A DNA stretch of 64,000 nt from NCBI RefSeq assembly GCF_029814175.1, contig NZ_CP122312.1:1054001-1118000 (forward strand), given 5' to 3'. Positions 1-64,000 of the stretch are shown piece after piece (the first letter of the stretch is position 1; every line of letters begins with the position of its first letter). The notes below the pieces were generated by a model, which did no database searches, was not told the origin of the DNA, and worked only from the letters and a program-made list of their open reading frames with translations. The position numbers were made by a program, and so were the translations under genes. This DNA comes from Halospeciosus flavus. GTDB taxonomy: Archaea; Halobacteriota; Halobacteria; Halobacteriales; Halobacteriaceae.

Positions 1-103
1 TCGTGTACCATTGGTTACTCTCAGTCGGGTGTCGACCCTAAAAGGGACGGATTCGAGAGCGCCGTCCGGTCCTCACCCACCGACAGTCATCAACCAAATA
101 TAG

Positions 104-140
104 ACATATTTCAAATATGTTTCGACGTTAAATTTAATGT
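104..140. promoter_or_regulatory. Two AT-rich palindromes upstream of the first propeller gene
   Basis: Positions 104-120 form a 17-bp palindrome (ACATATTT, central C, AAATATGT). Positions 125-140 form a second one (ACGTTAAA/TTTAATGT, one mismatch). Both lie in an AT-rich stretch within 55 bp of the start of the propeller gene, so they cover the expected promoter. A regulator binding site is an inference. The small wHTH gene at 1228 is one candidate ligand. Confidence 0.45.
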
Positions 141-157
141 AAATACTAAGAAAGAGT

Positions 158-1192
158 GTGAGTGCAATGTGGCATCTCGGTCCCCAACCCGAAGTCGGAA
201 ACTGGTACGAAGTAGAGTCGCCGACGACCAAGGCATATCACAGTGTGGTTTCGACGGTCGACGGTCCGTACGCCGTCGCAGACAAGGGTGTACTCGTCCG
301 CCGACAGGACGACGGTGACTGGGCGGTCGTCTTCGACGACGGTCCCGCGACCCGCGACAACTCGCTGTTCGCCGCGGCCGCGACGGACGACGGCGAGCGC
401 GTCTGGTTCGCCGGTTCCTCCGGTGCGCTCGGCTACTACGACGTGACGACCAACGAGAAGCACGACTACACTGCTCCGAAGGAGAAGACTTCGACCTGGG
501 AGGCCATCGCGGTCTCCGGGAAGGCCGGCAACGAGAAACTCCTCGTCGCCAACGGTTCTGGCGAGGTTCTCCCCGGCTACGTCGACGGCTGCTGTCCCCA
601 GTGGGGTCAGGTCTCCAAGCCCGACGGCACCGACTCCAGCACCGGTGGCTCCGGTGCGACGATCACCGGGCTCGCCGCCAGCCCCGACGGCTACGGCTAC
701 GCCATCAACTCCAGCGGCAGTGTCTTCATGACGACTGCCGACGACGCCTGGGAGAAGATCGGTATCGAGAACGCCCAGGTCAACTTCACGGACGTCTACG
801 CCGACGGCGAGACGGTTCTCGTGACCGCGGGCAGCGGTCGCGTCTATCGCTACGAGCCGAACTGTAAGAACTGGACGCCGCTGGGCGTCGCTTCGGTCAC
901 GCTCAACTCCATCGCGCACGATGGAGACGAACTCGTCGCCGTCGGTAACGACGGTGTCGTCTTCCGCAAGAAGGGCAACAGCAAGTGGACGAAGCGGCCG
1001 ACGCCGACCTCCAACGACCTCAACTCCGTGACCCTCTCCGACGGCATCGACGCGGCCGTCGGCAAGGCCGGCACCATCCTCGAGCGTGGTGACCGCGACG
1101 ACCAGAACAAGAAGACGGGCAGCCAGCAGGACGGTTCGACGTCCGACTCGACGTCCGGCGACTCGACCTCGGACTCGACGACGTCGAGCTAA
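158..1192 (+). CDS. Cytoplasmic beta-propeller (Ycf48/BNR-like) protein, paralogue A
   Basis: A 344-residue acidic protein with no signal peptide or membrane segment. It is built of repeated ~40-45-residue blades with motifs such as W-x-V-x-F-D-D-G, G-S-S-G-A-L-G-Y-Y and V-G-N-D-G-V-V-F, the pattern of Ycf48/sialidase-type propellers. The last ~30 residues are a low-complexity Asp/Ser/Thr tail. It aligns end to end with the protein at 1726-2643 apart from that tail, so the two arose by duplication. Start: GTG at 158 or ATG at 167; the paralogue begins with a Met-Thr-Thr-Trp block, which fits either. A small wHTH gene lies between the two copies on the same strand. No enzymatic role can be assigned; a protein-binding scaffold is the most the fold supports. 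Confidence 0.8.
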   Translation: MSAMWHLGPQPEVGNWYEVESPTTKAYHSVVSTVDGPYAVADKGVLVRRQDDGDWAVVFDDGPATRDNSLFAAAATDDGERVWFAGSSGALGYYDVTTNEKHDYTAPKEKTSTWEAIAVSGKAGNEKLLVANGSGEVLPGYVDGCCPQWGQVSKPDGTDSSTGGSGATITGLAASPDGYGYAINSSGSVFMTTADDAWEKIGIENAQVNFTDVYADGETVLVTAGSGRVYRYEPNCKNWTPLGVASVTLNSIAHDGDELVAVGNDGVVFRKKGNSKWTKRPTPTSNDLNSVTLSDGIDAAVGKAGTILERGDRDDQNKKTGSQQDGSTSDSTSGDSTSDSTTSS

Positions 1193-1227
1193 CGACTTCG
1201 GGCGAATAGCCCTCCAACCAACTATCT

Positions 1228-1713
1228 ATGCACGAAACGACACTCCGAGTGTTCTCCGCACTCCGTGAGCGCACCCGCGAAGAGGGATCGGAGAACTATC
1301 AGACACTCAACGACATCGCACAGGACGCGGGGCTCTCGCTCGACGAGGCGAGTACGGCCCTCGAGCGGCTCGTGATCGTCGACGCCGTCGAGAAGACCGA
1401 AAACGACGAGATGGCTTACCGGTCGCGTGACATCACCGTCGGGAAAATCGCGGACCGACTCGCCGCCGTCCACGACCTGCCCGACGACCGCCGCAACGCG
1501 GTCCTCGAACGGCTCCGCAGCGGCGACGTCGACCCCGATTCGCTGGTCGCACTCGTCGACGCTCTCGGCCTCGGCAAGACTGCCGAGGAAACCACCAACG
1601 GTGAGACTGGTCACAACCAGTCGAGCGCCGACGACAGTACCGCCCCGACCGACGACCGCGGTGTGTTCGCCTCGGTCAGCAACCGACTCTCCCGGTTCAT
1701 GCCGGGGTCCTGA
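1228..1713 (+). CDS. Winged-helix DNA-binding protein
   Basis: A 161-residue acidic protein. Residues ~1-75 have a winged-helix pattern: a helix rich in Glu/Arg, 'LNDIAQDAGLSLDEASTAL' as the likely recognition unit, then a basic/aromatic wing near 'YRSRDITVG'. The C-terminal half is helical, then becomes a disordered Asp/Thr/Ser linker ending in a short basic segment. It sits 35 bp after propeller A and 12 bp before propeller B, so the three are probably one transcript. Regulation of the trio through the palindromes upstream of position 158 is an inference. Confidence 0.75.
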   Translation: MHETTLRVFSALRERTREEGSENYQTLNDIAQDAGLSLDEASTALERLVIVDAVEKTENDEMAYRSRDITVGKIADRLAAVHDLPDDRRNAVLERLRSGDVDPDSLVALVDALGLGKTAEETTNGETGHNQSSADDSTAPTDDRGVFASVSNRLSRFMPGS

Positions 1714-1725
1714 CCCCCACCACCT

Positions 1726-2643
1726 ATGACAACCTGGCAATTCGAGTCACAGTCGACGACGGGGGAATGGCAGAAAGCGAAGTCGCCGGTAGACAAGACG
1801 CTGTACGACGTGGCACAGACCCGGTACGGACCGGTTGCAGTCGGCGGGTCTGGACTCATCGTCGCCCGTTCGATGGACGATGGGAACTGGGGCGTGTTGT
1901 ACGACGCAGGTCCCGGTGCAGAGAACCACGTGCTGAAGACGGCAGAGTCGACCGACGACGGCGGCCGGGTCTGGTTCGGAGGGAAGACGGGCGCCCTGGG
2001 GTTTTACGACCTTGAAGAGGGCGCGAAGTACGATCTCTCCGAACCGGAGGGCCGGGTTCCGACGTGGAACACGATGGCGGTCCACGGCGAACGCGGGTCT
2101 GAGAAGCTCCTGCTGGCGACGACGAGCGGGCAGGTGATGCTCGGCTACGTCGACGGGGTCGACGTGACGTGGGGGCAGATGACGAAACCTGACGGGACGA
2201 CGTCGGTCACGGCGACGGACGCGGCACCCGATGGGTTCGGCTACGTGGTGAACTCGAACGGTGGCGCGTTCAAGACGTCGATCTACGAGGGGTGGCGACG
2301 CATCGGTATCGACGGCGCGGGCACGCTCGGCGGCGTCGCAGCCGAGAAAGACTCGCTGCTCGTCGTGACGAGTAGCGGGCGCGCCTACCGCTACGCGGAG
2401 GGCAACCAAGAGTGGACGCCCTACAAGGTCGGCGGCAACTCCCTCAACGGCGTCGACACGCAGGGCAAAGAGGCCCTCGCCGTCGGCGGCAGCGGGAGTA
2501 TCTACCGGAGCTACAGTGGCTCCTGGTACGAGGCCGAGTCCCCCGCTGGCAATACCCTCCAAGCGGTCGCGATGGGTGAAGTCGACGTCGCCGTCGGCTC
2601 CGGCGGCGCCATCGTCGAACGTCTCACAGACCCCACCGCCTGA
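1726..2643 (+). CDS. Cytoplasmic beta-propeller (Ycf48/BNR-like) protein, paralogue B
   Basis: A 305-residue paralogue of the protein at 158-1192, with the same blade order: 'GGSGLIVARS', 'GKTGALGFYDL', 'VNSNGGAFKT', 'SSGRAYRY', 'GGSGSIYRS'. It lacks the Asp/Ser/Thr tail of paralogue A and ends soon after the last blade. There is no signal peptide. The 12-bp gap to the wHTH gene implies co-transcription. Function is unknown. The pairing of two diverged propellers around one regulator suggests a dedicated complex, but that is inference. Confidence 0.8.
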   Translation: MTTWQFESQSTTGEWQKAKSPVDKTLYDVAQTRYGPVAVGGSGLIVARSMDDGNWGVLYDAGPGAENHVLKTAESTDDGGRVWFGGKTGALGFYDLEEGAKYDLSEPEGRVPTWNTMAVHGERGSEKLLLATTSGQVMLGYVDGVDVTWGQMTKPDGTTSVTATDAAPDGFGYVVNSNGGAFKTSIYEGWRRIGIDGAGTLGGVAAEKDSLLVVTSSGRAYRYAEGNQEWTPYKVGGNSLNGVDTQGKEALAVGGSGSIYRSYSGSWYEAESPAGNTLQAVAMGEVDVAVGSGGAIVERLTDPTA

Positions 2644-2703
2644 TTCCCGCCAGGCGACACCGTCGCCGACGCGGGCAGGAACCCGACTTTCTCTTCACAA
2701 TAT

Positions 2704-3453
2704 ATGCCTCAGCGCGATTCCGTACTGCCCAGCATCCCCTTGATCCGTCGAGGCGTTCGTGTGTCGACTCTCGTCCTCGGTGTCGCACTGTTCGCGACGC
2801 CGAGCGCTGCACACGGCGTGAATACCGCACACGACGGTCTCGGGTTGCCGGTTCTCCTGACTGCCGTCGTCGGATTCAGTCTACTCGGTGGCGGTGCGTT
2901 CGCGGTCGGCACTGACCGCTGTAGTCGGTACACCCACCGGCTCGTCCCCGCAATGCTGGTCCTCCTCGGCGTCTCCGCGGTTGGGCTCGCCGCCACACGG
3001 ACACCGGACGTCGCAATGATCGGTGCTGCCGTCGGTGTCGGCGCTGTCACCGTTGTGGAGCGTCGGTTCGGATTTGGTTGCGGCATGACCGCCGACACGA
3101 CGCTCGGTGCCGTGACGGTCCACCGTACGCTCGAAGGCAGCACGCTTGCAGTCGTCTACGCCGCGGACGCGACCCTCGCGTTGTTCGGGGCGCTCGCCCT
3201 CGCTGGCCACGCCGCCGCCGAGACGGCCGTCGTCGGCTCGCTATACGCCACGACTCGGGGCTGGCGAGATACGGCCGGTGCGGTCGGTCTCGTCCAGATC
3301 GGCTTCGTCGCCGGCGTGGCCGTCGGAGCCGGGTTCGTCGACGCCGTCCCGGCGATTGCTCGAACGGCGTTGTTTGGTCTCGTCGGCGGGGTGCTCGGCG
3401 CTGTCGGCGGTTTCGAAGCAGTCGACACAGGAAAAGCGGAATCGTCCGGCTGA
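2704..3453 (+). CDS. Polytopic membrane protein, unknown function (weak ZIP-transporter resemblance)
   Basis: A 249-residue protein rich in Ala/Gly/Val with about seven hydrophobic segments. The first (residues ~18-38) could be a cleavable signal ending in 'SAAHG'. Two short blocks, 'HRTLEGSTLAVVYA' (~140) and 'GHAAAETAVVGSLYA' (~167), recall the His/Glu metal-binding helices of ZIP-family carriers, but spacing and full motifs are not convincing. The gene is followed convergently by the minus-strand gene ending at 3466. Function is not assigned. Confidence 0.65.
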   Translation: MPQRDSVLPSIPLIRRGVRVSTLVLGVALFATPSAAHGVNTAHDGLGLPVLLTAVVGFSLLGGGAFAVGTDRCSRYTHRLVPAMLVLLGVSAVGLAATRTPDVAMIGAAVGVGAVTVVERRFGFGCGMTADTTLGAVTVHRTLEGSTLAVVYAADATLALFGALALAGHAAAETAVVGSLYATTRGWRDTAGAVGLVQIGFVAGVAVGAGFVDAVPAIARTALFGLVGGVLGAVGGFEAVDTGKAESSG

Positions 3454-3465
3454 GCTCCTCGCTCG

Positions 3466-4527
3466 CTACGACGAGATTTCGTGGATCGTGATACTCGCGT
3501 TCTGCGTCTCGTGTCCGGGATAGACGGCGGCGAACCCGAACGTACGAACCGGACGCCGCTCGTAGTTCACGCTGTCGACGACCCACTGTTCTTTGGCTGG
3601 GAGCTCCCAGTTGTGCTGCTCGTAGAGTGCCTGCACGTCGACGGTCGTCGAGACGCGTTCGCCGGGTTCGGCGGGGACGTAGACGTAGAGGTAGGACGGG
3701 TCCCCCTGTTGGTGGACGACAGTTCGATTCTCGACGTCGGCGAACACGACCCAGACGCGGTGATTCGACTCACGAACCCCGACGCCGACCGCTCGCGGTG
3801 GTTCTCCGGTCGTGTTCTGGACGACTGTGTGTGGCGTCGCCTCGACGTGGAGTGTCGAGGGGAACGCCGACTGCTGGTAGAGGCGAGCCATACTCCACGG
3901 TCCCGACTCCCGGTCGACCCCGCGTACCGACAGGGTCGCGCCCGACTCGTTCGGCGCCGACTCGATCACCGTCCGCTCGCCACGTCGGTCGGTCGTGACA
4001 CGCGCCCACCGGTACGGGTAGTTCCCGCTCCCACTCTGGACGAGCCAATGCTGGAACGAGGGGTTGAGGACGTCTGGTGGTTTCCGCGCGTCGAGCGTGA
4101 AGATGGTCCGCAGTTGGTCGTCGACGCCCTCGTCGTTGACAGCGAGCATCGTTCGCGTCTCGTAGGGGATTGCGGCCGTCGCGACCGGCGCCCGGAGCCG
4201 ATAGACCGCCGACTCACCGGGTTGGAGTGTCTCCGGTCCGTCGATCCGGTTCCAGTAGAAGTGCGTCATCAACTGGCCGTGGACGGTCTGGAACTCGGGG
4301 TCGATGGCGCGAGACTCCTGATTGTGGACGCGAATCGTGAGGACGCTCGCCCGGTGGATGTTGGTCGGGTCGCTGGTGTTGACGACCGTCACCTCGGCGT
4401 CGAGTCGCTTCTCCTGGAAGTCGGCGGCGACGCCGATGGCCCCGATGCCGACTGCGACGAGGAGGACGACCCCCACGACGACGCGCCGTTTCTGTCCCGA
4501 CGAGAGGTCGCTACTCGGATCGAACAT
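3466..4527 (-). CDS. Membrane-anchored extracellular protein of the glycosyltransferase operon
   Basis: A 353-residue protein with a single N-terminal transmembrane helix (residues ~15-35) followed by a soluble, beta-rich, probably extracellular domain with Asn-x-Thr/Ser sequons. Its start overlaps the 3' end of the upstream GT-C-like gene by 17 bp, so the two are translationally linked. With the GT2 gene at 5798-7027 this makes a three-gene operon. I do not recognise the family. An accessory role in surface polysaccharide or lipid-sugar assembly is inferred only from context. Confidence 0.65.
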   Translation of the reverse strand: MFDPSSDLSSGQKRRVVVGVVLLVAVGIGAIGVAADFQEKRLDAEVTVVNTSDPTNIHRASVLTIRVHNQESRAIDPEFQTVHGQLMTHFYWNRIDGPETLQPGESAVYRLRAPVATAAIPYETRTMLAVNDEGVDDQLRTIFTLDARKPPDVLNPSFQHWLVQSGSGNYPYRWARVTTDRRGERTVIESAPNESGATLSVRGVDRESGPWSMARLYQQSAFPSTLHVEATPHTVVQNTTGEPPRAVGVGVRESNHRVWVVFADVENRTVVHQQGDPSYLYVYVPAEPGERVSTTVDVQALYEQHNWELPAKEQWVVDSVNYERRPVRTFGFAAVYPGHETQNASITIHEISS

Positions 4528-5770
4528 CAGTTCGGTTTCTCGTCACCAGTTGGTTCTCGGTGCGGAGGTGGCACAGGACGGCGTAGTACGCGATGGGCAC
4601 GAAGAAGATGAAGTAGTTCTGCAGCGAGCGGTGGTTGACCCACAGGATGGCCATCGGGACGATCCACGCCACCCAGCGAAGCCGCTCGAAGTAGAGGAAG
4701 TAGACCACCAGCGCGATACACAGCACGCCGAGGAGGAGGAGCGTGTAGAAGCTCTTGGGCAACTGGAGGAAGCCACTCGACGTGATGAGGGTGAGCCCGA
4801 TTCCCTGTTTGACCATCGGTGCACTCCCGGCGATGGGGGTGACGACGCTCTTGAGCCACGCGACCGGGCTCGATACGATGAACGGGAGATTCGGCAGGAG
4901 GAACGCCCCGAGGCCGTAGCCGATGCAGGTCTTCGCCCGGTCGGCGAATCCCGCGTAGGTCTCACTCTCGGCGTAGAGCCAGATGGCGAGGAACGGGCCG
5001 ACGAACCAGGGGATCTGCTTGACGGCGAAGGCGAGTCCGACACAGATTGCCGCGATGCGGAGTCGCCCCTGTGTCCAGTACTTCATGCCGAAGAGCAACG
5101 CGAACACCCAGAGGATGTCGAAGACGCCGCCGAAACTGAACAGCGTCAGGTTCGGGTCGACGAACATGAGGACGAAGGGCGCGAGGACGAGTTCGTTCGG
5201 CGACTCGTAGACGAGGAAGAGGAGCGTCGCCAGCAGGACGGTGACAGTCGTCAGGTTCAGGTTCGGGATACCGAGGAGTGCCTGCGGGACGAAGGCGAGG
5301 AAGGCGAGTGCAGGGTAGGAGAACGTCGTGACGATCTCGCCGTCGATTCGGTAGGTGACGAACCGTTTGTCGATGGGGAACTGCTGGAACGCGGCCTCCA
5401 TCGAGTGCGTGTAGGGGTTCTGTCCGCTGAGGACGAGGTCGACCGCGTAGCGAGTGAAGAGCATCGCGTCGGTCCCGATGTAGGACTTCGCGAGGTGAGA
5501 CGTGTACGTCAGCGCGAACATGAGGAGGAGGAGGCCGACGATCGCGGCGGCGAGCCGCGAGTTCCAGTACTCGAGGTCGACGTCCGCGAGTGCCGCGTAC
5601 AGGAGTGCGAAGGAGAGGAGGTAGGTGAGCAACAGGACACCGACGACGGACGGGTGTCCGATCGTCGAGAGGAAACTCCGGATCAGGTAGCCGAGCTTGA
5701 ACAACACGGCCGCGGTGAGCACGGCCAGGATCTTGCTCGTGGCCCGTGCGGTGAGTTGTATCTGGGGCAT
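4511..5770 (-). CDS. Polytopic GT-C-like (GT87/DUF2029-type) glycosyltransferase
   Basis: A 419-residue protein with 10 or more hydrophobic helices. Near residues ~95-125 an acidic residue in the first loop ('GTDAMLF') is followed by 'GQNPYTH', a combination typical of GT87/DUF2029 polyprenyl-phosphate-sugar-dependent mannosyltransferases. It lies 27 bp after a GT2-GtrA protein of the kind that makes dolichyl-phosphate sugars. A two-step scheme fits: the GT2 charges the lipid carrier and this protein uses it on the outer face of the membrane. Family assignment rests on topology and the NPYTH motif; the acceptor is unknown. Confidence 0.65.
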   Translation of the reverse strand: MPQIQLTARATSKILAVLTAAVLFKLGYLIRSFLSTIGHPSVVGVLLLTYLLSFALLYAALADVDLEYWNSRLAAAIVGLLLLMFALTYTSHLAKSYIGTDAMLFTRYAVDLVLSGQNPYTHSMEAAFQQFPIDKRFVTYRIDGEIVTTFSYPALAFLAFVPQALLGIPNLNLTTVTVLLATLLFLVYESPNELVLAPFVLMFVDPNLTLFSFGGVFDILWVFALLFGMKYWTQGRLRIAAICVGLAFAVKQIPWFVGPFLAIWLYAESETYAGFADRAKTCIGYGLGAFLLPNLPFIVSSPVAWLKSVVTPIAGSAPMVKQGIGLTLITSSGFLQLPKSFYTLLLLGVLCIALVVYFLYFERLRWVAWIVPMAILWVNHRSLQNYFIFFVPIAYYAVLCHLRTENQLVTRNRTDVRSE

Positions 5771-5797
5771 CGATGAGGGATTATGAAACCGTCGCGG

Positions 5798-7027
5798 TCA
5801 CGCGCTCTTGAACGCCACGCTCTCGCTCCCGAGGAAGTTCCACACGGACGCACCGGCGATGGCGCCGAGGTTCGCGACCTGTGCGGAGACGCCGAGTCCG
5901 TCGACGAACCCGGCGAGCAACAGCGAGTAGACGAGGAAGCCGGCGATAGACACGACGTGGAAGCGACTCCACTGCGAGAGGATGGGTTGGTCGTCCGGCC
6001 GGTCGAAGGTGAGGAACCAGTTGCCGGCGAAGTTCCACTGGACGGCCGCGAGGAAGGCGAGGACGCCGGCGACGAGGTAGAAGACGCCGAGGTGTTCGGT
6101 CGCGGCCCAGAAGACGGCGGCGTTCACGAGGACGCCGAGCGCGCCGACGCCGCAGAACTCCGCGGCGCGGACGGCCCGGTCCGGTTCGACGTAGTCGTCG
6201 AGTCCCCACGAGGTGACGCCGACCATCCCGAGGTGTTCGAGGAAGCGGAGGTATTGCTCGCCGTCCAGGTTCGACTCGCCGTAGTCGCGGTCGGTGAAGA
6301 CGTAAGGGACCTCGACGACGCCGTCGTAGTCACAGGTAGCCAGAATTTCGAGGAGGATCTTGTACCCACGTGGCTGGAGGTCGACCCCGTCGACGACGTC
6401 CGCTTCGACCGCGAAGAACCCGCTCATCGGGTCCGAGATGTTCCACGCCGAGGGGACGGCGACTTTCGCGAGACCGATGGCTCCCTTCGAGACGATTTGG
6501 CGCCGTCGCGACCAGTTCTCGATGTCGCCACCGTCGACGTAGCGGCTGCCGATGGCGACGTCCGTGTTCGGCTGTCGGAGGGCCGCCAAGAGGTCGGTGA
6601 GCCGTTCCGGTGGGTGCTGGAGGTCGGCGTCGATGACGGCGTATCGCTCGGCGTCGGCCGCTTCGAACCCACGGAGGACCGCCGTCGCGAGTCCCGACTC
6701 CTCGGTTCGACGGATGACTCGCACGTGGTCGTCGTCCCGGTACGACTGTTGGACGAGTTCCCACGTCCCGTCCGGGGAGTCGTCGTCGACGACGACGATC
6801 TCGACCGGCGTATCACCGAAGGCGTCGAGACACTGTTCGAGGACGCGCTCGATGTTCTTGCGCTCGTTGTACGTCGGAATGACGATAGAGAGCGCAGGCG
6901 TGGCGCGTCGGTCTGCCGCCGACGCCGACGTCTCGTCGGGTTGGGGTGTCGTCTCGTCGTCCTTGTCCCGTTGGACGGCTGTACTGGCTGCCGCTGTGAG
7001 TGGGGCACTGAGGTGTGTGAAGTCCAT
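5798..7027 (-). CDS. Polyprenyl-phosphate glycosyltransferase (GT2) fused to a GtrA-like membrane domain
   Basis: A 409-residue protein with a Ser/Thr/Asp-rich N-terminus. A GT2 DPM1-like domain (residues ~45-265) has 'IVIPTYNERKN', 'VVDDDSPDGT' and 'VIDADLQHPPERL' (DxD metal site). The C-terminal ~120 residues carry four hydrophobic helices of the GtrA type, including 'WNFAGNWFLTF'. DPM1-GtrA fusions transfer a hexose from a nucleotide sugar to polyprenyl phosphate and may flip the product. It is the first gene of the minus-strand operon with the two genes below it. The sugar cannot be told from sequence. Confidence 0.88.
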   Translation of the reverse strand: MDFTHLSAPLTAAASTAVQRDKDDETTPQPDETSASAADRRATPALSIVIPTYNERKNIERVLEQCLDAFGDTPVEIVVVDDDSPDGTWELVQQSYRDDDHVRVIRRTEESGLATAVLRGFEAADAERYAVIDADLQHPPERLTDLLAALRQPNTDVAIGSRYVDGGDIENWSRRRQIVSKGAIGLAKVAVPSAWNISDPMSGFFAVEADVVDGVDLQPRGYKILLEILATCDYDGVVEVPYVFTDRDYGESNLDGEQYLRFLEHLGMVGVTSWGLDDYVEPDRAVRAAEFCGVGALGVLVNAAVFWAATEHLGVFYLVAGVLAFLAAVQWNFAGNWFLTFDRPDDQPILSQWSRFHVVSIAGFLVYSLLLAGFVDGLGVSAQVANLGAIAGASVWNFLGSESVAFKSA

Positions 7028-7267
7028 TTGTGGAGGGCCTTCGTCGTCTGAGTTTGGTTACTGACAGTACTGTAAACACCGCCTTGAGAGTTTCCCTCTC
7101 GACGACCCGAATCCGACGAGGTGACCCCGCTGGCCGGCCGATTTAGTGGTATCAGTTACCATGCTGATAGGGCGGCGGGAACACACGCCCGTCATCGCCG
7201 ACGCGTCGACGGTCGGCGGAAGGATATTTGCAGGAGAGGAACGAAGTGACTAGTACCCAACCCGACC

Positions 7268-7423
7268 ATGCCCGACTCACCAATCTTGGGGACGTGTCCG
7301 AACTGTGGTCACGAACTCCCCGAGCGCGCGACGATCCTCGAGTGGGACGAGGAGGATGGCCCGGGTATCTTCGCGGACTGCTGGGGGTGCGACGAGGTCG
7401 TCCGTCCACAACCGGAGGAGTGA
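7268..7423 (+). CDS. Small zinc-ribbon protein (51 aa)
   Basis: A 51-residue acidic protein starting at the ATG at 7268. It contains C-P-N-C-G-H near residue 10 and C-W-G-C near residue 38, a two-knuckle zinc ribbon. No other domain is present. Haloarchaeal genomes hold many free-standing zinc ribbons of this size; their targets are mostly unknown. Nucleic-acid or protein binding are both possible. The four cysteines in knuckle spacing and the clean stop support a real gene. Confidence 0.7.
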   Translation: MPDSPILGTCPNCGHELPERATILEWDEEDGPGIFADCWGCDEVVRPQPEE

Positions 7424-7540
7424 GCCGGCCCACACCAGTCCGCCGATCGTCCGGACGGCGTCGAGGCGGCCCACTCTTCTCCCGAGGGAATGCCACGGCA
7501 AACAGTTACATTTTTCTCCCCGAATAGTGTCGTATGTGGT

Positions 7541-7855
7541 ATGGCTGCTCATAGCGCCCCGGGACGCGGCGCTCGTCTCCCTGATGCCGTTCCTCTCGAA
7601 ATTTCGCATGTTACCCGGCTGAGTTGGGAACTGGGCACGCGAGTCGTCGACGACGAGGAGGCGACGCTCCACAGTCAGTGGCAACAGGAGGACACGTTCT
7701 GGGAACTCGACGTCTTCCAGGTCACACACCACACCGACCTCCTCCGTATCCAGACGCCGGTCGGGAGAGAGCAGTTCTACGGTGTCACGCAGTCGGAACT
7801 AGAGTCGGCGCTTACGACGCTCGAAGCGGCGGACCGCTGGCAGCAATCCGACTAG
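7541..7855 (+). CDS. Conserved-looking small acidic protein, function unknown
   Basis: About 104 residues from the ATG at 7541. The frame is open further upstream to 7490, but the region around 7500-7535 is AT-rich and looks like promoter. The protein is acidic and Trp/Thr-rich, with no signal, membrane segment or metal motif. 'FWELDVFQVTHHTDLLRIQTP' suggests a compact beta domain. It precedes the split TVP38 gene by 84 bp on the same strand. I do not recognise the family. Confidence 0.6.
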   Translation: MAAHSAPGRGARLPDAVPLEISHVTRLSWELGTRVVDDEEATLHSQWQQEDTFWELDVFQVTHHTDLLRIQTPVGREQFYGVTQSELESALTTLEAADRWQQSD

Positions 7856-7939
7856 CACTCGTCCGCTCGTGGCGACGACGGCTCTTCTGACGTCGATTGC
7901 TCGGCCACGAGTGGACTCGCAGTCTCCGTTCGTGTCGCG

Positions 7940-8946
7940 ATGAGCGGGGGGTCTGACACCCCGCGTCCGGTGGCTCGGCCACTTTTCACGTCGACGCGGG
8001 CCCGTGTGTGGACCTTCGTCGCGCTCGCAGTCCTCGTGGTAGTACTCGCCGTCGGGACGATTGTTCTCCGGTGGACCGTCCCGGAAATCGCGGACCCGGT
8101 GTGGCTCCGAACCCGCATCGCGGCCTACGGTCCGTTCGCACCGGTCGTGTTCGTCTTCCTCCAGGCCGTCCAGATCGTCTTCGCCCCGATTCCGGGCCAG
8201 TTGCTCGCGTTCGTCGGTGGCTACCTCTTCGGTGCCGTACACGGGACGCTGTACAGTCTCCTCGGTGCCGCCATCGGGAGCACGGTCGCGTTTCTCCTCG
8301 CGCGTCGATACGGGCGGCCCTACGTCGAGCGTGCGATCACTGCCGAAACGCTGGCCACGTTCGACGACGTCGTCTCCCACGACGGTCGGTTCGCCCTCTT
8401 CCTCGCCTTCCTCGTTCCGGGACTCCCCGACGACGCGATCTGCTTCGTGGCAGGGCTCACTCGGATTCCGCTCTGGCAACTCGTCGCCATCTCGATCGTG
8501 GGTCGGGTTCCTGGCTATCTTCTTGAGGCGAGAGAATCCCGTCGTTCACGACGGGCGTGAATCGCCGTACGATGGATTCACGTGTTCTGAAGCCGTAGTG
8601 GGTGCTGACCGACGCAAAACAAGCTAGATAACTCCGAGTCAGCAGGGCAGAACCGTGACCCCACTGCCGGATAGGAGTAACGGCGGCGTGACCCCGCCAG
8701 CACCCGTCGGTGTGCAAACATAAGTTCCCACCCCAGCGGGCCTCGGCTCGTGGGAAGCCTCGCCGTTTACGGCGAGGAGGAGGTCACCTCCTCATCAGCT
8801 ACGCCGGCGCACAGTTCGCGAGTGCGAACTACCTCCAGACGACGGTCCTGTTCGGTCTTCTCGCGCTCGTCGCACTCATCGTATATTTCCAAAAGAATCG
8901 CATCCTCGAGATGCTCCGCGGGCAGTCGCCCGCAGACGATACCTAG
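7940..8946 (+). pseudogene. TVP38/TMEM64 (DedA/SNARE-associated) membrane protein, split by an IS605-derived element
   Basis: Residues 1-194 (7940-8521) are a TVP38/TMEM64 protein: an N-terminal helix, 'IPGQLLAFVGGYLFG', 'GSTVAFLLARRYGR', 'VPGLPDDAICFVAGLTRI' and 'GRVPGYL'. The reading then runs into foreign sequence and stops at 8560 after a basic tail. The missing C-terminus ('ISYAGAQFASANYL' and one more helix) lies in frame at 8788-8946. Removing 266 bp (8522-8787) rejoins the two parts in frame as a 246-residue protein, the normal family length. The family is involved in membrane lipid homeostasis/undecaprenyl-phosphate transport in bacteria. The 206-residue truncated product lacks the last helix and is probably inactive. 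Confidence 0.88.
8522..8787 (+). mobile_element. 266-bp IS200/IS605-derived non-autonomous element with omegaRNA-like right end
   Basis: Inserted in the TVP38 gene without target duplication; ends are certain to within 1 bp. The left part holds a 7-bp hairpin (CCCGTCG, loop TTCA, CGACGGG, 8538-8555). The right end holds an 8-bp hairpin (CCTCGCCG, loop TTTA, CGGCGAGG, 8758-8777) followed by ...GGTCAC at the border. This hairpin-plus-TCAC end matches what I know of haloarchaeal IS1341/tnpB element right ends, where the omegaRNA scaffold is encoded. No tnpA or tnpB frame is present. It resembles the described PATE/MITE-like derivatives, but is shorter. Confidence 0.75.
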
Positions 8947-9006
8947 ACTCGGCCTGCCTCGCTCCAACCGATATCTTTGAACCGGCCGACGTGCAACCCT
9001 TCGAGT

Positions 9007-10071
9007 ATGACCACGGGCATTGCGGTGCTCAACTTCGGGGAACCAGCCGAGCCGGAGCGGGAGGCCGTCGTCGGATATCTCGAACGGATCTTCCTCGCCA
9101 ACATGGAGATCGAGGGGGACACGACGCCGGAAGAAGCACGTGAGCGGGCACGTTCACTCGCCGAGCGCCGCGTGCCGGCACTGCTCGAGGAGTACGAGGA
9201 GATCGCCGGGTCGCCGCTGAACGCCCACGCCGAGGCGCAGGCGGAACTGCTCGAAGCCGAACTCACCGACCGCGGGTACGACGTGACGACCTATCGCGGG
9301 TTCCAGTTCATGGACCCGTTCGTCGAGGACGCCGCCGAGGCGGCCCACGACGACGGTGTCGACCAACTCGTCGGTCTGCCACTGTACCCGCTCTGTGGCC
9401 CGTCGACGACGGTGCAGGCACTCGAAGAACTCTCGGCCGCGCTCGACGACCTCGAGTGGTCGCCGGCGTACCACGAGATTACGGGCTGGCACACTCACTC
9501 GGCGTATCTACGGCTGCGTGCCGACGCGATCCGGCGCGTCCTCGACCAGAACGGTCTCGAACTGGGCGAGGAGACGCGTCTCGTCTTCTCCGCACACGGC
9601 ACACCGACGTACTACCTCGACGAGGGGAGCCGCTACGTCCAGTACGTCGAAGAGTACGCCGACGTCGTGAACAAGATGCTGGGGTCGCCCGGCTACGAAC
9701 TCGGCTACCAGAACCACGCGAACCGCGACGTCGAGTGGACCCAACCCGACGTCGAAGAAGTTGTCGAGAACCTCGACGCAGAACGGATCGTCGTCGACCC
9801 GATGAGCTTCATGCACGAGCAGAGCGAGACGCTCTCCGAACTCGACATCGAACTCCGCGAGGAAGCCGAAGAACAGGGCATGGAGTTCTTCCGCGTCCCG
9901 GTCCCCTACGACGACGAGCGCTTCATCGACCTTCTGGCTGACCTCGTCGAGCCGTTCGTCGCCGACTTCGACCCCGAGTACTACGGCTTCCAGTCCTGCA
10001 TGTGCCGTGACGACCCGAACGCGATGTGTCTCAACGCCGGCCGGAACGCGCGCGCCGAGCGCGAGAAGTGA
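9007..10071 (+). CDS. hemH: Ferrochelatase (HemH/CpfC family)
   Basis: A 354-residue protein starting at ATG 9007, just after an AT-containing promoter gap. Family motifs are 'GIAVLNFGEPAEP', 'LVFSAHGTP' with the catalytic His, 'YQNHANRDVEW' and 'EQSETLSELDIE' with the conserved Glu. It inserts Fe2+ into a porphyrin in heme synthesis. The C-terminus adds three cysteines (about residues 331, 333, 341 in 'SCMCRDDPNAMC'), which could bind a [2Fe-2S] cluster as in some bacterial and animal ferrochelatases; this is inference. The gene is followed after 8 bp by hemG. Whether the substrate is protoporphyrin IX or coproporphyrin III cannot be read directly. Confidence 0.92.
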   Translation: MTTGIAVLNFGEPAEPEREAVVGYLERIFLANMEIEGDTTPEEARERARSLAERRVPALLEEYEEIAGSPLNAHAEAQAELLEAELTDRGYDVTTYRGFQFMDPFVEDAAEAAHDDGVDQLVGLPLYPLCGPSTTVQALEELSAALDDLEWSPAYHEITGWHTHSAYLRLRADAIRRVLDQNGLELGEETRLVFSAHGTPTYYLDEGSRYVQYVEEYADVVNKMLGSPGYELGYQNHANRDVEWTQPDVEEVVENLDAERIVVDPMSFMHEQSETLSELDIELREEAEEQGMEFFRVPVPYDDERFIDLLADLVEPFVADFDPEYYGFQSCMCRDDPNAMCLNAGRNARAEREK

Positions 10072-10079
10072 CCTCCGAG

Positions 10080-11354
10080 ATGCGTGTCGGCATCGTCGGG
10101 GCTGGAATCACTGGGCTCACACTCACACACGCGCTCGCCGAGCGCGGTGTCGACAGCGTCACCTACGAGGCCAGCGACGAGGCCGGCGGCGTCATCGACA
10201 CTCGCGTCGTCGACGGGCACGTCCTCGAAGTCGGCCCGCAACGACTGCGCCTCACCGACCAGCTCGAAGCGATGGTCGACTCTCTGGACCTCCGTGACGA
10301 CCTCGTCGAGGCCGACGATTCGCTCCCGTTGTACGTCTACGCCGACGGAAAACTCCGAGTCGTCCCACGGTCGCTGTCTGCGTTTCTGAGGACGGACCTC
10401 TTCTCGTGGTCCGCGAAACTCCGCGTGTTCGCCGAACCGCTGACCGACGACGCCAAACCGGATGAAACGGTCGCAGAACTATTCACCCGGAAATTCGGCA
10501 GGGAAGCCTACAAGAACCTCGTAGAGCCGATTCTCGGCGGGACGTTCGGGTCGAACCCCGCGGAGATGCCTGTCAAACACTCACTGGAGGGCGTGATGAA
10601 ACTCGAACAGCGCCGTGGTAACCTGCTTGTCCCCGCCGCAAAACGCCTCCTCGGGCCGGGCGAATCACCTCCACCTGCGTCGTTCGACGACGGCTTGCAA
10701 GCACTCCCGCAGGCCATCGCGGACGCACACGACGACCGCATCCGACTGGAGGCGCCTGTCGACGCGATTCGTGAGGCGGGCGAAGAGGTCGTCGTCGAGA
10801 CGGCCGACGGCGAGGTCGAACACTTCGACGAGGTGGTCGTGACGACGCCAGCGGGCGAGACAGCCAATCTCCTCGAAGAGACCGCTCCGGAGTCGGCCGA
10901 CGCGCTTCGAGACCTCACCTACAACCCCCTCGTCCTCGTCCATCTCGTCTCGGACGTCGACGCGAGTGGCTTCGGCTACCAGGTCCGGCGCGACGAACCG
11001 CTCCGCACGCTCGGCGTCTCCTGGAACGCGAGTCTCTTCGACCGCGACGGCGTCTATACGGCTTTCTTCGGTGGGATGGACGACGCCGAGATTCTCGAGA
11101 AAGACGAAACGGAGATCGGACAGATCGCGGTGGAGGAATTCGAGCGAGTGATGGACGCCGACGCGGAGGTCCTCCACGTCGAGAAGATGCCGTCGGCGTT
11201 CCCCGCCTACGACACGTCGTGGAGTGCGCTCGATGACGTCGATCTCCCCGAGGGAATCCACCTCGCGACGAACTATACGGCCCGGATGGGAATCCCCTCG
11301 CGGGTCCGTGAGGCGAACAGCCTGGCCAAGCAGTTCGCCGAGGAGCGCCCCTGA
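10080..11354 (+). CDS. hemG: Protoporphyrinogen/coproporphyrinogen oxidase (FAD-dependent)
   Basis: A 424-residue flavoprotein starting at ATG 10080. The N-terminal Rossmann fold is 'VGIVGAGITGLTLTHAL' with the acidic end 'TYEAS'. The HemY-type oxidase follows ('VIDTRVVDGHVLEVGPQRL', 'EPILGGTFGSNPAEM'), with a C-terminal FAD contact ('GIHLATNYTARMGIPS'). It oxidises a porphyrinogen by six electrons with O2. It overlaps no gene but begins 8 bp after hemH, so both are on one transcript. It is the HemY/CgoX type rather than the flavodoxin HemG; the symbol hemG follows haloarchaeal usage. Confidence 0.9.
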   Translation: MRVGIVGAGITGLTLTHALAERGVDSVTYEASDEAGGVIDTRVVDGHVLEVGPQRLRLTDQLEAMVDSLDLRDDLVEADDSLPLYVYADGKLRVVPRSLSAFLRTDLFSWSAKLRVFAEPLTDDAKPDETVAELFTRKFGREAYKNLVEPILGGTFGSNPAEMPVKHSLEGVMKLEQRRGNLLVPAAKRLLGPGESPPPASFDDGLQALPQAIADAHDDRIRLEAPVDAIREAGEEVVVETADGEVEHFDEVVVTTPAGETANLLEETAPESADALRDLTYNPLVLVHLVSDVDASGFGYQVRRDEPLRTLGVSWNASLFDRDGVYTAFFGGMDDAEILEKDETEIGQIAVEEFERVMDADAEVLHVEKMPSAFPAYDTSWSALDDVDLPEGIHLATNYTARMGIPSRVREANSLAKQFAEERP

Positions 11355-11372
11355 GACGGCTCGAAAGCGCCC

Positions 11373-12386
11373 CTATTCCCACTCCCAGTTCTTCGCCGTC
11401 TCGACGAACGCTTCGACCGATTCGATGGGTGTGTCCTTGTTCACGCCGTGGCCCAGGTTACAGATGTAGCCCTCGGGTCCCGCGGCCTCAATGATGTCTG
11501 TGGTCCGCTCGCGGACGGTCTCGGGGTCGGCGAACAGCATCGTCGGGTCGAGGTTGCCCTGGACCGGCGTCGCACCGAGTTTCTCGCGTGCGTCACCCAT
11601 GTCGATGGTCCAGTCGATCGAGAGGGCGTCCGGCCCGGATGCCTCCAACTGGTCGAGTCTGCCGCCCATCCCGCGGACGAACAGGATCGTCGGTGCGTCG
11701 ACCGAGGAGAGGATTTCCTCGTGGAGGGGGAGCACGTACTCCGCGTAGTCTTCGGGCGGGAGGATACTCGCGTAGGTGTCGAAGAGCTGGACGACGTCCG
11801 CGCCGTGGTCGACCTGTACCTGGAGGTAGTCGGTGACGACGTCCGCGAAACGCCCGAGAAGCTCCGCGAACGCCTCGGGGTGTTCCGCACGGAAACGACG
11901 AATCGCGCCGTGACGGTGGTCGACACCGCCCGCGACGGCGTAGGAGGCGAGCGTGAACGGGCCGCCGGCGAACCCGATGACGGCGTCTTCGTCGGCTACT
12001 GACTCGTCCAGTCGGTCGAGTAGGTCGTAGACGAAGTCGAGTTCTTCCTCGACGTCTTCGTGGGCGGTCGGGACGTCATCGGGGCCGGTGACCGGGTTCT
12101 CGACGACCGGGCCGACGCCGGACTCGATGTGGTAGTGGAGACCGAGGGGTTCGAGACAGGTGAGGATGTCCGAGAACATCACGACGCCGTCGACGTCGTA
12201 GCGCTCGTAGGGCTGGAGCGTGATTTCCTCTGCAACGTCGGGCGTCTCGATGGCCTCGCGGAACGAGTAGTTCTCCCGAATCTTCCGGTACTCGGGGAGG
12301 TGTCGGCCGGCCTGTCGCATCAACCACACCGGCGGGCGTTCGGTGCGTTCCCCCTTCGCCGCGCGGACGAGCAGTGGCTCGGTCAT
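11373..12386 (-). CDS. hemE: Uroporphyrinogen decarboxylase
   Basis: A 337-residue protein. The frame is open much further upstream, but the family start is clearly the ATG at 12386 ('MTEPLLVRAAKGERTERPPV'). Diagnostic motifs are 'PPVWLMRQAGRHLPEY', with the substrate-binding Arg residues, 'VMFSDILT' and 'GFAGGPFTLASY'. It decarboxylates uroporphyrinogen III to coproporphyrinogen III. It faces hemG with stops 18 bp apart. With hemH and hemG it forms a compact hemE/H/Y-type set like that of Gram-positive bacteria. Confidence 0.94.
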   Translation of the reverse strand: MTEPLLVRAAKGERTERPPVWLMRQAGRHLPEYRKIRENYSFREAIETPDVAEEITLQPYERYDVDGVVMFSDILTCLEPLGLHYHIESGVGPVVENPVTGPDDVPTAHEDVEEELDFVYDLLDRLDESVADEDAVIGFAGGPFTLASYAVAGGVDHRHGAIRRFRAEHPEAFAELLGRFADVVTDYLQVQVDHGADVVQLFDTYASILPPEDYAEYVLPLHEEILSSVDAPTILFVRGMGGRLDQLEASGPDALSIDWTIDMGDAREKLGATPVQGNLDPTMLFADPETVRERTTDIIEAAGPEGYICNLGHGVNKDTPIESVEAFVETAKNWEWE

Positions 12387-12474
12387 CTGGCGGACGTTGT
12401 CGGGTGATGGCAAGAGTGTTTTCGGTTGACGCCTGCGCGCCGACGAGCAATCGAGAACTACGATGGTGAACTGC

Positions 12475-12906
12475 CTACTGGGCCCCTCGGACGTACTCAA
12501 CGACCTTTCTGAAGAAATGTCCGACCGCGAATGCAGTCGTCCCGAGGACGACCGACGCCACCGCGGCGAGGCCGAGGCTCGTCGGCTCGAAGAGAAACGC
12601 GAGTTTGTCGGTGAGTGGACGTCCCGGCAGGCTGAGAAACGCCCACTCCGCGAAGAACGCGAAGTAGGCGACGAATAGCGTGACCCAGGCGCCGAGGAGT
12701 GCACTCTGTCGGTAGCCGATGCCCGCGGCGACGACGAGACCGACGACTGTTGCATCCACGGGGAGGAAGACGAGACCGCCGTCGACGGCGAACATGCCAG
12801 TTGCGTACGCGACGAACGTCCCGACGAAGACGACCGCAGCGGCGAGCAAGTCGATATTCCGTTCGTAGCGGTCGCCGAGGACGACGTCTTGGAGGGCAGA
12901 GACCAT
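12475..12906 (-). CDS. Small integral membrane protein, unknown function
   Basis: About 143 residues from the ATG at 12906; the frame is open to 12972 with a less likely start. There are four hydrophobic helices separated by short loops: 'LLAAAVVFVGTFVAYATGMF', 'ATVVGLVVAAGIGYR', 'LGAWVTLFVAYFAFFAEW' and 'LAAVASVVLGTTAFAVG'. The last ~12 residues are basic and cytoplasmic. No recognised family motif. It lies between hemE and a zinc-ribbon membrane protein, all on the minus strand. Confidence 0.65.
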   Translation of the reverse strand: MVSALQDVVLGDRYERNIDLLAAAVVFVGTFVAYATGMFAVDGGLVFLPVDATVVGLVVAAGIGYRQSALLGAWVTLFVAYFAFFAEWAFLSLPGRPLTDKLAFLFEPTSLGLAAVASVVLGTTAFAVGHFFRKVVEYVRGAQ

Positions 12907-12992
12907 GCGGGATGTGCAGTCTCCGACACGATAGTTGTTCGGCAGGGGGACAGGACGAGAATCGGCCGACATTCAGGTCGAGTGTATCAGAC

Positions 12993-13373
12993 CTATTCGA
13001 CGACTGGTGGCCGCGAGAGCTCTCGATCGCGTCGTTCGGCTGTCTTCGCAGCGTCGTAAAGTGCGTAGAGCCAGATGGCTGGCACGAGGACGACGCCAAC
13101 GAAGACGAACAGCGAGAGGACGGCGAGCAGAAACGAGACGGCGAAGAAGAGTCCCATTTCCACCTCTCGCGCGTAGATGTGTCCAAGCCCCGGAAAGATG
13201 GCCGAGAGGATGGCGGCGACGAGCGGGTTTCGACCGTCGAAGAGACTCTCGGTGGCTGTGGACGGTGGTGGGCGCTGTCGGACGCCGCATTCGGGACAGA
13301 TTTCGGCGGCGCGACGAATCTCCGCCCCACACTCGCGGCAGTACACCGTCTCGGTGCGTTTCTCGCTGGCCAT
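12993..13373 (-). CDS. Zinc-ribbon plus two-helix membrane protein (TM2/DUF5683-like)
   Basis: A 126-residue protein from ATG 13373. Residues ~10-32 hold C-R-E-C-G...C-P-E-C-G, a zinc ribbon. A linker leads to 'NPLVAAILSAIFPGLGHIYAREVEMGL', the 'P-G-x-G-x-x-Y' turn typical of TM2-domain and DUF5683-like proteins, then a strongly hydrophobic hairpin. The C-terminus is basic and charged. Such ribbon-plus-TM proteins are common in haloarchaea with no established function. The gene is 86 bp upstream of the four-helix gene and could be in the same unit. Confidence 0.75.
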   Translation of the reverse strand: MASEKRTETVYCRECGAEIRRAAEICPECGVRQRPPPSTATESLFDGRNPLVAAILSAIFPGLGHIYAREVEMGLFFAVSFLLAVLSLFVFVGVVLVPAIWLYALYDAAKTAERRDRELSRPPVVE

Positions 13374-13490
13374 GGGTGTCTCGACGGCGGACGAGAAGAA
13401 AAGCGATTCCCCGATATTCCTGTCTCCGAGTCTTCGAGAGATAGGTTCCTGCCCGAAACTCTTTGCGACAGCCGCGTGGGTCCCTAGACA

Positions 13491-13850
13491 ATGTACGAGA
13501 AACTCGACCGCAGCGAGGGGCGCGTCGTCGGGTATGAGGTCCGGGACGAACTCACCGAAGAGGAACTCGAAGAGATCCTCCTCGACCTCGAAGAGGTCAT
13601 CATTGAGGAGGGATCGGTGCGGATACTCGTCCACGTGCCGTCGTTCCCGTCGCCCGACCTCGACGCGCTTGACGAGGACATCGGCTTCTGGCTCGAACAC
13701 GGCGACGACATCGACCGGTACGCCATCGTGGGCGACAGCAAACTCGTCGAGTGGGTGACGGAACTCGAAGACCGACTCACGGACATCGACCTCCAGTACT
13801 TCGAGGAAGAGGACCTCGACGAGGCATGGGCGTGGCTGGAGGACAGCTAG
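13491..13850 (+). CDS. SpoIIAA-like/STAS-fold acidic protein
   Basis: A 119-residue, extremely acidic protein. 'VVGYEVRDELTEEELEEILLDLEEVI', then a beta strand 'VRILVHVPS', and 'YAIVGDSKLVEWV' match the alternating beta/alpha layout of SpoIIAA-like (DUF3478) proteins, which bind lipids or partner proteins. No catalytic residues are evident. It diverges from the zinc-ribbon membrane gene and converges with the MFS gene. Confidence 0.75.
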   Translation: MYEKLDRSEGRVVGYEVRDELTEEELEEILLDLEEVIIEEGSVRILVHVPSFPSPDLDALDEDIGFWLEHGDDIDRYAIVGDSKLVEWVTELEDRLTDIDLQYFEEEDLDEAWAWLEDS

Positions 13851-13882
13851 TTCGCTCCCAAAAACGAAGCGTGAGCAGTCCC

Positions 13883-15187
13883 TCAGTCTGCAGTTGACGG
13901 TTCGGCGCCGGCGTGTGAGGACCCGCCGCCCGTGTCGACCGTCTCGTCGACCTGCGAGTAGACGAGGAGGAAGCCGAGGAAGGCGAGCACTGCGCCGAAG
14001 ACGAACGGCGTCGCGTACGAGGTCCCGAACGGGATGGGGACGCCGGCGAGATATCCTGCGGACAAGGGGCCGATAGCGGTCCCGAGACCGAACGACATCG
14101 TGAGGATGGAGAGAGTCGTCCCGGAACTCCGACCATGTGCGATGTCGCCGGCGAGGGCCATCGCGGGTGCGAACACGGCGGCACCGGCAACGCCCTGGAT
14201 GAAGCGGGCGACGATCATGCCTGCCGGTGTGGTGACGAAGCCTTGGACGAGTGTCGTGGGCACGAGGAGGAGCAACCCGGCGAGGATGAACGGCCTACGG
14301 CCGTAGGTGTCGCTCCACGACCCGATTGGCGCCTGGAAGAGCACCTGTGCGAGGACGAACGCTGAGAACTCGATGCCGAACATCGTCGCGGTCTGTCCAA
14401 GCGTCGTGTTGATGAGGTGTTCGAGTGGCGAGAGGAGGGCGATGCCGATGGCCATAAACAGCGAGGCGAGACCCAGCGTGAAGACGGGGTCGAGGAGTTT
14501 GTCCTCGCGCTCGCGGTCGAAGACGGCGATACTGAAGCTCTCGCCGGCCTCCGCGTCGAGGTCCTCGACCTCCGGGTCTTCGACGAGGAGGTAGACGAGT
14601 GCCATGCCGACGAACGCGCTGAGGGTCGCGATATAGAATGCTGCCTCGAAGCCGGTCATGTCTACTCCGAAGAGGTGGTAGGGGCCGCCGCTGACGACAC
14701 CACCTGCGACGACCGGGCCGAGTCCGAAGCCGACCATCCGGAAAGTGTTGAAGACTCCCATCGAGCCACCGCGGCTGGCGGCCGTCGAGAGTTCGTTGAC
14801 GAGTGCAATCGTCGCAGGGACGGTGAGTGCGACGCCGATCCCCTGCATGATACGGACGAGGAAGACAGCGTTGTAGCTCCCGACGAGCGTATAAATGAAG
14901 TTCGCGACTCCAAGAATGAGGAGGCCCACGATGACGAAGATTCGGCGCCGCCCCGTTCGGTCCGAGAGGTTGCCGGCGAACGGCTGGAGGGCGCTGTTGA
15001 AGAAGCCGAATGCGGAGAGGATGATCCCCGTGATCAATGCGGGAGCGAGGCCGTAGGTCCCGCCGGTGACGACGCCGCTCGTGATGTAGAGCGGGAGGAC
15101 GACGATGAGGAAGGAGTTCCCCGCCGCGTCGGCCATTCGCGCGAATGCGAGTGCGAGAATTCGCCGGTCGGTGTCGAGGAGGCCCAC
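13883..15187 (-). CDS. Major facilitator superfamily transporter (drug-efflux type)
   Basis: A 434-residue protein with 12 predicted transmembrane helices and the MFS loop 2-3 motif 'GNLSDRTGRRRIFVIVG', with a second copy near 'GSWSDTYGRRPFILAGL'. The start is GTG at 15187, preceded by a TetR-like palindrome 66 bp upstream. The central loop ('VEDPEVEDLDAEAGES') is acidic and cytoplasmic. The family exports small amphipathic compounds by proton or sodium antiport. No regulator gene is adjacent. Confidence 0.88.
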   Translation of the reverse strand: MGLLDTDRRILALAFARMADAAGNSFLIVVLPLYITSGVVTGGTYGLAPALITGIILSAFGFFNSALQPFAGNLSDRTGRRRIFVIVGLLILGVANFIYTLVGSYNAVFLVRIMQGIGVALTVPATIALVNELSTAASRGGSMGVFNTFRMVGFGLGPVVAGGVVSGGPYHLFGVDMTGFEAAFYIATLSAFVGMALVYLLVEDPEVEDLDAEAGESFSIAVFDREREDKLLDPVFTLGLASLFMAIGIALLSPLEHLINTTLGQTATMFGIEFSAFVLAQVLFQAPIGSWSDTYGRRPFILAGLLLLVPTTLVQGFVTTPAGMIVARFIQGVAGAAVFAPAMALAGDIAHGRSSGTTLSILTMSFGLGTAIGPLSAGYLAGVPIPFGTSYATPFVFGAVLAFLGFLLVYSQVDETVDTGGGSSHAGAEPSTAD

Positions 15188-15252
15188 TACTGAATCACCT
15201 CGATCGATGCGTGCGGTATCGAAGAAGCGTCTCTGGCAGACATGCGTGAAGT

Positions 15253-15270
15253 TGACTGACCGTTCAGTCA
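15253..15270. promoter_or_regulatory. TetR-type palindromic operator in the MFS promoter
   Basis: TGACTGA at 15253-15259 and TCAGTCA at 15264-15270 form a 7-bp inverted repeat with a 4-bp spacer. This is the arrangement of many TetR-family operators. It sits about 65 bp upstream of the MFS start, near the expected TATA/BRE position, so binding would block transcription. The regulator is not encoded nearby. Confidence 0.6.
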
Positions 15271-15368
15271 GTCGTTAATACACAGAACGATAGTCGCCCA
15301 TTTAAGGGTTCGGCCAGCCGTCGAGCCCGCCGCAATTTGCTCGTTTCCGTGCCCGAACTCGATGGCCG

Positions 15369-16355
15369 TCAGTTCGCGTCGTCGCCGGACACCAAACGAA
15401 GGCGATAGTCGAAGTATTCGCGACCGTACTTCAGGACGTTCCGGTCGTCAGCGTCGACGAGTGCGTCTTTGGAGATGTTGCCGTCGATGTAGGCTCGCTC
15501 GTCGAGCTTTCTGAGCAACGAATCGAGTTCCTTGGGGAATGGGTGAGTGGCCGTGTAGCCGTCGTGCTGTGCCTGCTGGACGATTCGTCGCTCTGCCTGT
15601 GAGAGTGAGTTCGGGTCGAGACGCGCGTCGACGAGTTGAGCTTCGAGAATTCGTTCGAGCCGGGCATCGGATTCGGTGACTGGCTCAACGTCTGGCCGAT
15701 AGACTGTCTCGTGGAAGGTCTCCGTCGCGACCTCGACGCGGTAGACGGTATCTCGGTAGCTGACGTGGGACGGGCCAGAATCGTCGAGTATCGAACTCGC
15801 TTCCCGTGCCTCGTCTTGCCGGTAGACGTATCCGCCGCGCTGGACGAGTCCCCACGGGACGCCGCCGCGATTGCCGCGGGCACGAGCGGCCATGTATGCG
15901 ACTTGGACTGCACGCTGGTCGATTCGGGGGAGGTCAGAGTGTGCGACGTGGTCGGGTGTCTCCTGTCCCTCGACCGTGTAGAGTCGGAGAACTGGATGTG
16001 TGGCCCGCTCTTGGTCGACGACGACATCGTCGAGGTGGTAGTACGTGCCGTTGTGCTGTACGTACGCTGGGTCGCTCGCGTGGCTCTGCGGGAACGGTGG
16101 GTGGCCCTGTGTCGAGAACGACGAGTCGTTCAGGGCGGCGCGAAAGGCGTCTTCGTCCCACGGTGGTCGGGACGCTTCGAGGTCGACGACATATTGCTCG
16201 CGGAGGGATTCACCGATTGAGGCGAGCGTGAGGTGGAGTGTCGGTGCCGACTCGTCCGGGTCGTTGTCCGACGAATCGAGACAGCCACCGAGGAGGCCAG
16301 TCGAGACTGCACCGAGAGCGGCGACTGTTCGCCGTCGTGTCAGTGTGGAGGGCAT
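15369..16355 (-). CDS. Tat-exported lipoprotein, paralogous to the one at 49.3-50.2 kb
   Basis: About 328 residues from the ATG at 16355. The signal 'RRRTVAALGAVSTGLLGGC' combines twin arginines with a lipobox, so it is a Tat lipoprotein lying outside the membrane. The mature part has 'YVQHNGTYYHLDDVVV' and a late 'RVEVATETFHETVY', which correspond in order to 'REGTYYQTKHVV' and 'YRVRVSREPIVETAY' of the lipoprotein at 49299-50243. Both therefore belong to one uncharacterised family. Catalytic residues are not apparent. Confidence 0.75.
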   Translation of the reverse strand: MPSTLTRRRTVAALGAVSTGLLGGCLDSSDNDPDESAPTLHLTLASIGESLREQYVVDLEASRPPWDEDAFRAALNDSSFSTQGHPPFPQSHASDPAYVQHNGTYYHLDDVVVDQERATHPVLRLYTVEGQETPDHVAHSDLPRIDQRAVQVAYMAARARGNRGGVPWGLVQRGGYVYRQDEAREASSILDDSGPSHVSYRDTVYRVEVATETFHETVYRPDVEPVTESDARLERILEAQLVDARLDPNSLSQAERRIVQQAQHDGYTATHPFPKELDSLLRKLDERAYIDGNISKDALVDADDRNVLKYGREYFDYRLRLVSGDDAN

Positions 16356-16440
16356 CGTAGTTGTCTCTGCTACCAAGTGTCAAAGGCTTTCGGGAGATAG
16401 AGGTGCTGGTCTCGTCGAGATGGAGTGCTCGTGGTACCGA

Positions 16441-16599
16441 TCACTCCTGCTCCTCTGTATCGCGACGGGCGGCGCGTTCGGCCGATTCGCGGTCCATCTC
16501 CTCGCGTTGGTCGTGTTCGGACCGAACGAGGAGATAGAGGACGAGTGGCCCGACGAGCCCCAAGAGGACGAAGAGGACGACGAGTCCCTCGCCGGCCAT
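16441..16599 (-). CDS. Small single-pass membrane protein (52 aa)
   Basis: Starts at ATG 16599, overlapping the stop of the zinc-ribbon gene upstream in a TGATG junction, so it is translationally coupled to it. It has one hydrophobic helix, 'GLVVLFVLLGLVGPLVLYLLV', then a highly charged cytoplasmic tail of Arg/Glu/Asp. Function unknown. The coupling suggests it works with the ribbon protein. Confidence 0.65.
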   Translation of the reverse strand: MAGEGLVVLFVLLGLVGPLVLYLLVRSEHDQREEMDRESAERAARRDTEEQE

Positions 16600-16835
16600 C
16601 AGCCCAGGAAGATGTCGACGATATCGCTCGACCCGGACGTCGTGTCTCGGTAGAGCTCGGAATACCCACAATTTGTACAGGAGACGACTTTGAAGCTGTT
16701 CGTCTGGACGTCAAACATCTTCGAGAGGCCGCCGCCCGTCGTCGAGATCTTCCCGACTTCGGTGCCGTCGTGGCCACACTTGGGGCAGCCGCGTTCGGAG
16801 TCGCTACCGGTGGAGGTGTTTGGTTCGGGGACCAT
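16599..16835 (-). CDS. Zinc-ribbon nucleic-acid-binding-like protein
   Basis: 78 residues from ATG 16835. C-P-K-C-G near residue 18 and C-T-N-C-G near residue 54 flank a beta-rich segment 'TTGGGLSKMFDVQTNSFKVV'. This is the layout of DUF2082-type 'nucleic acid-binding' zinc ribbons, where the second knuckle follows 'F-x-x-V-S-C'. The C-terminus is 'SSDIVDIFLG'. It is the first gene of a coupled pair with the small membrane protein. Confidence 0.78.
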   Translation of the reverse strand: MVPEPNTSTGSDSERGCPKCGHDGTEVGKISTTGGGLSKMFDVQTNSFKVVSCTNCGYSELYRDTTSGSSDIVDIFLG

Positions 16836-17064
16836 GGTGGTCCCAACCACGGGAATGGGTATCAATTTTGTCCCGGATCAGTGGCCAGTGTCTCGGGGCT
16901 TGGGGATACCGTCCAAGTGCTAGTCCCGAGAGATTCAATCTCCGAGATGCTCAAGTGGATTCACTCGGGCGACCTGCCACCCGGCAGCGATAGCGCTCAA
17001 TGCTCCGATGTAGAAGTTCGTTCAGCGCTTCCAAGCGGAGCTCGGCGACTACTTCCATCTGGCA

Positions 17065-17409
17065 GTGGCCTACGATGGGCCTGAGACACGCCTCCTCCAT
17101 CTGAATCCAGACATTGAGGATCAGTTTGCAGCACTCACAGGTGGGCCGCCAGCTGACTCGGAGGCCCTTGTAGCAAATCTTCGTGACGAGGGCGCACATC
17201 GAGGCGGCATGCAGTCAGTCGCGCTCGGCGAGTACCAGTGTACACTTCACTTGTACAGCAAGTGGCTGTTGCTCCACTTCCAAGAAACCGAGTCGGGGCT
17301 CATCGTGGGTGTCGACTCACGAAGTGCGTCGAATCTGCAGGGATTTCTCGAGGACATTTCGCCCGCGGTCACGGGTGTACTCGAGTTGGATCAAGAGAGC
17401 GTGTCATAG
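17065..17409 (+). CDS. DUF7522-like small protein, 3' end altered by an IS and 5' end possibly truncated
   Basis: 114 residues from GTG 17065. 'YDGPETRLLHLNPDI' and 'LGEYQCTLHLYSKWLLLHF' resemble the small haloarchaeal DUF7522 proteins. Coding character continues upstream in frame (FVQRFQAELGDYFHLA, from 17014) as far as an ATG-TAG pair at 17008-17013, so an original start at 17008 may have been lost to a TAG codon. The last residues, Glu-Ser-Val-Ser, come from the terminal repeat of the adjacent IS. Removing the IS gives 'LDQDAT' and a stop, so only the final 3-4 residues were changed. Confidence 0.5.
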   Translation: MAYDGPETRLLHLNPDIEDQFAALTGGPPADSEALVANLRDEGAHRGGMQSVALGEYQCTLHLYSKWLLLHFQETESGLIVGVDSRSASNLQGFLEDISPAVTGVLELDQESVS

Positions 17410-18461
17410 AATCATTCTCGTAGCTTCTCACACCCCGGATCGTTTCCTCGTTCGTAGTTGGTGATTGCAATGACGAGCCGTAGGCAGAGCGCAACCAACA
17501 CTTCTGTTCGTGCGTGGACGCGGCCTCGGGCGCGGACGTGCCCGAGGCCGCAGTCCTTGACTGCGTCGTTAGTCCGTTCAACTCCTGTCCGGTGATTGTA
17601 CGTCTCGTCTAAGATGGATTGCTTCAGCTGAACGTTCTTGCTGTGTTCGGTGATACGATCTTCGACCCTGTACTTGATGTCTTTCGGGTCGTCAGTGTTT
17701 CGCGGATTGTACGGGGCGACTGGCACGACTCCTGCGGACAGCAGGAGGTCGTGCCAGTCGAGGATGTCGTAGGCGCTGTCTCCGAGCATCCACGTGGGTT
17801 CTTTGACGGCGAGCGCGTCACGCGTGACGCGCATCGCCGTCTCCTGATCCGCTTGTTTGGCTTGTGTGAACTCCGCTGCTATCGGGATTTTTGCACCGGT
17901 TGAGACGATCGTACAGCCGAAGCCGTAGTAGTACTCGTCGGCTGTTGGATCGTAGTTCCACGAGGCAGCGTCGTTGTATTGAATCGCCTCGATGTGAGTC
18001 GAATCGATGGAGTACGTGGAGTCGAGCAGGCCGCGACGGGCGGCCTGCTCGACGAGTCTGTCGAAGACGTCGTCGATAACGTGTTCGAGATCGGTGAGAA
18101 AGCGGTCAATTGTGTCTCTGGATGGCGGTTTGTCGAGTCCGCAATAGTACCAGACAAGCCCGTGCTGGAGTTCTCGCGTGACCGGACGTGTGCCGTAGAT
18201 GTCCTTGTAGTAGCAGTGTAGAAAGCTACGGAAGAGGTCTGGTGGCTGGTGAACTCGTGTTCGCCCCCGCTCGCCGGGGGCGAACACGTCGTATTCCAGT
18301 AGAAACTCGAACTCAAGATGCTCAAACAGCGGTACCGTCTCGGTAGCCGCGACATTCAAGAAGTCGTCTACCGAAGCTATGTCTTGCAGGGTTGCGGTTG
18401 TGCTGGACACACTTTCCGCACCCTGCTGCTTCGTACGTGACGCTTTCTATGACACGCTCTC
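17395..18461 (-). mobile_element. IS5-like insertion sequence, 1067 bp, with perfect 17-bp terminal repeats
   Basis: GAGAGCGTGTCATAGAA at 17395-17411 is exactly inverted at 18445-18461. The element contains one transposase gene. Flanks share only AA, so the duplication is at most 2 bp or has decayed. The left end lies in the last codons of the small gene at 17065. Intact ends and transposase suggest recent arrival. Confidence 0.88.
17412..18410 (-). CDS. IS5-like DDE transposase
   Basis: A 332-residue protein. The catalytic acidic residues are visible as 'YSIDSTHIEA', 'WMLGDSAYDILDW' and a late 'GVERTNDAVKDCGL', the DDE layout of IS4/IS5-type transposases. The stop sits immediately inside the left terminal repeat. 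The protein is full length with no frameshift. Confidence 0.88.
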   Translation of the reverse strand: MSSTTATLQDIASVDDFLNVAATETVPLFEHLEFEFLLEYDVFAPGERGRTRVHQPPDLFRSFLHCYYKDIYGTRPVTRELQHGLVWYYCGLDKPPSRDTIDRFLTDLEHVIDDVFDRLVEQAARRGLLDSTYSIDSTHIEAIQYNDAASWNYDPTADEYYYGFGCTIVSTGAKIPIAAEFTQAKQADQETAMRVTRDALAVKEPTWMLGDSAYDILDWHDLLLSAGVVPVAPYNPRNTDDPKDIKYRVEDRITEHSKNVQLKQSILDETYNHRTGVERTNDAVKDCGLGHVRARGRVHARTEVLVALCLRLVIAITNYERGNDPGCEKLRE

Positions 18462-18827
18462 AAGACGCAACCTAGACCACGGATGCAGTCAATTTCGGAC
18501 GACATACAGGAACTCAATATCTGGCTCGTGGAAATAATAGAGAGTCTACATATCCAGGAATTTATGTCACCTCAGTACTTCTTTACTAGATGCACGGGGT
18601 GGAGACTGCGAAACACTGTCCGATTGCCATGGAGTGTGACCCGTTTCCGTGCACCCCCCGTGCACCCCCGTGATTTTTGGGCGCCAAAGACAGTGTGAGT
18701 GGTTTCGCCCTTGGAAGGGCCACTACTCGACATTGACGACTAACCTGGCTGGACACTCGTGTACTCATCCTCCAAAGTAGACCAGCAATATTTATATTCT
18801 CAACCTAAAACGTATATTGGGAAACAA
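18462..18827. other. Intergenic region before lrp
   Basis: No gene seen. It holds a short direct repeat of CCGTGCACCCCC near 18652-18672, a T-run, and just before lrp an AT-rich stretch (TATTTATA near 18790) that would serve as the lrp promoter. The neighbour normally found beside this Lrp in haloarchaea, glnA, is absent here. Confidence 0.5.
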
Positions 18828-19289
18828 ATGGCCTACGAAAATCTTGACCACGAACTCATCAACGCGCTCTTGGGAAATGGTCGGTCGAGCCTGCGAAGTC
18901 TCGCTGAGGAGCTCGATGTCTCTGTAACGACCGTCTCGAATCATCTGAAAGAACTCGAAGAGGAAGGTGTCATTGAGGGGTATTCCCCAATCGTTGATTA
19001 CGGGAAGCTCGGATACGGTGTAACGGCGATTCTCCAGTTGAAGGTCGAAGGACCGGCACTTAACGAGGTCACTGAGCGGCTTCGTGATCTCGATCAGATG
19101 GTTTCGGTCTACGAGGTCACCGGTGAGTTCGACATCATCGCCGTCGGGAAGTTCCAAGATACCGACGACATGAACGGACTGATCAAAGAGGTGCTCGCCG
19201 ACGCCGACATCAAGGAATCGACGACGAGTGTCGTGTTGAACGCACCCTCCGAAAACAAGCAGTTCGAACTCGACGTCGACGAGGAGTAA
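18828..19289 (+). CDS. lrp: Lrp/AsnC-family transcriptional regulator
   Basis: 153 residues from ATG 18828 ('[20 protein letters not shown]'). The N-terminal HTH is '[20 protein letters not shown]', followed by '[21 protein letters not shown]'. The C-terminal RAM ligand-binding domain has '[18 protein letters not shown]'. It closely matches the haloarchaeal Lrp that controls nitrogen and amino-acid metabolism. Upstream A/T-rich DNA is typical of a haloarchaeal promoter. Confidence 0.9.
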
Positions 19290-19320
19290 AGACGGCCAAG
19301 ATTTCGGCCGTACGAATCTG

Positions 19321-19962
19321 CTAACTTGTTGTATCGGTCGTCGTCTGGCTGTCTGTCGTAGTTGTACTATCTGTTTCGGTCGTTGTGCTGTTCGTAGAGT
19401 CGGTTGTGGTAGTCGTGCTATTCGTAGAGTCGGCCGTCGTCGTATTGTTCGACTCGTCGGTCATGGTAGTCGTACTGTTCGTGGGGTCGGCTGTAGTCGT
19501 CGTATCGTCGGTTGTGGTCGTTGTGCTATTCGTCGAATCTGTCGTGGATGTGTTGTTCGTCGAGTTGGCCGTGGGTGTCGTCTCGTTGCCGTCAGGACTA
19601 CTGGTCGTATTCTGGGTGGACTCGTTTCCGGTGGGCTCGGACGTTTCGTTGGTGTCCGGGCTCGTGGTGACGTTGGTCGAATCGTCCGTGTCCGTCGTAT
19701 TCACCGACTCATTCGTGGCGTCACTGGTGGTCACAGTGTCGTTGGTCGACTCGTTGTCGGCCATTGCCGACACCAGCAGGCTGTGATCACTACTCGGCTG
19801 TTGAATCGTCTGGACGTCGGACGGAGTGGCTGGGATATCCGCGCCTAGTCCGAACTCGACTGTTTCCTGGTCTTGGAGGACAGCCATCGTGACGCCACCA
19901 CCGATACTCGCGACGACGAGTACGCAGAGGACGACGACGACCGAAGCGGAGTTATTCCGCAT
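19321..19962 (-). CDS. Ser/Thr/Asn-rich surface protein, last gene of the SipW operon
   Basis: 213 residues from ATG 19962, which overlaps the end of the signal peptidase gene by 11 bp. A hydrophobic N-terminal segment ('ASVVVVLCVLVVASIGGGV') is followed by a short ordered part and then ~130 residues of low-complexity Thr/Ser/Asn/Asp repeats of the type 'DSTNSTTTTTD', dense in Asn-x-Thr/Ser sequons. It should be a heavily glycosylated, stalk-like exported protein. The DNA of this tail is internally repetitive and prone to length change. Confidence 0.75.
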   Translation of the reverse strand: MRNNSASVVVVLCVLVVASIGGGVTMAVLQDQETVEFGLGADIPATPSDVQTIQQPSSDHSLLVSAMADNESTNDTVTTSDATNESVNTTDTDDSTNVTTSPDTNETSEPTGNESTQNTTSSPDGNETTPTANSTNNTSTTDSTNSTTTTTDDTTTTADPTNSTTTMTDESNNTTTADSTNSTTTTTDSTNSTTTETDSTTTTDSQTTTDTTS

Positions 19963-21040
19963 CAGGGCTCGCCTCCGAGTCGGTCTCTGCCGCTGTGTTT
20001 GCCGTTCTCTCGGCCTCGTCGTACTCGACGTCGGCACAGAAGACGACTGCATCGTCGAAGAGGTACTCGACGTCGTCGTCGCGGACGACCCAGCGATCGT
20101 CCGTGGCAGCCATCGTGTGGAGTGCCGACTGGGAGGCGACGGAGACGATGGGGCGACCGCCGGTGACGTGCCACTCTCCGTCGATCACGTGGGCGGGCTC
20201 GATGCCACCATCTGTCGAGACGGTCGTCTCGACCGTTCCAAACGACTGGAACTTGACCGCGGTGAGGAGGACGAAGAGTCCCACTGCAGCCGCGACGACA
20301 GTAAATGCCCACGTGGTGCGAACGAGGTACGCGATGTAGCCGGCGTAGATGGCGAAGAGACCGAACGCGATACTTCCGAGAGTGAGGTCCGCGCCAGTGA
20401 AGGCGAGTGTATCGTCGGGGACACTGTCTCCAGGCGTGGCATCGTCTTGGGCTTCGGTTATCGTTGAATCAACTGCACCGTTACCGGGCTGGTCGTGGTC
20501 ATGATCGTCGCCGCCGTCGCGTCTGGTCGCGACCCAGTCCCGAAGCTCGAGGACGGCCAGGAGTGCGAACGGAGCGACGACGAGGATGAGAAAGCCCGTC
20601 GTCGTGCCGACGAATTCGACGACGTATCCGATAAAGGGGATCGTGAACACGACGAGACCGATGACCTGGCTTGAGGCGACCGTCCCCGGATCGGCGTCTT
20701 CGTTGGCGTCGCCTTTCGTCTCGAAGACGAGGCCGTTCTCAGTCTGGACGATATCGGTGATGCGGTGAGTAATCGGCACGTCACCGCCGCGGCTGAACGT
20801 GATGACGTCGCCGACTGCGAGTGCTGCTGGATCGGTCACCTCGCTTACGAGGACGACGTCACCAACGCTGATCGCGGGTTCCATACTCCCACTTAAGACG
20901 ACGTAGCTCTGCTGTGCGCCGACCGTCGCGGGGACGGCGTAGACGACGAACGGGAGGACGAGCGCACACACGACGAGGAGGCCCACGACGTTCGTGAGTG
21001 TTCGGCGGTCGAATCGGCTGACAGTGGATTTCGGTCTCAT
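19952..21040 (-). CDS. Type I signal peptidase (SipW/Sec11-like) with a C-terminal extension
   Basis: 362 residues. After an N-terminal helix, 'YVVLSGSMEPAISVGDVVLV' carries the catalytic Ser, and 'VPITHRITDIV' provides the His that replaces the bacterial Lys in archaeal/ER-type enzymes. 'ETKGDANEDADPGTV' fits the conserved Asp-containing box. Further helices (about residues 133-165 and 230-270) anchor a poorly conserved acidic domain. Position inside a cluster of SipW-class substrates makes it the dedicated processing enzyme for them; this is a context inference. Confidence 0.88.
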   Translation of the reverse strand: MRPKSTVSRFDRRTLTNVVGLLVVCALVLPFVVYAVPATVGAQQSYVVLSGSMEPAISVGDVVLVSEVTDPAALAVGDVITFSRGGDVPITHRITDIVQTENGLVFETKGDANEDADPGTVASSQVIGLVVFTIPFIGYVVEFVGTTTGFLILVVAPFALLAVLELRDWVATRRDGGDDHDHDQPGNGAVDSTITEAQDDATPGDSVPDDTLAFTGADLTLGSIAFGLFAIYAGYIAYLVRTTWAFTVVAAAVGLFVLLTAVKFQSFGTVETTVSTDGGIEPAHVIDGEWHVTGGRPIVSVASQSALHTMAATDDRWVVRDDDVEYLFDDAVVFCADVEYDEAERTANTAAETDSEASPDAE

Positions 21041-21088
21041 GTGTTGGTGGTGGTCGTGGGTGTAGTTGGATGCGGTACGGTGCGATCG

Positions 21089-22204
21089 TTACTCGGTGTG
21101 GTACCAGTCTGGAGGCTCGGCACAGCTCCCGTCCGCCGATTGCTGTTGGCAGATCGAGACCGTGATGTGGCTGATGCCGAGATAGTCGTCGAGGCTGTCG
21201 GCCTCCTCGACACCCTGTTTTAGTGGGGCAAACAGGACGCCCGGCGTCGACGCATCCGGTGCGCCAAGCTTGAGGACTTCGTAGGTTGCACGTGCCGTCG
21301 AGCCAACGAGCTCGACGCGACAGAGGCGAGGCGCCGGTGTGTCACCGACTGGATCGAGTGTGAAGGCAACGCCGACAGTCTCGCCGTCGTCTTTCTCGAC
21401 GCTCTCGGTAACGACGAGTTCGTAGTCCGCACTGCCCTCGTTGAAGGCGTAGCGGCCAGGCGGGAGGTAGTTTTCACTGGGTACATTGCTCTCCCGTGGG
21501 TCGACGTCGAGTTTGCCGATCGGAGTACAGCACTCACACGGGGCGGGGCCGGCACAGCCGCCTGTCTCGACAGTCGGGAACGGCGAGGTTCCGTCGTCGT
21601 GTCGACACTGGACGGCGCCGAACGTGAGTGGCCACGTAATCGACTCGGAGCCAGCATACGCATCGTCGAGTGTCCATGACGCGTACAGACAGACCGTTTC
21701 GCCTGGATCGAGACAGTCCTCCTCGAGGGCTGCAGTGAGGTTGATTCCGTTCCGGAGTGTCTCGGCAACCTCGCGGACCGACCCACTGGTTAGGACCGTC
21801 GGCTCGGAGGAGCAATCCCCGACCAACAGGGTCATCGAGAGCTGCTCGGCGAGCAGCGAGCGCTCCGGGACTGGGCAGTCTGCCCGGACCCAGACGACTG
21901 CCGGGTTCGCGTCCGGTGTCGGGAGGGAGACGGTCATCGTCGCCGCATCTTCACGCGTATCTGCATCGAGTGTCCCAAGTGGGAGTGTGACGGTCGTCCC
22001 GTCGGCGACGCCCGTTTTGCCGTGGTGGTCCCACTCGACGACGAGGTCGAACTCACCGCCTCGGAGAGTGGAGTCCAGCACTTCGGTATCACGAAGGTAG
22101 CTAAGCGTGCCACGGCCCAGCGCGGCGCTGCTGAATCCACCCGCGAGACCGACTGCCGACAGCCCGGCGATGATTTGTCGTCGGCTGAGACGGCGATCGC
22201 TCAT
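21089..22204 (-). CDS. SipW-dependent-type secreted protein, divergent
   Basis: 371 residues. The signal 'SRRQIIAGLSAVGLAGGF' is a shortened version of the SipW-class signal, and the mature start 'YLRDTEVLDSTLRGGEFDL' matches the 'YFNDTESF-NN-x-x-AGELDL' block of its neighbours. The mature domain is beta-rich with several cysteines, including a 'CECC' cluster, and a 'TFGAVQCRHDDG' block equivalent to 'F-x-AEQCRHN' in the others. It overlaps the upstream gene in an ATGA junction. Probable surface fibre or matrix protein of the TasA/camelysin type. Confidence 0.78.
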   Translation of the reverse strand: MSDRRLSRRQIIAGLSAVGLAGGFSSAALGRGTLSYLRDTEVLDSTLRGGEFDLVVEWDHHGKTGVADGTTVTLPLGTLDADTREDAATMTVSLPTPDANPAVVWVRADCPVPERSLLAEQLSMTLLVGDCSSEPTVLTSGSVREVAETLRNGINLTAALEEDCLDPGETVCLYASWTLDDAYAGSESITWPLTFGAVQCRHDDGTSPFPTVETGGCAGPAPCECCTPIGKLDVDPRESNVPSENYLPPGRYAFNEGSADYELVVTESVEKDDGETVGVAFTLDPVGDTPAPRLCRVELVGSTARATYEVLKLGAPDASTPGVLFAPLKQGVEEADSLDDYLGISHITVSICQQQSADGSCAEPPDWYHTE

Positions 22205-23046
22205 GTTTGCTCACCGCCGAATGGATTGGCGTCGAATTCACACGTGGCAGCCGCGAAGGAGAGGTCGAAGGCAACGCTGTCACTCTGAATCGTGTTATCG
22301 ACGTCTGCATCGAGCGACCACTCGAGACCGAGACAGAGCGGGTCCTGTCCGAGACAGTCCCGTTCACTTTCCGTGCCCGATGTTGCGAGTGGGACACCAT
22401 TCGCGAGCGCTTCGCCGACAGTTCGGAGCGATCCCTCGACGAGAAGCGGTTCGTCGAGTAGATCGACACCGACATCGAGGTCACGGCGACCGTTACAGGC
22501 ACCGAGTCCGGCGACGCCGCTATCGTACCAGATACGAATCTGCAGTGCATCTACGAGTTCGCCGATATCCGGAGTCGTATCGCCTGCCGTTTGTTCCGGT
22601 TCATTGCGGCCGTTTTCATTCGACTGTGTGGCCATGAGTTGGAGCCATACGGCTGCGGGCGCGGCATTACCGTGGAGACCGACAACGACCGATCCGTGGT
22701 CGCCGGGTAACACATTCCCAAGGTCGATGAGTGGCTGGGGTGGGTCGTCGACGAAGTCGCCGGCTGCAGCAGTTTGGTTCCACGTCGATTGATTCCCGAG
22801 GGCTAACGCCTCGTTCGAGCGGTCGATGCGTTGGCCATTGTACGTCTCGTACCAGGCGACACGAACGAGGCGTTCGCTGCCGGCCGTCGTCTGGGCGTAG
22901 GTGTAGTGTGTATATGCGGGAGCCGTCCCAGCCGACGCATAGCTCGCGCCACTGCCGAGAACTCCGGCGGCCCCGGCGGCGGCGAGGAGTCGGCGGCGAG
23001 TGATCGTCGGCCGGTCTCGATCGCCCGTGTTGTCTGGATTCGTCAT
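22201..23046 (-). CDS. SipW-dependent-type secreted protein, divergent
   Basis: 281 residues. The signal is 'TRRRLLAAAGAAGVLGSGAS' and the mature part has 'GNVLPGDHGSVVVGLHGN', the 'D-x-x-PGD' block of this family, and a final 'FAAATCEFDANPFG'. The first mature block is diverged, without the 'YFNDTES' sequence. Its stop overlaps the next gene by 4 bp, so these two are translationally coupled. The leader contains a tRNA-like element (23183-23260) and a strong hairpin (23119-23157). Confidence 0.75.
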   Translation of the reverse strand: MTNPDNTGDRDRPTITRRRLLAAAGAAGVLGSGASYASAGTAPAYTHYTYAQTTAGSERLVRVAWYETYNGQRIDRSNEALALGNQSTWNQTAAAGDFVDDPPQPLIDLGNVLPGDHGSVVVGLHGNAAPAAVWLQLMATQSNENGRNEPEQTAGDTTPDIGELVDALQIRIWYDSGVAGLGACNGRRDLDVGVDLLDEPLLVEGSLRTVGEALANGVPLATSGTESERDCLGQDPLCLGLEWSLDADVDNTIQSDSVAFDLSFAAATCEFDANPFGGEQT

Positions 23047-23118
23047 TTCGGTCTCGGTGATGTCGATGGTCGTGTGTCTGCAGCTCGGTTGGTCGTTCGT
23101 ACGTGAGACTGCAGTATC

Positions 23119-23157
23119 GGTACTCGCTCCCTATCTTCTGGATAGGGAGTCCGTACC
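23119..23157 (-). promoter_or_regulatory. Long hairpin in the leader of the 22201-23046 gene
   Basis: CTCCCTATC (23127-23135) pairs with GATAGGGAG (23141-23149) around a 5-nt loop, and the outer GGTAC/GTACC (23119-23123/23153-23157) extends the stem. It lies about 75 bp before the start codon and 26 bp from the tRNA-like element. It may be a transcript end or processing barrier; there is no T-run to make it a simple terminator. Confidence 0.6.
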
Positions 23158-23182
23158 AGTCCTCGTGGCACGTACAGACGAT

Positions 23183-23260
23183 GATCCACCGGCGGAGTCG
23201 AACCACCGAACGCGCGGTGGCTGGGGAAGGCCACCTGACCGCGTCGCACCGGCCTGGACC
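23183..23260 (-). promoter_or_regulatory. tRNA-like minihelix element 1
   Basis: Read on the minus strand, GGTCCAG pairs with GTGGATC (6 of 7, one G-U), and the T-stem CGGTGG/CCGCCG closes the loop TTCGACT. The linker begins GCCGGTGC and contains an additional 6-bp hairpin (GGTGGC/GCCACC). It lies between two substrate genes of the SipW operon. Confidence 0.65.
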
Positions 23261-23301
23261 CCGTGTTCGAACTCGGTTCTCGAGGGACTGCTGTCACGGG
23301 C

Positions 23302-24513
23302 TCACTCTGCAGCAGGGTTCTCGTTGTGCCGGCACTGTTCGGCTTCGAACGTCAGGTCAAAGCTCGCGATATCGGTCTGGACTTCGTTGCCGACGCTGGC
23401 CGGCAATGCCCACTCGAACCCGACACAGTGCGTCCCCGGCTGGAAGCAGTGCGTCTCTTCGACGGTTTCGCAGGTCCAGAATTCGACGTGGCTCACTTCT
23501 TGGCGAACGCGGTTTGGCCGTCCGCTGATCGGTCCGAGGAGTGTCGTCGTGTCGACACACTCGCCGAAGATGTATTCCTCCGTCGCGGAACCCGATTTGA
23601 CGAGGGCTTTGCAGATCCCGACGCCATCAGTGAGGACTTCGACGTCGAAGCCCACGACCTCGCCATCCTCCTCTTGGAAGTTCGAGAGTTGGAGTTGGGG
23701 CTCGACTCCCGTTCCGTCGTCAAAGGTGTAGATGTCTCCGTTAGCAGTCCCATCCGAGCCATCTGCGAGTTCAACCGTCTGGAACTGCTCTCCTTCGAGG
23801 TCTTCGAGTCGGCCGAGTTTCGTACAGGCTTCTCCACTGCCTCCCGTCTCCGAGACGAGTGGCACACCCGCACAGGCAAACTCCGAGAGGCCCGCGAGCG
23901 TTCCCTCGTAGATGACGTGCTCTCCTTCGTCGTAGAGGTTGTCACAGTCCGGGTCGCGCCAGACGCGGACGTCGAGGAGGTTCGCGAGTTCAGCCATCTC
24001 GGGAGAGGTATCGACGTCGCTCTCGGGTTCGTTGACGCCGTTCTCATCTTCGGTGACGCAGGCTTTCATCCGGATGTAGGAGGGGTTCCCACAGAGATGG
24101 AGACTCGTCGTCACCTCTCCGGAGTCGCCTGGCTTGACGTCGTCGAGGTCGAAGACCGGAATCGCCTCGCCGTTCACGAGGCCGTCGGTCTCACACGTAA
24201 TCTCGTCGCGCTCGACGGCGCCCCAGTCGTTGGGTGCCTCTCCGAGGAGGTAGGTACCTGTCGAGAGCTCTTCGGCATCCGGGTAGGTCGACTGGATATC
24301 GCTCAGCCGTCCCGGGCCACCGGCGTAGGTCGCTCGGTAGTCGAGTTTGAGGTCGAGTTCCCCTGCCTGTAGGGTGTTGTTGTCGAACGATTCGGTGTCG
24401 TTGAAGTATGCACTCGTCCCGAGGCCTGCTCCCGCGGAGGCGAGGCCGACGGCGCCGAGCCCACCGAGGATTTGGCGGCGGGTCAGTGCGTGGTAGCGAT
24501 CGTTGGTGGTCAT
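23302..24513 (-). CDS. SipW-dependent-type secreted protein (camelysin/TasA-like)
   Basis: 403 residues from ATG 24513. The signal 'TRRQILGGLGAVGLASAGAG' is twin-arginine and leads to 'LGTSAYFNDTESFDNN', the SipW-class cleavage region. The mature part begins 'LQAGELDLKLDYRATYAGG' and has 'VKPGDSGEVTTSLHLCGNP', a conserved 'VRVWRDPDCDNLYDEGE' and the terminal 'FEAEQCRHNENP'. The signal and domain order are shared with the next four genes upstream. Likely an exported filament or matrix subunit. Confidence 0.85.
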   Translation of the reverse strand: MTTNDRYHALTRRQILGGLGAVGLASAGAGLGTSAYFNDTESFDNNTLQAGELDLKLDYRATYAGGPGRLSDIQSTYPDAEELSTGTYLLGEAPNDWGAVERDEITCETDGLVNGEAIPVFDLDDVKPGDSGEVTTSLHLCGNPSYIRMKACVTEDENGVNEPESDVDTSPEMAELANLLDVRVWRDPDCDNLYDEGEHVIYEGTLAGLSEFACAGVPLVSETGGSGEACTKLGRLEDLEGEQFQTVELADGSDGTANGDIYTFDDGTGVEPQLQLSNFQEEDGEVVGFDVEVLTDGVGICKALVKSGSATEEYIFGECVDTTTLLGPISGRPNRVRQEVSHVEFWTCETVEETHCFQPGTHCVGFEWALPASVGNEVQTDIASFDLTFEAEQCRHNENPAAE

Positions 24514-24533
24514 GATGGTCCCCTTCTGGGGAT

Positions 24534-24578
24534 GATTCACCGACGGAATCGAACCGCCGTTTTGCACCAGCGTGAATC
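24534..24578 (-). promoter_or_regulatory. tRNA-like minihelix element 2
   Basis: On the minus strand GATTCAC and GTGAATC pair perfectly (7 bp). The T-stem CGGCGG/CCGTCG has one G-U pair and closes the loop TTCGATT. The 12-nt linker is GCTGGTGCAAAA. It is followed at once by a CCCC-AGAA-GGGG hairpin that ends 6 nt before the ATG at 24513. Confidence 0.72.
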
Positions 24579-24637
24579 GGGTCGCTGTCGACAGGTACCA
24601 CGGGGGTGGCACTGCTGTCGATCCCGCCTAGAGCGAA

Positions 24638-25552
24638 TCAGAACGGATTCGCGTTCACCTCGTCGTGACGCGACTGTCCGGCCGCGAAATCGATTTCGAA
24701 GACGAGGGAGTCCGTCTGAACGTTGTTCTCGATCGAGGTCGGGAGTTCGAACTCGAAGGCGAGGCGGGCGTTGTTCGGTCCCGGTGTCGTTGGCGCGGCC
24801 TCGAAGACGTCGTCGAACGTGTTTGGATCACGAAAGAGTGGGACACCTCCCGCGAGGTCGATGCCGAGGGCTTTGGCTGCGCTTCCGAACGCCACATCGC
24901 CACGACTTCCGAGAAAACCGACTCCCGACACGTCGATGTCCGGGGCTGGCCCGCTATTGAGGTCGTACGTGGCGCTATACGCACCATCGCTGTGAGAGAT
25001 ATGGACTTCGAGTTCGCTCCCGAGTTCGCCTCGCCCATCGGGAAGCCCTTCGTCGAGGAAATCGCCGTCGAGACCGCGACCGGTGAAGTTGGCGTCTGTC
25101 GCAGGTCCCGGTGAGGTGTCGATTTGCTCTTCAGGCTCAGTATAGCCGTTCTCCAGGTCGTCGCGGAGCACACTCCGCATCCAGAGTCGCGATGGGTTGT
25201 TGTCGAGGACGAACCCGATCTCGACGAGTGCTTTGTCTCCAGGTGCGAGGTCGTCGAGAGCCATAATGATCGACGCCGTTCCGTCAGCGACCCCCTCGTG
25301 ACGCTGATAGAGGCCGACACCGTCGGAGACGATATCGTCAGGGTCGAGTCCGAGAATATCGCGGTCGTTGTACTGGCCACGCCAGTCGAGTCGGAGATCA
25401 AGCTCTCCGGCCTGGATGGAGTTGTTGTCGAAGGACTCGGTATCGTTGAAGTAGGCACTCGTCCCGAGGCCAGCGCCCGCCGACGCGAGGCCGACAGCGC
25501 CGAGGCCACCGAGTAACTTGCGCCGCGAGAGGGGGTATCGTTGGTGCGTCAT
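24638..25552 (-). CDS. SipW-dependent-type secreted protein (camelysin/TasA-like)
   Basis: 304 residues from ATG 25552. Signal 'SRRKLLGGLGAVGLASAGAG', then 'LGTSAYFNDTESFDNN' and 'IQAGELDLRLDWRGQYN'. It has 'LDDLAPGDKALVEIGFVLDNNP', where the family 'GD' block follows a Pro, and the terminal 'FAAGQSRHDEVNANPF', with Ser replacing the usual Cys. It lacks the insert domains of the next two genes. Closest neighbour by layout is the protein at 28962-29846. Confidence 0.85.
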   Translation of the reverse strand: MTHQRYPLSRRKLLGGLGAVGLASAGAGLGTSAYFNDTESFDNNSIQAGELDLRLDWRGQYNDRDILGLDPDDIVSDGVGLYQRHEGVADGTASIIMALDDLAPGDKALVEIGFVLDNNPSRLWMRSVLRDDLENGYTEPEEQIDTSPGPATDANFTGRGLDGDFLDEGLPDGRGELGSELEVHISHSDGAYSATYDLNSGPAPDIDVSGVGFLGSRGDVAFGSAAKALGIDLAGGVPLFRDPNTFDDVFEAAPTTPGPNNARLAFEFELPTSIENNVQTDSLVFEIDFAAGQSRHDEVNANPF

Positions 25553-25570
25553 GGTCGTCCCCGAGGGGAA

Positions 25571-25641
25571 GACCCGCGGATGGAGTCGAACCATCCAACA
25601 CACAGGGGTGGGAGCCAGGGTGCGTCGCGCCGGCGCGGGTC
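25571..25641 (-). promoter_or_regulatory. tRNA-like minihelix element 3 (tRNA-length)
   Basis: On the minus strand GACCCGC/GCGGGTC pair perfectly, and GGATGG/CCATCC close the loop TTCGACT. The linker is 38 nt and begins GCCGGCGC, so the whole element is 71 nt, about the length of a tRNA. It has no recognisable D arm or anticodon arm. A small CCC-CTCG-GGG hairpin follows, ending just before the ATG at 25552. Confidence 0.72.
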
Positions 25642-25698
25642 ACAGGTGGGGATCGGCGGCCGATTGCCGATCGCTGGGCTGTTTGGTCGTGGAGTCGA

Positions 25699-27279
25699 TC
25701 AGGCGAACGGCGTCTTCTCGGCCGGGTTCGGATTGTGACGGCACTGTTCGCTGTAGAGGTTCAGATCGAAGACCACACGGTCCGTCTGGGCCTCGTTGCC
25801 GACGTCTTCGGGAAGCCACCAGAGCATCGCGAGACACTGCGTCGTCGAGTTGGGGTAGCAGTCGATCGCGTCCGAGGACCGGTTGGCGTCGAGGAGGACA
25901 CCACTTGGGCCGCCGATCCCCGACTCACTCAACACATCACGGAGCGACCCTTCTGCGATGATGGTCTCACCGCCACCGATATCCTGAATCTCGGCGGCGA
26001 GTGTGCTGTCCGGATTCGGGCCGGATACACTCCCGGACCCAGTGATGGCGTACTCGATTTCGTCGTCGATGTCGTCGACGAAGATGAACTCGTGGTCGCC
26101 TTGGAGGCCCTCGATAGCCGAGAGGATGGACTCCGAAGCGTAGGACTCCAAGCCGATGACGACGTACTTGTCGACCGAGCCACCGTTGACAGTCAGGTTA
26201 CTCGTCGCCACCGAGAGGAACTGCGACTCGGTGATGTTGACGCCGTTCGTGATCAACACGAGAACATGTTGACTATCCTCGGGGCATTCTTCGAGTGCAG
26301 TTGCGCCGGCGTTGATTGCCTCGGCGACGTCTGCGCCACCGCCGGTGAGGAGGTCTTGGTCGAGGATGTCGCCAAGCCCATTGACGACTGCCGTCTCGTC
26401 GTCGGTCGGTGTGAATCGCGTATCCGCAATGCTCTCGAAGAGCGTCAGCCCCACCGAGGTCTGGTTGAGGACGCCGTCGTCGTCCGTGTCGAGGTCGTGA
26501 ACCAGATTCTCGAGGGCAGCGACGAGGAGGTCGTCCTTGTAGGCGACGGGTTCGGAATCATCGGCTTCGTTGTTCCCCATCGAATCAGTGTTGTCGACGA
26601 CGAGTTGGACACAGGCTGGCCCAGTGTCGTGTCTGTTGTCACAGTCGTCGTCGTACCAGACCTTCGCCTGGATGGCTTCGGCGAGTTCGCCACTATCAGG
26701 CGCGCCCATCTCGTCGCTTACGGTGACGTTTTCAGCCTCTGCTTCGGGCTCGTTGATGCCGTTGTCGAGGTCGTCTTGGAGCGATCCTCCGAACCAGAGG
26801 TAGCCCGGATTGTCGAAGAGGTGCATGCTGATCGTGATCTCACCCTTGTCGCCGGGCTTGACGTCATCGAGTTCGATAACCGGCATCTCGACGTCGTCCG
26901 GCAGGTCCGCGAACTGGTCGCGGAACATGTCTTCGACTGTCTGTCGCTCGCTTTCGGAGAGTTTCGAGAGGTCGGTCTCGCCGTACTCGTCGTCGGCGAT
27001 CTCCGTCCGCGTGCGGATGAAATCTTGCACGGCATCCCCGTCCGTATCGGGGTATGCGTTGACCGGCATCCAAGACTCGCTGGGACCGTAGTACTCCTGT
27101 TGCCAGTCGACCTTGAGGTCAAGTGCACCCGCGGTCAGAGTGTTGTTGTCGAACGATTCGGTATCGTTGAAGTATGCACTCGTCCCTAAGCCCGCTCCCG
27201 CAGAGGCGAGGCCGACGGCACCGAGCCCACCGAGGAGTCGGCGCCGCGAGAGGTTGTAGAGGTTCTTGTCATCGGTCAT
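25699..27279 (-). CDS. SipW-dependent-type secreted protein with inserted vWA domain (A)
   Basis: 526 residues from ATG 27279. Signal and mature start are the family type ('SRRRLLGGLGAVGLASAGAG', 'YFNDTESFDNN'). A von Willebrand A domain (about residues 210-410) is inserted after 'KVWYDDDCDNRHDTG', exactly where its relatives continue 'CDN-x-Y-x'. Its MIDAS motif is D-N-T-D-S ('VVDNTDSMGNN'), a Thr variant of DxSxS. The C-terminus returns to the family fold ('GSLRDVLSE', 'YSEQCRHNPNPAE'). A metal-dependent adhesion or assembly role on the surface is likely. Confidence 0.85.
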   Translation of the reverse strand: MTDDKNLYNLSRRRLLGGLGAVGLASAGAGLGTSAYFNDTESFDNNTLTAGALDLKVDWQQEYYGPSESWMPVNAYPDTDGDAVQDFIRTRTEIADDEYGETDLSKLSESERQTVEDMFRDQFADLPDDVEMPVIELDDVKPGDKGEITISMHLFDNPGYLWFGGSLQDDLDNGINEPEAEAENVTVSDEMGAPDSGELAEAIQAKVWYDDDCDNRHDTGPACVQLVVDNTDSMGNNEADDSEPVAYKDDLLVAALENLVHDLDTDDDGVLNQTSVGLTLFESIADTRFTPTDDETAVVNGLGDILDQDLLTGGGADVAEAINAGATALEECPEDSQHVLVLITNGVNITESQFLSVATSNLTVNGGSVDKYVVIGLESYASESILSAIEGLQGDHEFIFVDDIDDEIEYAITGSGSVSGPNPDSTLAAEIQDIGGGETIIAEGSLRDVLSESGIGGPSGVLLDANRSSDAIDCYPNSTTQCLAMLWWLPEDVGNEAQTDRVVFDLNLYSEQCRHNPNPAEKTPFA

Positions 27280-27302
27280 GGTTTGTGGTTCCCTTGCGGG
27301 AG

Positions 27303-27347
27303 GACCCGTCGACGGAGTCGAACCGTCGAAGTGCACCGGCACGGGTC
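27303..27347 (-). promoter_or_regulatory. tRNA-like minihelix element 4
   Basis: On the minus strand GACCCGT/ACGGGTC pair perfectly, and CGACGG/CCGTCG close the loop TTCGACT. The linker GCCGGTGCACTT is 12 nt, as in element 2. It is followed by CCC-GCAA-GGG, a GNRA-type tetraloop hairpin, before the ATG at 27279. Confidence 0.72.
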
Positions 27348-27369
27348 GGTAACGAAGCTGAGAATCGAC

Positions 27370-28815
27370 TCAGTTCGTCGTCGTAGTCGTGTTGTTCGTT
27401 GGGGGACTCGGAGCGTTGTGGCGGGACTGTTCGGCGGTGAATCCGACATCGAATTCGGCGCCGTCGGTCTGGACTTCGTTTCCAACGTCAGTGGGGAGTT
27501 CCCACTCGAAGCCGACACACTGGGTTACGTTCCCCGGATATGGCTGGCGGTCTTCCTCACTGCGGTTGCCATCGAGTTCGATACCTTCCGCGAGCAAAGC
27601 CATGACATCGGCTAGCGAGCCCTGCGCGATGATGGTCTCGCCGGCGAGCACGACTTGTGCGATTTCGCCGTAGATGAGGTCGAGGTCAGCGGGATCGGGT
27701 GCGACGAAGGCATCGTCAGGTGAAGAGGCGATGTCCTCTAGGAGGGAGACGTCTGCTCCCGTCCCAAGGGCAATCGTGAAGATGCGGATGCCCTGCGCCT
27801 TCGCGGCGTCGGCCGCAGTGGTGGCGCTCGTTGCGCTGGATTGACCGTCGCTGAGGAGAATCATGACTTTGGAGGCCCCGGCAGTCGCGTTTGCTCCATT
27901 CATGAGCTCGTCCGCGGCGGCATCGATACCCGTGTTGATGGCGGTCCCACCACCGGCAGTGTACGCATCGATTGCGTCCTTGACAGCCTGGTAGTCTGTC
28001 GTGAGTTCCTGGTCAACGGATGCGCTACTAGAGAAGGAAATCGCGGCTGCCTCATCCGGACTGGAAAGGTTGTCGACGAATCCCGTCGCCGCCGACTTCA
28101 GTGCACTCAGGTTCGACCCACCCATGGATCCGGAAACGTCGCTCACGAGGGCGACTTCCAGTTCCTGTTGCTGCCCGGTTCCTGTTGGTTCGTAGACGTT
28201 GTCACAGTCCTCGTCGTACCAGACAGTGACGTTCATCTCGTCCGCGAGCTCGCCCATTCCTGCGCCAGGGGTGCCACCACTCTCGTCGACACCCATCTCG
28301 GGTTCGCTCTGTCCGTTCTCGTCGTTCGCGGTGAGACCACCCGTCATCGAGACCCAGGCAGGGTTGTCACAGATGTGGAGGCTGATCGTCGTCTCACCGG
28401 AATCACCGGGCTTCACGTCAGTAAGCGTGAAGATGGGGACTTCGCTCCCATTCACGAGAATGTCGTCGGCCTCTGGCGAGCAGTAGTCACCCTCCATGAC
28501 GATGTCTTCCCACTGCGCTTCCTGTTCGGGTGTGGGCACCTGATCGAGGAGGTAGACACCATCGCCGAGGTCTGCTGCGTCAGGGTAGCCCATCGCCTGA
28601 ATATCTTCAAGGCGACCCGGTCCACCCGCGTAGGTGGCCTTGTAGTCGAGCTTCAGGTCGAGTTCGCCGGCCTGGAGTGTGTTGTTCTGGAACGACTCTG
28701 TGTCGTTGAAGTATGCGCTCGTCCCGAGTCCGGCCCCTGCGGAGGCAAGGCCGACGGCACCGAGGCCGCCGAGCAGCTTGCGCCGTGAGAGGTTGTAGAG
28801 TTGTTTGTCGCTCAT
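27370..28815 (-). CDS. SipW-dependent-type secreted protein with inserted vWA domain (B)
   Basis: About 481 residues from ATG 28815 (an ATG at 28824 is also in frame). Signal 'SRRKLLGGLGAVGLASAGAG' and 'YFNDTESFQNN'. A vWA domain (about residues 215-390) follows 'VWYDEDCDNVYEPTG'; its MIDAS is canonical D-V-S-G-S ('LVSDVSGSMGGS'). The family fold resumes at 'GETIIAQGSLADVM' and ends 'FTAEQSRHNAPSP' with a Thr/Asn tail. The vWA domains of this and the adjacent gene differ more than the flanking parts, so they may have been acquired or diverged separately. Confidence 0.86.
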   Translation of the reverse strand: MSDKQLYNLSRRKLLGGLGAVGLASAGAGLGTSAYFNDTESFQNNTLQAGELDLKLDYKATYAGGPGRLEDIQAMGYPDAADLGDGVYLLDQVPTPEQEAQWEDIVMEGDYCSPEADDILVNGSEVPIFTLTDVKPGDSGETTISLHICDNPAWVSMTGGLTANDENGQSEPEMGVDESGGTPGAGMGELADEMNVTVWYDEDCDNVYEPTGTGQQQELEVALVSDVSGSMGGSNLSALKSAATGFVDNLSSPDEAAAISFSSSASVDQELTTDYQAVKDAIDAYTAGGGTAINTGIDAAADELMNGANATAGASKVMILLSDGQSSATSATTAADAAKAQGIRIFTIALGTGADVSLLEDIASSPDDAFVAPDPADLDLIYGEIAQVVLAGETIIAQGSLADVMALLAEGIELDGNRSEEDRQPYPGNVTQCVGFEWELPTDVGNEVQTDGAEFDVGFTAEQSRHNAPSPPTNNTTTTTN

Positions 28816-28838
28816 TGTGTTCATCCCCCAGAGGGGAA

Positions 28839-28888
28839 GGCCCGGTGACGGAGTCGAACCGTCACGCCGCGGAACACCGGTCCGGGCC
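28839..28888 (-). promoter_or_regulatory. tRNA-like minihelix element 5
   Basis: On the minus strand GGCCCGG/CCGGGCC pair perfectly, and TGACGG/CCGTCA close the loop TTCGACT. The linker (17 nt) begins ACCGGTGT. A CCCC-TCT-GGGG hairpin follows and ends shortly before the ATG at 28815. Confidence 0.72.
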
Positions 28889-28961
28889 GGACAGCAGACG
28901 CAATCGGACGCGTGTTGGCGTCCGGGTATCGAGGGTCAGTCGCGTGGCTCCAGGGACGGAT

Positions 28962-29846
28962 CTAGGGCGATGGCGACGTCGTGTTGTACGGGTTAGCAGT
29001 GCCGTCGTTGTGGCGCGCCTGGATGGCCGTGAACTCGACGTCGAACATGAACGAGTCCGTCTGGACGTTGTTGCCGACCGTGGTCGGCAGCTCGAACTCG
29101 ATAGCGATACACGGCGTCGCGTGCCCATCAGAACCGACTGCGGTCGCGGCGAAGGGATCGGTCATGCTGGTCGACGGGTCGCTGTCGAGGGCGACACCAC
29201 TCGCGAGGTCGGTCCCGAAGACGGTCTCAGCGTCGCCCATTGCGACGTCGCCTCGTGAAGTACTACCCGCGTAGGAGACGGCATTCCCAGCATCAGCGGC
29301 AAACGACCCTCCATCGTTGTAGGATCCATCACTGTAGGAGACGTACACCTGCAGTTCGTCGTCGAGTTCACCGGCCCCACTCGCGTTTCCGGGATCGTCA
29401 TAATCACCGGTCGCGTTGGTCGTGGGTTCGGGTTCAGGGTAGCCGTTCTCAGCGTCGTCGTGGTGGTTCGTCTTCATCCAGACGTACGCAGGGTTGTCCA
29501 CGGACGCGAGGCAGATCTCGACGACACCCTTGTCGCCGGGCTTGACGTCGTCGAGGAGGACGAAGAATCCGGAGTCGCCGTTCTGCTCGACGTTCATGTG
29601 GCCCTGGTAGAGCCCGGAATCGTCAGCAGCCGAGTCGCCACCCACGCCGGCGGCGTTGTACTGACCGGACCACTCGAGCTGGAGGTCGAGCTGGCCAGCC
29701 TCGAGCGTGTTGTTGTCGAACGATTCGGTGTCGTTGAAGTAGGCAGTCGTCCCGAGCCCGGCACCCGCGGAGGCGAGGCCGACGGCGCCGAGGCCGCCCA
29801 GCAGCTTGCGTCGCGAGAGGTTGTAGAGTTGTTTGTCGTCGGTCAT
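28962..29846 (-). CDS. SipW-dependent-type secreted protein (camelysin/TasA-like), first gene of the operon
   Basis: 294 residues from ATG 29846. Signal 'SRRKLLGGLGAVGLASAGAG', then 'LGTTAYFNDTESFDNN' and 'LEAGQLDLQLEWSGQYN'. It has 'LDDVKPGDKGVVEICLASVDNP', and ends 'FTAIQARHNDGTANPYN' with a short Thr/Ser/Pro tail. It heads the minus-strand operon. Its leader, unlike the next five, has no T-arm-like element, only a GC-rich hairpin (CCCGC/GCGGG near 29870). Confidence 0.84.
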   Translation of the reverse strand: MTDDKQLYNLSRRKLLGGLGAVGLASAGAGLGTTAYFNDTESFDNNTLEAGQLDLQLEWSGQYNAAGVGGDSAADDSGLYQGHMNVEQNGDSGFFVLLDDVKPGDKGVVEICLASVDNPAYVWMKTNHHDDAENGYPEPEPTTNATGDYDDPGNASGAGELDDELQVYVSYSDGSYNDGGSFAADAGNAVSYAGSTSRGDVAMGDAETVFGTDLASGVALDSDPSTSMTDPFAATAVGSDGHATPCIAIEFELPTTVGNNVQTDSFMFDVEFTAIQARHNDGTANPYNTTSPSP

Positions 29847-30142
29847 GGTTTGTTGGTCCCGGCCCACCCGCGGCGGGCAGTGGGATACCTCACCCATTAT
29901 CCGGATGGGTCGTAGCTATGGTCTGGCTGACACGATCCGTGACCGACCCTAATGTAACGAAAGGTCACCCTCAGGACCGCGAAAGGTCGGGCTTAGCGAC
30001 CCATATGGTGGGCCTATCCTCCGGCTCGGCCAGTCTAGGGCGCCCCTATCGTGGCCCATTCGGACGGCTATGGACTACCTATCGGTAGCTAGCTAGACCA
30101 TACCTACGACTGCAGGTGTCGTTCGGATGAGTAGAGGGGGAC
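29847..30142. promoter_or_regulatory. Divergent promoter region between the SipW operon and the DUF7344-like regulator
   Basis: No gene seen. Short repeats are dense: two copies of CGAAAGGTC (29958-30000), the hairpin CCCAT-ATGGG (29891-29909), and palindromes around CTACCTATCGGTAG and GCTAGCTAG (30073-30096). The layout suggests regulator binding sites shared by the two divergent units. Confidence 0.45.
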
Positions 30143-30667
30143 ATGCACTTCCAGCGACCACACATTCCGGAGGGGGACGCATTTCGGCTATTGAGCAACG
30201 AGCGCCGTCGCCGATCGCTTGAGTACCTCGTCGAACGCGAGCACGCGACGGTTCGTGAAATCGCGGACGTCGTCGCGGCGGCGGAGTTCGGTTCGTCAGC
30301 GCCGCCGGATTCCGTCCGAACCGCCGTGTACGTCTCACTTCGCCAGAACCACCTCCCGTCGCTCGTCGACGCCGGCGTCATCGAGTTCGATACGGAGACG
30401 AATCAGGTCCGTGTCCTTGACCGTGCGCGCGGCGTCACGATGTACCTCGAGCTCGTCACCCGCTACGGCATCACGTGGGGCGAGTTCTACCAGTACCTCG
30501 GGACGGTCGGCTTCCTCGTCGTTCTGGGATCGCTGCTCGTCTTCCCGATTGTGTCGCTGATCTCGCCCCTTGCCTGGGCGACGATCTTCCTCGGTGTGTT
30601 CGCCGTGATGAGCGCCTACCAACTGTGGACCGATCACTGGAGTCTCCGGCGCCGCCTCCTTCCGTAA
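30143..30667 (+). CDS. DUF7344-like winged helix fused to two membrane helices
   Basis: 174 residues. The N-terminal ~95 residues are a winged helix: 'AFRLLSNERRRRSLEYLVE', then 'TVREIADVVAA', 'VYVSLRQNHLPSLVDAGVIEFD' and a wing. The C-terminus has two hydrophobic helices ('VGFLVVLGSLLVFPIVSLIS', 'WATIFLGVFAVMSAYQLW'). Membrane-tethered haloarchaeal regulators with this layout often neighbour SipW-class clusters. It diverges from the SipW operon and is a candidate sensor-regulator of it. Confidence 0.78.
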   Translation: MHFQRPHIPEGDAFRLLSNERRRRSLEYLVEREHATVREIADVVAAAEFGSSAPPDSVRTAVYVSLRQNHLPSLVDAGVIEFDTETNQVRVLDRARGVTMYLELVTRYGITWGEFYQYLGTVGFLVVLGSLLVFPIVSLISPLAWATIFLGVFAVMSAYQLWTDHWSLRRRLLP

Positions 30668-30669
30668 CC

Positions 30670-31503
30670 ATGCACCTTACCACCATCCTCACCGACATCG
30701 TTGATGACCTCCGACGGCCCGAGTACACCGGCTCGAATCGGTGTGTTCCGTGTACTGTCGTGAACCTCATGATCGCACTCGGCCTCGCGGGTGCCATCGC
30801 TGTCGCTGGCTCGCTGTCAGCCGGCGTTGGCGTCTTCCTCATCGCGGTCGCGGCGATATACGTGCGTGGCTACCTCGTTCCCGGGACGCCCACACTGACG
30901 AAGCGCTACCTCCCCGATTCGGTCCTCCGGTGGTTCGAGGCAAGTCATCCGCAACCCAACGTCGACGAGGACTTCGACATCACCGCGACGCTTGACGAGT
31001 TCGGACTGCTCGTCGATAATCCGGATGGCGACGTTCAACTCGACCCCGAGTTCGCTGCCGCGTGGTTTGAGCGTATGACTGCCCGTGACGTCTACGTCCC
31101 ACAGCTGGACGACCTGGCTACCCTCCTCGACGTCGACGTCGAGCAACTGGACGTCCGCTATCACGGCAACGATGCCTGCACTGTCTACCTCGAAGACCAG
31201 TGGCTCGGCCAGTGGGAGTCTGCGGCCGCGTTCAACGCCGACGTGACTGCCGAAGCGCTCCTTGCCGAACGGTACCCGGAGTGGGCCCAAATCCCACTCG
31301 TCCAACAGGGGGAACTCCTCGCTGCCCTCCGGGTCTGTCTAGAGGTCTGTCCCGCCTGTGACGGGCAAGTCACTCTCGGGACGCGGACCGTCGAGTCGTG
31401 CTGTCGATCCGTCGACGTCGTCGCAGCCACCTGTGGGGCGTGTTCTGCCCGCCTCTTCGAAATCGAGTACAGCCCCGAACTCTTCGAGGCCGCAAATGAC
31501 TAG
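30670..31503 (+). CDS. Membrane protein with C-terminal zinc-binding cysteine cluster
   Basis: 277 residues from ATG 30670, 2 bp after the regulator's stop. Two N-terminal helices (about residues 32-72) precede an acidic domain with 'ATLDEFGLLVDNPDGDVQL'. The C-terminal ~55 residues carry cysteines in 'CPACDGQV', 'SCC' and 'CGACSARLFE', a zinc-ribbon-like set. Function unknown. Tight spacing makes it a partner of the regulator in the same unit. Confidence 0.7.
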   Translation: MHLTTILTDIVDDLRRPEYTGSNRCVPCTVVNLMIALGLAGAIAVAGSLSAGVGVFLIAVAAIYVRGYLVPGTPTLTKRYLPDSVLRWFEASHPQPNVDEDFDITATLDEFGLLVDNPDGDVQLDPEFAAAWFERMTARDVYVPQLDDLATLLDVDVEQLDVRYHGNDACTVYLEDQWLGQWESAAAFNADVTAEALLAERYPEWAQIPLVQQGELLAALRVCLEVCPACDGQVTLGTRTVESCCRSVDVVAATCGACSARLFEIEYSPELFEAAND

Positions 31504-31539
31504 CAACATCCGGCGACTGACCGGACGGGGATCTACGTG

Positions 31540-31722
31540 ATGGCCAGCCTCCGAGGTGTGGTTCTGGTCCGATCGGGACAGTCCGCACTCCGATGGTGGC
31601 TTGACAAACCACTACAGTTCCTCCCCGGAGCCAGGCCCAAGGCTCCAAAGCGAAATTTCCTCCTGTTGATCGGATACATGCTTCTGTTATTGCTCTTCTA
31701 CGGGCTCTTCAGGGGTATTTAG
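31540..31722 (+). CDS. Small membrane protein (60 aa)
   Basis: Starts at ATG 31540. A basic, aromatic N-terminal half is followed by one hydrophobic helix, 'FLLLIGYMLLLLLFYGLF', near the C-terminus. No family recognised. It continues the 30143-31503 unit in the same orientation after a 36-bp gap. Confidence 0.45.
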   Translation: MASLRGVVLVRSGQSALRWWLDKPLQFLPGARPKAPKRNFLLLIGYMLLLLLFYGLFRGI

Positions 31723-31870
31723 TCTTGAAGACATGTTGTTGGTCCAGACAGTACAAAGAGTTAATCTCTAGCGTGTCAATCGATACCTACGAGTCAACTT
31801 GCTAAGGCGTTCCAGCCTGCTGGGGGGCAGGGCGGAATGGAGTTGACTAGGGATGCAGGTTGGGGAAACA

Positions 31871-32461
31871 ATGAACTTAAAAAGCGAACACAGGGGGAGC
31901 ATCGACGCTGAGCGGGAGGAGTTATCGTACGATACGATCTTCTTCACGCTTAGCAATCCGCGTCGCCGGTACGTACTGAACTACCTCAAGCACCGCGACG
32001 AACCAATCTCGACAGGAGAGCTTGCAAAGCAAGTCGCTTCGTGGGAGTACGATACAACCCCTGAGCAAGTAACGAATCAGCAGCGCAAGCGCGTGTACAC
32101 CTCGCTTCACCAGACCCACCTCCCGAAGATGAACCACCTCGGGATCGTCGACTACGATGAGGGACGCGGTATCGTTAAGCCGAGCCAGCGGTTTTCGAAC
32201 TTGGACTTCTACCTCGAGATTTCCCCGGAGCAAGGGCTTCCCTGGCACGAGTTCTTCGTCGGGCTCTCGACACTCTCGTTAGTGCTAGTCTTCGCTGCAT
32301 GGGTCGGCCCATATCCATTTTCAGTCGTCCCCGACCTCGTCTACGCAGCAGTGATTGCGCTGGGCTTTACCATCTCGTCGCTCCTCTTCGTCCGGAGTGC
32401 GCGACGTCACCGACTCGGCGACGACGAACTCCCGGCCTGCCTTCGGGAGTCCGAGCTCTAG
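31871..32461 (+). CDS. DUF7344-like winged helix with two membrane helices, second copy
   Basis: About 196 residues from ATG 31871, which has a GGGG ribosome-site-like stretch just upstream; ATG 31853 is also in frame. 'TIFFTLSNPRRRYVLNYLK', 'ISTGELAKQVASWE', 'VYTSLHQTHLPKMNHLGIVDYD' and 'GLPWHEFFVGLSTLSLVLVF' match, block for block, the protein at 30143. The two are paralogues of one membrane-bound regulator. A possible regulator of the same surface-protein operon. Confidence 0.75.
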   Translation: MNLKSEHRGSIDAEREELSYDTIFFTLSNPRRRYVLNYLKHRDEPISTGELAKQVASWEYDTTPEQVTNQQRKRVYTSLHQTHLPKMNHLGIVDYDEGRGIVKPSQRFSNLDFYLEISPEQGLPWHEFFVGLSTLSLVLVFAAWVGPYPFSVVPDLVYAAVIALGFTISSLLFVRSARRHRLGDDELPACLRESEL

Positions 32462-32553
32462 GTCGTATCCGGAGTCGTGTTCTTTCGTTCGAATCGAGTT
32501 TCCGAACGCGGGAAAAGCGTATGAAGGTGCGTGGTTAAGAGATTCCCAGTCGT

Positions 32554-32835
32554 ATGGCCAACAGAGAACTACAATCGATCGAACTTGCTGAAGAGAAGCT
32601 ACTCATCTCGTACGAGCTACAAGGTGAGACTTCCGTCGAAGAGGGGCTCCTGAGCGCGTTCGGAGCACTTGATTTCGATCTTGAGACGCGGAACCCACCG
32701 TTGGCCAGCTTTGTCAATTCAGATGCACTGAACCGACTGGAGTGGGACAATCCACACCACGAGGTGCACACGCAGGTTTGGGGCCATCCCGTGCGCATCT
32801 TGGCTGATCGAATCGAGATTTTCTCGACTGAGTGA
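32554..32835 (+). CDS. HalOD1 (halobacterial output domain) protein
   Basis: 93 residues forming a single HalOD1-like domain: 'SVEEGLLSAFGALDFDLETRNPPLASFVNSDAL' followed by a beta-rich end, 'VWGHPVRILADRIEIFS'. HalOD1 units occur as outputs of haloarchaeal two-component systems and as stand-alone proteins. No receiver domain is attached. Its target is unknown. Confidence 0.75.
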   Translation: MANRELQSIELAEEKLLISYELQGETSVEEGLLSAFGALDFDLETRNPPLASFVNSDALNRLEWDNPHHEVHTQVWGHPVRILADRIEIFSTE

Positions 32836-33035
32836 GCGTCGGTTCTGGAGCGCGGTTTCGTCGCGGTTGTCGAAAATTCGAGAGAGATTCAGACCCTTGT
32901 TCGCAGGGCCGGCAGGAATCCACTCGCCGTGCTGAAAACCAGTGCGACGAGGACGAGTATACCGAGCACGAGTATACCGAGCACGAGTAGCCCGAGGCCG
33001 AGTACGATATCCACATACTGGAAAAGGAGCCAGCC

Positions 33036-34438
33036 CATCCGTCTTTAGTTAGGAGACGAACCGCGTGACAGTGGCGGCTTATCGAGGCTACTTTTCGGAA
33101 GGAATGAGGAGGTGTCGAGTGTGCACAACGAAACCTCCTCATCACGGATTATGCGTCGGCTCACTACACTGTTTCCCTCCGAGTTCCTCGAAGAGCACGC
33201 CGAGGAACTCGGCGTGGTCGAACGCGACCGCAAGCTCCAGATTCCCGTCTTCGTCTGGGCATTCGTGTTCGGCTTCGCCGCAGGCGAACGCCGAACACTC
33301 GCAGGGTTTCGACGCAGCTACAACTCCACAGCTGACGAGCCGATCTCACCGGGTGGGTTCTATCAGCGGTTGACGCCGACGCTCGCGGAGTACTTCCGCG
33401 ACCTCGTCGAGCACGGTCTCGACGAGGTCGCTGTTCCCGACACTGTTGACGTTGACATCGACCGATTCAGTGATGTAATGATCGCTGATGGAACGGTGTT
33501 GCGGTTACACGAGTTTCTCGCTGATCAGTTCGAAGCCCGCCACGAGGAGCAGGCTGGAGCGAAGCTCCACCTGCTCCACAATGCCACTGAACAGACGATT
33601 GAACGGATCGACGTTACCGACGAGAAAGCACACGACAGCACGCTGTTCAAGACAGGGTCGTGGCTTGAGAACCGCCTCGTATTGTTCGACCTCGCGTACT
33701 TCAAGTACCGACGGTTTGCGCGGATCGACGAGAACGGCGGCTCCTTCGTGAGCCGGCTGAAACAGAACGCGAATCCGGTGATTACGGATGAATTACGGGA
33801 ATGGCGCGGCCGCGCCATTCCCTTGGAGGGCAAGCAACTCCGTGATGTGCTCGACGATCTCGACCGGACGTACATCGATGTGGAAGTCGAAGTCGAGTTC
33901 AAGCGCGGGCCGTACAACGGGACGCGGTCGCTGGATACGAAGCGGTTCCGCGTCGTCGGCGTCCGCGACGAGGACGCCGACGACTACCATCTATACGTGA
34001 CAAATCTGTCGCGAGAGGAGTTCTTTCCGGCGGATTTAGCGCAGATCTACCGGTGTCGGTGGGAAGTGGAGTTGCTGTTCCGTGAGTTGAAGACGCAGTA
34101 CGACCTGGACGAGTTCGACACGAGCAACGAGCACGTGGTGAAGATCTTGCTGTACGCAGCGTTGCTGTCACTGCTTGTGAGCCGTGATCTGTTGGATCTG
34201 GTCACCGAGCAGGCGGATGATGAGCTCGTGTTTCCCCCGGAACGCTGGGCGGCGACCTTCCGGTCGCACGCCCAGCTCATCCTCCACGAACTCGGTGAGC
34301 ACCTCGGTTATTCGCCACCGCCGCTGTTGGAGCGGCTGATCGAGGACGCACAGAAGATCCACAAGCAACGACCGATCTTACAAGAGACGCTCGCTACCGC
34401 TACACAACCGAGGTGTGAGTCTTAACTAAAGACGAATG
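33036..34438 (+). mobile_element. ISH8-type IS4-family insertion sequence, 1403 bp
   Basis: Terminal repeats are CAT(C/T)CGTCTTTAGTTA (33036-33051 and 34423-34438, one mismatch). A 10-bp target duplication, GGAGCCAGCC, flanks it at 33026-33035 and 34439-34448. Length and duplication fit ISH8. The intact transposase and perfect duplication point to a recent insertion. Confidence 0.93.
33151..34425 (+). CDS. ISH8-family (IS4) transposase
   Basis: About 424 residues from ATG 33151 (a GTG 39 bp upstream is in frame). 'MRRLTTLFPSEFLEEHAEELG' is the family N-terminus. Catalytic parts are 'DVMIADGTVLRLHE', 'LVLFDLAYFKYRRF' and the YREK-like 'IYRCRWEVELLFRELKTQYDL', the DDE signature of IS4. Full length and uninterrupted. 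Confidence 0.93.
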   Translation: MRRLTTLFPSEFLEEHAEELGVVERDRKLQIPVFVWAFVFGFAAGERRTLAGFRRSYNSTADEPISPGGFYQRLTPTLAEYFRDLVEHGLDEVAVPDTVDVDIDRFSDVMIADGTVLRLHEFLADQFEARHEEQAGAKLHLLHNATEQTIERIDVTDEKAHDSTLFKTGSWLENRLVLFDLAYFKYRRFARIDENGGSFVSRLKQNANPVITDELREWRGRAIPLEGKQLRDVLDDLDRTYIDVEVEVEFKRGPYNGTRSLDTKRFRVVGVRDEDADDYHLYVTNLSREEFFPADLAQIYRCRWEVELLFRELKTQYDLDEFDTSNEHVVKILLYAALLSLLVSRDLLDLVTEQADDELVFPPERWAATFRSHAQLILHELGEHLGYSPPPLLERLIEDAQKIHKQRPILQETLATATQPRCES

Positions 34439-34618
34439 GGAGCCAGCCAATTCCCATGTTGAGGGCGGCGAGGGAAAGTGGATACAGAGTCCGGGACGCG
34501 TACATCTCGTGGTCGAACGATAGCACGGAGATGTTAAAGAAGTTACCAAAGCGACAACGTCGATTTGTGTTTGCAAGTGTGTAGCAAAGAACCGAGCCTA
34601 CGATCTACCATTCGAGGT

Positions 34619-34661
34619 GGAGCACCCCCAGTTGGGGAAGTTGGGGGATGGGGGGTGCTCC
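34619..34661. repeat. Perfect 11-bp inverted repeat
   Basis: GGAGCACCCCC (34619-34629) and GGGGGTGCTCC (34651-34661) are fully complementary with a 21-nt loop that contains a G-rich run. It lies between the interrupted small gene and the 3' end of the GT2 gene, so it could be a bidirectional transcript end or a small-element remnant. Confidence 0.55.
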
Positions 34662-34771
34662 ATCATGAAAAATGGAACTCTATCTATGTATATTTATGCT
34701 TTAGCATGGCATACCATGCTGTCATCGCCGAATCGCCCTCCGTAGTGGCGATCGAACAGATTCTTGGATGG

Positions 34772-35680
34772 CTACGATACGACTTCGACGTGGAATTTGC
34801 TGTGCCAGCGGTAGCGTCGCCCACCCCACACGAAGGTGCGGCGGCCGAGTGCGTAGGCCATCAGCGGCACTTGGACGAGGATTGCGGGGTACGCCAGGAG
34901 AGCGGTCCACCGACGGCACCCGAAGGCTGCGTACACGCCGCCGACGAGGAGCGTCACGAGGCCCGCCGCGTACACTGGACTGAGGAGACAGAATGCCGCG
35001 AGGAGCGTCGTGACCACACCCATGACGGCAGTATCGGCTGGCTCGTGGTGGGAGACGATCTGGGTGAATCGGACGTGACGTTCGAGTGTCGCCCGAACTG
35101 TCCCGCCGATCTCGACCCGGCGAGTCCGCTTGAGTGGCGTCACGTCGAGATACTCCGAGAGGAGTCCGTCGTCGCTCACAGTCTGTCGCAGCTCCTCAAG
35201 GAACGCCTCGACATCGAGGTCGTCACGTTCGAACATCACGGCGCCGGCCCACGCTTTGTCGCTCGTGTAAACGCCGAGTGTTCCGCCAAGAGCGTACACT
35301 GGCTCGAGCAAGATCGAGAGGGGATCTCGGCCCACGAAAAACGGGAGTTCCGAGACGGGGCCGTGGCGTTCGTAGGCCGTGTGGAGTCCCGACAGCCAAT
35401 CCGGTGGATGGTGAAAGTCGTCGTCGGTCCAGACGATTCGGTCGTGGGTGGCCGCCTCCATGCCCGCGGCGATGGCGTTTGCCTTGCCCGAGCAGCCGGT
35501 CGGCTCGCCGGCGACGACGACTCGTGTCTTCTCGATTTCATCGGCGTAGTCGGCGACTGGATCCGTCTCGGTGTCACAGATCACGAGGAGTTCGTCAGTC
35601 GGCGCGAGTTGCCCGGCGACCTCCTCGATGACTGGCGAGCGTGTCGTCGTCGGGAGGAGGACGCTCGTCGGCGGGGCCAT
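34772..35680 (-). CDS. Membrane-associated GT2 glycosyltransferase
   Basis: 302 residues. 'SVLLPTTTRSPVI' opens a GT-A fold; 'GCSGKANAIAAGMEAATHDRIVWTDDDFHHP' contains the DDD metal-binding motif. The C-terminus has at least two hydrophobic helices ('VMGVVTTLLAAFCLLSPVYA', 'ALLAYPAILVQVPLMAYAL'). The layout resembles ceramide-glucosyltransferase-like GT2 enzymes, though the QxxRW motif is not clear. Acceptor and sugar unknown. Confidence 0.78.
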   Translation of the reverse strand: MAPPTSVLLPTTTRSPVIEEVAGQLAPTDELLVICDTETDPVADYADEIEKTRVVVAGEPTGCSGKANAIAAGMEAATHDRIVWTDDDFHHPPDWLSGLHTAYERHGPVSELPFFVGRDPLSILLEPVYALGGTLGVYTSDKAWAGAVMFERDDLDVEAFLEELRQTVSDDGLLSEYLDVTPLKRTRRVEIGGTVRATLERHVRFTQIVSHHEPADTAVMGVVTTLLAAFCLLSPVYAAGLVTLLVGGVYAAFGCRRWTALLAYPAILVQVPLMAYALGRRTFVWGGRRYRWHSKFHVEVVS

Positions 35681-35788
35681 CGTCGTAGAACGCGACCGCC
35701 GACGACGTAAATGCTGGTGTGCCCCGAGTGACTGCTGAGTACTCTAGGAGAGGCCCTTGCCACAGCAATCGGAAGCGGTCGAGAGCGC

Positions 35789-37021
35789 TCAGGCGAGTTC
35801 GTACAGCTCTGGGCCGGCCGTGACGAGCACCCGATCCTCGACGAGCGCCAGCCCATCCGGGTCGTTCGCCAGCGAATGTGTCCACAGGATCTCGCCAGTC
35901 GCTCGGTCGTAGGCGCGAACCTTCCCCGTGGGTTGCTCGCCATCCCGACGTACCTCGCCGGCGACGACGAGTGTGTCTTCGCTGACGACTGGGGCGAAGG
36001 CGTACCAGTCGACGGAATCGCGCCAGATGGTCTCGCCCGTTTCGAGGTCGAGGGCGACGACGAGGCCGGCCTGAAGGTCGTCTGTCCCGACGGCTGTGTA
36101 GCCGCGATCGCCGACGACGGCAGGTGTCGCGACGTCCATCCCGAGCGACCGCGGCCCCCAGAGGTGCTCGCCCGAGTCAGCGTCGAAGGCGACGACTGCG
36201 CCACCTTCGGTTGCGTAGGAGCCCTGGACGAATCGGCCGTTGGCGATCGTCGGGCGATGGGCGAATCCCTGCATGTGGTCTGTTCCGGTAGTCCAGACTT
36301 GCTTCGGGCCGACCGCGAGACGTCGGTCGAGGCCGGTTCGTTGCGTGTAGGCGACGGCGCCATCCAGTGGTGCGTCCGCGGCGTAGAGTTGCCCATCGAG
36401 GAGAGCGGGCAATGCGCCGTCGGCCTGCCACCCACGGCCAGTGGTGGGGTCGATGGCTTGTAGCGTGCCGTCGGATGTGCCAACGTACACTTCGCGTTCG
36501 CTAATCGACATCCCCTGTGGGCGATTCGTGCCGAGTGGGACACGGTAGGTCTCCCGTAGTTCGCCGGCCCTGTAGCCGACGATGGCTGTTGGCGGGTCGG
36601 AGGAGTTCTCTGCGACGCGACGGGCCGTGTGGAGAGTCCCGTCAGGACCGAAGCCGGCGAGAAGCGTTGCGGTGTCGCTGGTGTGGACTGGCTCGCCGGC
36701 GTCGCGTGACAGGACAGTGATTCCCGACCCGTGCATTGCGAGGTAGTCGGAGCTAACGATCGGGTAGAAGTACGGCTGCTTGGCAGTTGTTGGGGCGGTG
36801 GCGACGACGCTGGCGTTCGGTGGCTCGCGAGGTGGGCCGGCGTTTGGGTTGTATGCTGTGTTCGCGGGGTCGTAGCGTCGAAGTGGCCACGTGCCCGCTT
36901 TGGGGGACCACGAGGTGAACGTTGCATCCGTGGCGCCTTGGTCCAGCCGGTAGGTACCGTAGGCGCCGGCCGCGATCGCTGCAGCGCCGCCGAGAAGGCG
37001 ACGACGAGTGATGGAGGGCAT
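35789..37021 (-). CDS. Secreted PQQ-like beta-propeller protein
   Basis: 410 residues from ATG 37021 with a Tat signal 'TRRRLLGGAAAIAAGAYG'. Repeats of the type 'VVALDLETGETIWR', 'VRAYDRATGEILWTHS' and 'VVAFDADSGEHLWGPRS' are PQQ-type propeller blades (A-x-D-x-x-T-G-x-x-x-W). No catalytic quinoprotein residues or heme sites are evident, so it is more likely a binding or assembly propeller than a dehydrogenase. No lipobox. It lies between the GT2 gene and a DUF7342-like gene, all minus strand. Confidence 0.82.
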   Translation of the reverse strand: MPSITRRRLLGGAAAIAAGAYGTYRLDQGATDATFTSWSPKAGTWPLRRYDPANTAYNPNAGPPREPPNASVVATAPTTAKQPYFYPIVSSDYLAMHGSGITVLSRDAGEPVHTSDTATLLAGFGPDGTLHTARRVAENSSDPPTAIVGYRAGELRETYRVPLGTNRPQGMSISEREVYVGTSDGTLQAIDPTTGRGWQADGALPALLDGQLYAADAPLDGAVAYTQRTGLDRRLAVGPKQVWTTGTDHMQGFAHRPTIANGRFVQGSYATEGGAVVAFDADSGEHLWGPRSLGMDVATPAVVGDRGYTAVGTDDLQAGLVVALDLETGETIWRDSVDWYAFAPVVSEDTLVVAGEVRRDGEQPTGKVRAYDRATGEILWTHSLANDPDGLALVEDRVLVTAGPELYELA

Positions 37022-37073
37022 CAGGCGCGTGTTCTCGCCCATCGGTCAAAGGTGTTCGTGGCGATATCTGTGG

Positions 37074-37634
37074 TTAGGGATCAGAATTTCGGGGGCTGGT
37101 CCGTAGCGCCCGTTCATGGAGTGAGATTCGCCGGCGAGTCGTCTTCCATGCAGACACGTCCTCCCATACCGCCTCGACAGACCGGTCAGTATCTGTTGCA
37201 TGGGCAGCAATCGCGACTGCCTCCGGAGATTCAGTGTCGAATTTCTCCGCGAACGAGTCATCACGTTCTACCTCGTCTTCGAGGAAACGAAGGAGTTCGT
37301 CGTCCTCGTATCGGTTTCGGAGTTGCTGGACACGCCGCCACTGCAGGTACTCCTGATTCCGTTCGTAGGTTGCAGGCGAGTCAGTGACCTGCGTGACGAT
37401 CCCGATGCGATCAAACCACTCAAGGTACTCCCGGGCCGCATCCACCCCGTGTTCCGCACGGTCGGCGACCTCACGCGCGGTTGCGGGACTACTCAATCCG
37501 AGCACAGTATCAAAGAAATTGTCCCGAGTGCGATCCTCGGAAACGAGATCCTCCGGAGCGACGAGACTATCGAAATCCGGCTCGTCCCGATGTTCATCGG
37601 TGTCTGCTTTCAGTTCGGGACGTGGATCTTCCAT
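37074..37634 (-). CDS. DUF7342-like winged-helix protein
   Basis: 186 residues. 'ATAREVADRAEHGVDAAREYLEWFDRIGIV' is a winged helix; the C-terminus ends in a helical 'VWEDVSAWKTTRRRISLHERAL', matching 'WDDLTTWRTTRQNLAVAQAAL' in the protein at 55494-56006. They are members of one haloarchaeal family. Such genes usually precede a second small gene in an operon; none follows here with close spacing. Confidence 0.75.
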   Translation of the reverse strand: MEDPRPELKADTDEHRDEPDFDSLVAPEDLVSEDRTRDNFFDTVLGLSSPATAREVADRAEHGVDAAREYLEWFDRIGIVTQVTDSPATYERNQEYLQWRRVQQLRNRYEDDELLRFLEDEVERDDSFAEKFDTESPEAVAIAAHATDTDRSVEAVWEDVSAWKTTRRRISLHERALRTSPRNSDP

Positions 37635-37678
37635 ACTGGATATGTGGTCTTCAGATTGTTAATCTGTTCTATGAGTTC

Positions 37679-38908
37679 CTAAGTATTCGCCCGCCCACCT
37701 GGCCTCACGCGCCGAGCGAGCCACGTCACGACGACGGCGAACAGATAGTACGTGGCGACGAGCCCGACTTCCCAGAGAAGGGCTCCGGAGCCAGGTACAA
37801 TCGGATCGAGCACGTAGACGACGTTCTCGAGGCCCCACGGGCTATCGTACAAAACGAGCATGAGGAGGTAGCTCGGGATGAACAGCAGCCTGGGAATGCC
37901 CCAGTAGCTGTAGATGTCGACGACATTCGGAAGGTAACTCGTCAGCGCGAGAAACGCGAACACGAGGAGCGTACCACGGGCTGTCCACGCCGAACGTGGG
38001 CCATCTCCAGGTTGCTCGGCTGTCTGTTCTGAGAGATAGTCGGCTAGCGAGCGAAGCTCCGTGGGTTCGCGCCCGAATGCCTCGACGTCGTTTTCCTCGA
38101 CCGTATTATCGAAGTTGAGGGAGCGATACTGATCGAGTCCCATCGGGAATCCCGGAATTCGCCCACCGACACCCAACCCGAGTTTCGCGAGTGCCATCGG
38201 GACCGGAACGATTGTCACTGGAGTGCCCTCGGCCTGATACACCTGCTTGGTGACCTCGGCTAGAGTGAGTTTCTCCGGTCCGCCGAGTTCGTAGACGTTG
38301 CCGTTGTGTGCGTCGTCTTCGATCGCGTCCGCCAGCATGGGGACGAGGTCACCGACCCAGAGCGGTTGGAAGCGAGTCGCGCCGCCGCCGGGAAGGCCCG
38401 TGACATACGGCGTCGTGAGCAGTTTCGTGAAGTCGACGAACTCGCCGCCATCGCCGAAGATGACCGAGGGCCGAATGAGCACCCACTCCAGGTCGGCGTC
38501 GCGGACAACCTGCTCGGCTGCGCCCTTTGCGCGGAGATATGCTGTTGGTCCCTCCGGGTCCGCTCCGAGGGCGCTCATCTGGACGAGTTTCTCGACGCCG
38601 TGGGCCTCCGCTGCCTCGACGACGTTTTCAGTGCCACCGAGGTGGATTCGGTTGTGCATCTCGTCGCCGCCAGACGGTGTGAACAACGGGGAGAGTGCGA
38701 CGAGATTGATGACGGCATCTCGGCCTTCGAACGCGCTCTCGATCGACTCGTAGTCGGTCACGTCCCCTTGAACCGTCTGGACGGGTGCCTCGAAAGCCTC
38801 TGCCTCGGCTGTGCGCGCGAGGACGGTGACCGTATGTCCCCGGTCGGCCAACGTGCGGGTCAGGTTCGTGCCGATGAATCCCGTACCACCAACGACGAGG
38901 ACTTTCAT
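37679..38908 (-). CDS. NDUFA9-like NAD(P)-binding epimerase/reductase fused to a membrane domain
   Basis: 409 residues from ATG 38908. 'MKVLVVGGTGFIGTNLTRTL' is the Rossmann G-G-T-G-x-x-G site; 'AYLRAKGAAEQVV' holds the atypical SDR position where Tyr-x-x-x-Lys is partly kept ('YLRAK'). 'FVDFTKLLTTPYVTGLPGGG' and later parts match complex-I NDUFA9-type atypical SDRs. The last ~110 residues form four hydrophobic helices ('LLVFAFLALTSYL', 'LLFIPSYLLMLVLY'), an uncommon fusion. Probable membrane-attached reductase. Confidence 0.82.
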   Translation of the reverse strand: MKVLVVGGTGFIGTNLTRTLADRGHTVTVLARTAEAEAFEAPVQTVQGDVTDYESIESAFEGRDAVINLVALSPLFTPSGGDEMHNRIHLGGTENVVEAAEAHGVEKLVQMSALGADPEGPTAYLRAKGAAEQVVRDADLEWVLIRPSVIFGDGGEFVDFTKLLTTPYVTGLPGGGATRFQPLWVGDLVPMLADAIEDDAHNGNVYELGGPEKLTLAEVTKQVYQAEGTPVTIVPVPMALAKLGLGVGGRIPGFPMGLDQYRSLNFDNTVEENDVEAFGREPTELRSLADYLSEQTAEQPGDGPRSAWTARGTLLVFAFLALTSYLPNVVDIYSYWGIPRLLFIPSYLLMLVLYDSPWGLENVVYVLDPIVPGSGALLWEVGLVATYYLFAVVVTWLARRVRPGGRANT

Positions 38909-39003
38909 GGCTAGATATCGTGTCGCTGGGGTGTTTACGATACCTCCTGGCAGGTGTGCCAACTGTTGGCCAACCGGTCACTGTTCGTGACGACTGAGTG
39001 TGG

Positions 39004-39813
39004 TCAGGTATCTTTTCGAAACGGGAACGGGAGTGAGAACGGCGATTCGACGAGTTCCGATTCGTCTCGGTAGCGCTCGAACAGGTCGGTGCTCCACTGG
39101 AGAAACTCGTCGTTCGTGGCGTGAACGCACGCTTGCAGGTGGCCATCGTCGTCGTAGGCGCCCATCAGTAGTTGCTCGTCGCCGAGTGTCAACCCGAAGC
39201 CAATGCTCTCTGGGTGGCGATAGAGATCCAACACGCCGACACTGACGACGATTTTGAACTCGACCGGATTGAGGTCGCGAGCGCGTTCGACCATGTCGGC
39301 GTCGAGGACGAGTTCCGTATGCACACCATCCATGGCGAGGTCGGCGTGGACGTCGTGGAACAAGCGGCTGAGCACTGGCGAAATCATTCGGATTCGGTCC
39401 GTGTCGAACTCTCGGACTCGATCGAGGTATTCGTGGACTGGGGCCTGTGGGTTCTCTTTGGTTGCTGTGACCAGCGAGGCGGACTCCAGCCATCGCGGGT
39501 CTGGCGTGTGGTCCATATCGGGGAGATGGCCGAGGAAGGACCGATACGTCTCGATTCGCTCCAGTGTTTCGAGGTACGTGGTGAGTTCGTCGACGACGTG
39601 TGACCCGGTCGTCGTGAGTCGATACTTCCCGCTATCCTTGATGGCCAGGTCTCGCTCGACGAATTGGCCGAGATGGCGTTGGATACTGCGACGTGAGAGA
39701 GGGAGCTCGTCGGCGAGTTCTGCAGGGGACCCTGGGTGATCGACGAGGTGTGTGAGGAGTTGCTGGCGGTCTGGAGAGCTGGCGAGGAATTGAGCGAGTT
39801 CGTCTTTGGTCAT
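39004..39813 (-). CDS. Winged-helix regulator with FilR1 domain
   Basis: 269 residues. N-terminal winged helix: 'LASSPDRQQLLTHLVDHPGSPAELADELPLSRRSIQRHLGQF'. Residues ~120-255 match the FilR1 (DUF1724) domain: 'MISPVLSRLFHDVHADLAMDGVHTELVLDADM' and 'FGLTLGDEQLLMGAYDDDGHLQACVHATND'. Such proteins regulate unknown targets in haloarchaea. It lies 95 bp upstream of the NDUFA9-like gene in the same direction and may control it. Confidence 0.82.
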   Translation of the reverse strand: MTKDELAQFLASSPDRQQLLTHLVDHPGSPAELADELPLSRRSIQRHLGQFVERDLAIKDSGKYRLTTTGSHVVDELTTYLETLERIETYRSFLGHLPDMDHTPDPRWLESASLVTATKENPQAPVHEYLDRVREFDTDRIRMISPVLSRLFHDVHADLAMDGVHTELVLDADMVERARDLNPVEFKIVVSVGVLDLYRHPESIGFGLTLGDEQLLMGAYDDDGHLQACVHATNDEFLQWSTDLFERYRDESELVESPFSLPFPFRKDT

Positions 39814-40306
39814 AGTTATCGGTACACACTCACTCTACAAATAATGGTCTCCGAGTTGATGAGTGGGTGAGAGATCTGTGTTGCCGGCGGGATTGGGGCG
39901 CGACGTCGACTATCGTCTCGTCCGTTGTTCGTCGTTGGCCTTTGACCACACCGGAGAGCCGGTGTACCCTCGTAGCGTGTGGATTGGCGACCGACTTTGC
40001 CGAAGATCTTCGTAGTCAGCAGGGTCTGGTGTAAATCGATAGAGGTCGAGGAAGGTTTTCTCGACGTCGGACTAGTTAAGCGACCGCACGTAGCCGTGGG
40101 TTTTCTCCTGTCCTCAGATAAAGCGGTTTGTGCGCAAAGCGGTAGCATATTCCGTGTGGGGCACGTAGTTTCGGACGGGTTTCTCTAGTTGGCGCAATCC
40201 GGGGGGAGAGACGCCAATCGGAGAAATCCGGAGTGTGGAGTTTTCACTCCCACTTTCTGTCGCTGGATTGAGTAACAGACTCTTGGGAGCCACAGTACCA
40301 ATACTG
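39814..40306. other. Intergenic region, no gene seen
   Basis: The 493-bp stretch has lower coding character than its flanks and no open frame with haloarchaeal composition. A promoter for the FilR1 gene should lie in the AT-containing first ~40 bp. No repeats of note. Confidence 0.5.
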
Positions 40307-40450
40307 TCAGAAGATACTACCTGACCCCTCTGGTTTTGTAACACCGAGAATAGAACTGCAGTTAGGGCATGCCCAGAAAACCTCGTCATCCGTAGTCTCA
40401 CGTTCCACTTCTGAAATATCAATACGAGTATCACAAAATCCGCATTTCAT
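40307..40450 (-). CDS. Small zinc-ribbon protein (47 aa)
   Basis: From ATG 40450. C-G-F-C at residues 3-6 and C-P-N-C at about residues 28-31 make a zinc ribbon, with 'DDEVFWACPNCSSILGVT' typical of the second knuckle. There is no other domain. The start is fixed by the first cysteine pair at the very N-terminus. Too short to assign a role. Confidence 0.65.
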   Translation of the reverse strand: MKCGFCDTRIDISEVERETTDDEVFWACPNCSSILGVTKPEGSGSIF

Positions 40451-40791
40451 GCTCGATAACTTGTTTCTCGTGAGAAAAAGAAGTATGCTTGGTTTGTCAA
40501 CGCTTCCACTAAGAAAAATATATAGCGAGCTGGATGTCGATAGAGCCTGGAAACTGGTGTACCATCCGACAAAGTAGCCCGATATGGAGTATATCCATGG
40601 GTGAAGTCGGGACCACACACCGATTTTCCCACGTCCGAAAAATTGATTAGGGTGATTCGTCGGTGGACAGAACCCGCTGTAGCCAGCCTGTCTGTTGGGT
40701 TCGTGTGGTCAACGCCAAGTGCCAGCACAGTCGGCCATCCTCGAGAGCGAATGGGGAAGACACACAACTGTCGGTGGCGAAAGGATGGACC

Positions 40792-41385
40792 ATGTGGCCC
40801 TGGGGACACCTCGCGGTCGGCTATCTTTGCTATCTTGGCGTGCTTCGTGTACGCGACGACGGCAAGCAGACACTCCTCACGCTCGTCGCCGTCGCCTTCG
40901 GGACGCAATTTCCCGATCTCGTGGACAAGCCACTCGCGTGGACGTTCGGTGTCCTGCCCTCGGGGCGGTCCTTTGCCCACTCGTTGCTTGTCGCCGCGGT
41001 CGTCATCGGCGTCGCGTATTGGGTCGCCTCACGCCGTGGACATGCAGAGAGTGCCGTCGCGTTCGGCGTCGGCTACATCTCGCACAGTCTCGTCGACCTC
41101 GGACCCGAGGTTGTGTGGGGGCTCGTGCAGGGCGACTGGGGGCAGTTGCAGTGGACGACCTACCTCCTGTGGCCGATTCTGTCGGCGCCGCCCTACCCGA
41201 ACGATGAGTCGTTCATGCAGCATTTCGTCGGGTTCGCGATGGACCCCTACGTGCTGGTGCAGTTCGGACTCTTGGGCGTCGCCGTCGCTCTCTGGATACG
41301 GAGTGGGCGTCCCGGTCTGGTAACGCTTCAGCGAGGGATGTGGGAGTGGATCGGCCGGCGGGACGTAGTGAGCGAGGGGGATTGA
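40792..41385 (+). CDS. DUF457/YdjM-type membrane-bound metal-dependent hydrolase
   Basis: 197 residues from ATG 40792. 'MWPWGHLAVGYLCYLG', 'GTQFPDLVDKPLAW', 'PSGRSFAHSLLVAAVV' and 'YISHSLVDLGPEVV' carry the His/Asp residues of DUF457 proteins, spread over four helices. A homologue with the same block order is at 62358-62918. Biological substrate unknown. Confidence 0.85.
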   Translation: MWPWGHLAVGYLCYLGVLRVRDDGKQTLLTLVAVAFGTQFPDLVDKPLAWTFGVLPSGRSFAHSLLVAAVVIGVAYWVASRRGHAESAVAFGVGYISHSLVDLGPEVVWGLVQGDWGQLQWTTYLLWPILSAPPYPNDESFMQHFVGFAMDPYVLVQFGLLGVAVALWIRSGRPGLVTLQRGMWEWIGRRDVVSEGD

Positions 41386-41413
41386 GGCGGGCGGTCGGTG
41401 GGCTGGTTGTCGC

Positions 41414-42331
41414 TCAGGGTTTTGGTTGGGAGGCTTCGACGCGGCGTTCGAGTTGGTCCATCGCCTCGTCGGCGAGTGAGGTGAGAAGATCTTGCTCGCG
41501 CTCGTCGTATTTTCGGGGCGCTTCGTCCATGACGCAGAACATCCCGATACGGTAGCCGTCAGAGGTGACTAGGGGCGCACCTGCGTATGATCGGAGGTTG
41601 TACTCGGTGACGAAGTTGAGCCGTTCGAACCGGGGATCGGCCGTCAAGTCCTCGATGACGGTCGGGCCATCCTCCAAGACGCCATAGGTACACACGGTCT
41701 CTTCGCGATTCAGCACTCCCCAGTCGATACCGCGACAGGCGACGATGTCCTCGGTGTAGCGGCCGACCAGTCCGACGAAAGAGACGTCGACGTCGAGTTC
41801 CTCTTCGGCGGTGCGGGTCAGATGCTTAAAGGATATCGCGACTTCGGACACCACGTCCAAATATCGGTCGAGGACGGCCAATCGCTCGTCCTCGTCGTAG
41901 GGAAGCGGATACGACGTGTGCGCTCGGGTCTCGACCATCGTCTCCACCTCGTTGAGGAGTACCTCGAGTGCGTTCGGCTGTGTCTCGTTGATGTAGTTGA
42001 TGACGATGTCGGGTTGCTCGGACGTGTCGATGGCTGCACTATCAAGATCGGTGTAGAGGACACACGCCGCATCCGGCTGTTGGGCCCGAACTTCTGCAAG
42101 GAGTTCGAGGCCAGTGCCGTCCAGAAGTGCGGAGTCGGTCACCACCGCCTCGAAGAATTGCTGGCCGAGCTGATGGCGAGCGGTCGCCATGGAACTCGCG
42201 GTCGCGACGTCGTACTCCTCGCCACCGAATGCCCCACCCACCTGGTTGCGCCAGCCCTCGTCGGCGCTCACCACGAGGATCCATGCGGTACTCCGCGTCT
42301 CCTCGGAGAGTTGTATGGGTGGTATGGACAT
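41414..42331 (-). CDS. Receiver-like domain plus GAF domain sensor protein
   Basis: 305 residues from ATG 42331. Residues ~14-125 are a receiver-type domain ('ILVVSADEGWRNQV', 'AVVTDSALLDGTGLELLAEVRAQ' with Asp in the phosphoacceptor position). Residues ~150-300 are a GAF domain: 'SFVGLVGRYTEDIVAC', 'VCTYGVLEDGPTVIEDLTAD', 'GAPLVTSDGYRIGMFCVMDEAPR'. It lacks a kinase or output domain, so it is either a signalling adaptor or depends on a partner. No histidine kinase gene is adjacent. Confidence 0.82.
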   Translation of the reverse strand: MSIPPIQLSEETRSTAWILVVSADEGWRNQVGGAFGGEEYDVATASSMATARHQLGQQFFEAVVTDSALLDGTGLELLAEVRAQQPDAACVLYTDLDSAAIDTSEQPDIVINYINETQPNALEVLLNEVETMVETRAHTSYPLPYDEDERLAVLDRYLDVVSEVAISFKHLTRTAEEELDVDVSFVGLVGRYTEDIVACRGIDWGVLNREETVCTYGVLEDGPTVIEDLTADPRFERLNFVTEYNLRSYAGAPLVTSDGYRIGMFCVMDEAPRKYDEREQDLLTSLADEAMDQLERRVEASQPKP

Positions 42332-42754
42332 ACGTATGGTACAGAGGTACCAGTGAAGAGAGTTGTGCGACTGGTTTCTAGAATTGACAGTCCTAGTAAC
42401 TAACCCGTTCGTTTGGCCCGGTGTTGGTGTCCGTCGCCGGTCTTCAGGTGTGTCGACGTCGCGCGGTGCAGTGGGTGGGCCACGGCCGGTCGTCGAGGTC
42501 GGCAGCGAGATGTGTGGGACTCTCGGTGCAGTTCTGCCCGCGCCGTCGAGATGGGGCGGCTCGTGGTCGAGATACGCCGAAGAAGACGGAATTTGTGACC
42601 GGGCCAGCGATGTCCACTCACTGCCACCGGTAGCGAGAAAACACACGGGTCCCTCTTGTGGTTGTCCCTTGTGGCGGCGCTTTCTGGGAGCAATTTCCTC
42701 GCCGTCGAATCGGTACGGTCAGCGATGTCTGTCGTCGACGGCGAACTTCCGTGG
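42332..42754. other. Intergenic region, no gene seen
   Basis: 423 bp without a convincing open frame. The AT-rich first ~70 bp would hold the promoter of the GAF-domain gene. Frames that remain open have Arg/Ser/Pro-rich products typical of non-coding GC-rich DNA. Confidence 0.5.
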
Positions 42755-43267
42755 CTACGGTGACTTCTCCAACTCGAAGCCGCGCTTCTCGAAGGCTTTG
42801 CAGGCCCGTTCGTAGGTCTCTTCTCCATTCTCTGTGTAGAGGGAGGGGAGGTTCACTCGGCGCTTGTGGGTCGAGCTATCGTCGCGGTAGTGGATAACGA
42901 GTCGCGGGCGCGTGAGTCCCTTCGACCCGCAAGTGGCTGTAACCACCTCGATCGCTTCGAGGGAAATGCGGTCGGGTGAACGAAAGCCCCGCACGTAGTT
43001 CAGTAGCCAGAGGGCTCCGAGGAGTCCGACTACGGCGGCGAGGAGGAACACATCTCGGCTTCGAACTTCCGTAATCCCCCACCAGAGAGCGTACAGGAGT
43101 GCGAAGGCGTAGCCGATGAACATCACCTTCAGCCACCAAACCTCACTTTGCCAGTAGTCGTCGTAGAGCGAACGAACATATCCAGTCAGGGACTCGTCGA
43201 AGTGGACGGCCGCATCAGTGAAGCGCGCGACGCCACGCTTCGTCTCGAAGGACTCGATGGAGGGCAT
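42755..43267 (-). CDS. Two-helix membrane protein with soluble C-terminal domain
   Basis: 170 residues from ATG 43267. Two hydrophobic segments ('LKVMFIGYAFALLYALWWGI', 'VFLLAAVVGLLGALWLLNYV') lie near residues 48-95. The C-terminal domain has 'ISLEAIEVVTATCGSKGLTRPRLVIHYRDDSSTHKRRVNLPS', resembling haloarchaeal PH-like membrane proteins. No function assigned. Confidence 0.65.
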   Translation of the reverse strand: MPSIESFETKRGVARFTDAAVHFDESLTGYVRSLYDDYWQSEVWWLKVMFIGYAFALLYALWWGITEVRSRDVFLLAAVVGLLGALWLLNYVRGFRSPDRISLEAIEVVTATCGSKGLTRPRLVIHYRDDSSTHKRRVNLPSLYTENGEETYERACKAFEKRGFELEKSP

Positions 43268-43479
43268 GTCCACAGCCTGCTGTTGCACTTACAAAGTACT
43301 ACCGTGGCAGGTTCGTCCACCTTGCGTGGAAAGCGGCGAACGAATCGCCGGTTGAGGCCCTTCGCGGCTGACGCTGAATCGGCGACGTCTCAACCGCTCA
43401 GCCGTTTCAGGTGTCAATCAAATCATCTATTTCCATGCCTATTATAGCACTCGAGTCGGGTTGGCTGTATATCAATGAG

Positions 43480-44481
43480 CGCTCATGGGAAGCACGTTGT
43501 TGGTGTGTTAGAGAACGGTTCGGACGATTTCTTTGAGAGCCTCTCGACCTGGTTTGCGGAAGATTCGTCGCCGGAGCCGGAATGCTCTGAGATAGGGCGT
43601 CAGCTTGTCTTTTGAGACGCCTCGATGCGGCGAGAGCCACCGTCGCGTCAGCGACGCGTGGCTCTCGCAGGTGTTCACGTGTGCGTCTTCATCGACGTAT
43701 TCACCCTCACCGTGAATCACCGCTTCTCGCTGGAAATTCTCGTCGTCTTCGAGTGGATCGTATGCTCGAAATCCGTCGGTGTAGACGGTGAGCGACTCCT
43801 CCTCGCGGTCGCCGAGGAGGAGTCGCACGGTTGATTCGTCAGCGGATTTCGCTGGCACGACGTATCGCTGATCGCTGCCACGATCAACGAGTGTGAACAC
43901 CGGTGGCTTGTCTTCGACGTAGCTTCCACGACCACGTTTCGAGAGGCCACGCGAGCGCGACTCCTGGTCGCGCTCGCGGCCTTTCAGCCCTGCAGTAACG
44001 TACACTTCATCGATTTCGACTGGGCCAACGAGATCGATAGCTGGCGCGTCGAGCGTTCTGGCGAACTGCTCGACGCGCCGCCGAAGCGACCGGTAGGAGA
44101 CGTCGAGTTCAGCGTCTAGTTGACGAATACTCGTGTTGAACCGGAGTAACGTGTAGAACGCGAAGAAGAGCTTGTCAAGGCCGATCTTCGCGTGCGCGAA
44201 GATCGTGCCGGTCTTGGGGTTGAACGTGCGGTCGCAATCCTTACAGAGATACCGTTGATACTGTCGATAGCTGCCGTGTTTGATCACTGACTCAGACCGG
44301 CAGCGCGGGCAGTAGAGGCCATCACGCCAGCGAACCTGCTCCAGCAGGTTCGCGGCGCTCGCCTCTGAGTTCAGCAATTCAACTGGGAACATTGCATCGG
44401 GTGACGCGTTCGCGTCACCCTTGCCCGCTACGCTTCAACAGCGCCAGCTCTACTCAACCAACAACCTGCTTCCGAAGAGCG
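43480..44481 (-). mobile_element. IS1595-family insertion sequence, 1002 bp, inserted on a start codon
   Basis: Imperfect terminal repeats (CGCTCATGGGAAGCACGTTG at the left, 3 mismatches in 25 against the right) and an 8-bp target duplication, TCAATGAG, at 43472-43479 and 44482-44489, fit the IS1595 family. The duplicated site contains the ATG of the gene at 44485, so the IS separates that gene from its promoter while leaving a start codon on both sides. Confidence 0.9.
43508..44392 (-). CDS. IS1595-family transposase
   Basis: 294 residues. An N-terminal zinc ribbon, 'YCPRCRSESVIKHGSYRQYQRYLCKDCDRTF', precedes the DDE core 'VEIDEVYVTAGLKG', 'VYTDGFRAYDPL' and 'VNTCESHASLTRRWLSPHRGVSK'. This order is characteristic of ISL/IS1595-type (ISXO2-like) transposases. 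Full length. Confidence 0.92.
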   Translation of the reverse strand: MFPVELLNSEASAANLLEQVRWRDGLYCPRCRSESVIKHGSYRQYQRYLCKDCDRTFNPKTGTIFAHAKIGLDKLFFAFYTLLRFNTSIRQLDAELDVSYRSLRRRVEQFARTLDAPAIDLVGPVEIDEVYVTAGLKGRERDQESRSRGLSKRGRGSYVEDKPPVFTLVDRGSDQRYVVPAKSADESTVRLLLGDREEESLTVYTDGFRAYDPLEDDENFQREAVIHGEGEYVDEDAHVNTCESHASLTRRWLSPHRGVSKDKLTPYLRAFRLRRRIFRKPGREALKEIVRTVL

Positions 44482-44484
44482 TCA

Positions 44485-45300
44485 ATGAGTGAGTGGCACG
44501 AACGCATGGAGACCGGGACGGAGATTCTCCGCGAACAGGAAATCCGGCTTCCACTTCCCGATATTGAGGCTGAACGGACTTGCCACGAGAATATGATGCG
44601 GATTGCGGCCGCCGGCGAGCGCAAAAGCAGACTCCTCGATGACCCGGATGTCCCACTCACAGAGGTCTACGAGGATGAGATTGAGGATATGCAGCAGAGC
44701 TTCATCCACCGGTTGCAACAGGTCGCCGGGGAGAACTACCACGACGTCGCGACTGCATACCTCAGCGGGGAGCGAGACGACTGGATTGGCGCTCTTGCAG
44801 CCTACTATCTCGAGTGCTACTATCGCTTGCAGGAACGCTATACCGTCGACGAGCAGTACTTCTTCCTACTCATTCTTCGATACCCGGATAGCTTCACGAT
44901 CAACCTCAGTTTCCTCACTGGCGACCTTACCGCCGACGCAGTCCGCTACGAATCGACGACACACCTGGAGGACGATCTCGACGACGACAACTTGGAACAC
45001 TACTACGACGACGCCCAGTACTCACAGCACGAAGCTGCCCAGTACCTCCGAGAGCAAATCGATTGCATTCGGGACGCGTTTCCAAATCCGGCTACATCGT
45101 CGCCTGAAGAGCGGCAGTACGGTGGCTTCATCCACATTACCGGGAGGGACGGACCAGTGTTCGCCGAGCTCCTTGACTCGGTCGATCCGGATCCCGGCCG
45201 GTTCGACGACGTGGCTATAGCTCCGGGCTTGGTTCCAGAGGGCCCGGAAGCTAAGCGAGCCAAGCGAGAGTTCTTCACCGACGTCGAAGTCGTCGTGTGA
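44485..45300 (+). CDS. Hypothetical protein with start codon in an IS target duplication
   Basis: 271 residues from ATG 44485. Acidic, helical N-terminal half ('AERTCHENMMRIAAAGERKSRLLDD', 'LTEVYEDEIEDMQQSFIHRLQQ'), an aromatic middle ('AAYYLECYYRLQERYTVDEQYFFLLILRYPDS'), no signal or membrane helix. Family not recognised. The IS1595 insertion removed its promoter (the former upstream DNA lies at 43400-43471); any transcription must come from within the IS. The frame itself is intact. Confidence 0.65.
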   Translation: MSEWHERMETGTEILREQEIRLPLPDIEAERTCHENMMRIAAAGERKSRLLDDPDVPLTEVYEDEIEDMQQSFIHRLQQVAGENYHDVATAYLSGERDDWIGALAAYYLECYYRLQERYTVDEQYFFLLILRYPDSFTINLSFLTGDLTADAVRYESTTHLEDDLDDDNLEHYYDDAQYSQHEAAQYLREQIDCIRDAFPNPATSSPEERQYGGFIHITGRDGPVFAELLDSVDPDPGRFDDVAIAPGLVPEGPEAKRAKREFFTDVEVVV

Positions 45301-45444
45301 AGTTCGTGTTCGCCGTCGAGAGAAGCTCGAGGGATGCTCTGGACGTGGGGTCGGCGCGGTGGCCGCTTCGCCACTCACTGGTGTCAGACGATTCCGAACT
45401 ATTCTCCACGAAAGTATGCTCACTCTCTGTTTGAGTTGGTCCGG

Positions 45445-46274
45445 TCAACACTGCTGCATCGACTTCGTCCAGTGATCGACACTCCCGCTGTTGAGCAGTG
45501 AGAACCGTACTCCGATACAGTTCTCATCTCCGTCGACGGCGGCCGTCGTATCCACCTCGTAGGTTTCTCCATCTACAGACGGAGCAGGGCGAGTGCCTCG
45601 GGGTCGTCCGGAAATCGAAGATTTCCGTGATGACGAGAGACTTCGTCTCTCGAACCACTTGACCCCGAGGGTGAAGCCCGTCGAAGAATTCATCAAACCA
45701 CGTTACGTAGCAAGATGCAACGGCCAGAACACAACCCTCAAAGTATGGCGTTGAAGACCTCAATGCCTTCGCTGGTCGTTCGGGAGTATGGAAATGCGGC
45801 TCCTCTCAAAACCCGCTACGGCGGTGAGACGGGAGTTGTCGGGGGCTGGTGGAGGCCCCGACCCTCACGGACACAGCGAGTGTTCGGGTGTTAATTCCAG
45901 CCGACCGCGCAAGCGGAAGGTCGAGGGGAATTAAATTCGCCTGTGGGCGCGGTGCGACCCAAAACGGCGAAGCCTCGGGGCTTGTCCCCGAGGTACTTCA
46001 CTGTTGCACGGACGACGTACTGCCCGGCCCCATCAACAGGGTTGTCCACGTGGACATTCGCCGTGTCTGGTTCTGTTCCCAATTCGTAGGTGTCAGAGAA
46101 AACTTGCTCACTATCGTCCTCGACGACCACGTCAACCTCGTACGGGCCATCTCGATCGTTCAGGAGCCAAATCCACGCGAGCCGTGGTTTCGCCGGCTGT
46201 GGAGAAGCAAACCCGAGGCAGCCTGCACTGGCGACCACCGTGCAAGCCGAAAGAAGAGCTTGGCGACGCTTCAT
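45445..46274 (-). pseudogene. Small lipoprotein gene split by an IS605-derived element
   Basis: The 5' part (46002-46274, 91 codons) begins with 'KRRQALLSACTVVASAGC', a lipoprotein signal, and runs to 'GQYVVRAT'. The 3' part (45445-45576, 44 codons) continues 'VDGETYEVDTTAAVDG' and ends 'WTKSMQQC'. Removing 45577-46001 joins them in frame as a 134-residue exported lipoprotein with a late conserved Cys, a common haloarchaeal small-lipoprotein layout. Function unknown; gene inactivated. Confidence 0.82.
45577..46001 (+). mobile_element. 425-bp IS200/IS605-derived element with three-way-junction left end and omegaRNA-like right end
   Basis: No target duplication; borders certain to 1 bp. At the left, CCTCGGGGTC (45596-45605) pairs with GACCCCGAGG (45661-45670), enclosing two perfect hairpins: CGGAAATC/GATTTCCG (45609-45627) and CGAGAGAC/GTCTCTCG (45634-45652). 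At the right, CCTCGGGG/CCCCGAGG (45973-45993) is followed by ...TTCAC at the border, like the right end of the element at 8522. No transposase frame. The sequence 45850-45975 looks like a tnpB 3' end/omegaRNA scaffold but does not translate cleanly. Confidence 0.75.
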
Positions 46275-46316
46275 GTCTCACTCCCGAGGTGCGGTCGGCA
46301 AGTATCTTGTGCGCAT

Positions 46317-47189
46317 CTATCGATCCACGCTAGAGCCTGTCGGGCGGCCATAGTCTTGCGCTGCTGTGAGCACGTCGCGCATGCTTCGGAGGAGCGTCCG
46401 CAGGTGGTCCGCGCCATCGAGGACTTGGAGGTCTGCTCTGGGGAGGTGTGCTTCGAGTCGACGAGCTCCCGCAATCGGGACGTTCGTGTCCGCATCGCCG
46501 TGCCAGAGGGACACGTCGACGTCGATCGCGTCAAGGGAGATGTCCCAGTCAGTGGCTGTGTTGTGGAACTCGGTTACGGCGCCAGACTGCGATTGGGCGA
46601 ACGCTTCGATAAAGTCGGCTTTTACGACTTCTGCGACGGTATCCGGGATTGGGTCTTCGATACTGTCCGCGGTGTACTGCGCGACGACGAACGATGGATC
46701 GAGACGCGCTGCAAGCCACGCCTGTCCGCGAAACAGCCCGCGAAGGAGGGTCGGCGTCGTGGTCGCGAGGCCTGCGAGGAGTCGTTGGACCATCGGCGTG
46801 CTGTCCCGAACGCGTGGTGGGACCACGCCGGCGATGCTGTCGACCCGGTCGATTCGATGGGGATGTGTCGCTGCAGTCGCCAGCGCGTGTGCGCTCCCGC
46901 CCGAGAACGCGATGAGTGGAGCTGTTTGGATGTTGGCGTCGTCGAGGAGTGTACTCACGTACGCACCGGCGTCGCGGACGGTGCGGGTCGGCCACGGTGA
47001 CGAGTAGCCGTATCCAGGTCGGTCGAAGGCCAGAAGCCGGACGCCAGACTCCTGGGCGGCTGTATCGAAGAGCGCGCCCAGTTTGCGTGACCCCGGAGTG
47101 CCGTGGAAGAACACGGCTGGATCGCCATCGGGATCGCCATACTCCGTATACGCGAGGTGGTGGTCCTCGTCGACTGACACAGTCTGCAT
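46317..47189 (-). CDS. Alpha/beta-hydrolase
   Basis: 290 residues from ATG 47189. The fold motifs are in order: 'VFFHGTPGSRKLG' (oxyanion), 'RLLAFDRPGYGYSS', nucleophile elbow 'AFSGGSAHALA', 'WHGDADTNVPIAGARRL' (Asp) and 'LDGADHLRTLL' (His). The elbow is G-G-S-A-H rather than the usual G-x-S-x-G. Substrate unknown. It starts 4 bp after a lipoprotein gene and ends the three-gene operon that begins at 49160. Confidence 0.85.
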   Translation of the reverse strand: MQTVSVDEDHHLAYTEYGDPDGDPAVFFHGTPGSRKLGALFDTAAQESGVRLLAFDRPGYGYSSPWPTRTVRDAGAYVSTLLDDANIQTAPLIAFSGGSAHALATAATHPHRIDRVDSIAGVVPPRVRDSTPMVQRLLAGLATTTPTLLRGLFRGQAWLAARLDPSFVVAQYTADSIEDPIPDTVAEVVKADFIEAFAQSQSGAVTEFHNTATDWDISLDAIDVDVSLWHGDADTNVPIAGARRLEAHLPRADLQVLDGADHLRTLLRSMRDVLTAAQDYGRPTGSSVDR

Positions 47190-47193
47190 GGCC

Positions 47194-48480
47194 TTAGTTG
47201 AGGGCATCGAGGACCTGTTGGCAGGCGGTCGAGACGTTTTGGGCCCGTGCAGTCGCCGTGATGTACTGTCGAAGCGGGTCGTAAAGCCGGGCCGCTCGGA
47301 CCTCTCCGTTGTGGCGAGCGAGCGATTTGTCGGCGTAGGCGACAGACATCGCTGCGTCCGCGAGTACTGGTCGAGCGAGGGCTGGTCGTGGGCTCTCCTT
47401 GAGGGCAGTCCGAATCGACGCCAGTGCTTGGTCGCGTATCTCGCGAACGTCCGAGGCGTTCTGGATGCGGTAGGCGTCTGTGTCCTTCTCGAGGTTGGTA
47501 CGGACCTGCTCGTAGGCCGCGAAATTCGTGAATCCCTCGACGGCAGTCGTGACCGCACGAGCTGGGCCAATCGGCTCGGCGACGTCTCGGGCACTCGAGT
47601 CGGCCCTGTCCCGAAGTCGGTAGCTAACCCGCGGACCGGGACCCTCGTTGTATTCGTTCGGTTCTGGTGGGAGGGCTGTACGCTTCTGCTGGAGTTGGGC
47701 TGCCAGTGTCTCGGCCGCCGTCGTGAGTGTGTCTTTGACGTTGCTGGCACCCTTCGGGAGCGAGGCGGTATACTGGTCGTACAGGTATTGTGTGTCGTCA
47801 GTACGTGCACGCGCAGACTCCGCGTGTTCGCCCCACTCGGCGACGGTCAAGAGTGGACTGGACTCGTAGACGTGTGGCTCCGAGTAGTCGAGGACGATCT
47901 CGAGATTTCGTTCGAGGTGGGAATAGACGAGGGCCGCACGAACTGGGTCGTCGCCGCGATACTCGATGGACTGCTCGAGTGAGCGGGCATCGGAGACGGC
48001 TTGCTCGTACTCTGACTGGAGTTCCGATTCCGTTCGGTCGTGTTCGACGTAGGCCCATCCCGCCGCGACGTATCGAGCGTTCTCGCGTGCGTGGGAGAGG
48101 TGTTGGAGGGCCATGAATCGAGATTGGGCCGAGCGAGCATTGTGGCTGTAGGTCGTCGCCTCATCGGCTGCGCCAAGGAGGTGTTCTCGAATCACCCCAT
48201 TCGGGATTTGGGCTTGACTGAGTGGGATGGGGACTCGTTCGAGGAGATCGGACACACGGTTCAGGCGTTTGTGTAGGAGGGCCTGTTCGATGGCCACCGG
48301 GAGTGTCCTGACGACGATTGGCTCTGACGCGTTGTCGTCAGTGATGTCGTGTAGCCGGTACATCGAGACGGTCGGCTTGGAGTCTCCGGTGAGTCCATCG
48401 AGGCTGCTGCAGCCTGCAAGGGCGGTCCCACCGACTGCTGCGAGGAAGCCGCGTCGCGTCGGCGACGAGCTGTCGGTCAT
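47194..48480 (-). CDS. Tat-exported lipoprotein, helical, unknown function
   Basis: 428 residues. Signal 'TRRGFLAAVGGTALAGC' is Tat type with a lipobox. The mature part is largely helical, with many Ala/Leu/Arg and regular heptad-like spacing ('EQALLHKRLNRVSDLLERV', 'ALQHLSHARENARYVAAGW', 'AAMSVAYADKSLARHNGEV'), suggestive of a TPR-like or coiled repeat domain. It lies between another lipoprotein gene (2 bp) and the hydrolase gene (4 bp). Confidence 0.75.
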   Translation of the reverse strand: MTDSSSPTRRGFLAAVGGTALAGCSSLDGLTGDSKPTVSMYRLHDITDDNASEPIVVRTLPVAIEQALLHKRLNRVSDLLERVPIPLSQAQIPNGVIREHLLGAADEATTYSHNARSAQSRFMALQHLSHARENARYVAAGWAYVEHDRTESELQSEYEQAVSDARSLEQSIEYRGDDPVRAALVYSHLERNLEIVLDYSEPHVYESSPLLTVAEWGEHAESARARTDDTQYLYDQYTASLPKGASNVKDTLTTAAETLAAQLQQKRTALPPEPNEYNEGPGPRVSYRLRDRADSSARDVAEPIGPARAVTTAVEGFTNFAAYEQVRTNLEKDTDAYRIQNASDVREIRDQALASIRTALKESPRPALARPVLADAAMSVAYADKSLARHNGEVRAARLYDPLRQYITATARAQNVSTACQQVLDALN

Positions 48481-48482
48481 CG

Positions 48483-49160
48483 CTAGGCACCCCCGTGGGA
48501 CGAACCGGTGGTTGACTCACTGCTGGATCCGGAGCCCTCGGCGCCGATACCGGGACTGTCGCATTCTCCACCACTAATGCTCGACGCAAAGGAGTCGATT
48601 GCGTCGGCGTCGAGTGAGACCGGGAGGCGGAAGAGTCGGGACTCGAAGACCGGATTATCGACTGCACAACGCTCGTCGTACGGTCGGAGTTGGCGGGCGT
48701 AGTCGGTCTCGATTCTGTCCGGCCGCCAAGCGATCTGGCAGAGGTGCAGCCGATAGCACTCCTGGACCAGATTTGTCTCCAGGAATAGTGTCTCGCTGTC
48801 GAAATCGGTCTGTGCGACGAATTCGGAGACGGTCTCCTCGTTGTCGGCAGTGAGGCCGTCCGCTTTCGACTGTGTGCTGATGACCAAATTCTGCGTCCGG
48901 TAGGAGAGTCGGTCGCCTTCGGATCCATCCATTTCCCGTTCGAAGTTGGGTGATCGGATCGGCGGGATCTCCGAGTCAGCACGGAGCAACACGGTGGGCG
49001 GGTCCGTGGCCGAATCGGCCGTATGTTGGCTCATCCCGCCGTTCTCGTCGACGGATCGGGAGGACTGTGCAGAGTTGCCGGTTAGTTGGTTGCAGCCGGC
49101 GAGGCCACTGAGGCCAGCAACGGCTACGTGGAGGAGGTGGCGGCGTGTGAAGGGGACCAT
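48483..49160 (-). CDS. Tat-exported lipoprotein, unknown function
   Basis: 225 residues from ATG 49160. Signal 'TRRHLLHVAVAGLSGLAGC' with lipobox; then an acidic linker and a compact domain with four cysteines ('VQECYRLHLCQIAWRPD', 'DERCAVDN', 'GGECDSPGIG'). It ends with a Gly/Ser-rich tail. First gene of the operon 49160-46317. Family not recognised. Confidence 0.75.
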   Translation of the reverse strand: MVPFTRRHLLHVAVAGLSGLAGCNQLTGNSAQSSRSVDENGGMSQHTADSATDPPTVLLRADSEIPPIRSPNFEREMDGSEGDRLSYRTQNLVISTQSKADGLTADNEETVSEFVAQTDFDSETLFLETNLVQECYRLHLCQIAWRPDRIETDYARQLRPYDERCAVDNPVFESRLFRLPVSLDADAIDSFASSISGGECDSPGIGAEGSGSSSESTTGSSHGGA

Positions 49161-49298
49161 GGCTTCCCCTGTAAGTGTGTAAACCGGGGCCAAAGAGCTT
49201 ACGTCCTGATGAATGGTTGATGGGTTCAGTCCGATCGTTTTGGCTGACTGAGTGGAAACAATCAATGCGGGAGGGTTTCAACACCAGTATGACCCGCT

Positions 49299-50243
49299 AT
49301 GCTCTCCACTCGACGCCGTGCCCTCCAAGCAGGCGGTGCAACGATGCTGACAGCACTCGCCGGCTGTACGACAGATTCCGTCCTCAGTAGTGGGAAGTCG
49401 ACCACCGAGTACAGTCTCTCCATCGACTCCATCGAGGCCTCCCCAGTCGACCACGCACTCTACAGGCCGGGTGATGGGGAACTGTTCGGTAAGCCTGCTC
49501 GGACGGCCCTCGACGCGATTCTCCCGGACGGACGACACACGACGTATGGCTACATGCCGCTCCCGAGTGACGCCTACGTGACTCGCGAAGGGACCTACTA
49601 CCAGACGAAGCACGTCGTTACCGGGCGAAAGCGGATGGAACGCCACCTCGTCCGTGTCGATCCGGTTCCCAAAGAGGAGGTGCCCTCGGATGCCGTCCTG
49701 ATCGATACGCTCGAACAGCCGAGTGCGCGGGCGCTCAAGATCCTCCACAGCCATGCTCAGACTGGTGGCGAGACGAGTACCTCAGAGTTGCTCCGTGGGG
49801 ACACCTATGTCTTGCGTCGCCCAGCAGAGCTCGACAGTCGGCTCGTGACCGGCGATCTCGACGGGCGGGTCGTCACGATGACCGAGAGTGGGACGTGGGC
49901 CTACCGTGTCCGGGTGTCTCGCGAGCCAATCGTCGAGACGGCATATACGGCACTCGCCGTCGAGGTGGCTGACTCACGAGCGCGATTCCGTGAGGTGGTC
50001 TTCGGGTCGCGCATCGACGCCGAGCTTGCGCCCGCCGAATTGCCGACGGATGCCCAGGCCATTCTCGAGAACGCGATCGGACAGGAAACGTATACGGAGA
50101 CGGCGCCGATTTCCGACGGGTTCGATACGCTTCTCGAAGCCCTCGGTCTCGGTGCGGTCGACAGGGCGGCGAACGGGAAGCTCCTCTGGTACGATGGGCA
50201 ACTCTACCGGTACAGTCTCTATATCGATCTGCCGTCGTCGTAG
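49299..50243 (+). CDS. Tat-exported lipoprotein, paralogue of the one at 15.4-16.4 kb
   Basis: 314 residues. The signal is 'TRRRALQAGGATMLTALAGC'. Blocks 'REGTYYQTKHVV', 'AYRVRVSREPIVETAYTAL' and 'DSRARFREVVFGSRIDAELAP' parallel those of the lipoprotein at 15369-16355. It is divergent from the three-gene lipoprotein/hydrolase operon with a 138-bp gap. Function unknown. Confidence 0.75.
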   Translation: MLSTRRRALQAGGATMLTALAGCTTDSVLSSGKSTTEYSLSIDSIEASPVDHALYRPGDGELFGKPARTALDAILPDGRHTTYGYMPLPSDAYVTREGTYYQTKHVVTGRKRMERHLVRVDPVPKEEVPSDAVLIDTLEQPSARALKILHSHAQTGGETSTSELLRGDTYVLRRPAELDSRLVTGDLDGRVVTMTESGTWAYRVRVSREPIVETAYTALAVEVADSRARFREVVFGSRIDAELAPAELPTDAQAILENAIGQETYTETAPISDGFDTLLEALGLGAVDRAANGKLLWYDGQLYRYSLYIDLPSS

Positions 50244-50329
50244 TCCAGCTACGCTCTCATCAGGACTGGCTCGAGGCGGGAGCCATACTGAAAAACGGAG
50301 TGTGAAGGGATAGGACTAGATGGGAGCAG

Positions 50330-51148
50330 CTACTGGTTGGAGGAGCCGAACCACTTGTTGCGGATCTCCTCGTAGCGACCGGAGTCGCGGACGGCCGCCA
50401 GCCCCTCGTTCAGGGCCGACTGGAGATCGTCGTCGCCGTTGCGGATGCCGAAGCCGTAGCGCTCGCCCGTCTCGTGGGTGAACGCGATCTCGACTGGCCG
50501 CTGGTCGGCGAACGTCTGGGCGACCGGGACGTCGAGGATGACCGCGTCGATGTTCCCGTTCTGGAGGTCCTGGACCGCGAAGACGTAGCTGTCGTAGGAG
50601 TTGTAGTTCGACTCCTTGAGCGTCCCCTCCTTGATGAGTTCCTTCGCGATGTTCTCGCCGGTCGTCCCGGACTGGGAACCGACCTTGTGCCCGGAGAGGT
50701 CCGAGAGCTTCGAGGGTGAGAAGCTCCCGTCCTCACGGACGAGGATCGCCTGGTCGGCGTTGTAGTAGGGGTTGGTGAAGTCGATCGTCTGCTCGCGCTT
50801 GTCGGTGATGGTCATCGCGGCGGCGATGACGTCGATCTTGTTCGACGTGAGCGAGGGCACGAGGGAGTCGAAGGCGAACTCCTGCCACTCACCGAGTTGG
50901 TACCCCTCCGCCTCGGCGACGACCGCCGAGAGCAGGTCGATGTCGAAGCCGACGAGTTCGTCGCCCTCCTTCATCTCGAACGGCGGGAAACCCGGCGCCG
51001 TACCGGGGGTGATGGTCGTCGCCGTCTCGGTCGTGGTTCCAGTTCCGGTCGTGGTCGTGCCCTCGCCGCCGCCGTTACCGGAACATCCGGCGAGCGTGAG
51101 AGCGACTGCACTGCCACCGACCGACTTCAGGTACGTACGTCGTTCCAT
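50330..51148 (-). CDS. Amino-acid ABC transporter substrate-binding lipoprotein (SBP family 3)
   Basis: 272 residues. Signal 'RRTYLKSVGGSAVALTLAGC' is Tat type with a lipobox and a Gly/Thr linker. The binding domain has the family blocks 'APGFPPFEMKEGDELVGFDIDLLSAV', 'SLVPSLTSNKIDVIAAAMTITDKREQTIDFTNPYY' and 'VGSQSGTTGENIAKELI'. It binds polar amino acids in related proteins. No permease or ATPase gene is adjacent in this window. Confidence 0.9.
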   Translation of the reverse strand: MERRTYLKSVGGSAVALTLAGCSGNGGGEGTTTTGTGTTTETATTITPGTAPGFPPFEMKEGDELVGFDIDLLSAVVAEAEGYQLGEWQEFAFDSLVPSLTSNKIDVIAAAMTITDKREQTIDFTNPYYNADQAILVREDGSFSPSKLSDLSGHKVGSQSGTTGENIAKELIKEGTLKESNYNSYDSYVFAVQDLQNGNIDAVILDVPVAQTFADQRPVEIAFTHETGERYGFGIRNGDDDLQSALNEGLAAVRDSGRYEEIRNKWFGSSNQ

Positions 51149-51291
51149 GGATACTCATGGATAGAATACGGCTTAAGAGTACCTTTTTAGTAATACATGT
51201 ATTATCGGTTAATTATAAGGTGGGTGTCTGAGAAAGACAGTTGGGGTATAGTAACGGTCCCCACGACATTCGAACTAACAACCAACTAATC

Positions 51292-52620
51292 ATGCAACGA
51301 AGACATTTCCTGAAAACGACCGGTATCGCATCGCTTGGTCTGACTGCCGCGGGCTCGGTTAGCGCAAATCCTGACGGGGATACCTACCGTCCAGGTGGAC
51401 CAAAGCAAGGTAGCGCCAATTCGATCAACCTGAACGCGTTCCACACGAACGAGGAACTCACGAAGGCTCTCACGAAAGTCGAGCAACGTAGTGGCCGTGT
51501 CTCGCTCGAAGAGATTGCTCGCTCCGCAGGTCGAAACGACCCTGTTTGGGAGGTAAAAGTCGGCAATGGCGACACGAAGGTTCACCTCATCACTCAAATT
51601 CACGGCGATGAGCCGACCGGGACCGAGGTTGCACTCAAGGTCATCAAGCAACTGGGCCTGAGTGACTCGAAGCAGGTCGACCATATTCTCGACAATCTCT
51701 CATTCACTATCATCCCACGGGTGAACCCCTACGGGGCGATGTACCACTACGACTACAATGGCGATGGGTCAGAAGAGTGGATCGCCCGTCGACAAAACAC
51801 GCAGGCATGGGAGGAGGGCGACTCTCGATACGAACCGTATTATCACTACGACAGTCCGGGAGGTGACCCGGGCTATGACATGAATCGTGACTTCAACGTC
51901 CGACCACCTTCGGAGTTCAACCCACGGACAGACGACGAAGCGAGTTGGTGGGGCGAGGACGAGGAGGCTATGCATATGCCCTACGAAGGCCATACACTCT
52001 TCGCGAGTGGTCTTCGGCTGGCTCCCGAAATCCGGGGTGTGACCGAGTCCTTTAACGAGACGGATCCCGATTACGCCATTACCCACCACCACAAGGGTGG
52101 CAACCTCTATCCGGGCAGCGGTGACGGAAACAAGCCGGCAAAGCAGACCCTACTGAGCGTGATGGCGTCGTATGGCGAGTCCTATCTCGACCGCTCGCCG
52201 TTCTTCCCGGACGACCACACGCCTGTTTCGCAGGCAGTCAACCCATTCCTGGATGAGGAGACGAGTACGCGCTCGATCAAACTGAACTCTCTCGTGATTG
52301 AGGCACTCGCCGAGCGAGGGAACAGTGTCTTCGATAGCGTCACTCGATACGGCTACTACCCGCTATGGGGCTCGTATCTCGACGGGATGTGCCCGAACTT
52401 CGCGAACGGCGGCGATAGTGTCCCGGGGATGCTCTACGAGACAGCCTACCAGACTGACGACCTCGGGCAGAAGGCACTCGGACGGATGCTCCAGCTCACG
52501 TCAGTCGGGTTCCTCGAGTCGTTCGAAGCACTGGCCGACGACCCCAGTCTCGGCGACACGAGTGTCGAGACCTACTTCGACACTCCCCTGTACGGCGAGG
52601 GGATTCAGAGGCGACGATGA
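51292..52620 (+). CDS. Secreted M14-family zinc carboxypeptidase
   Basis: 442 residues from ATG 51292. Tat signal 'QRRHFLKTTGIASLGLTAAG', with 'SVSA' as the cleavage site. 'LITQIHGDEPTGTEVALKVI' gives the H-x-x-E zinc ligands; 'IPRVNPYGAMYHYDYN' and 'YDMNRDFNV' match the substrate-binding Asn-Arg pair of M14; 'DYAITHHHKGGNLYP' provides the third His. The stop overlaps the start of the subtilase in an ATGA junction, so the two proteases are made together. Confidence 0.88.
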   Translation: MQRRHFLKTTGIASLGLTAAGSVSANPDGDTYRPGGPKQGSANSINLNAFHTNEELTKALTKVEQRSGRVSLEEIARSAGRNDPVWEVKVGNGDTKVHLITQIHGDEPTGTEVALKVIKQLGLSDSKQVDHILDNLSFTIIPRVNPYGAMYHYDYNGDGSEEWIARRQNTQAWEEGDSRYEPYYHYDSPGGDPGYDMNRDFNVRPPSEFNPRTDDEASWWGEDEEAMHMPYEGHTLFASGLRLAPEIRGVTESFNETDPDYAITHHHKGGNLYPGSGDGNKPAKQTLLSVMASYGESYLDRSPFFPDDHTPVSQAVNPFLDEETSTRSIKLNSLVIEALAERGNSVFDSVTRYGYYPLWGSYLDGMCPNFANGGDSVPGMLYETAYQTDDLGQKALGRMLQLTSVGFLESFEALADDPSLGDTSVETYFDTPLYGEGIQRRR

Positions 52621-53942
52621 CCCAAGATCGTCGACGATTCCTGAAGGCGACCGGTACGGGATTGGGAGCACTCGCCCTCGGTTCGACAGCCGTTAGTGCT
52701 GAGTCGACCCGCCGATTCATCGTCGACAGACAAAGTCTCCGCAGTGAGCGCGACGTCGAGGTCGTTCACGAACTGGATGAGGTCGGTCTTCTCGTCGTCC
52801 GTGCAACGGAAGACGTACTCGTCGGTGCGCGATACGTGCCCGACAGGCAGTATTCGCCCAGACTCCCGCATACAGGTTCCCGGTCGTCGCGTGTTGAATA
52901 CCCGCCCGAGGGCGACGACTTGTACGCCTATCAGTGGGACAAACAAGACCAGCAAATCCCGGCGACCCACGAGGTCACTCGCGGTGAGGGAACTCGTGTC
53001 GCAATTATCGACTCCGGGATCGGTGCGGGCCATCCCGATCTGGAGCACGCTGTGAATGCTGACCTCTCGAAGAACTTCACGCCAGACCCACACGGGGCAC
53101 CGGGTCCTTTCGGCGGAGCACACGGAACACATGTGGCTGGAAGCGTTGCAGCGAACGATCAGAATGGATCCGGCGTCATCGGTTCCGCACCGGCGACCGA
53201 ACTCGTCGACCTACGTGTGTTCTCTGAAACACACTCTGCCGGGTTTTCAGCGTGGCTGGGCGACGTCCTCGCCGCGATCGTTTACAGCGCCAATATCGGG
53301 GCCGATGCTGCAAACCTGAGTCTCGGATGGACATTCCGGTTCCGCGATGGCTGGGGTGAATTCTGGGGCGAAGCGATGCAGCGGACGACGACCTACGCGA
53401 ATCGGCAGGGGACCGTCCTCACCCACGCGTGTGGCAATTGGGGCGGCACACTCCAATTCGACAAAGATCAGCGTGACTCCTCTGAAACTGCAGGCGGCCT
53501 CACTGTGAGCGCAACCGGCCCGATCGGGTTCAAGTGGGGGGCTGAAGGGACTGAAAAGCCAGCCTATACGCCCGCGTACTACACGAACTACGGCACGAAC
53601 GCCGTCGACATCGGGGCACCCGGAGGCAACTTTGCTGTCGATGCACCCGAGAGTAGTGGCAACCGCTACTACGACCTCGTGTTGAACACCGTCGCCGAGC
53701 CCGAATTCAGTGAGGACGGCGAGTATCAGGGCGCGACGTACGGCTACGACTGGTACGCCGGGACGTCGATGGCTGCCCCACAAGTTGCCGGCGCTACTGC
53801 GCTGGTCAAGAGTGTCAATCCCAGTTATAACGCGAACCAGCTCAAGAGCACTCTCAAACGCGTTGCATCGGTTCCCGACGAGTACAACAAGAAGTACTAC
53901 GGGTCCGGCTACTTGGATACCTACAGTGCAGTCGTCGAGTAG
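52617..53942 (+). CDS. Secreted subtilisin-family (S8) serine protease
   Basis: 441 residues with a Tat signal 'RRRFLKATGTGLGALALG'. A short propeptide precedes the catalytic domain: 'VAIIDSGIGAGHPDL' (Asp), 'GAHGTHVAGSVAAN' (His), 'THACGNWGG' (oxyanion Asn) and 'AGTSMAAPQVAGATALV' (Ser). It resembles halolysins but lacks their C-terminal extension. Translation is coupled to the upstream carboxypeptidase through ATGA, suggesting joint degradation of external protein. Confidence 0.93.
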   Translation: MTQDRRRFLKATGTGLGALALGSTAVSAESTRRFIVDRQSLRSERDVEVVHELDEVGLLVVRATEDVLVGARYVPDRQYSPRLPHTGSRSSRVEYPPEGDDLYAYQWDKQDQQIPATHEVTRGEGTRVAIIDSGIGAGHPDLEHAVNADLSKNFTPDPHGAPGPFGGAHGTHVAGSVAANDQNGSGVIGSAPATELVDLRVFSETHSAGFSAWLGDVLAAIVYSANIGADAANLSLGWTFRFRDGWGEFWGEAMQRTTTYANRQGTVLTHACGNWGGTLQFDKDQRDSSETAGGLTVSATGPIGFKWGAEGTEKPAYTPAYYTNYGTNAVDIGAPGGNFAVDAPESSGNRYYDLVLNTVAEPEFSEDGEYQGATYGYDWYAGTSMAAPQVAGATALVKSVNPSYNANQLKSTLKRVASVPDEYNKKYYGSGYLDTYSAVVE

Positions 53943-53963
53943 CTCTCTGAGCTACGCTATTTT

Positions 53964-54455
53964 TCAGTTCGTGGTCGTTTCGGTCTGCTGTGCTGCCTGC
54001 GCTTTCGCCTGCTGGAACGTTTGGGCTGGGAGCAGTCCGTTGACTTCGCTAAAGGAGAGTGAGTTGATCAGCTCCGCCGAGGCGCCGGTGACGAGGAGGA
54101 CGCCGAGTTGCTTGATCGAGTTATCGATGGAGAGACTCGATTTTGAGCTTGCACGCGCGGTAAAGGTGTTCACGGCTTCTGCGCGGAGTTTCTGCTGAGC
54201 CGTCTGGAACTGTTTGCGGGCCTCGCTCCGGGTGATGTTGCCCGCTTTGTACTCGGAGGAAATCTCCTGTTGGCGCTGTCGGAGCTTCTGCTGGTCGGCG
54301 TTGACCGCGACGGTTACAGTCGGTTCACTCCCCGACGACTCGCCGTCGTCGGTTGGCTGGGTGTTGTTCTGCATCGAACTACAGCCAGCGAGTGCCGCCG
54401 CCGTGCCTGTCCCCGCTAGGCCGAGAAATTCACGTCGTTCCGTATTGAACTCCAT
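53964..54455 (-). CDS. Tat-exported lipoprotein, unknown function
   Basis: 163 residues. Signal 'ERREFLGLAGTGTAAALAGC' with lipobox, then an acidic Ser/Thr linker and a long charged helix ('NADQQKLRQRQQEISSEYKAGNITRSEARKQFQTAQQKLR'), a weakly hydrophobic segment and a Gln-rich end. The helix is a candidate coiled coil. Convergent with the subtilase gene (21 bp between stops). Function unknown. Confidence 0.72.
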   Translation of the reverse strand: MEFNTERREFLGLAGTGTAAALAGCSSMQNNTQPTDDGESSGSEPTVTVAVNADQQKLRQRQQEISSEYKAGNITRSEARKQFQTAQQKLRAEAVNTFTARASSKSSLSIDNSIKQLGVLLVTGASAELINSLSFSEVNGLLPAQTFQQAKAQAAQQTETTTN

Positions 54456-54807
54456 TCTTCAAAACATACTGGACAGCTCGGTTAACAGTGGCGACTTGCC
54501 ACTGGCTGTCGTAGTTCTGCCCAAGTTTACACTCGGATGCCCCCTCCCCCTCGGTTTCCCGATTGCCAGCGGCGACGGGATGGAGGGCGAGGCCGTTCAC
54601 GTCGCGAAACGAAAATCTGGCTGACTCGACGTCGGGTATAGAGCGCTCATCGGTGAATGAGTCTTCTTGAGTGGGTCATCGTGTGTTCCTGTTTCAGCAC
54701 TTCTGGGAGATTGCTCGCGAGGAGTGTGTTCAGGATTTCCTGAAACGGCGTATCCGGCGATAAGTGGCCCCACAGGTATTTTGAGGATGACTCCGGAAGG
54801 GGTCCGT

Positions 54808-55194
54808 ATGTCCGACTCAACAGAGAGTGGTGCCTCGCTCTCACGTATCGGCCGTATCGCGCTCGGTCTCGGCCTCGCACTTCAGGCCACAGAGGACTTC
54901 CGCGATCTCGAGGACGCTATCGACTACGCTGACTCGGAGGGTGTCCCGATGCCCTCCGTGCTGGCGCCACTCGCGTCCGGGACGATGGTCTGTGCGGGAC
55001 TCGGCATTGCGCTCTGGCGGCTGCCGAAGCTCGCGACCGCGGCTGCCGCGACCTTCCTCACCGTTGTGTCGACGACGATGCACGACTTCTGGAACAACGA
55101 GCCCGGTGAGCGCAGTGGCGACCGTCTTGCCTTCTTCGGGAATATCGCGATGCTCGGCGGCGTCCTCATCGCACTTCGTGAGGCTTGGCGGTAA
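54808..55194 (+). CDS. DoxX-family membrane protein
   Basis: 128 residues from ATG 54808 ('MSDSTESGASLSRIGRIALG'); an ATG at 54787 is in frame. Four hydrophobic helices with 'IGRIALGLGLALQATEDFRDL' and 'AAAATFLTVVSTTMHDFWNNEPG' fit the DoxX layout. DoxX proteins are linked to quinone or thiol redox reactions in other organisms, but none of the sequence here fixes a role. Confidence 0.8.
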   Translation: MSDSTESGASLSRIGRIALGLGLALQATEDFRDLEDAIDYADSEGVPMPSVLAPLASGTMVCAGLGIALWRLPKLATAAAATFLTVVSTTMHDFWNNEPGERSGDRLAFFGNIAMLGGVLIALREAWR

Positions 55195-55493
55195 CCCCGG
55201 GAGTTGAGAGTCTGATCGCGAATCTCGACGCCGAGACCTACACAACCGTCGACTGGGAACACGACGGTGCGCGCGAATCGTGGACGAAGGGCTTGACCGA
55301 TACGCTACTGCACTCGCGGATGCGGTCACAGTTCCTCAGCCACTCGACTCGCGGAGACAGGGAACGTCACGCCACAGCGGTTCGGACGCACCACGAGTAG
55401 GGAGCAGGTAGCCTGACAACGCTTCTGTACAAATACTGCTGTTAGATTAGTTCCCTCAGAAATTATTCGTCTCTGGCCTGCGTAACACCCAGT
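55195..55493 (+). other. Intergenic region with possible remnant frame
   Basis: A frame of ~70 codons follows the DoxX stop with acidic, haloarchaeal-like composition at first ('VESLIANLDAETYTTVDWEHDGARESW') and then loses it after ~55330. It could be a decayed gene end. A promoter for the DUF7342-like gene would lie in the AT-rich 55430-55470. Confidence 0.35.
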
Positions 55494-56006
55494 ATGACCG
55501 AGACGTGGGACGACGTCAACGAGCAGGTCAAAGCAGACTGGAAAGACGACACCATACCGTTCGAGCGGGTGTACGAAGTCGTTGAACAAACCCACGACGG
55601 GCAGTCGGCAGCCGAGATCGCCGACCGCGCCCTTGTGAGCGAGCCGACGGCACGTCGACACTGCAAATCCCTCGTGAACACCGGGTTCGCCGAGACGGAG
55701 CAAGACGGCCAAACGACGCTGTACAAGCGCAACAGCGATCGGATCTTGATGTCGCGAATCCGCGAGCTGCGTGAGGAAGCCGATCGGCCGGAGTTGCTTG
55801 ACAGCATTGAGGAGATGAAGGCCGAGATTCGGCGCTACGAGGATCGCTACGACGTGATGTCACCGGAGGAACTCGCCCAGCAACTCGACGCCGACGAGAC
55901 GGAGGGCTGGGACGACCTCACCACGTGGCGTACGACGCGGCAGAATCTCGCCGTCGCCCAAGCCGCACTCGCCTACGACGAGGCCCGCCACCAGCTCTCG
56001 ATATGA
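55494..56006 (+). CDS. DUF7342-like winged-helix protein
   Basis: 170 residues. 'HDGQSAAEIADRALVSEPTARRHCKSLVNTGFAETEQDGQTTLYKRN' is a winged helix, followed by a charged helix and 'WDDLTTWRTTRQNLAVAQAAL'. It is a paralogue of the protein at 37074-37634. Its stop overlaps the ATG of a second gene (ATGA at 56003), the usual two-gene arrangement for this family, but that partner has been destroyed by an inserted element 40 bp in. Confidence 0.8.
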   Translation: MTETWDDVNEQVKADWKDDTIPFERVYEVVEQTHDGQSAAEIADRALVSEPTARRHCKSLVNTGFAETEQDGQTTLYKRNSDRILMSRIRELREEADRPELLDSIEEMKAEIRRYEDRYDVMSPEELAQQLDADETEGWDDLTTWRTTRQNLAVAQAALAYDEARHQLSI

Positions 56007-56042
56007 GCGATGACGACCGCGCCGGCGAATTTGAGCCGATTT
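56003..56042 (+). pseudogene. Start of the DUF7342 partner gene, truncated by an IS605-type remnant
   Basis: Begins at ATG 56003 inside the stop of the upstream gene and encodes 'MSDDDRAGEFEPI' before meeting the right end of an IS605-derived remnant. The rest of the gene is absent from the window. Confidence 0.65.
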
Positions 56043-56156
56043 GTCAGCTACCCACGACTAAAATCGTGGGTTTCCGCCTTGATCTTCTATGAATTCGGGT
56101 CATTAGTGACATCCTCTCCTGCCTGAAGACGTGAAAATCCCGAGCGGCGAGAGTTT
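56043..56156 (-). mobile_element. IS605/tnpB 3'-end remnant (minus orientation)
   Basis: Read on the minus strand it ends with the hairpin CCCACGA/TCGTGGG (56051-56070), then TAGCTGAC at the border, analogous to the ...TCAC ends of the two other elements. Just inside, 56088-56156 reads as a short C-terminal peptide, '...AGEDVTNDPNS', before a stop, a pattern I associate with haloarchaeal TnpB C-termini. The left half of the element is missing, ending close to the alcohol dehydrogenase stop. Confidence 0.6.
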
Positions 56157-56171
56157 CAGGTTTGGAGTCGC

Positions 56172-57296
56172 CTACGCCTCGTCGTGGTCCATCCGGAGAA
56201 TCGGCTTGATGGTCTCGCCGGCCTCGGAATCCGCGACCGCCTGCTCGATGTCCGCGAAGTCGTAGTAGGTGACGAGTTCGTCGAAGGGGAACTCTCCCTG
56301 CTGGTAGAGGTCGATCAACGTTGGGATAAACTGTGTGGGCTGTGCGTCCCCCTCGACGATGCCGACGATCTCCCGGCCGTTAATCAGGAGGTCGTTGATG
56401 TCGTAGCTGGCCTCGCTTCCGAGAGGCGGTGCACCGACGATGCCTGTCGTGCCGCGCTGGGTGAGGACGTCGACCGCTTGCTCGGCGACGTCGGGCACGC
56501 CAGTTGTCTCGAGGGCGTACTGTACACCGCCGTCGGTCTGTTCACGGATTGTCTCGACGACGTCATCCACATTGTTCGGATCAATTGCTGCGGTGGCGCC
56601 GAGTTCGAGTGCCTTCTCGCGACGGCTGTCTTTGAGGTCGACGGCGATGATGTCCGTACACCCCTCAACGTTCGCGGCCATGACGGCCGAGAGGCCGACC
56701 GACCCGGCGCCGAAGACCGCGATCGATGAGCCTGCCTCTGGATCGAGGACGTTGATGACGGCACCCGCCCCAGTCTGGATCCCGCAGCCAAGCGGTCCAA
56801 GCAGTTCGAGTGGGACGTCTTCGTACTCGTTGACCGGGACGACGTTGCGCTCGGTTGCGATTGCATAGGTCCCGAACGAGGATTGCCCGAAGAATCGGCC
56901 GTGGACCGCCTCGCCGTCGCGCGACAGCGGCGTCGTCCCGTCTTCGGGTCGCACCCCACCGAAGTTGTACGCGAAGAAGTCCTCGCAGTAGGCCGGGTGG
57001 CCATCGTTGCAGTTGCGGCAGTCGTCGTCGTAGTCGAAGCTCATCACGACCCGGTCGCCCGGTTCGACGCCGGTGACGTTCTCGCCGACGTCTTCGACGA
57101 CGCCCGATCCCTCGTGGCCGAGGACGATCGGGAGTGGCGCAGGATAGTTTTGGTCTCGAACGGTGAGGTCGGTGTGGCACACGCCGACGCCGGCGACGCG
57201 AACAAGGACCTCGTTGGGTCGGGGGTCGTCGATCTCGAGTGTCTCGACCTCGAAGGCCCCACCCTCTTCATTGATGACGGCTGCATCAATCTCCAT
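56172..57296 (-). CDS. Zinc-dependent alcohol dehydrogenase (MDR, aryl/class III-like)
   Basis: 374 residues from ATG 57296. 'VAGVGVCHTDLTVRDQNYPAPLPIVLGHEGSGVV' supplies catalytic zinc ligands (Cys, His-Glu). A lobe with 'CRNCNDGHPAYCEDF' holds three of the usual four structural-zinc cysteines. 'VFGAGSVGLSAVMAANVEGC' is the NAD site, with Asp at 'IAVDLKDS' favouring NAD. 'GRFFGQSSFGTYAIATERNVV' matches benzyl-alcohol-type enzymes. It is divergent from an ABM-domain gene at 57482. Confidence 0.88.
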   Translation of the reverse strand: MEIDAAVINEEGGAFEVETLEIDDPRPNEVLVRVAGVGVCHTDLTVRDQNYPAPLPIVLGHEGSGVVEDVGENVTGVEPGDRVVMSFDYDDDCRNCNDGHPAYCEDFFAYNFGGVRPEDGTTPLSRDGEAVHGRFFGQSSFGTYAIATERNVVPVNEYEDVPLELLGPLGCGIQTGAGAVINVLDPEAGSSIAVFGAGSVGLSAVMAANVEGCTDIIAVDLKDSRREKALELGATAAIDPNNVDDVVETIREQTDGGVQYALETTGVPDVAEQAVDVLTQRGTTGIVGAPPLGSEASYDINDLLINGREIVGIVEGDAQPTQFIPTLIDLYQQGEFPFDELVTYYDFADIEQAVADSEAGETIKPILRMDHDEA

Positions 57297-57481
57297 GTCG
57301 AGTGAATATGTTTCTCGGGTGAACAATGAATGTTTGCAGGGTGGTGGCTAGCTCTCGTGGCTATTCTTAGTTCCATTTTCACGAAGCGCTGTTTCATGCC
57401 CTCCCGTTCATCGAGGGGAAAATCTCCCAGTCCCGTACAATTATCCGCCTCGCTAAACCCCTTGAAACTGGAACAGATCCC

Positions 57482-57787
57482 ATGATCGTACTCCACGCAG
57501 CCTTCCCGATTCAGCCGGACAAACGCGAGACGGCCCTCAACCTTGCAGCCGATCTCGTCGAGCAGTCGAACGAAGAGCCCGGGATGATCGAGTATCGAGC
57601 GACGACCGACATCCAGGACGAGAACACGATTCGGTTCTTCGAGCAGTACGAAGACGTCGAGGCGTTCGAACACCACACGCAGACAGCACACTTCCAGGAG
57701 TTCGAGGAACAACTTCCTGACCTTCTCGCCGGCGAGCCCGAGGTCCTCCGGTTCGACGTGAGTGAGGCGACTGAAGTCGAGCTCTAG
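57482..57787 (+). CDS. ABM-domain (antibiotic biosynthesis monooxygenase/YgiN-like) protein
   Basis: 101 residues. 'MIVLHAAFPIQPDKRETALNLAADLVEQSNEEPGMIEYRATTDIQDENTIRFFEQYEDVEAFEHHTQTAHFQEF' has the ferredoxin-like order of ABM proteins, with 'E-x-Y-x-D-x-x-A-x-x-x-H' near residue 60. Members oxidise quinols or aromatic compounds without metals, or act as heme-degrading or heme-linked proteins. Divergence from an aryl-alcohol-type dehydrogenase suggests aromatic metabolism, as inference. Confidence 0.82.
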   Translation: MIVLHAAFPIQPDKRETALNLAADLVEQSNEEPGMIEYRATTDIQDENTIRFFEQYEDVEAFEHHTQTAHFQEFEEQLPDLLAGEPEVLRFDVSEATEVEL

Positions 57788-58132
57788 TTCGGGGGAAGGA
57801 CTCGCGGTGGGAATTGCTGGCCCGTCGTTTGCCGCTGCTCGGCGTCGAGGATTTTCGGCGACGTGTCCCTGTTGATGGGGTGGCCCCATCCTCGAAAACG
57901 AGAAGACAACATGGGGATTCGGAGTGTTCCTTTCGCACTGTGGATCGCCGTTCCGTGGACATGCACTGGGTAGCCCTCGTTGGCTGAATGGTCACTAACC
58001 GCCATCGATCTCTTTCACACTACTATCACGACTATAGCCACTCTCGACGACGAACGTTCCCCTATCGAAGCAACCACTGTCTCGCCCTCTTGGGTAGGTC
58101 ATAATTATTCACTCGCAATTGCGAAAGAGTTA
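57788..58132. other. Intergenic region with glucoamylase promoter
   Basis: No gene seen. Near the 3' end, 58098-58132 is AT-rich and contains the palindrome CGCAATTGCG (58114-58123) just before the glucoamylase start, a possible operator. Confidence 0.4.
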
Positions 58133-61100
58133 ATGTCACACTCTAAAGACTGGCGTTCAATGCCACAGCACACACGACGGACATTGCTGAAAACGATCGG
58201 TGCCACCGCTGCCCTCGGCGCAGCCGGGACGGACGTTGCGGCCGCAGTCGGCGCACCGAGTGGTGGAGATAGTGGATATTGGACGACTGGCGAGCAGTAC
58301 GGGTTTGGGACTGTTCAGGATCACGCGGAGTCGGATCCATCCCGTGTCTGGTACGCGCTGACTGAGGGTGCGCTCACGCAGGTCCGCTTTCCCCGTGCCG
58401 ACTTAGCGAACGTCCGGACGCTCGATTTCCTCGTCGTCGACTCGAAGTCCGGATATACAGCACGAACACACGAGGTCGATCGAACCGACACAGATCCAGT
58501 CGAGCGATCCGTCGAACCGAGTGCGGACGACGCGCTCCTCTTCGAGCAGACCGCCCGCGATCCCGACCGCGGCTGGCAGCTGACTGTCGAGTACGCTGCA
58601 GATCCTGATGGTGACGCCATTCTTGCTGACGTCTCGTTTAACGGCCGTGGCAACCGCTATGACGTCTACGCGATTCTCGACCCAGCGTGTTCGAATTCCG
58701 CGATGGGTGATGCGGCACAAGTCGTACGTACCGACGGCGTACACGGCACGACCGGCAAGGGCCACGAACAGTCGAACGGAAAGGGCCACACGAAAAACGG
58801 CCCTCGAAACGTACTCACTGCACGGGACACTGGTGCGAACGACGACGATGCAGTAATTCTCGACGACGAGGGCAACCCCTACAATGTCGCGCTCGCACTC
58901 GACTCGCGGACGGGCTTCGAGTGGGCGACAGTCGACGTGGTCGACGGTGACGTGATCTCGTCGCTCCTCGAGACCGGCCAGGTATCGACGACCCATACTC
59001 AGTCCTCTGGGAACGTCGCGCTGGTCGGTCGACTCGGATCCGGGGTCTCGAACGTCACCGATACGCTTGCACTCGGGTTCGCAACGGAGAGCGACCAGAC
59101 TCGTGCACGAGAGCAGGCGGCGAGTGCCCTTCAGCGTTCGTTCGGATACGTTCGCAGTCGCTACGCGAAGACGTGGCGCAAGTACCTCGACGCCCTCGAT
59201 ATTCCGGACTCGGTTCGCGGCGACGATGTACTGGAGTCGCAGTACAAGATGGCCGCCATGGTGCTGAAAGGCGTCGAATCGAAGCAGTACCCCGGCGCGG
59301 GAATCGCCAGTCCCTCGGTGCCGTGGGGTGAAGCGGTGCAGGCAAACAAGCCACAGGACTACGGGTATAACTACGTCTGGTCGCGTGACCTCTATCAAGC
59401 GTATACGGCACTGGAGGCGATGGGAGACGTTCATTCCGCGAAGGCGGCGACCGAGTATCTCTATACGGTCCAACAACGCGAGAATGGCTTCCTCCCGCAG
59501 AACACCTATCTCGATGGGCGGACTCGCTGGGGCGGCGAGCAGATGGACAACATCTCCTTCCCCGCGATCATGGCCTATCAGCTGAAGCGACGCCACGGGC
59601 TTGGCTTCGATGACGTCGACTACGACTACGAGCACGTCCAGCGCTCGGCCGACTACGTCGTGGCGAATGGGCCCGAAACGGCTCAGGAACGCTGGGAGGA
59701 GGAATCGGGGCTCTCGCCGTCGACTATCGCCGCAGAGATTTCCGGGCTCACCGCTGCGGCGAGCCTGGCCGCCGACGAGGGAGAGCGCACTGACGCCCTC
59801 GTCTATCTCGCGCTCGCGGACCACTGGCAGCGCCATACCGAGGAGTGGATGGCGACCGAAACCGGGACCGACGCCCACACGAACACGCCCTATTACTTCC
59901 GAATCAACGACGATCGCGACCCCGATGATGGGGCGTCGCTGAGCCTCAACAACGGTGGGCCGACACTCGATGAGCGGAACGTCATCGACGCTGGCTTCCT
60001 CGAACTCGTTCGGCTGGGCGTCAAGCCTGCAGACAATCCCGTCATTCAGAATTCCGTCGAGGTCGTCGACGAGACGATTCGTGTCGAGACGCCCTCGGGT
60101 CCGGCGTTTTACCGATACAATGGAGACGGCTACGGTGAGCAAGGCCAGAATCCGGATGATGCATATCCGGCTGGAGCGCCCTGGTCCCTCGACAATGCAG
60201 GCCAGGGCCGACTCTGGCCCATCTTCAGTGGTGAACGCGCCGAGTACGAATTACTCGCCGATGGGGCCCTTGAGCCGGCTACGCTTCTCCGGGCGATGGC
60301 TGGGTTCGCCAATTCCGGGTTGATGATCCCCGAGCAGGTCTGGGACCGTGAGGACCCGACTGCGTATGGGTGGGCATTCGGTGAAGGCACTGGGTCGGCA
60401 ACGCCGCTGACCTGGAGTATGGCGCAGTTTATCCGCCTCGCTCACTCGCTTGACGTTGATGCGCCAGTCGAACAGCCTGCGGTGACCAGCCAGCGGTACG
60501 CTTCGGGTGACCTCCCTGAGGGCCCGACGCTCGACGTCGAGTTCCCGCCCGCGATCGTTAGCGAGCAGACGGTGACTGTCTCGGTATCGACCAGTGGGTC
60601 CGAGGTCGTCGTCAAGACGCCAGTCGAGACTGTTCACACGTCGGTCGATGGGGCTGGTGAATTTGCCGTGGAGGTGGACGTCACTGATGGGGAATCCCGC
60701 ATCACTGTTGTCGCGTCCGATGGTGGTGACGTGACCACCGCTGGGACAGCGGTTGAGCGAAAGTCCGTTGCCTACCTCGATCTCGGGACGGAGGTGGCGA
60801 CGTGGGAGGATCCTGCAGGCGACGACCACGGTCCTGGTGAGTATGTCTATCCCACCGCAGACGTGTTCGTCGACGGCGCCTTCGACTTCACTTCATTCGG
60901 CGTCTACGAGACCGAGTCGACCTACCAGTTCGTCACGCGAATCGCTGGTGAGTTGCTGAACCCGTGGGGTGGAAATGGACTCTCCATCCAGACGCTCCAG
61001 GTCTACTTCTGCGATCCTGATGCGAGCAATGGCACGACGCAGGCGCGTACAGATGTGAACGTCACCTTCGAGAAGCCCTACCAGCAGCGCCTCTTCGTTG

Positions 61101-61459
61101 AGGGATTCATCAGCCCACGTGTCGAGGCCGCTGACGGGAGTGTCGTCTCGACGGACGTGACGCTTGAGGCTTACCAGACGATCGATGCGTTCGTCGTCGA
61201 GGTTCCGAAGAGTGTCCTCGGTGACTTAGCTGGGAGCGAGCTCGTCCCGCTCCTCCTCTGTCAGGATGGGTATAGTGATGGCCGCATCCGAGACGTGAAG
61301 AAAGAGGTCGGTGGCTGGCACTTCGGCGGTGGCCGGGATGACGACATGGACCCGAACGTTATCGATCTCGTGACGCCCGACGGTATCTCGAACGCTGACG
61401 CACTCGCGTATTCAGCGAGAGAGCAGGCAACAGTCCCGTATCTCTCCATCGAGGAGTAG
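58133..61459 (+). CDS. Secreted GH15 glucoamylase/glucodextranase
   Basis: About 1108 residues from ATG 58133 (or 58160, right at the Tat signal 'TRRTLLKTIGATAALGAAG'). An N-terminal beta domain is followed by a GH15 (alpha/alpha)6 barrel: 'YGYNYVWSRDLYQAYTALEAMG', 'NGFLPQNTYLDGRTRWGGEQMDN', 'ERWEEESGLSPSTIAAEI' (general acid Glu) and 'GRLWPIFSGERAEYELL' (general base Glu). The C-terminus (~residues 785-1090) resembles the glucodextranase C/D domains ('DDHGPGEYVYPTADVFVDGAFDFTSFGVYE'). It releases glucose from starch or dextran outside the cell. No amylase partner is in the window. Confidence 0.9.
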   Translation: MSHSKDWRSMPQHTRRTLLKTIGATAALGAAGTDVAAAVGAPSGGDSGYWTTGEQYGFGTVQDHAESDPSRVWYALTEGALTQVRFPRADLANVRTLDFLVVDSKSGYTARTHEVDRTDTDPVERSVEPSADDALLFEQTARDPDRGWQLTVEYAADPDGDAILADVSFNGRGNRYDVYAILDPACSNSAMGDAAQVVRTDGVHGTTGKGHEQSNGKGHTKNGPRNVLTARDTGANDDDAVILDDEGNPYNVALALDSRTGFEWATVDVVDGDVISSLLETGQVSTTHTQSSGNVALVGRLGSGVSNVTDTLALGFATESDQTRAREQAASALQRSFGYVRSRYAKTWRKYLDALDIPDSVRGDDVLESQYKMAAMVLKGVESKQYPGAGIASPSVPWGEAVQANKPQDYGYNYVWSRDLYQAYTALEAMGDVHSAKAATEYLYTVQQRENGFLPQNTYLDGRTRWGGEQMDNISFPAIMAYQLKRRHGLGFDDVDYDYEHVQRSADYVVANGPETAQERWEEESGLSPSTIAAEISGLTAAASLAADEGERTDALVYLALADHWQRHTEEWMATETGTDAHTNTPYYFRINDDRDPDDGASLSLNNGGPTLDERNVIDAGFLELVRLGVKPADNPVIQNSVEVVDETIRVETPSGPAFYRYNGDGYGEQGQNPDDAYPAGAPWSLDNAGQGRLWPIFSGERAEYELLADGALEPATLLRAMAGFANSGLMIPEQVWDREDPTAYGWAFGEGTGSATPLTWSMAQFIRLAHSLDVDAPVEQPAVTSQRYASGDLPEGPTLDVEFPPAIVSEQTVTVSVSTSGSEVVVKTPVETVHTSVDGAGEFAVEVDVTDGESRITVVASDGGDVTTAGTAVERKSVAYLDLGTEVATWEDPAGDDHGPGEYVYPTADVFVDGAFDFTSFGVYETESTYQFVTRIAGELLNPWGGNGLSIQTLQVYFCDPDASNGTTQARTDVNVTFEKPYQQRLFVEGFISPRVEAADGSVVSTDVTLEAYQTIDAFVVEVPKSVLGDLAGSELVPLLLCQDGYSDGRIRDVKKEVGGWHFGGGRDDDMDPNVIDLVTPDGISNADALAYSAREQATVPYLSIEE

Positions 61460-61760
61460 GCCATTTCGGGAGTCGGGGGCTGATTTTCTCTATTTTTGGC
61501 GGAATGATTGCGGTCCCAGTCGGAGAACTGGACACGTCGCGCTCTCTGGTCTCGATAGGGTGGTCGCTGTTTCAGTGGGTGACTTTCGCGTGAGTATCTC
61601 GTCGGCGTGACTCCGGGCAAAGGAGGCGCTGGCTGGGGCCGGTCTGGATGGATAGTGGAGGACTGGACAGAGGAGACTCTTTTCGAGAATTTTCGACAGC
61701 TCGAAGCTATGCAGACGCCCGTTGCTGACGGCTGCAGGCCATCAACCGCCGTGAATCTGT

Positions 61761-62282
61761 GATATCTTTACGCTCAACGCACCTGACGACATCTTCGACT
61801 TACTCCTCGAACACACGGACGTACCCGTCGTTAAGACCGGCGTTTCGGAAGCGGAGATGATTAAGTACGCGAACAACGCCTTCCTCGCGACGAAGGTCTC
61901 GCTCATCAACGAACTCGGGAACATCTGTAAGGAGTTCGGCATCGACGCCTACGAGGTCGCCGAGGCGATCGGTCTTGACGACCGGATCGGCGAGCGGTTC
62001 CTTCGAAGTGCCGTGTTGAATAGCGGCCTCTGAGCGGAGAAAGGGCCATCCCGATTTTGGCGCATCTATGGAGACGGTCTCACAAGACCACTTAGGCCGA
62101 GAGTTGCTACGGAAGCACCGCTATTCAACAGAGCACTTCGAAGCGGCGTCGGATGGGGCGGGAGTTGCTTCCCGAAAGATGTGGCCGCCATCATCGGCGC
62201 CACGAAGGACCAAGGTTACGAGCCGAGTCTCTTGAAGACCGCCGTCGAAGTGAACGACAAGCAACCCCAGCGGCTCTCGTGA
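61761..62282 (+). pseudogene. UDP-glucose 6-dehydrogenase fragment, split by a MITE
   Basis: The frame 61761-62008 reads '[49 protein letters not shown]', then 'RIGERFLRS'; 62144-62282 continues 'GVGWGGSCFPKDVAAIIGATKDQG'. Removing the MITE and one duplication joins them in frame. The catalytic Lys region and 'GGSCFPKD' (active Cys) are recognisable, but both the N-terminal Rossmann domain and the C-terminal third are missing. Haloarchaeal UGDH (AglM) makes UDP-glucuronate for N-glycans. A relic, probably a duplicate. Confidence 0.85.
62009..62135. mobile_element. 127-bp MITE with 18-bp terminal repeats
   Basis: Ends are TGCCGTGTTGAATAGCGG and the inverse of TGCTCTGTTGAATAGCGG (2 mismatches), flanked by an 8-bp duplication, CTTCGAAG, at 62001-62008 and 62136-62143. 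No coding capacity. The 8-bp duplication and the TGTTGAA block recall IS6-family ends, so it may be mobilised by an IS6-type transposase elsewhere; this is inference. Confidence 0.85.
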
Positions 62283-62357
62283 TCTCTCACGTCTCATTAG
62301 GATTCACGGAGGATCTTGTGGATGTGCAGCACTTTCTACGACGTCGCGATTGCGAAG

Positions 62358-62918
62358 TTAATTCCTAACCATTCCCAACGCTGCGCGCATAGTTACTTCC
62401 GAGATCTGATACAGCTCGACGGCGGCGCGTCCGGCAAAGACGACGCCAACAATTGCGAGCAGACCCAGCGTCTGCAACCCGAGATCGGGCGATGAGTAAA
62501 TCCGGACCACGCGTAGCCACGGCGCCGCGGGATCACCATAGCGCGGCGCCTGCGTAATCGGCCAGAGGAGATACCCCGGAAGGCCCGAAACACCTTGCTC
62601 GAGCAATTGCTGATGGGCGTCGACGAGGGGGTGGGACAGTGCGGCTGTCAAGAAGGCGAGTGCCTCCAGTCGCCACTCGGAGGGCGTATAGACGTAGAGG
62701 AAGAGCCCGACTACGCCGAGCACGAAGAGTGAATATGCGACCGAGCGGCCACTCGGGATCAACCCCATGTACGCGAGAGGTTTATCGATGAGGTCGGGAA
62801 ACTGACTCCCCAGGAGGGCCGCGGCGGCGCCGCCGACAGTGAGCGATCGCCAATCCCTGGGGAGTTGGACACCCGCGTACGCGAGGAGTCCGATTGCGGC
62901 ATGGGCGAGGGGGAGCAT
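62358..62918 (-). CDS. DUF457/YdjM-type membrane-bound metal-dependent hydrolase
   Basis: 186 residues from ATG 62918 ('MLPLAHAAIGLLAYAG'), chosen because the homologue at 40792 starts at the same block. It shares 'GSQFPDLIDKPLAYMGLIPSGRSVAYSLF' and 'LSHPLVDAHQQLL', with His replaced by Tyr in the third block ('VAYSLF' for 'FAHSLL'). Four to five helices. Function unknown. Confidence 0.82.
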   Translation of the reverse strand: MLPLAHAAIGLLAYAGVQLPRDWRSLTVGGAAAALLGSQFPDLIDKPLAYMGLIPSGRSVAYSLFVLGVVGLFLYVYTPSEWRLEALAFLTAALSHPLVDAHQQLLEQGVSGLPGYLLWPITQAPRYGDPAAPWLRVVRIYSSPDLGLQTLGLLAIVGVVFAGRAAVELYQISEVTMRAALGMVRN

Positions 62919-63267
62919 ATCCCGAATAACGTCCGGGGGATGGACAATGTCTGTGGCCACGCGGCCAACAGAAACAATACGGAGGGGTGTCGCGACGTCG
63001 CGACTCGTGGTCTCCCTTGACCAGATCTACTGACCTCTCGAAGACGATAGGCGGCGAACCCGACATAGGCAAAGCGTGAACACACGCTCGACGTCGACAC
63101 CACAGAGATCCGTCTGAGAGACGAGTAAACGACCACGGGTCAGGTGACCCGTGGAACTCTCGCTGTTTTCTTCAGACAATCAGGAATCGTTCGATACGGC
63201 TCCCGATCTCCATAGGTTGCCGCTTGCCAATCTACTGACTGTCCATCCTCGAGAGTACCAATAGCCC
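62919..63267. other. Intergenic region with an IS605-like hairpin
   Basis: No gene seen. At 63133-63154, CCACGGGT and ACCCGTGG form an 8-bp hairpin with a 6-nt loop followed by a T-rich run, similar to IS605-type right-end hairpins or a terminator. One copy of the motif CTCCATAGGTTGC is at 63208-63220. Confidence 0.45.
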
Positions 63268-63719
63268 CTTCTCAGTCAGTCCATAGATTGCGTCGTGCCC
63301 CGAAAGAGATGTGCGAGAGCGCGGAATCAGGAGCGACATGGCTGGTCAGCACCCCACTTTCCGTGGATGGCTATGGACGCGACGTCGAACGGCCGATCTC
63401 GGGCGTGAGCTGCCGGGATACAGCGAGGCCCGAACGGTGGCGTCGTCGACTACTCCGTTCTCGAGACGCTCCATAGATTGCCCCGAATCGCACTACGGCA
63501 GCAATCTATGGAGATTTTTCGCCGGGTAACTGTCTACATCGAGAGTGGTTTGTGCCGACGGCGAATCCCCGTGTCTGCGTCGTTCGACGCCTCAAGACGG
63601 CGATCTCGGGGCTGTTTCGTGTGGCGTGAATCCATCGCGACGACCCGTTTGGGGGCGACATCGGCGACGTCACAGCGTTCCTTTCGGAGCGCTAAGCAAC
63701 CTATGGACTGATTGAGAAG
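63268..63719. repeat. 452-bp element with 24-bp inverted ends and an internal perfect hairpin
   Basis: Positions 63268-63291 and 63696-63719 are inverted repeats, 22 of 24 identical (CTTCTCARTCAGTCCATAG then RTTGC). Inside, CTCCATAGATTGC (63469-63481) and GCAATCTATGGAG (63501-63513) are a perfect 13-bp pair. The shared core, CCATAGRTTGC, therefore occurs five times in 500 bp counting the copy at 63208. No open frame of note. A MITE-like element or a protein-binding repeat cluster. Confidence 0.6.
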
Positions 63720-63848
63720 CCACAAAACGGTTCATACGCTGCTCTCGACGGCGCGATTGCCGTCGTTCGATATATGGACGCGATGGTCGACGGCGCGATA
63801 TCCTGGCTGGGACAAACCATGCATTCTCTCTGCACAAGAAGGATGCTC
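63720..63848. other. Region between the repeat element and the rhomboid-like gene
   Basis: No gene seen. GC-rich with short CGACGGCGCGAT repeats at about 63747-63758 and 63788-63799. Confidence 0.4.
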
Positions 63849-64000
63849 TCACTCAGAACGCACGTATCGACCGAGCGTCACCCACGTGTACGTCGAAATG
63901 AATCCCATCGCGAAGCCAGCGAAGTGCAAATAGATATTGACGACGCTAGAGTGGTACACTGGATCAGCCGGGAATGCAGCCAAGACAAAGCCAGCCGAGA
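63849..64000 (-). CDS. Rhomboid-like membrane protease, C-terminal end (partial at window edge)
   Basis: The last 49 codons of a minus-strand gene that runs off the window. It reads 'SAGFVLAAFPADPVYHSSVVNIYLHFAGFAMGFISTYTWVTLGR' and stops at 63849. A His in 'NIYLHFAGFAMGF' is placed as in the last helix of rhomboid proteases, where it is the catalytic base. The Ser-containing half is outside the window. Confidence 0.6.
   Translation of the reverse strand, partial: SAGFVLAAFPADPVYHSSVVNIYLHFAGFAMGFISTYTWVTLGRYVRSE

Follow-up and report, generated by a model that had tools for sequence, protein, structure and literature searches.

We find five tRNA-like structures on the minus strand between exported-protein genes of Halospeciosus flavus, in a 64,000-nt stretch of its genome (GCF_029814175.1, NZ_CP122312.1, positions 1,054,001–1,118,000 of the forward strand; hereafter the window). 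With a probability of roughly 0.74, these are t-elements at which tRNase Z would make new mRNA 5' ends. A t-element, as proposed here, would be a cis-acting tRNA mimic within an mRNA that joins an acceptor stem to a T-arm, with a D-loop-like GG segment and, in some copies, a further arm between them. The analysis itself shows the structure and its conservation, selection on the sense-strand RNA, where the elements are placed and their resemblance to the t-element that precedes 5S rRNA.

Re-examination of the sequence confirmed the five minihelices described in an earlier note on this DNA, at the same coordinates and with the same architecture: an acceptor-like stem of 7 bp (one pair short in the last copy), CYGGYG in the linker, and a 6-bp T-stem closing the loop TTCGACT or TTCGATT. 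The acceptor-like stem is continuous with a T-arm that closes a canonical T-loop, as in haloarchaeal t-elements of the 5S type. Directly 3' of four of the five, just ahead of the start codon, lies a short C-rich/G-rich hairpin that the earlier note did not mention; E5 has no such hairpin directly after it, and 136 nt separate it from the next start codon. The statement that none has an anticodon arm proved too strong, as the long linkers of E3 and E5 can fold an extra hairpin at the anticodon-arm place, and among elements of the wider set, 62 long linkers have lower folding energies than their shuffles (−13.1 versus −7.7 kcal/mol).

The claim of an element in every SipW gap stood for the four gaps among the five SipW-type genes, which are filled by E1–E4, and failed for E5, which lies between SipW-type gene 5 and an exported-protein-like gene with no SipW-type match. 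The gene pair next beyond the E5 gap overlaps. The true start of SipW-type gene 2 may be its second ATG, at 28815. Two covariance models were used, R1, built from the five window elements, and R2, a second model; neither gave a sixth match in the window (E ≤ 0.03 for R1, E ≤ 0.01 for R2), so that no element is seen in the leader of SipW-type gene 1.

Table 1. Features of the element-bearing region, in order of transcription (coordinates within the window).
Feature	Coordinates	Strand	Details and basis
SipW-type exported protein gene 1, leader without detected element	28962..29846	-	TIGR04088 cognate_SipW, E=6.7e-8
E1, tRNA-like element	28839..28888	-	acceptor GGCCCGG/CCGGGCC, linker ACCGGTGT..., T-arm TGACGG-TTCGACT-CCGTCA; R1 69 bits
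Short hairpin directly after E1, at predicted 5' end of next mRNA	28825..28838	-	sequence; hairpin statistics over relatives
SipW-type gene 2, VWA domain	27370..28824	-	TIGR04088, 8.7e-8; PF00092, 1.4e-26
E2, tRNA-like element	27303..27347	-	acceptor GACCCGT/ACGGGTC; sequence, pairing, fold, R1
Short hairpin TCCC-GCAA-GGGA after E2	27290..27301	-	sequence, fold, statistics; start codon 27279
SipW-type gene 3, VWA-like domain	25699..27279	-	TIGR04088, 1.5e-7; PF13519, 7.8e-9
E3, tRNA-like element, extra hairpin in linker	25571..25641	-	acceptor GACCCGC/GCGGGTC; sequence, fold, R1
Short hairpin TCCC-CTCG-GGGA after E3	25558..25569	-	sequence, fold, statistics; start codon 25552
SipW-type gene 4	24638..25552	-	TIGR04088, 1.8e-9
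E4, tRNA-like element	24534..24578	-	acceptor GATTCAC/GTGAATC; sequence, pairing, fold, R1
Short hairpin TCCCC-AGAA-GGGGA after E4	24519..24532	-	sequence, fold, statistics; start codon 24513
SipW-type gene 5	23302..24513	-	TIGR04088, 3.1e-8
E5, tRNA-like element, possible extra linker hairpin	23183..23260	-	acceptor GGTCCAG/GTGGATC with a mismatch and a G-U pair; R1
Exported-protein-like gene after E5	22201..23046	-	no family match above curated cut-off
Signal peptidase I, SipW/archaeal type, downstream, same orientation	19952..21040	-	TIGR02228, E=8.3e-30, above cut-off; NF046067, 1.1e-32, below cut-off

Related elements are widespread in the order. The check proposed in the earlier note, a covariance model from the five copies, was run on 28 loci retrieved through similarity to SipW-type proteins (the protein-selected set) and gave an element in 23, which are not all independent because more than half are from Halorubrum; elements also occur beside SipW-type genes elsewhere. 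All 37 R1 matches at E < 0.05 in these loci lie on the gene strand. Across 293 genomes of the order, some of which had supplied R2 training copies, R2 at E ≤ 0.001 matched 110 genomes and 45 of 87 genera, counts that include 5S elements (for example, G004, G010 and G014). A phylum-wide search with stricter filters matched 17 of 196 genomes, all from the same order, the 196 including an unspecified number of genomes from outside it. Viral contigs gave no match to the exact consensus pattern of T-arm plus acceptor. R1 also returned 11 weak matches in the H. flavus genome, from E = 0.0996 upwards, none of which was counted: one (L021) is a tRNA-Val, and four (L014, L015, L017 and L018) had no tRNA call, with no Rfam match for L014, L017 and L018, and are taken for chance. 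Five of the other six repeat the scores and lengths of inspected ones.

The wider set holds 226 elements in 123 loci, some fetched twice under two names, and 215 of the elements are distinct. Their gene context is drawn from the 150 R2 matches listed, further matches in those stretches and other fetched loci. Among the matches listed, the next gene is on the same strand for 211 of the 215 (one opposite, three at the end of the stretch) and the previous gene for 205; the upstream gene is on the opposite strand for the remaining 10, which therefore sit in a first gene's leader. Overlap with a gene exceeds 10 nt for a single element of this set, and in five the first two acceptor bases are shared with the upstream stop codon.

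Gaps of 40–500 nt were counted by gene-pair type, a range under which leader elements in L062, L067 and L079 are absent from the divergent class. In the protein-selected loci, R2 matched 32 of 76 SipW–SipW gaps, 2 of 7 other–SipW, 0 of 6 SipW–other, 0 of 94 other–other and 0 of 91 divergent or convergent gaps. Inspection by eye revealed a variant with the loop TTCGCGA in the first SipW–SipW gap of 13 Halorubrum loci. The element-selected loci were picked for having an element and are biased to that extent; in these, elements lie in 97 of 134 SipW–SipW gaps, 17 of 19 GAFTSV–GAFTSV, 27 of 42 SipW–other, 11 of 115 other–other and 4 of 120 divergent or convergent gaps, with a few smaller classes besides. 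GAFTSV is a motif defined in the present analysis rather than a database family; the GAFTSV protein in L139 has no Pfam match, and a neighbouring gene in L087 matches DUF1102. In ten of the 123 loci, the sequence inspected holds neither a SipW nor a GAFTSV gene. We count these R2 loci without such operons, and the 44 of 76 SipW–SipW gaps in protein-selected loci that had no R2 match, against the t-element reading.

Covariation argues strongly that the structures are real. In the five copies, both sides are altered at 8 of 13 pairs (3.7 in shuffles, with 2 of 500 reaching 8), in line with the compensatory change reported in the earlier note. Standard pairs make up 98.5% of the 65 pair cells (85.0% in shuffles), and sliding the partner columns by 1–3 positions lowers pairing to 24–52%. 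Covariation holds in larger alignments, with double changes at 10 of 13 pairs in 61 distinct rows and likewise in 143 distinct rows (127 double-change cells versus 34.8 shuffled), both sets being aligned to the model and controlled for kinship by shuffles, slid partners and comparison of same-locus copies only. In that last comparison (43 loci with at least two copies), 1,768 inner-pair cells that were paired in the first copy gave 132 compensated doubles, 139 singles still paired and 53 broken pairs.

For feature statistics, we removed 11 elements with a T-loop displaced by indels or off consensus, and 19 duplicates, from the 226, leaving 196 distinct elements. Their 11 inner pairs hold 82 G-U against 8 A-C (49 against 4 in the 140 distinct elements outside R2 training loci), and the sense RNA is therefore the strand that folds, with the caveat that the elements were chosen by a pair-scoring model, which may disfavour A-C. 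The outer end of the acceptor is weaker: its last two pairs are present in just 127 and 132 of the 196 elements. Folding energy of the five gaps is unremarkable (z = −0.17, −0.99, −1.41, −2.58 and +0.98), and for the first and fifth gaps the minimum-energy fold differs from the tRNA-like structure; as folding energy alone gives no support, we judged the structures by covariation and by relatives. It is through covariation and the other loci, rather than folding energy, that a chance origin is excluded.

The conserved parts resemble those of tRNA. The T-loop reads TTCGACT or TTCGATT in 186 of the 196 elements, a figure conditional on the consensus filter that left out the 11 rows. A D-loop-like GG stands at linker positions 11–12 in 146 (about 0.10 expected per position) and within the first 8 linker nucleotides in 191 (about 53% expected). 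Of 145 elements whose GG stands at 11–12, 67 form a mini D-arm in which two pairs close a YGGY loop (48.8 in shuffles, maximum 62 in 2,000), an excess that is only suggestive because relatedness is uncontrolled.

The junction with the next gene is also regular. A hairpin starts 0–4 nt past the acceptor in 113 of 134 tails (mean 15.6 and maximum 24 in 30 rounds of mononucleotide shuffles); the scoring used gave none in the other 21. The distance from element to start codon is near-fixed, with a mode of 21–22 nt, and in 12 distinct cases the start codon lies 0–4 nt past the predicted cut site. Genes in relatives were called with a simple amino-acid-composition caller trained on the window genes, so some of their start codons are misplaced, as shown by three element-to-start distances of −7 and by a few GTG starts that fall within hairpins.

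In the passages drawn on, the 5S rRNA t-element of Haloferax volcanii is a tRNase Z substrate (PMC4326828, PMC3296008, PMC7521656), which is cut by RNase P and tRNase Z when placed in constructs, and paired t-elements release crRNA in vivo. R1, although built from mRNA elements, also returned the minihelix directly before 5S rRNA in relatives, with matches that end at the 5S start in L039 and L041–L044 (by Rfam) and in L046, L049 and L052 (by sequence). In the H. flavus genome, a T-loop pattern combined with position revealed a like element before each of the three 5S genes, and R1 did not list these up to E = 10. A t-element was readable in 24 of 30 5S loci and not in the other six; 19 of the 24 readings, some of which may be mis-parsed, have GG in the first 8 nt of the linker. 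In linker signature and architecture, the window elements match the haloarchaeal t-elements of the 5S type.

On the t-element reading, the genes would be co-transcribed, and the sense transcript would fold each element into a tRNA-like elbow that tRNase Z would recognise, cutting 13 nt 3' of the T-loop. In tRNA, the tRNase Z cut likewise falls 13 nt past the T-loop (5 + 7 pairs plus the discriminator). The distance in the 5S rRNA t-element is about the same. The downstream message would then start with the short hairpin and a leader of roughly 20 nt, the usual case and that of the window, or 0–4 nt ahead of the start codon, making it leaderless. RNase P may, less certainly, also cut on the 5' side and set the 3' end of the upstream message. 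In this way, tandem exported-protein genes transcribed as one long RNA would yield separate messages with defined 5' ends, with a presumed effect on expression.

The best available support for processing is the analogy given by R1, which recovers a published tRNase Z substrate. Of the two proposed cuts, that by tRNase Z, which would give the next message its 5' end, has more support. The interpretation in the earlier note is partly supported. It withstood two of the refuting conditions set there, as copies occur beside SipW-type genes elsewhere and covariation persists in larger alignments. The earlier note also had the polycistronic mRNA cut at both ends into gene-length pieces, which is unsupported as stated: the 10 leader elements among the matches listed have no genes to separate, and an RNase P cut is unlikely to be obligatory because its canonical position would remove part of the upstream stop codon in the five overlapping cases.

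Those leader elements, together with the near-fixed distance to the start codon, would fit an alternative in which the element stays uncut in the 5' leader and governs how the next gene is translated or how stable its message is, for instance by masking or freeing the start region together with the short hairpin. We consider this unlikely, as the conserved parts are the determinants of the tRNA elbow (T-loop and GG) and of the cut 5S t-element, and in the 12 cases with a helix end 0–4 nt before the start an uncut helix should block initiation. T-loop and GG form the recognition face of tRNA, so an elbow-binding protein, such as a tRNA-modifying enzyme or tRNA-binding regulator, could bind the mimic and regulate the operon without cleavage. 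This is quite improbable, given that neighbouring genes do not look tRNA-metabolic and that the element occurs in more than one type of operon.

The copies could also lack function, having been carried along by tandem duplication or left behind by tRNA genes or integration sites; the first ~190 nt of the five genes are indeed repeated DNA (69–80% identity to the reference copy), and 37 nt spanning the T-arm are repeated as well, but compensatory changes between copies of a single locus, the G-U excess and the presence in 45 of 87 genera make this very improbable. Internal terminators or attenuators are scarcely credible despite a stable hairpin in all five gaps, since archaeal intrinsic terminators require a T-run, and here no T-run follows the stem and positions +3 to +6 are mostly C (58–84%). 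A small reading frame through the gaps is made less likely by linker lengths of 5–69 nt without a three-nucleotide rhythm.

A broader reading of the t-elements, for and against which we see the case as evenly balanced, is a general haloarchaeal mRNA punctuation: tRNA mimics at gene junctions would let tRNase Z split polycistronic transcripts into single-gene messages that are leaderless or capped by a hairpin, mainly in tandem exported-protein arrays that travel with their own signal peptidase, plus a few other operons (the 10 of 123 loci above). If so, tRNase Z would be a message-maturation enzyme across a whole order of archaea. In Haloferax volcanii, 72% of protein-coding transcripts are leaderless, according to the passage drawn on, and such cleavage would explain leaderless 5' ends of inner operon genes. 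The predicted sites are precise enough for comparison with published processing-site maps, and the elements could be used as natural building blocks to cut polycistronic constructs apart in haloarchaea, just as the 5S element, in the passages drawn on, has been used for crRNAs.

That 5S element is the only natural archaeal t-element in those passages, and the titles and abstract openings listed, with subscription literature mostly outside their scope, report no earlier mRNA-borne tRNA-like elements in archaea. Hölzle et al. are said to have described it as a tRNase Z substrate in 2008, and a 2012 paper in Biochimie, known by title, reportedly concerns tRNA-like elements of the Haloferax genome; overlap with that study could lower the novelty of the SipW-operon elements. 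What this suggests as new are covarying relatives of the known 5S t-element at mRNA gene junctions beside exported-protein genes.

Searches for known RNAs delimit the likeness further. ARAGORN called no tRNA and no tmRNA in the window; between 22000 and 30500, Rfam tRNA was unmatched and no Rfam match at E ≤ 5 attained its gathering score, and seven element-bearing loci gave no Rfam match. E1 alone among the window elements has a sense-strand Rfam match, to tRNA-Sec (RF01852; 19.7 bits, E = 4.3). E1 shares its stack of 13 acceptor plus T pairs, whereas tRNA-Sec has an anticodon, which E1 lacks, and the score is far below the gathering score of 47. The tRNA-like domain of tmRNA has an acceptor, a T-arm and a D-loop without a real D-stem, much like the elements, which in contrast lie inside mRNA gaps.

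The 5S t-element shares the acceptor-like stem and T-arm, no required anticodon arm, a linker start like YNGG and a T-loop that is mostly TTCGAYT, and its RNA is released just after the acceptor, where the cut in the mRNA elements is predicted. It differs in preceding 5S rRNA rather than sitting between mRNA cistrons, and in an acceptor that is usually 5–6 bp by our reading, compared with 7 bp, two weak outer pairs included, in the mRNA elements. In mitochondria, polycistronic transcripts are punctuated by tRNAs at which RNase P and tRNase Z cut the mRNAs apart, and plant mitochondria have t-elements. The window elements would likewise be tRNA-like folds serving as cut marks between genes; the mitochondrial marks are mostly working tRNAs, whereas those described here are anticodon-less mimics in a free-living archaeon.

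The five minihelices with an acceptor-like stem and a T-arm proposed in the earlier note were all present on the minus strand when the sequence was read and aligned. In each copy, the acceptor-like stem is 7 bp long (the last, E5, pairs 6 of 7), GG is invariant in the linker, and the loop TTCGACT or TTCGATT is closed by a T-stem of 6 bp. Under this structure 98.5% of cells in the five-copy alignment were paired, and sliding the pair partners lowered pairing to 24–52%. The claimed compensatory change was also borne out, with both sides altered in 8 of 13 pairs. ARAGORN called neither a tRNA nor a tmRNA in the window, the only sense-strand Rfam match to the elements was tRNA-Sec to the first copy (sub-threshold), and the folding energy of the five gaps was ordinary, lending the structures no support.

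Five consecutive genes in this predicted operon encode a SipW-type signal peptide (TIGR04088), and the first ~55 residues of their products are nearly identical over most positions; two of the five carry VWA domains. Downstream come two more genes, neither of which matches a family above cut-off, and then a signal peptidase of the SipW/archaeal type. One element had been expected in each gap between SipW genes. All four such gaps are occupied, but the fifth element sits after the fifth SipW gene, and the leader of the first matched neither of our covariance models (R1, trained on the five window copies only, and R2, built from 62 elements). Genes that by eye resemble the adjacent DUF7344 gene flank several related loci.

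Coordinates of the elements and neighbouring features in the window
Feature	Positions	Strand	Remark
E1	28839-28888	minus	minihelix
E2	27303-27347	minus	minihelix
E3	25571-25641	minus	minihelix
E4	24534-24578	minus	minihelix
E5	23183-23260	minus	minihelix
DUF7344 (PF24035) gene	30143-30667		reads away from the SipW operon
Transposase-like reading frames	17412-18410 and 33112-34425		either side of the operon region; judged by appearance

In the genome that contains the window, R1 recovered the five copies at E ≤ 3.7e-10 and gave no other match under E = 0.0996. Weak R1 matches recur three times in a patterned fashion, on the 87-kb contig C3 of this genome (G000) and on contig C1 near 3150000-3172000; by this pattern C3 appears to be an inverted dimer with an additional match to the end of C1, which may reflect an artefact of assembly or an inverted repeat in a plasmid.

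The search beside SipW genes elsewhere covered 28 loci with named records, picked by SipW-type protein similarity and blind to the element (more than half Halorubrum; also Halobellus, Halobium, Halolamina, Halobacterium, Haloglomus, Saliphagus and two MAGs, one labelled nanohaloarchaeal). R1 found the predicted copies in 23 of the 28 at E < 0.05. All 37 matches at this threshold were on the SipW-gene strand, the earliest opposite-strand match appearing only at E = 0.66, and those inspected lay between tandem genes or ahead of the first gene. In 13 Halorubrum loci (L054-L061, L064-L066, L070, L075) we saw by eye a variant in the gap between SipW genes 1 and 2, with an acceptor-like stem, a T-stem and the loop TTCGCGA; neither model reported it at the thresholds used, and the gap counts given below treat these gaps as empty.

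At E ≤ 0.001, R2 matched 110 of the 293 genomes searched in the order, and 45 of the 87 genera. The genome count includes 5S elements as some single matches (G004, G010, G014) and some genomes that supplied training copies. Matches reached nine per genome. In a phylum-wide draw 17 of 196 genomes matched, every one in the same order.

We sampled the context of 226 elements (215 distinct) at 123 loci. The next gene was on the same strand for 211 of the 215 (1 opposite, 3 at an end) and the previous gene for 205, and only one element had an overlap above 10 nt with a gene. Genes of the SipW type or of a class that we defined by the N-terminal motif GAFTSV lay on both sides of 144 distinct elements, only upstream of 38, only downstream of 17 and on neither side of 16. 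At L087, L088, L089, L091, L092, L096, L125 and L139 the same elements accompany tandem genes whose products carry the motif GTGAFTSV close to the N-terminus; the one such protein scanned had no Pfam match, some of these loci by eye have a signal-peptidase-like gene nearby, and at L087 a neighbour matches DUF1102. Ten of the 123 loci had neither gene type in the stretch (L093, L095, L097, L132, L142, L158, L168, L180, L183, L203). Some are clusters of membrane and signal-peptide proteins, possibly mobile, and at L183 a start codon lies immediately 3' of an element. Among gaps of 40–500 nt at protein-selected loci, R2 matched 32 of 76 between SipW genes, 2 of 7 from another gene to a SipW gene, 0 of 6 from a SipW gene to another, 0 of 94 other same-strand gaps and 0 of 91 divergent or convergent gaps.

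Covariation extended to larger alignments, where 10 of 13 pairs covary; because these alignments were fitted to the model, the unfitted five-copy covariation is the cleaner result. When copies within the same locus were compared (43 loci, 1768 inner cells), double changes were compensated in 132 cells, a single change left the pair intact in 139, and 53 had changed and no longer paired. Across the 11 inner pairs of the 196 distinct elements fitting the T-loop consensus, 2037 cells were Watson–Crick, 82 G-U, 8 A-C and 29 other; outside the R2 training loci (140 distinct elements, those with the standard loop counted) there were 49 G-U and 4 A-C. As G-U exceeds A-C, which is unexpected for a DNA-level or antisense role, we infer that the element acts as sense RNA, with the caveat that a pair-scoring model chose the elements and may itself disfavour A-C.

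The loop was TTCGACT or TTCGATT in 186 of these 196 elements. GG fell exactly at linker positions 11-12 in 146, against a frequency of ~0.10 per position across linkers, and anywhere in the first 8 linker nt in 191, against ~53% expected at that rate. In tRNA the T-loop makes contact with D-loop residues G18 and G19, and by these motifs the element mimics the tRNA elbow. The 62 long linkers folded more stably than shuffled ones (mean −13.1 versus −7.7 kcal/mol), and the longer forms therefore look like a tRNA in which the D-arm is vestigial and a further arm varies in size.

tRNase Z cuts tRNA 13 nt past the T-loop (5 + 7 pairs + discriminator), a point that in the mRNA elements is the acceptor 3' end. 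For 134 elements the next gene starts 10–60 nt away, and in 113 of these a short hairpin begins 0–4 nt past the acceptor 3' end (94 of 99 before SipW genes, 12 of 19 before GAFTSV genes, 7 of 16 before others), compared with a mean of 15.6 and a maximum of 24 in 30 rounds of mononucleotide shuffling. The distance from the predicted cut point to the start codon has its mode at 21–22 nt; predicted leaders of window genes 2–5 are 23 (14 from an upstream ATG), 23, 18 and 20 nt. In 12 further distinct cases, five of them apparently one gene family, the called start codon lies 0–4 nt past the predicted cut point. Cleavage there would yield messages that count as leaderless by the 0–5 nt definition applied to Haloferax.

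The elements had been proposed to cut the polycistronic mRNA into gene-length pieces. In 5 of 215 distinct elements (L087, L095, L132, L181, L183) the stop codon of the upstream gene overlaps acceptor bases 1 and 2, and 10 of 215 lie in a first gene's leader. For these reasons predicted cleavage fits gene separation less well, and would be better described as fixing the next message's 5' end. RNase P action is doubtful at the five overlapping sites, because its canonical cut would take part of the stop codon. Among the titles and abstract openings listed for tRNA-like elements in archaea no mRNA-borne cases appeared, although the 2012 paper of Hölzle et al. on such elements in H. volcanii may include some.

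In a search across 40 related genomes, R1 also matched stretches ending where 5S rRNA starts (5S identity from Rfam for L039 and L041-L044, from sequence for L046, L049 and L052). A similar element precedes each of the three 5S genes of the H. flavus genome; R1 matched none of these three elements up to E = 10. Of 30 5S loci, 24 had a readable element, although some readings may be mis-parsed; among the other six, two showed just a T-arm, three lacked a T-loop and one lacked a 5S motif. GG fell within the first 8 linker nt in 19 of the 24, and a TTAAGG-type 5S start lay about 13 nt past the T-loop in most readings. Haloarchaeal 5S rRNA is reported to gain its 5' end by tRNase Z cleavage at this t-element, and in engineered transcripts RNase P and tRNase Z cleavage at a t-element is described as freeing crRNA (PMC4326828, PMC3296008, PMC7521656). 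The 5S t-element and the mRNA elements share a common architecture, linker included, and the strongest argument for putative processing of the latter is that R1, built on mRNA elements, recovers the experimentally cut 5S element.
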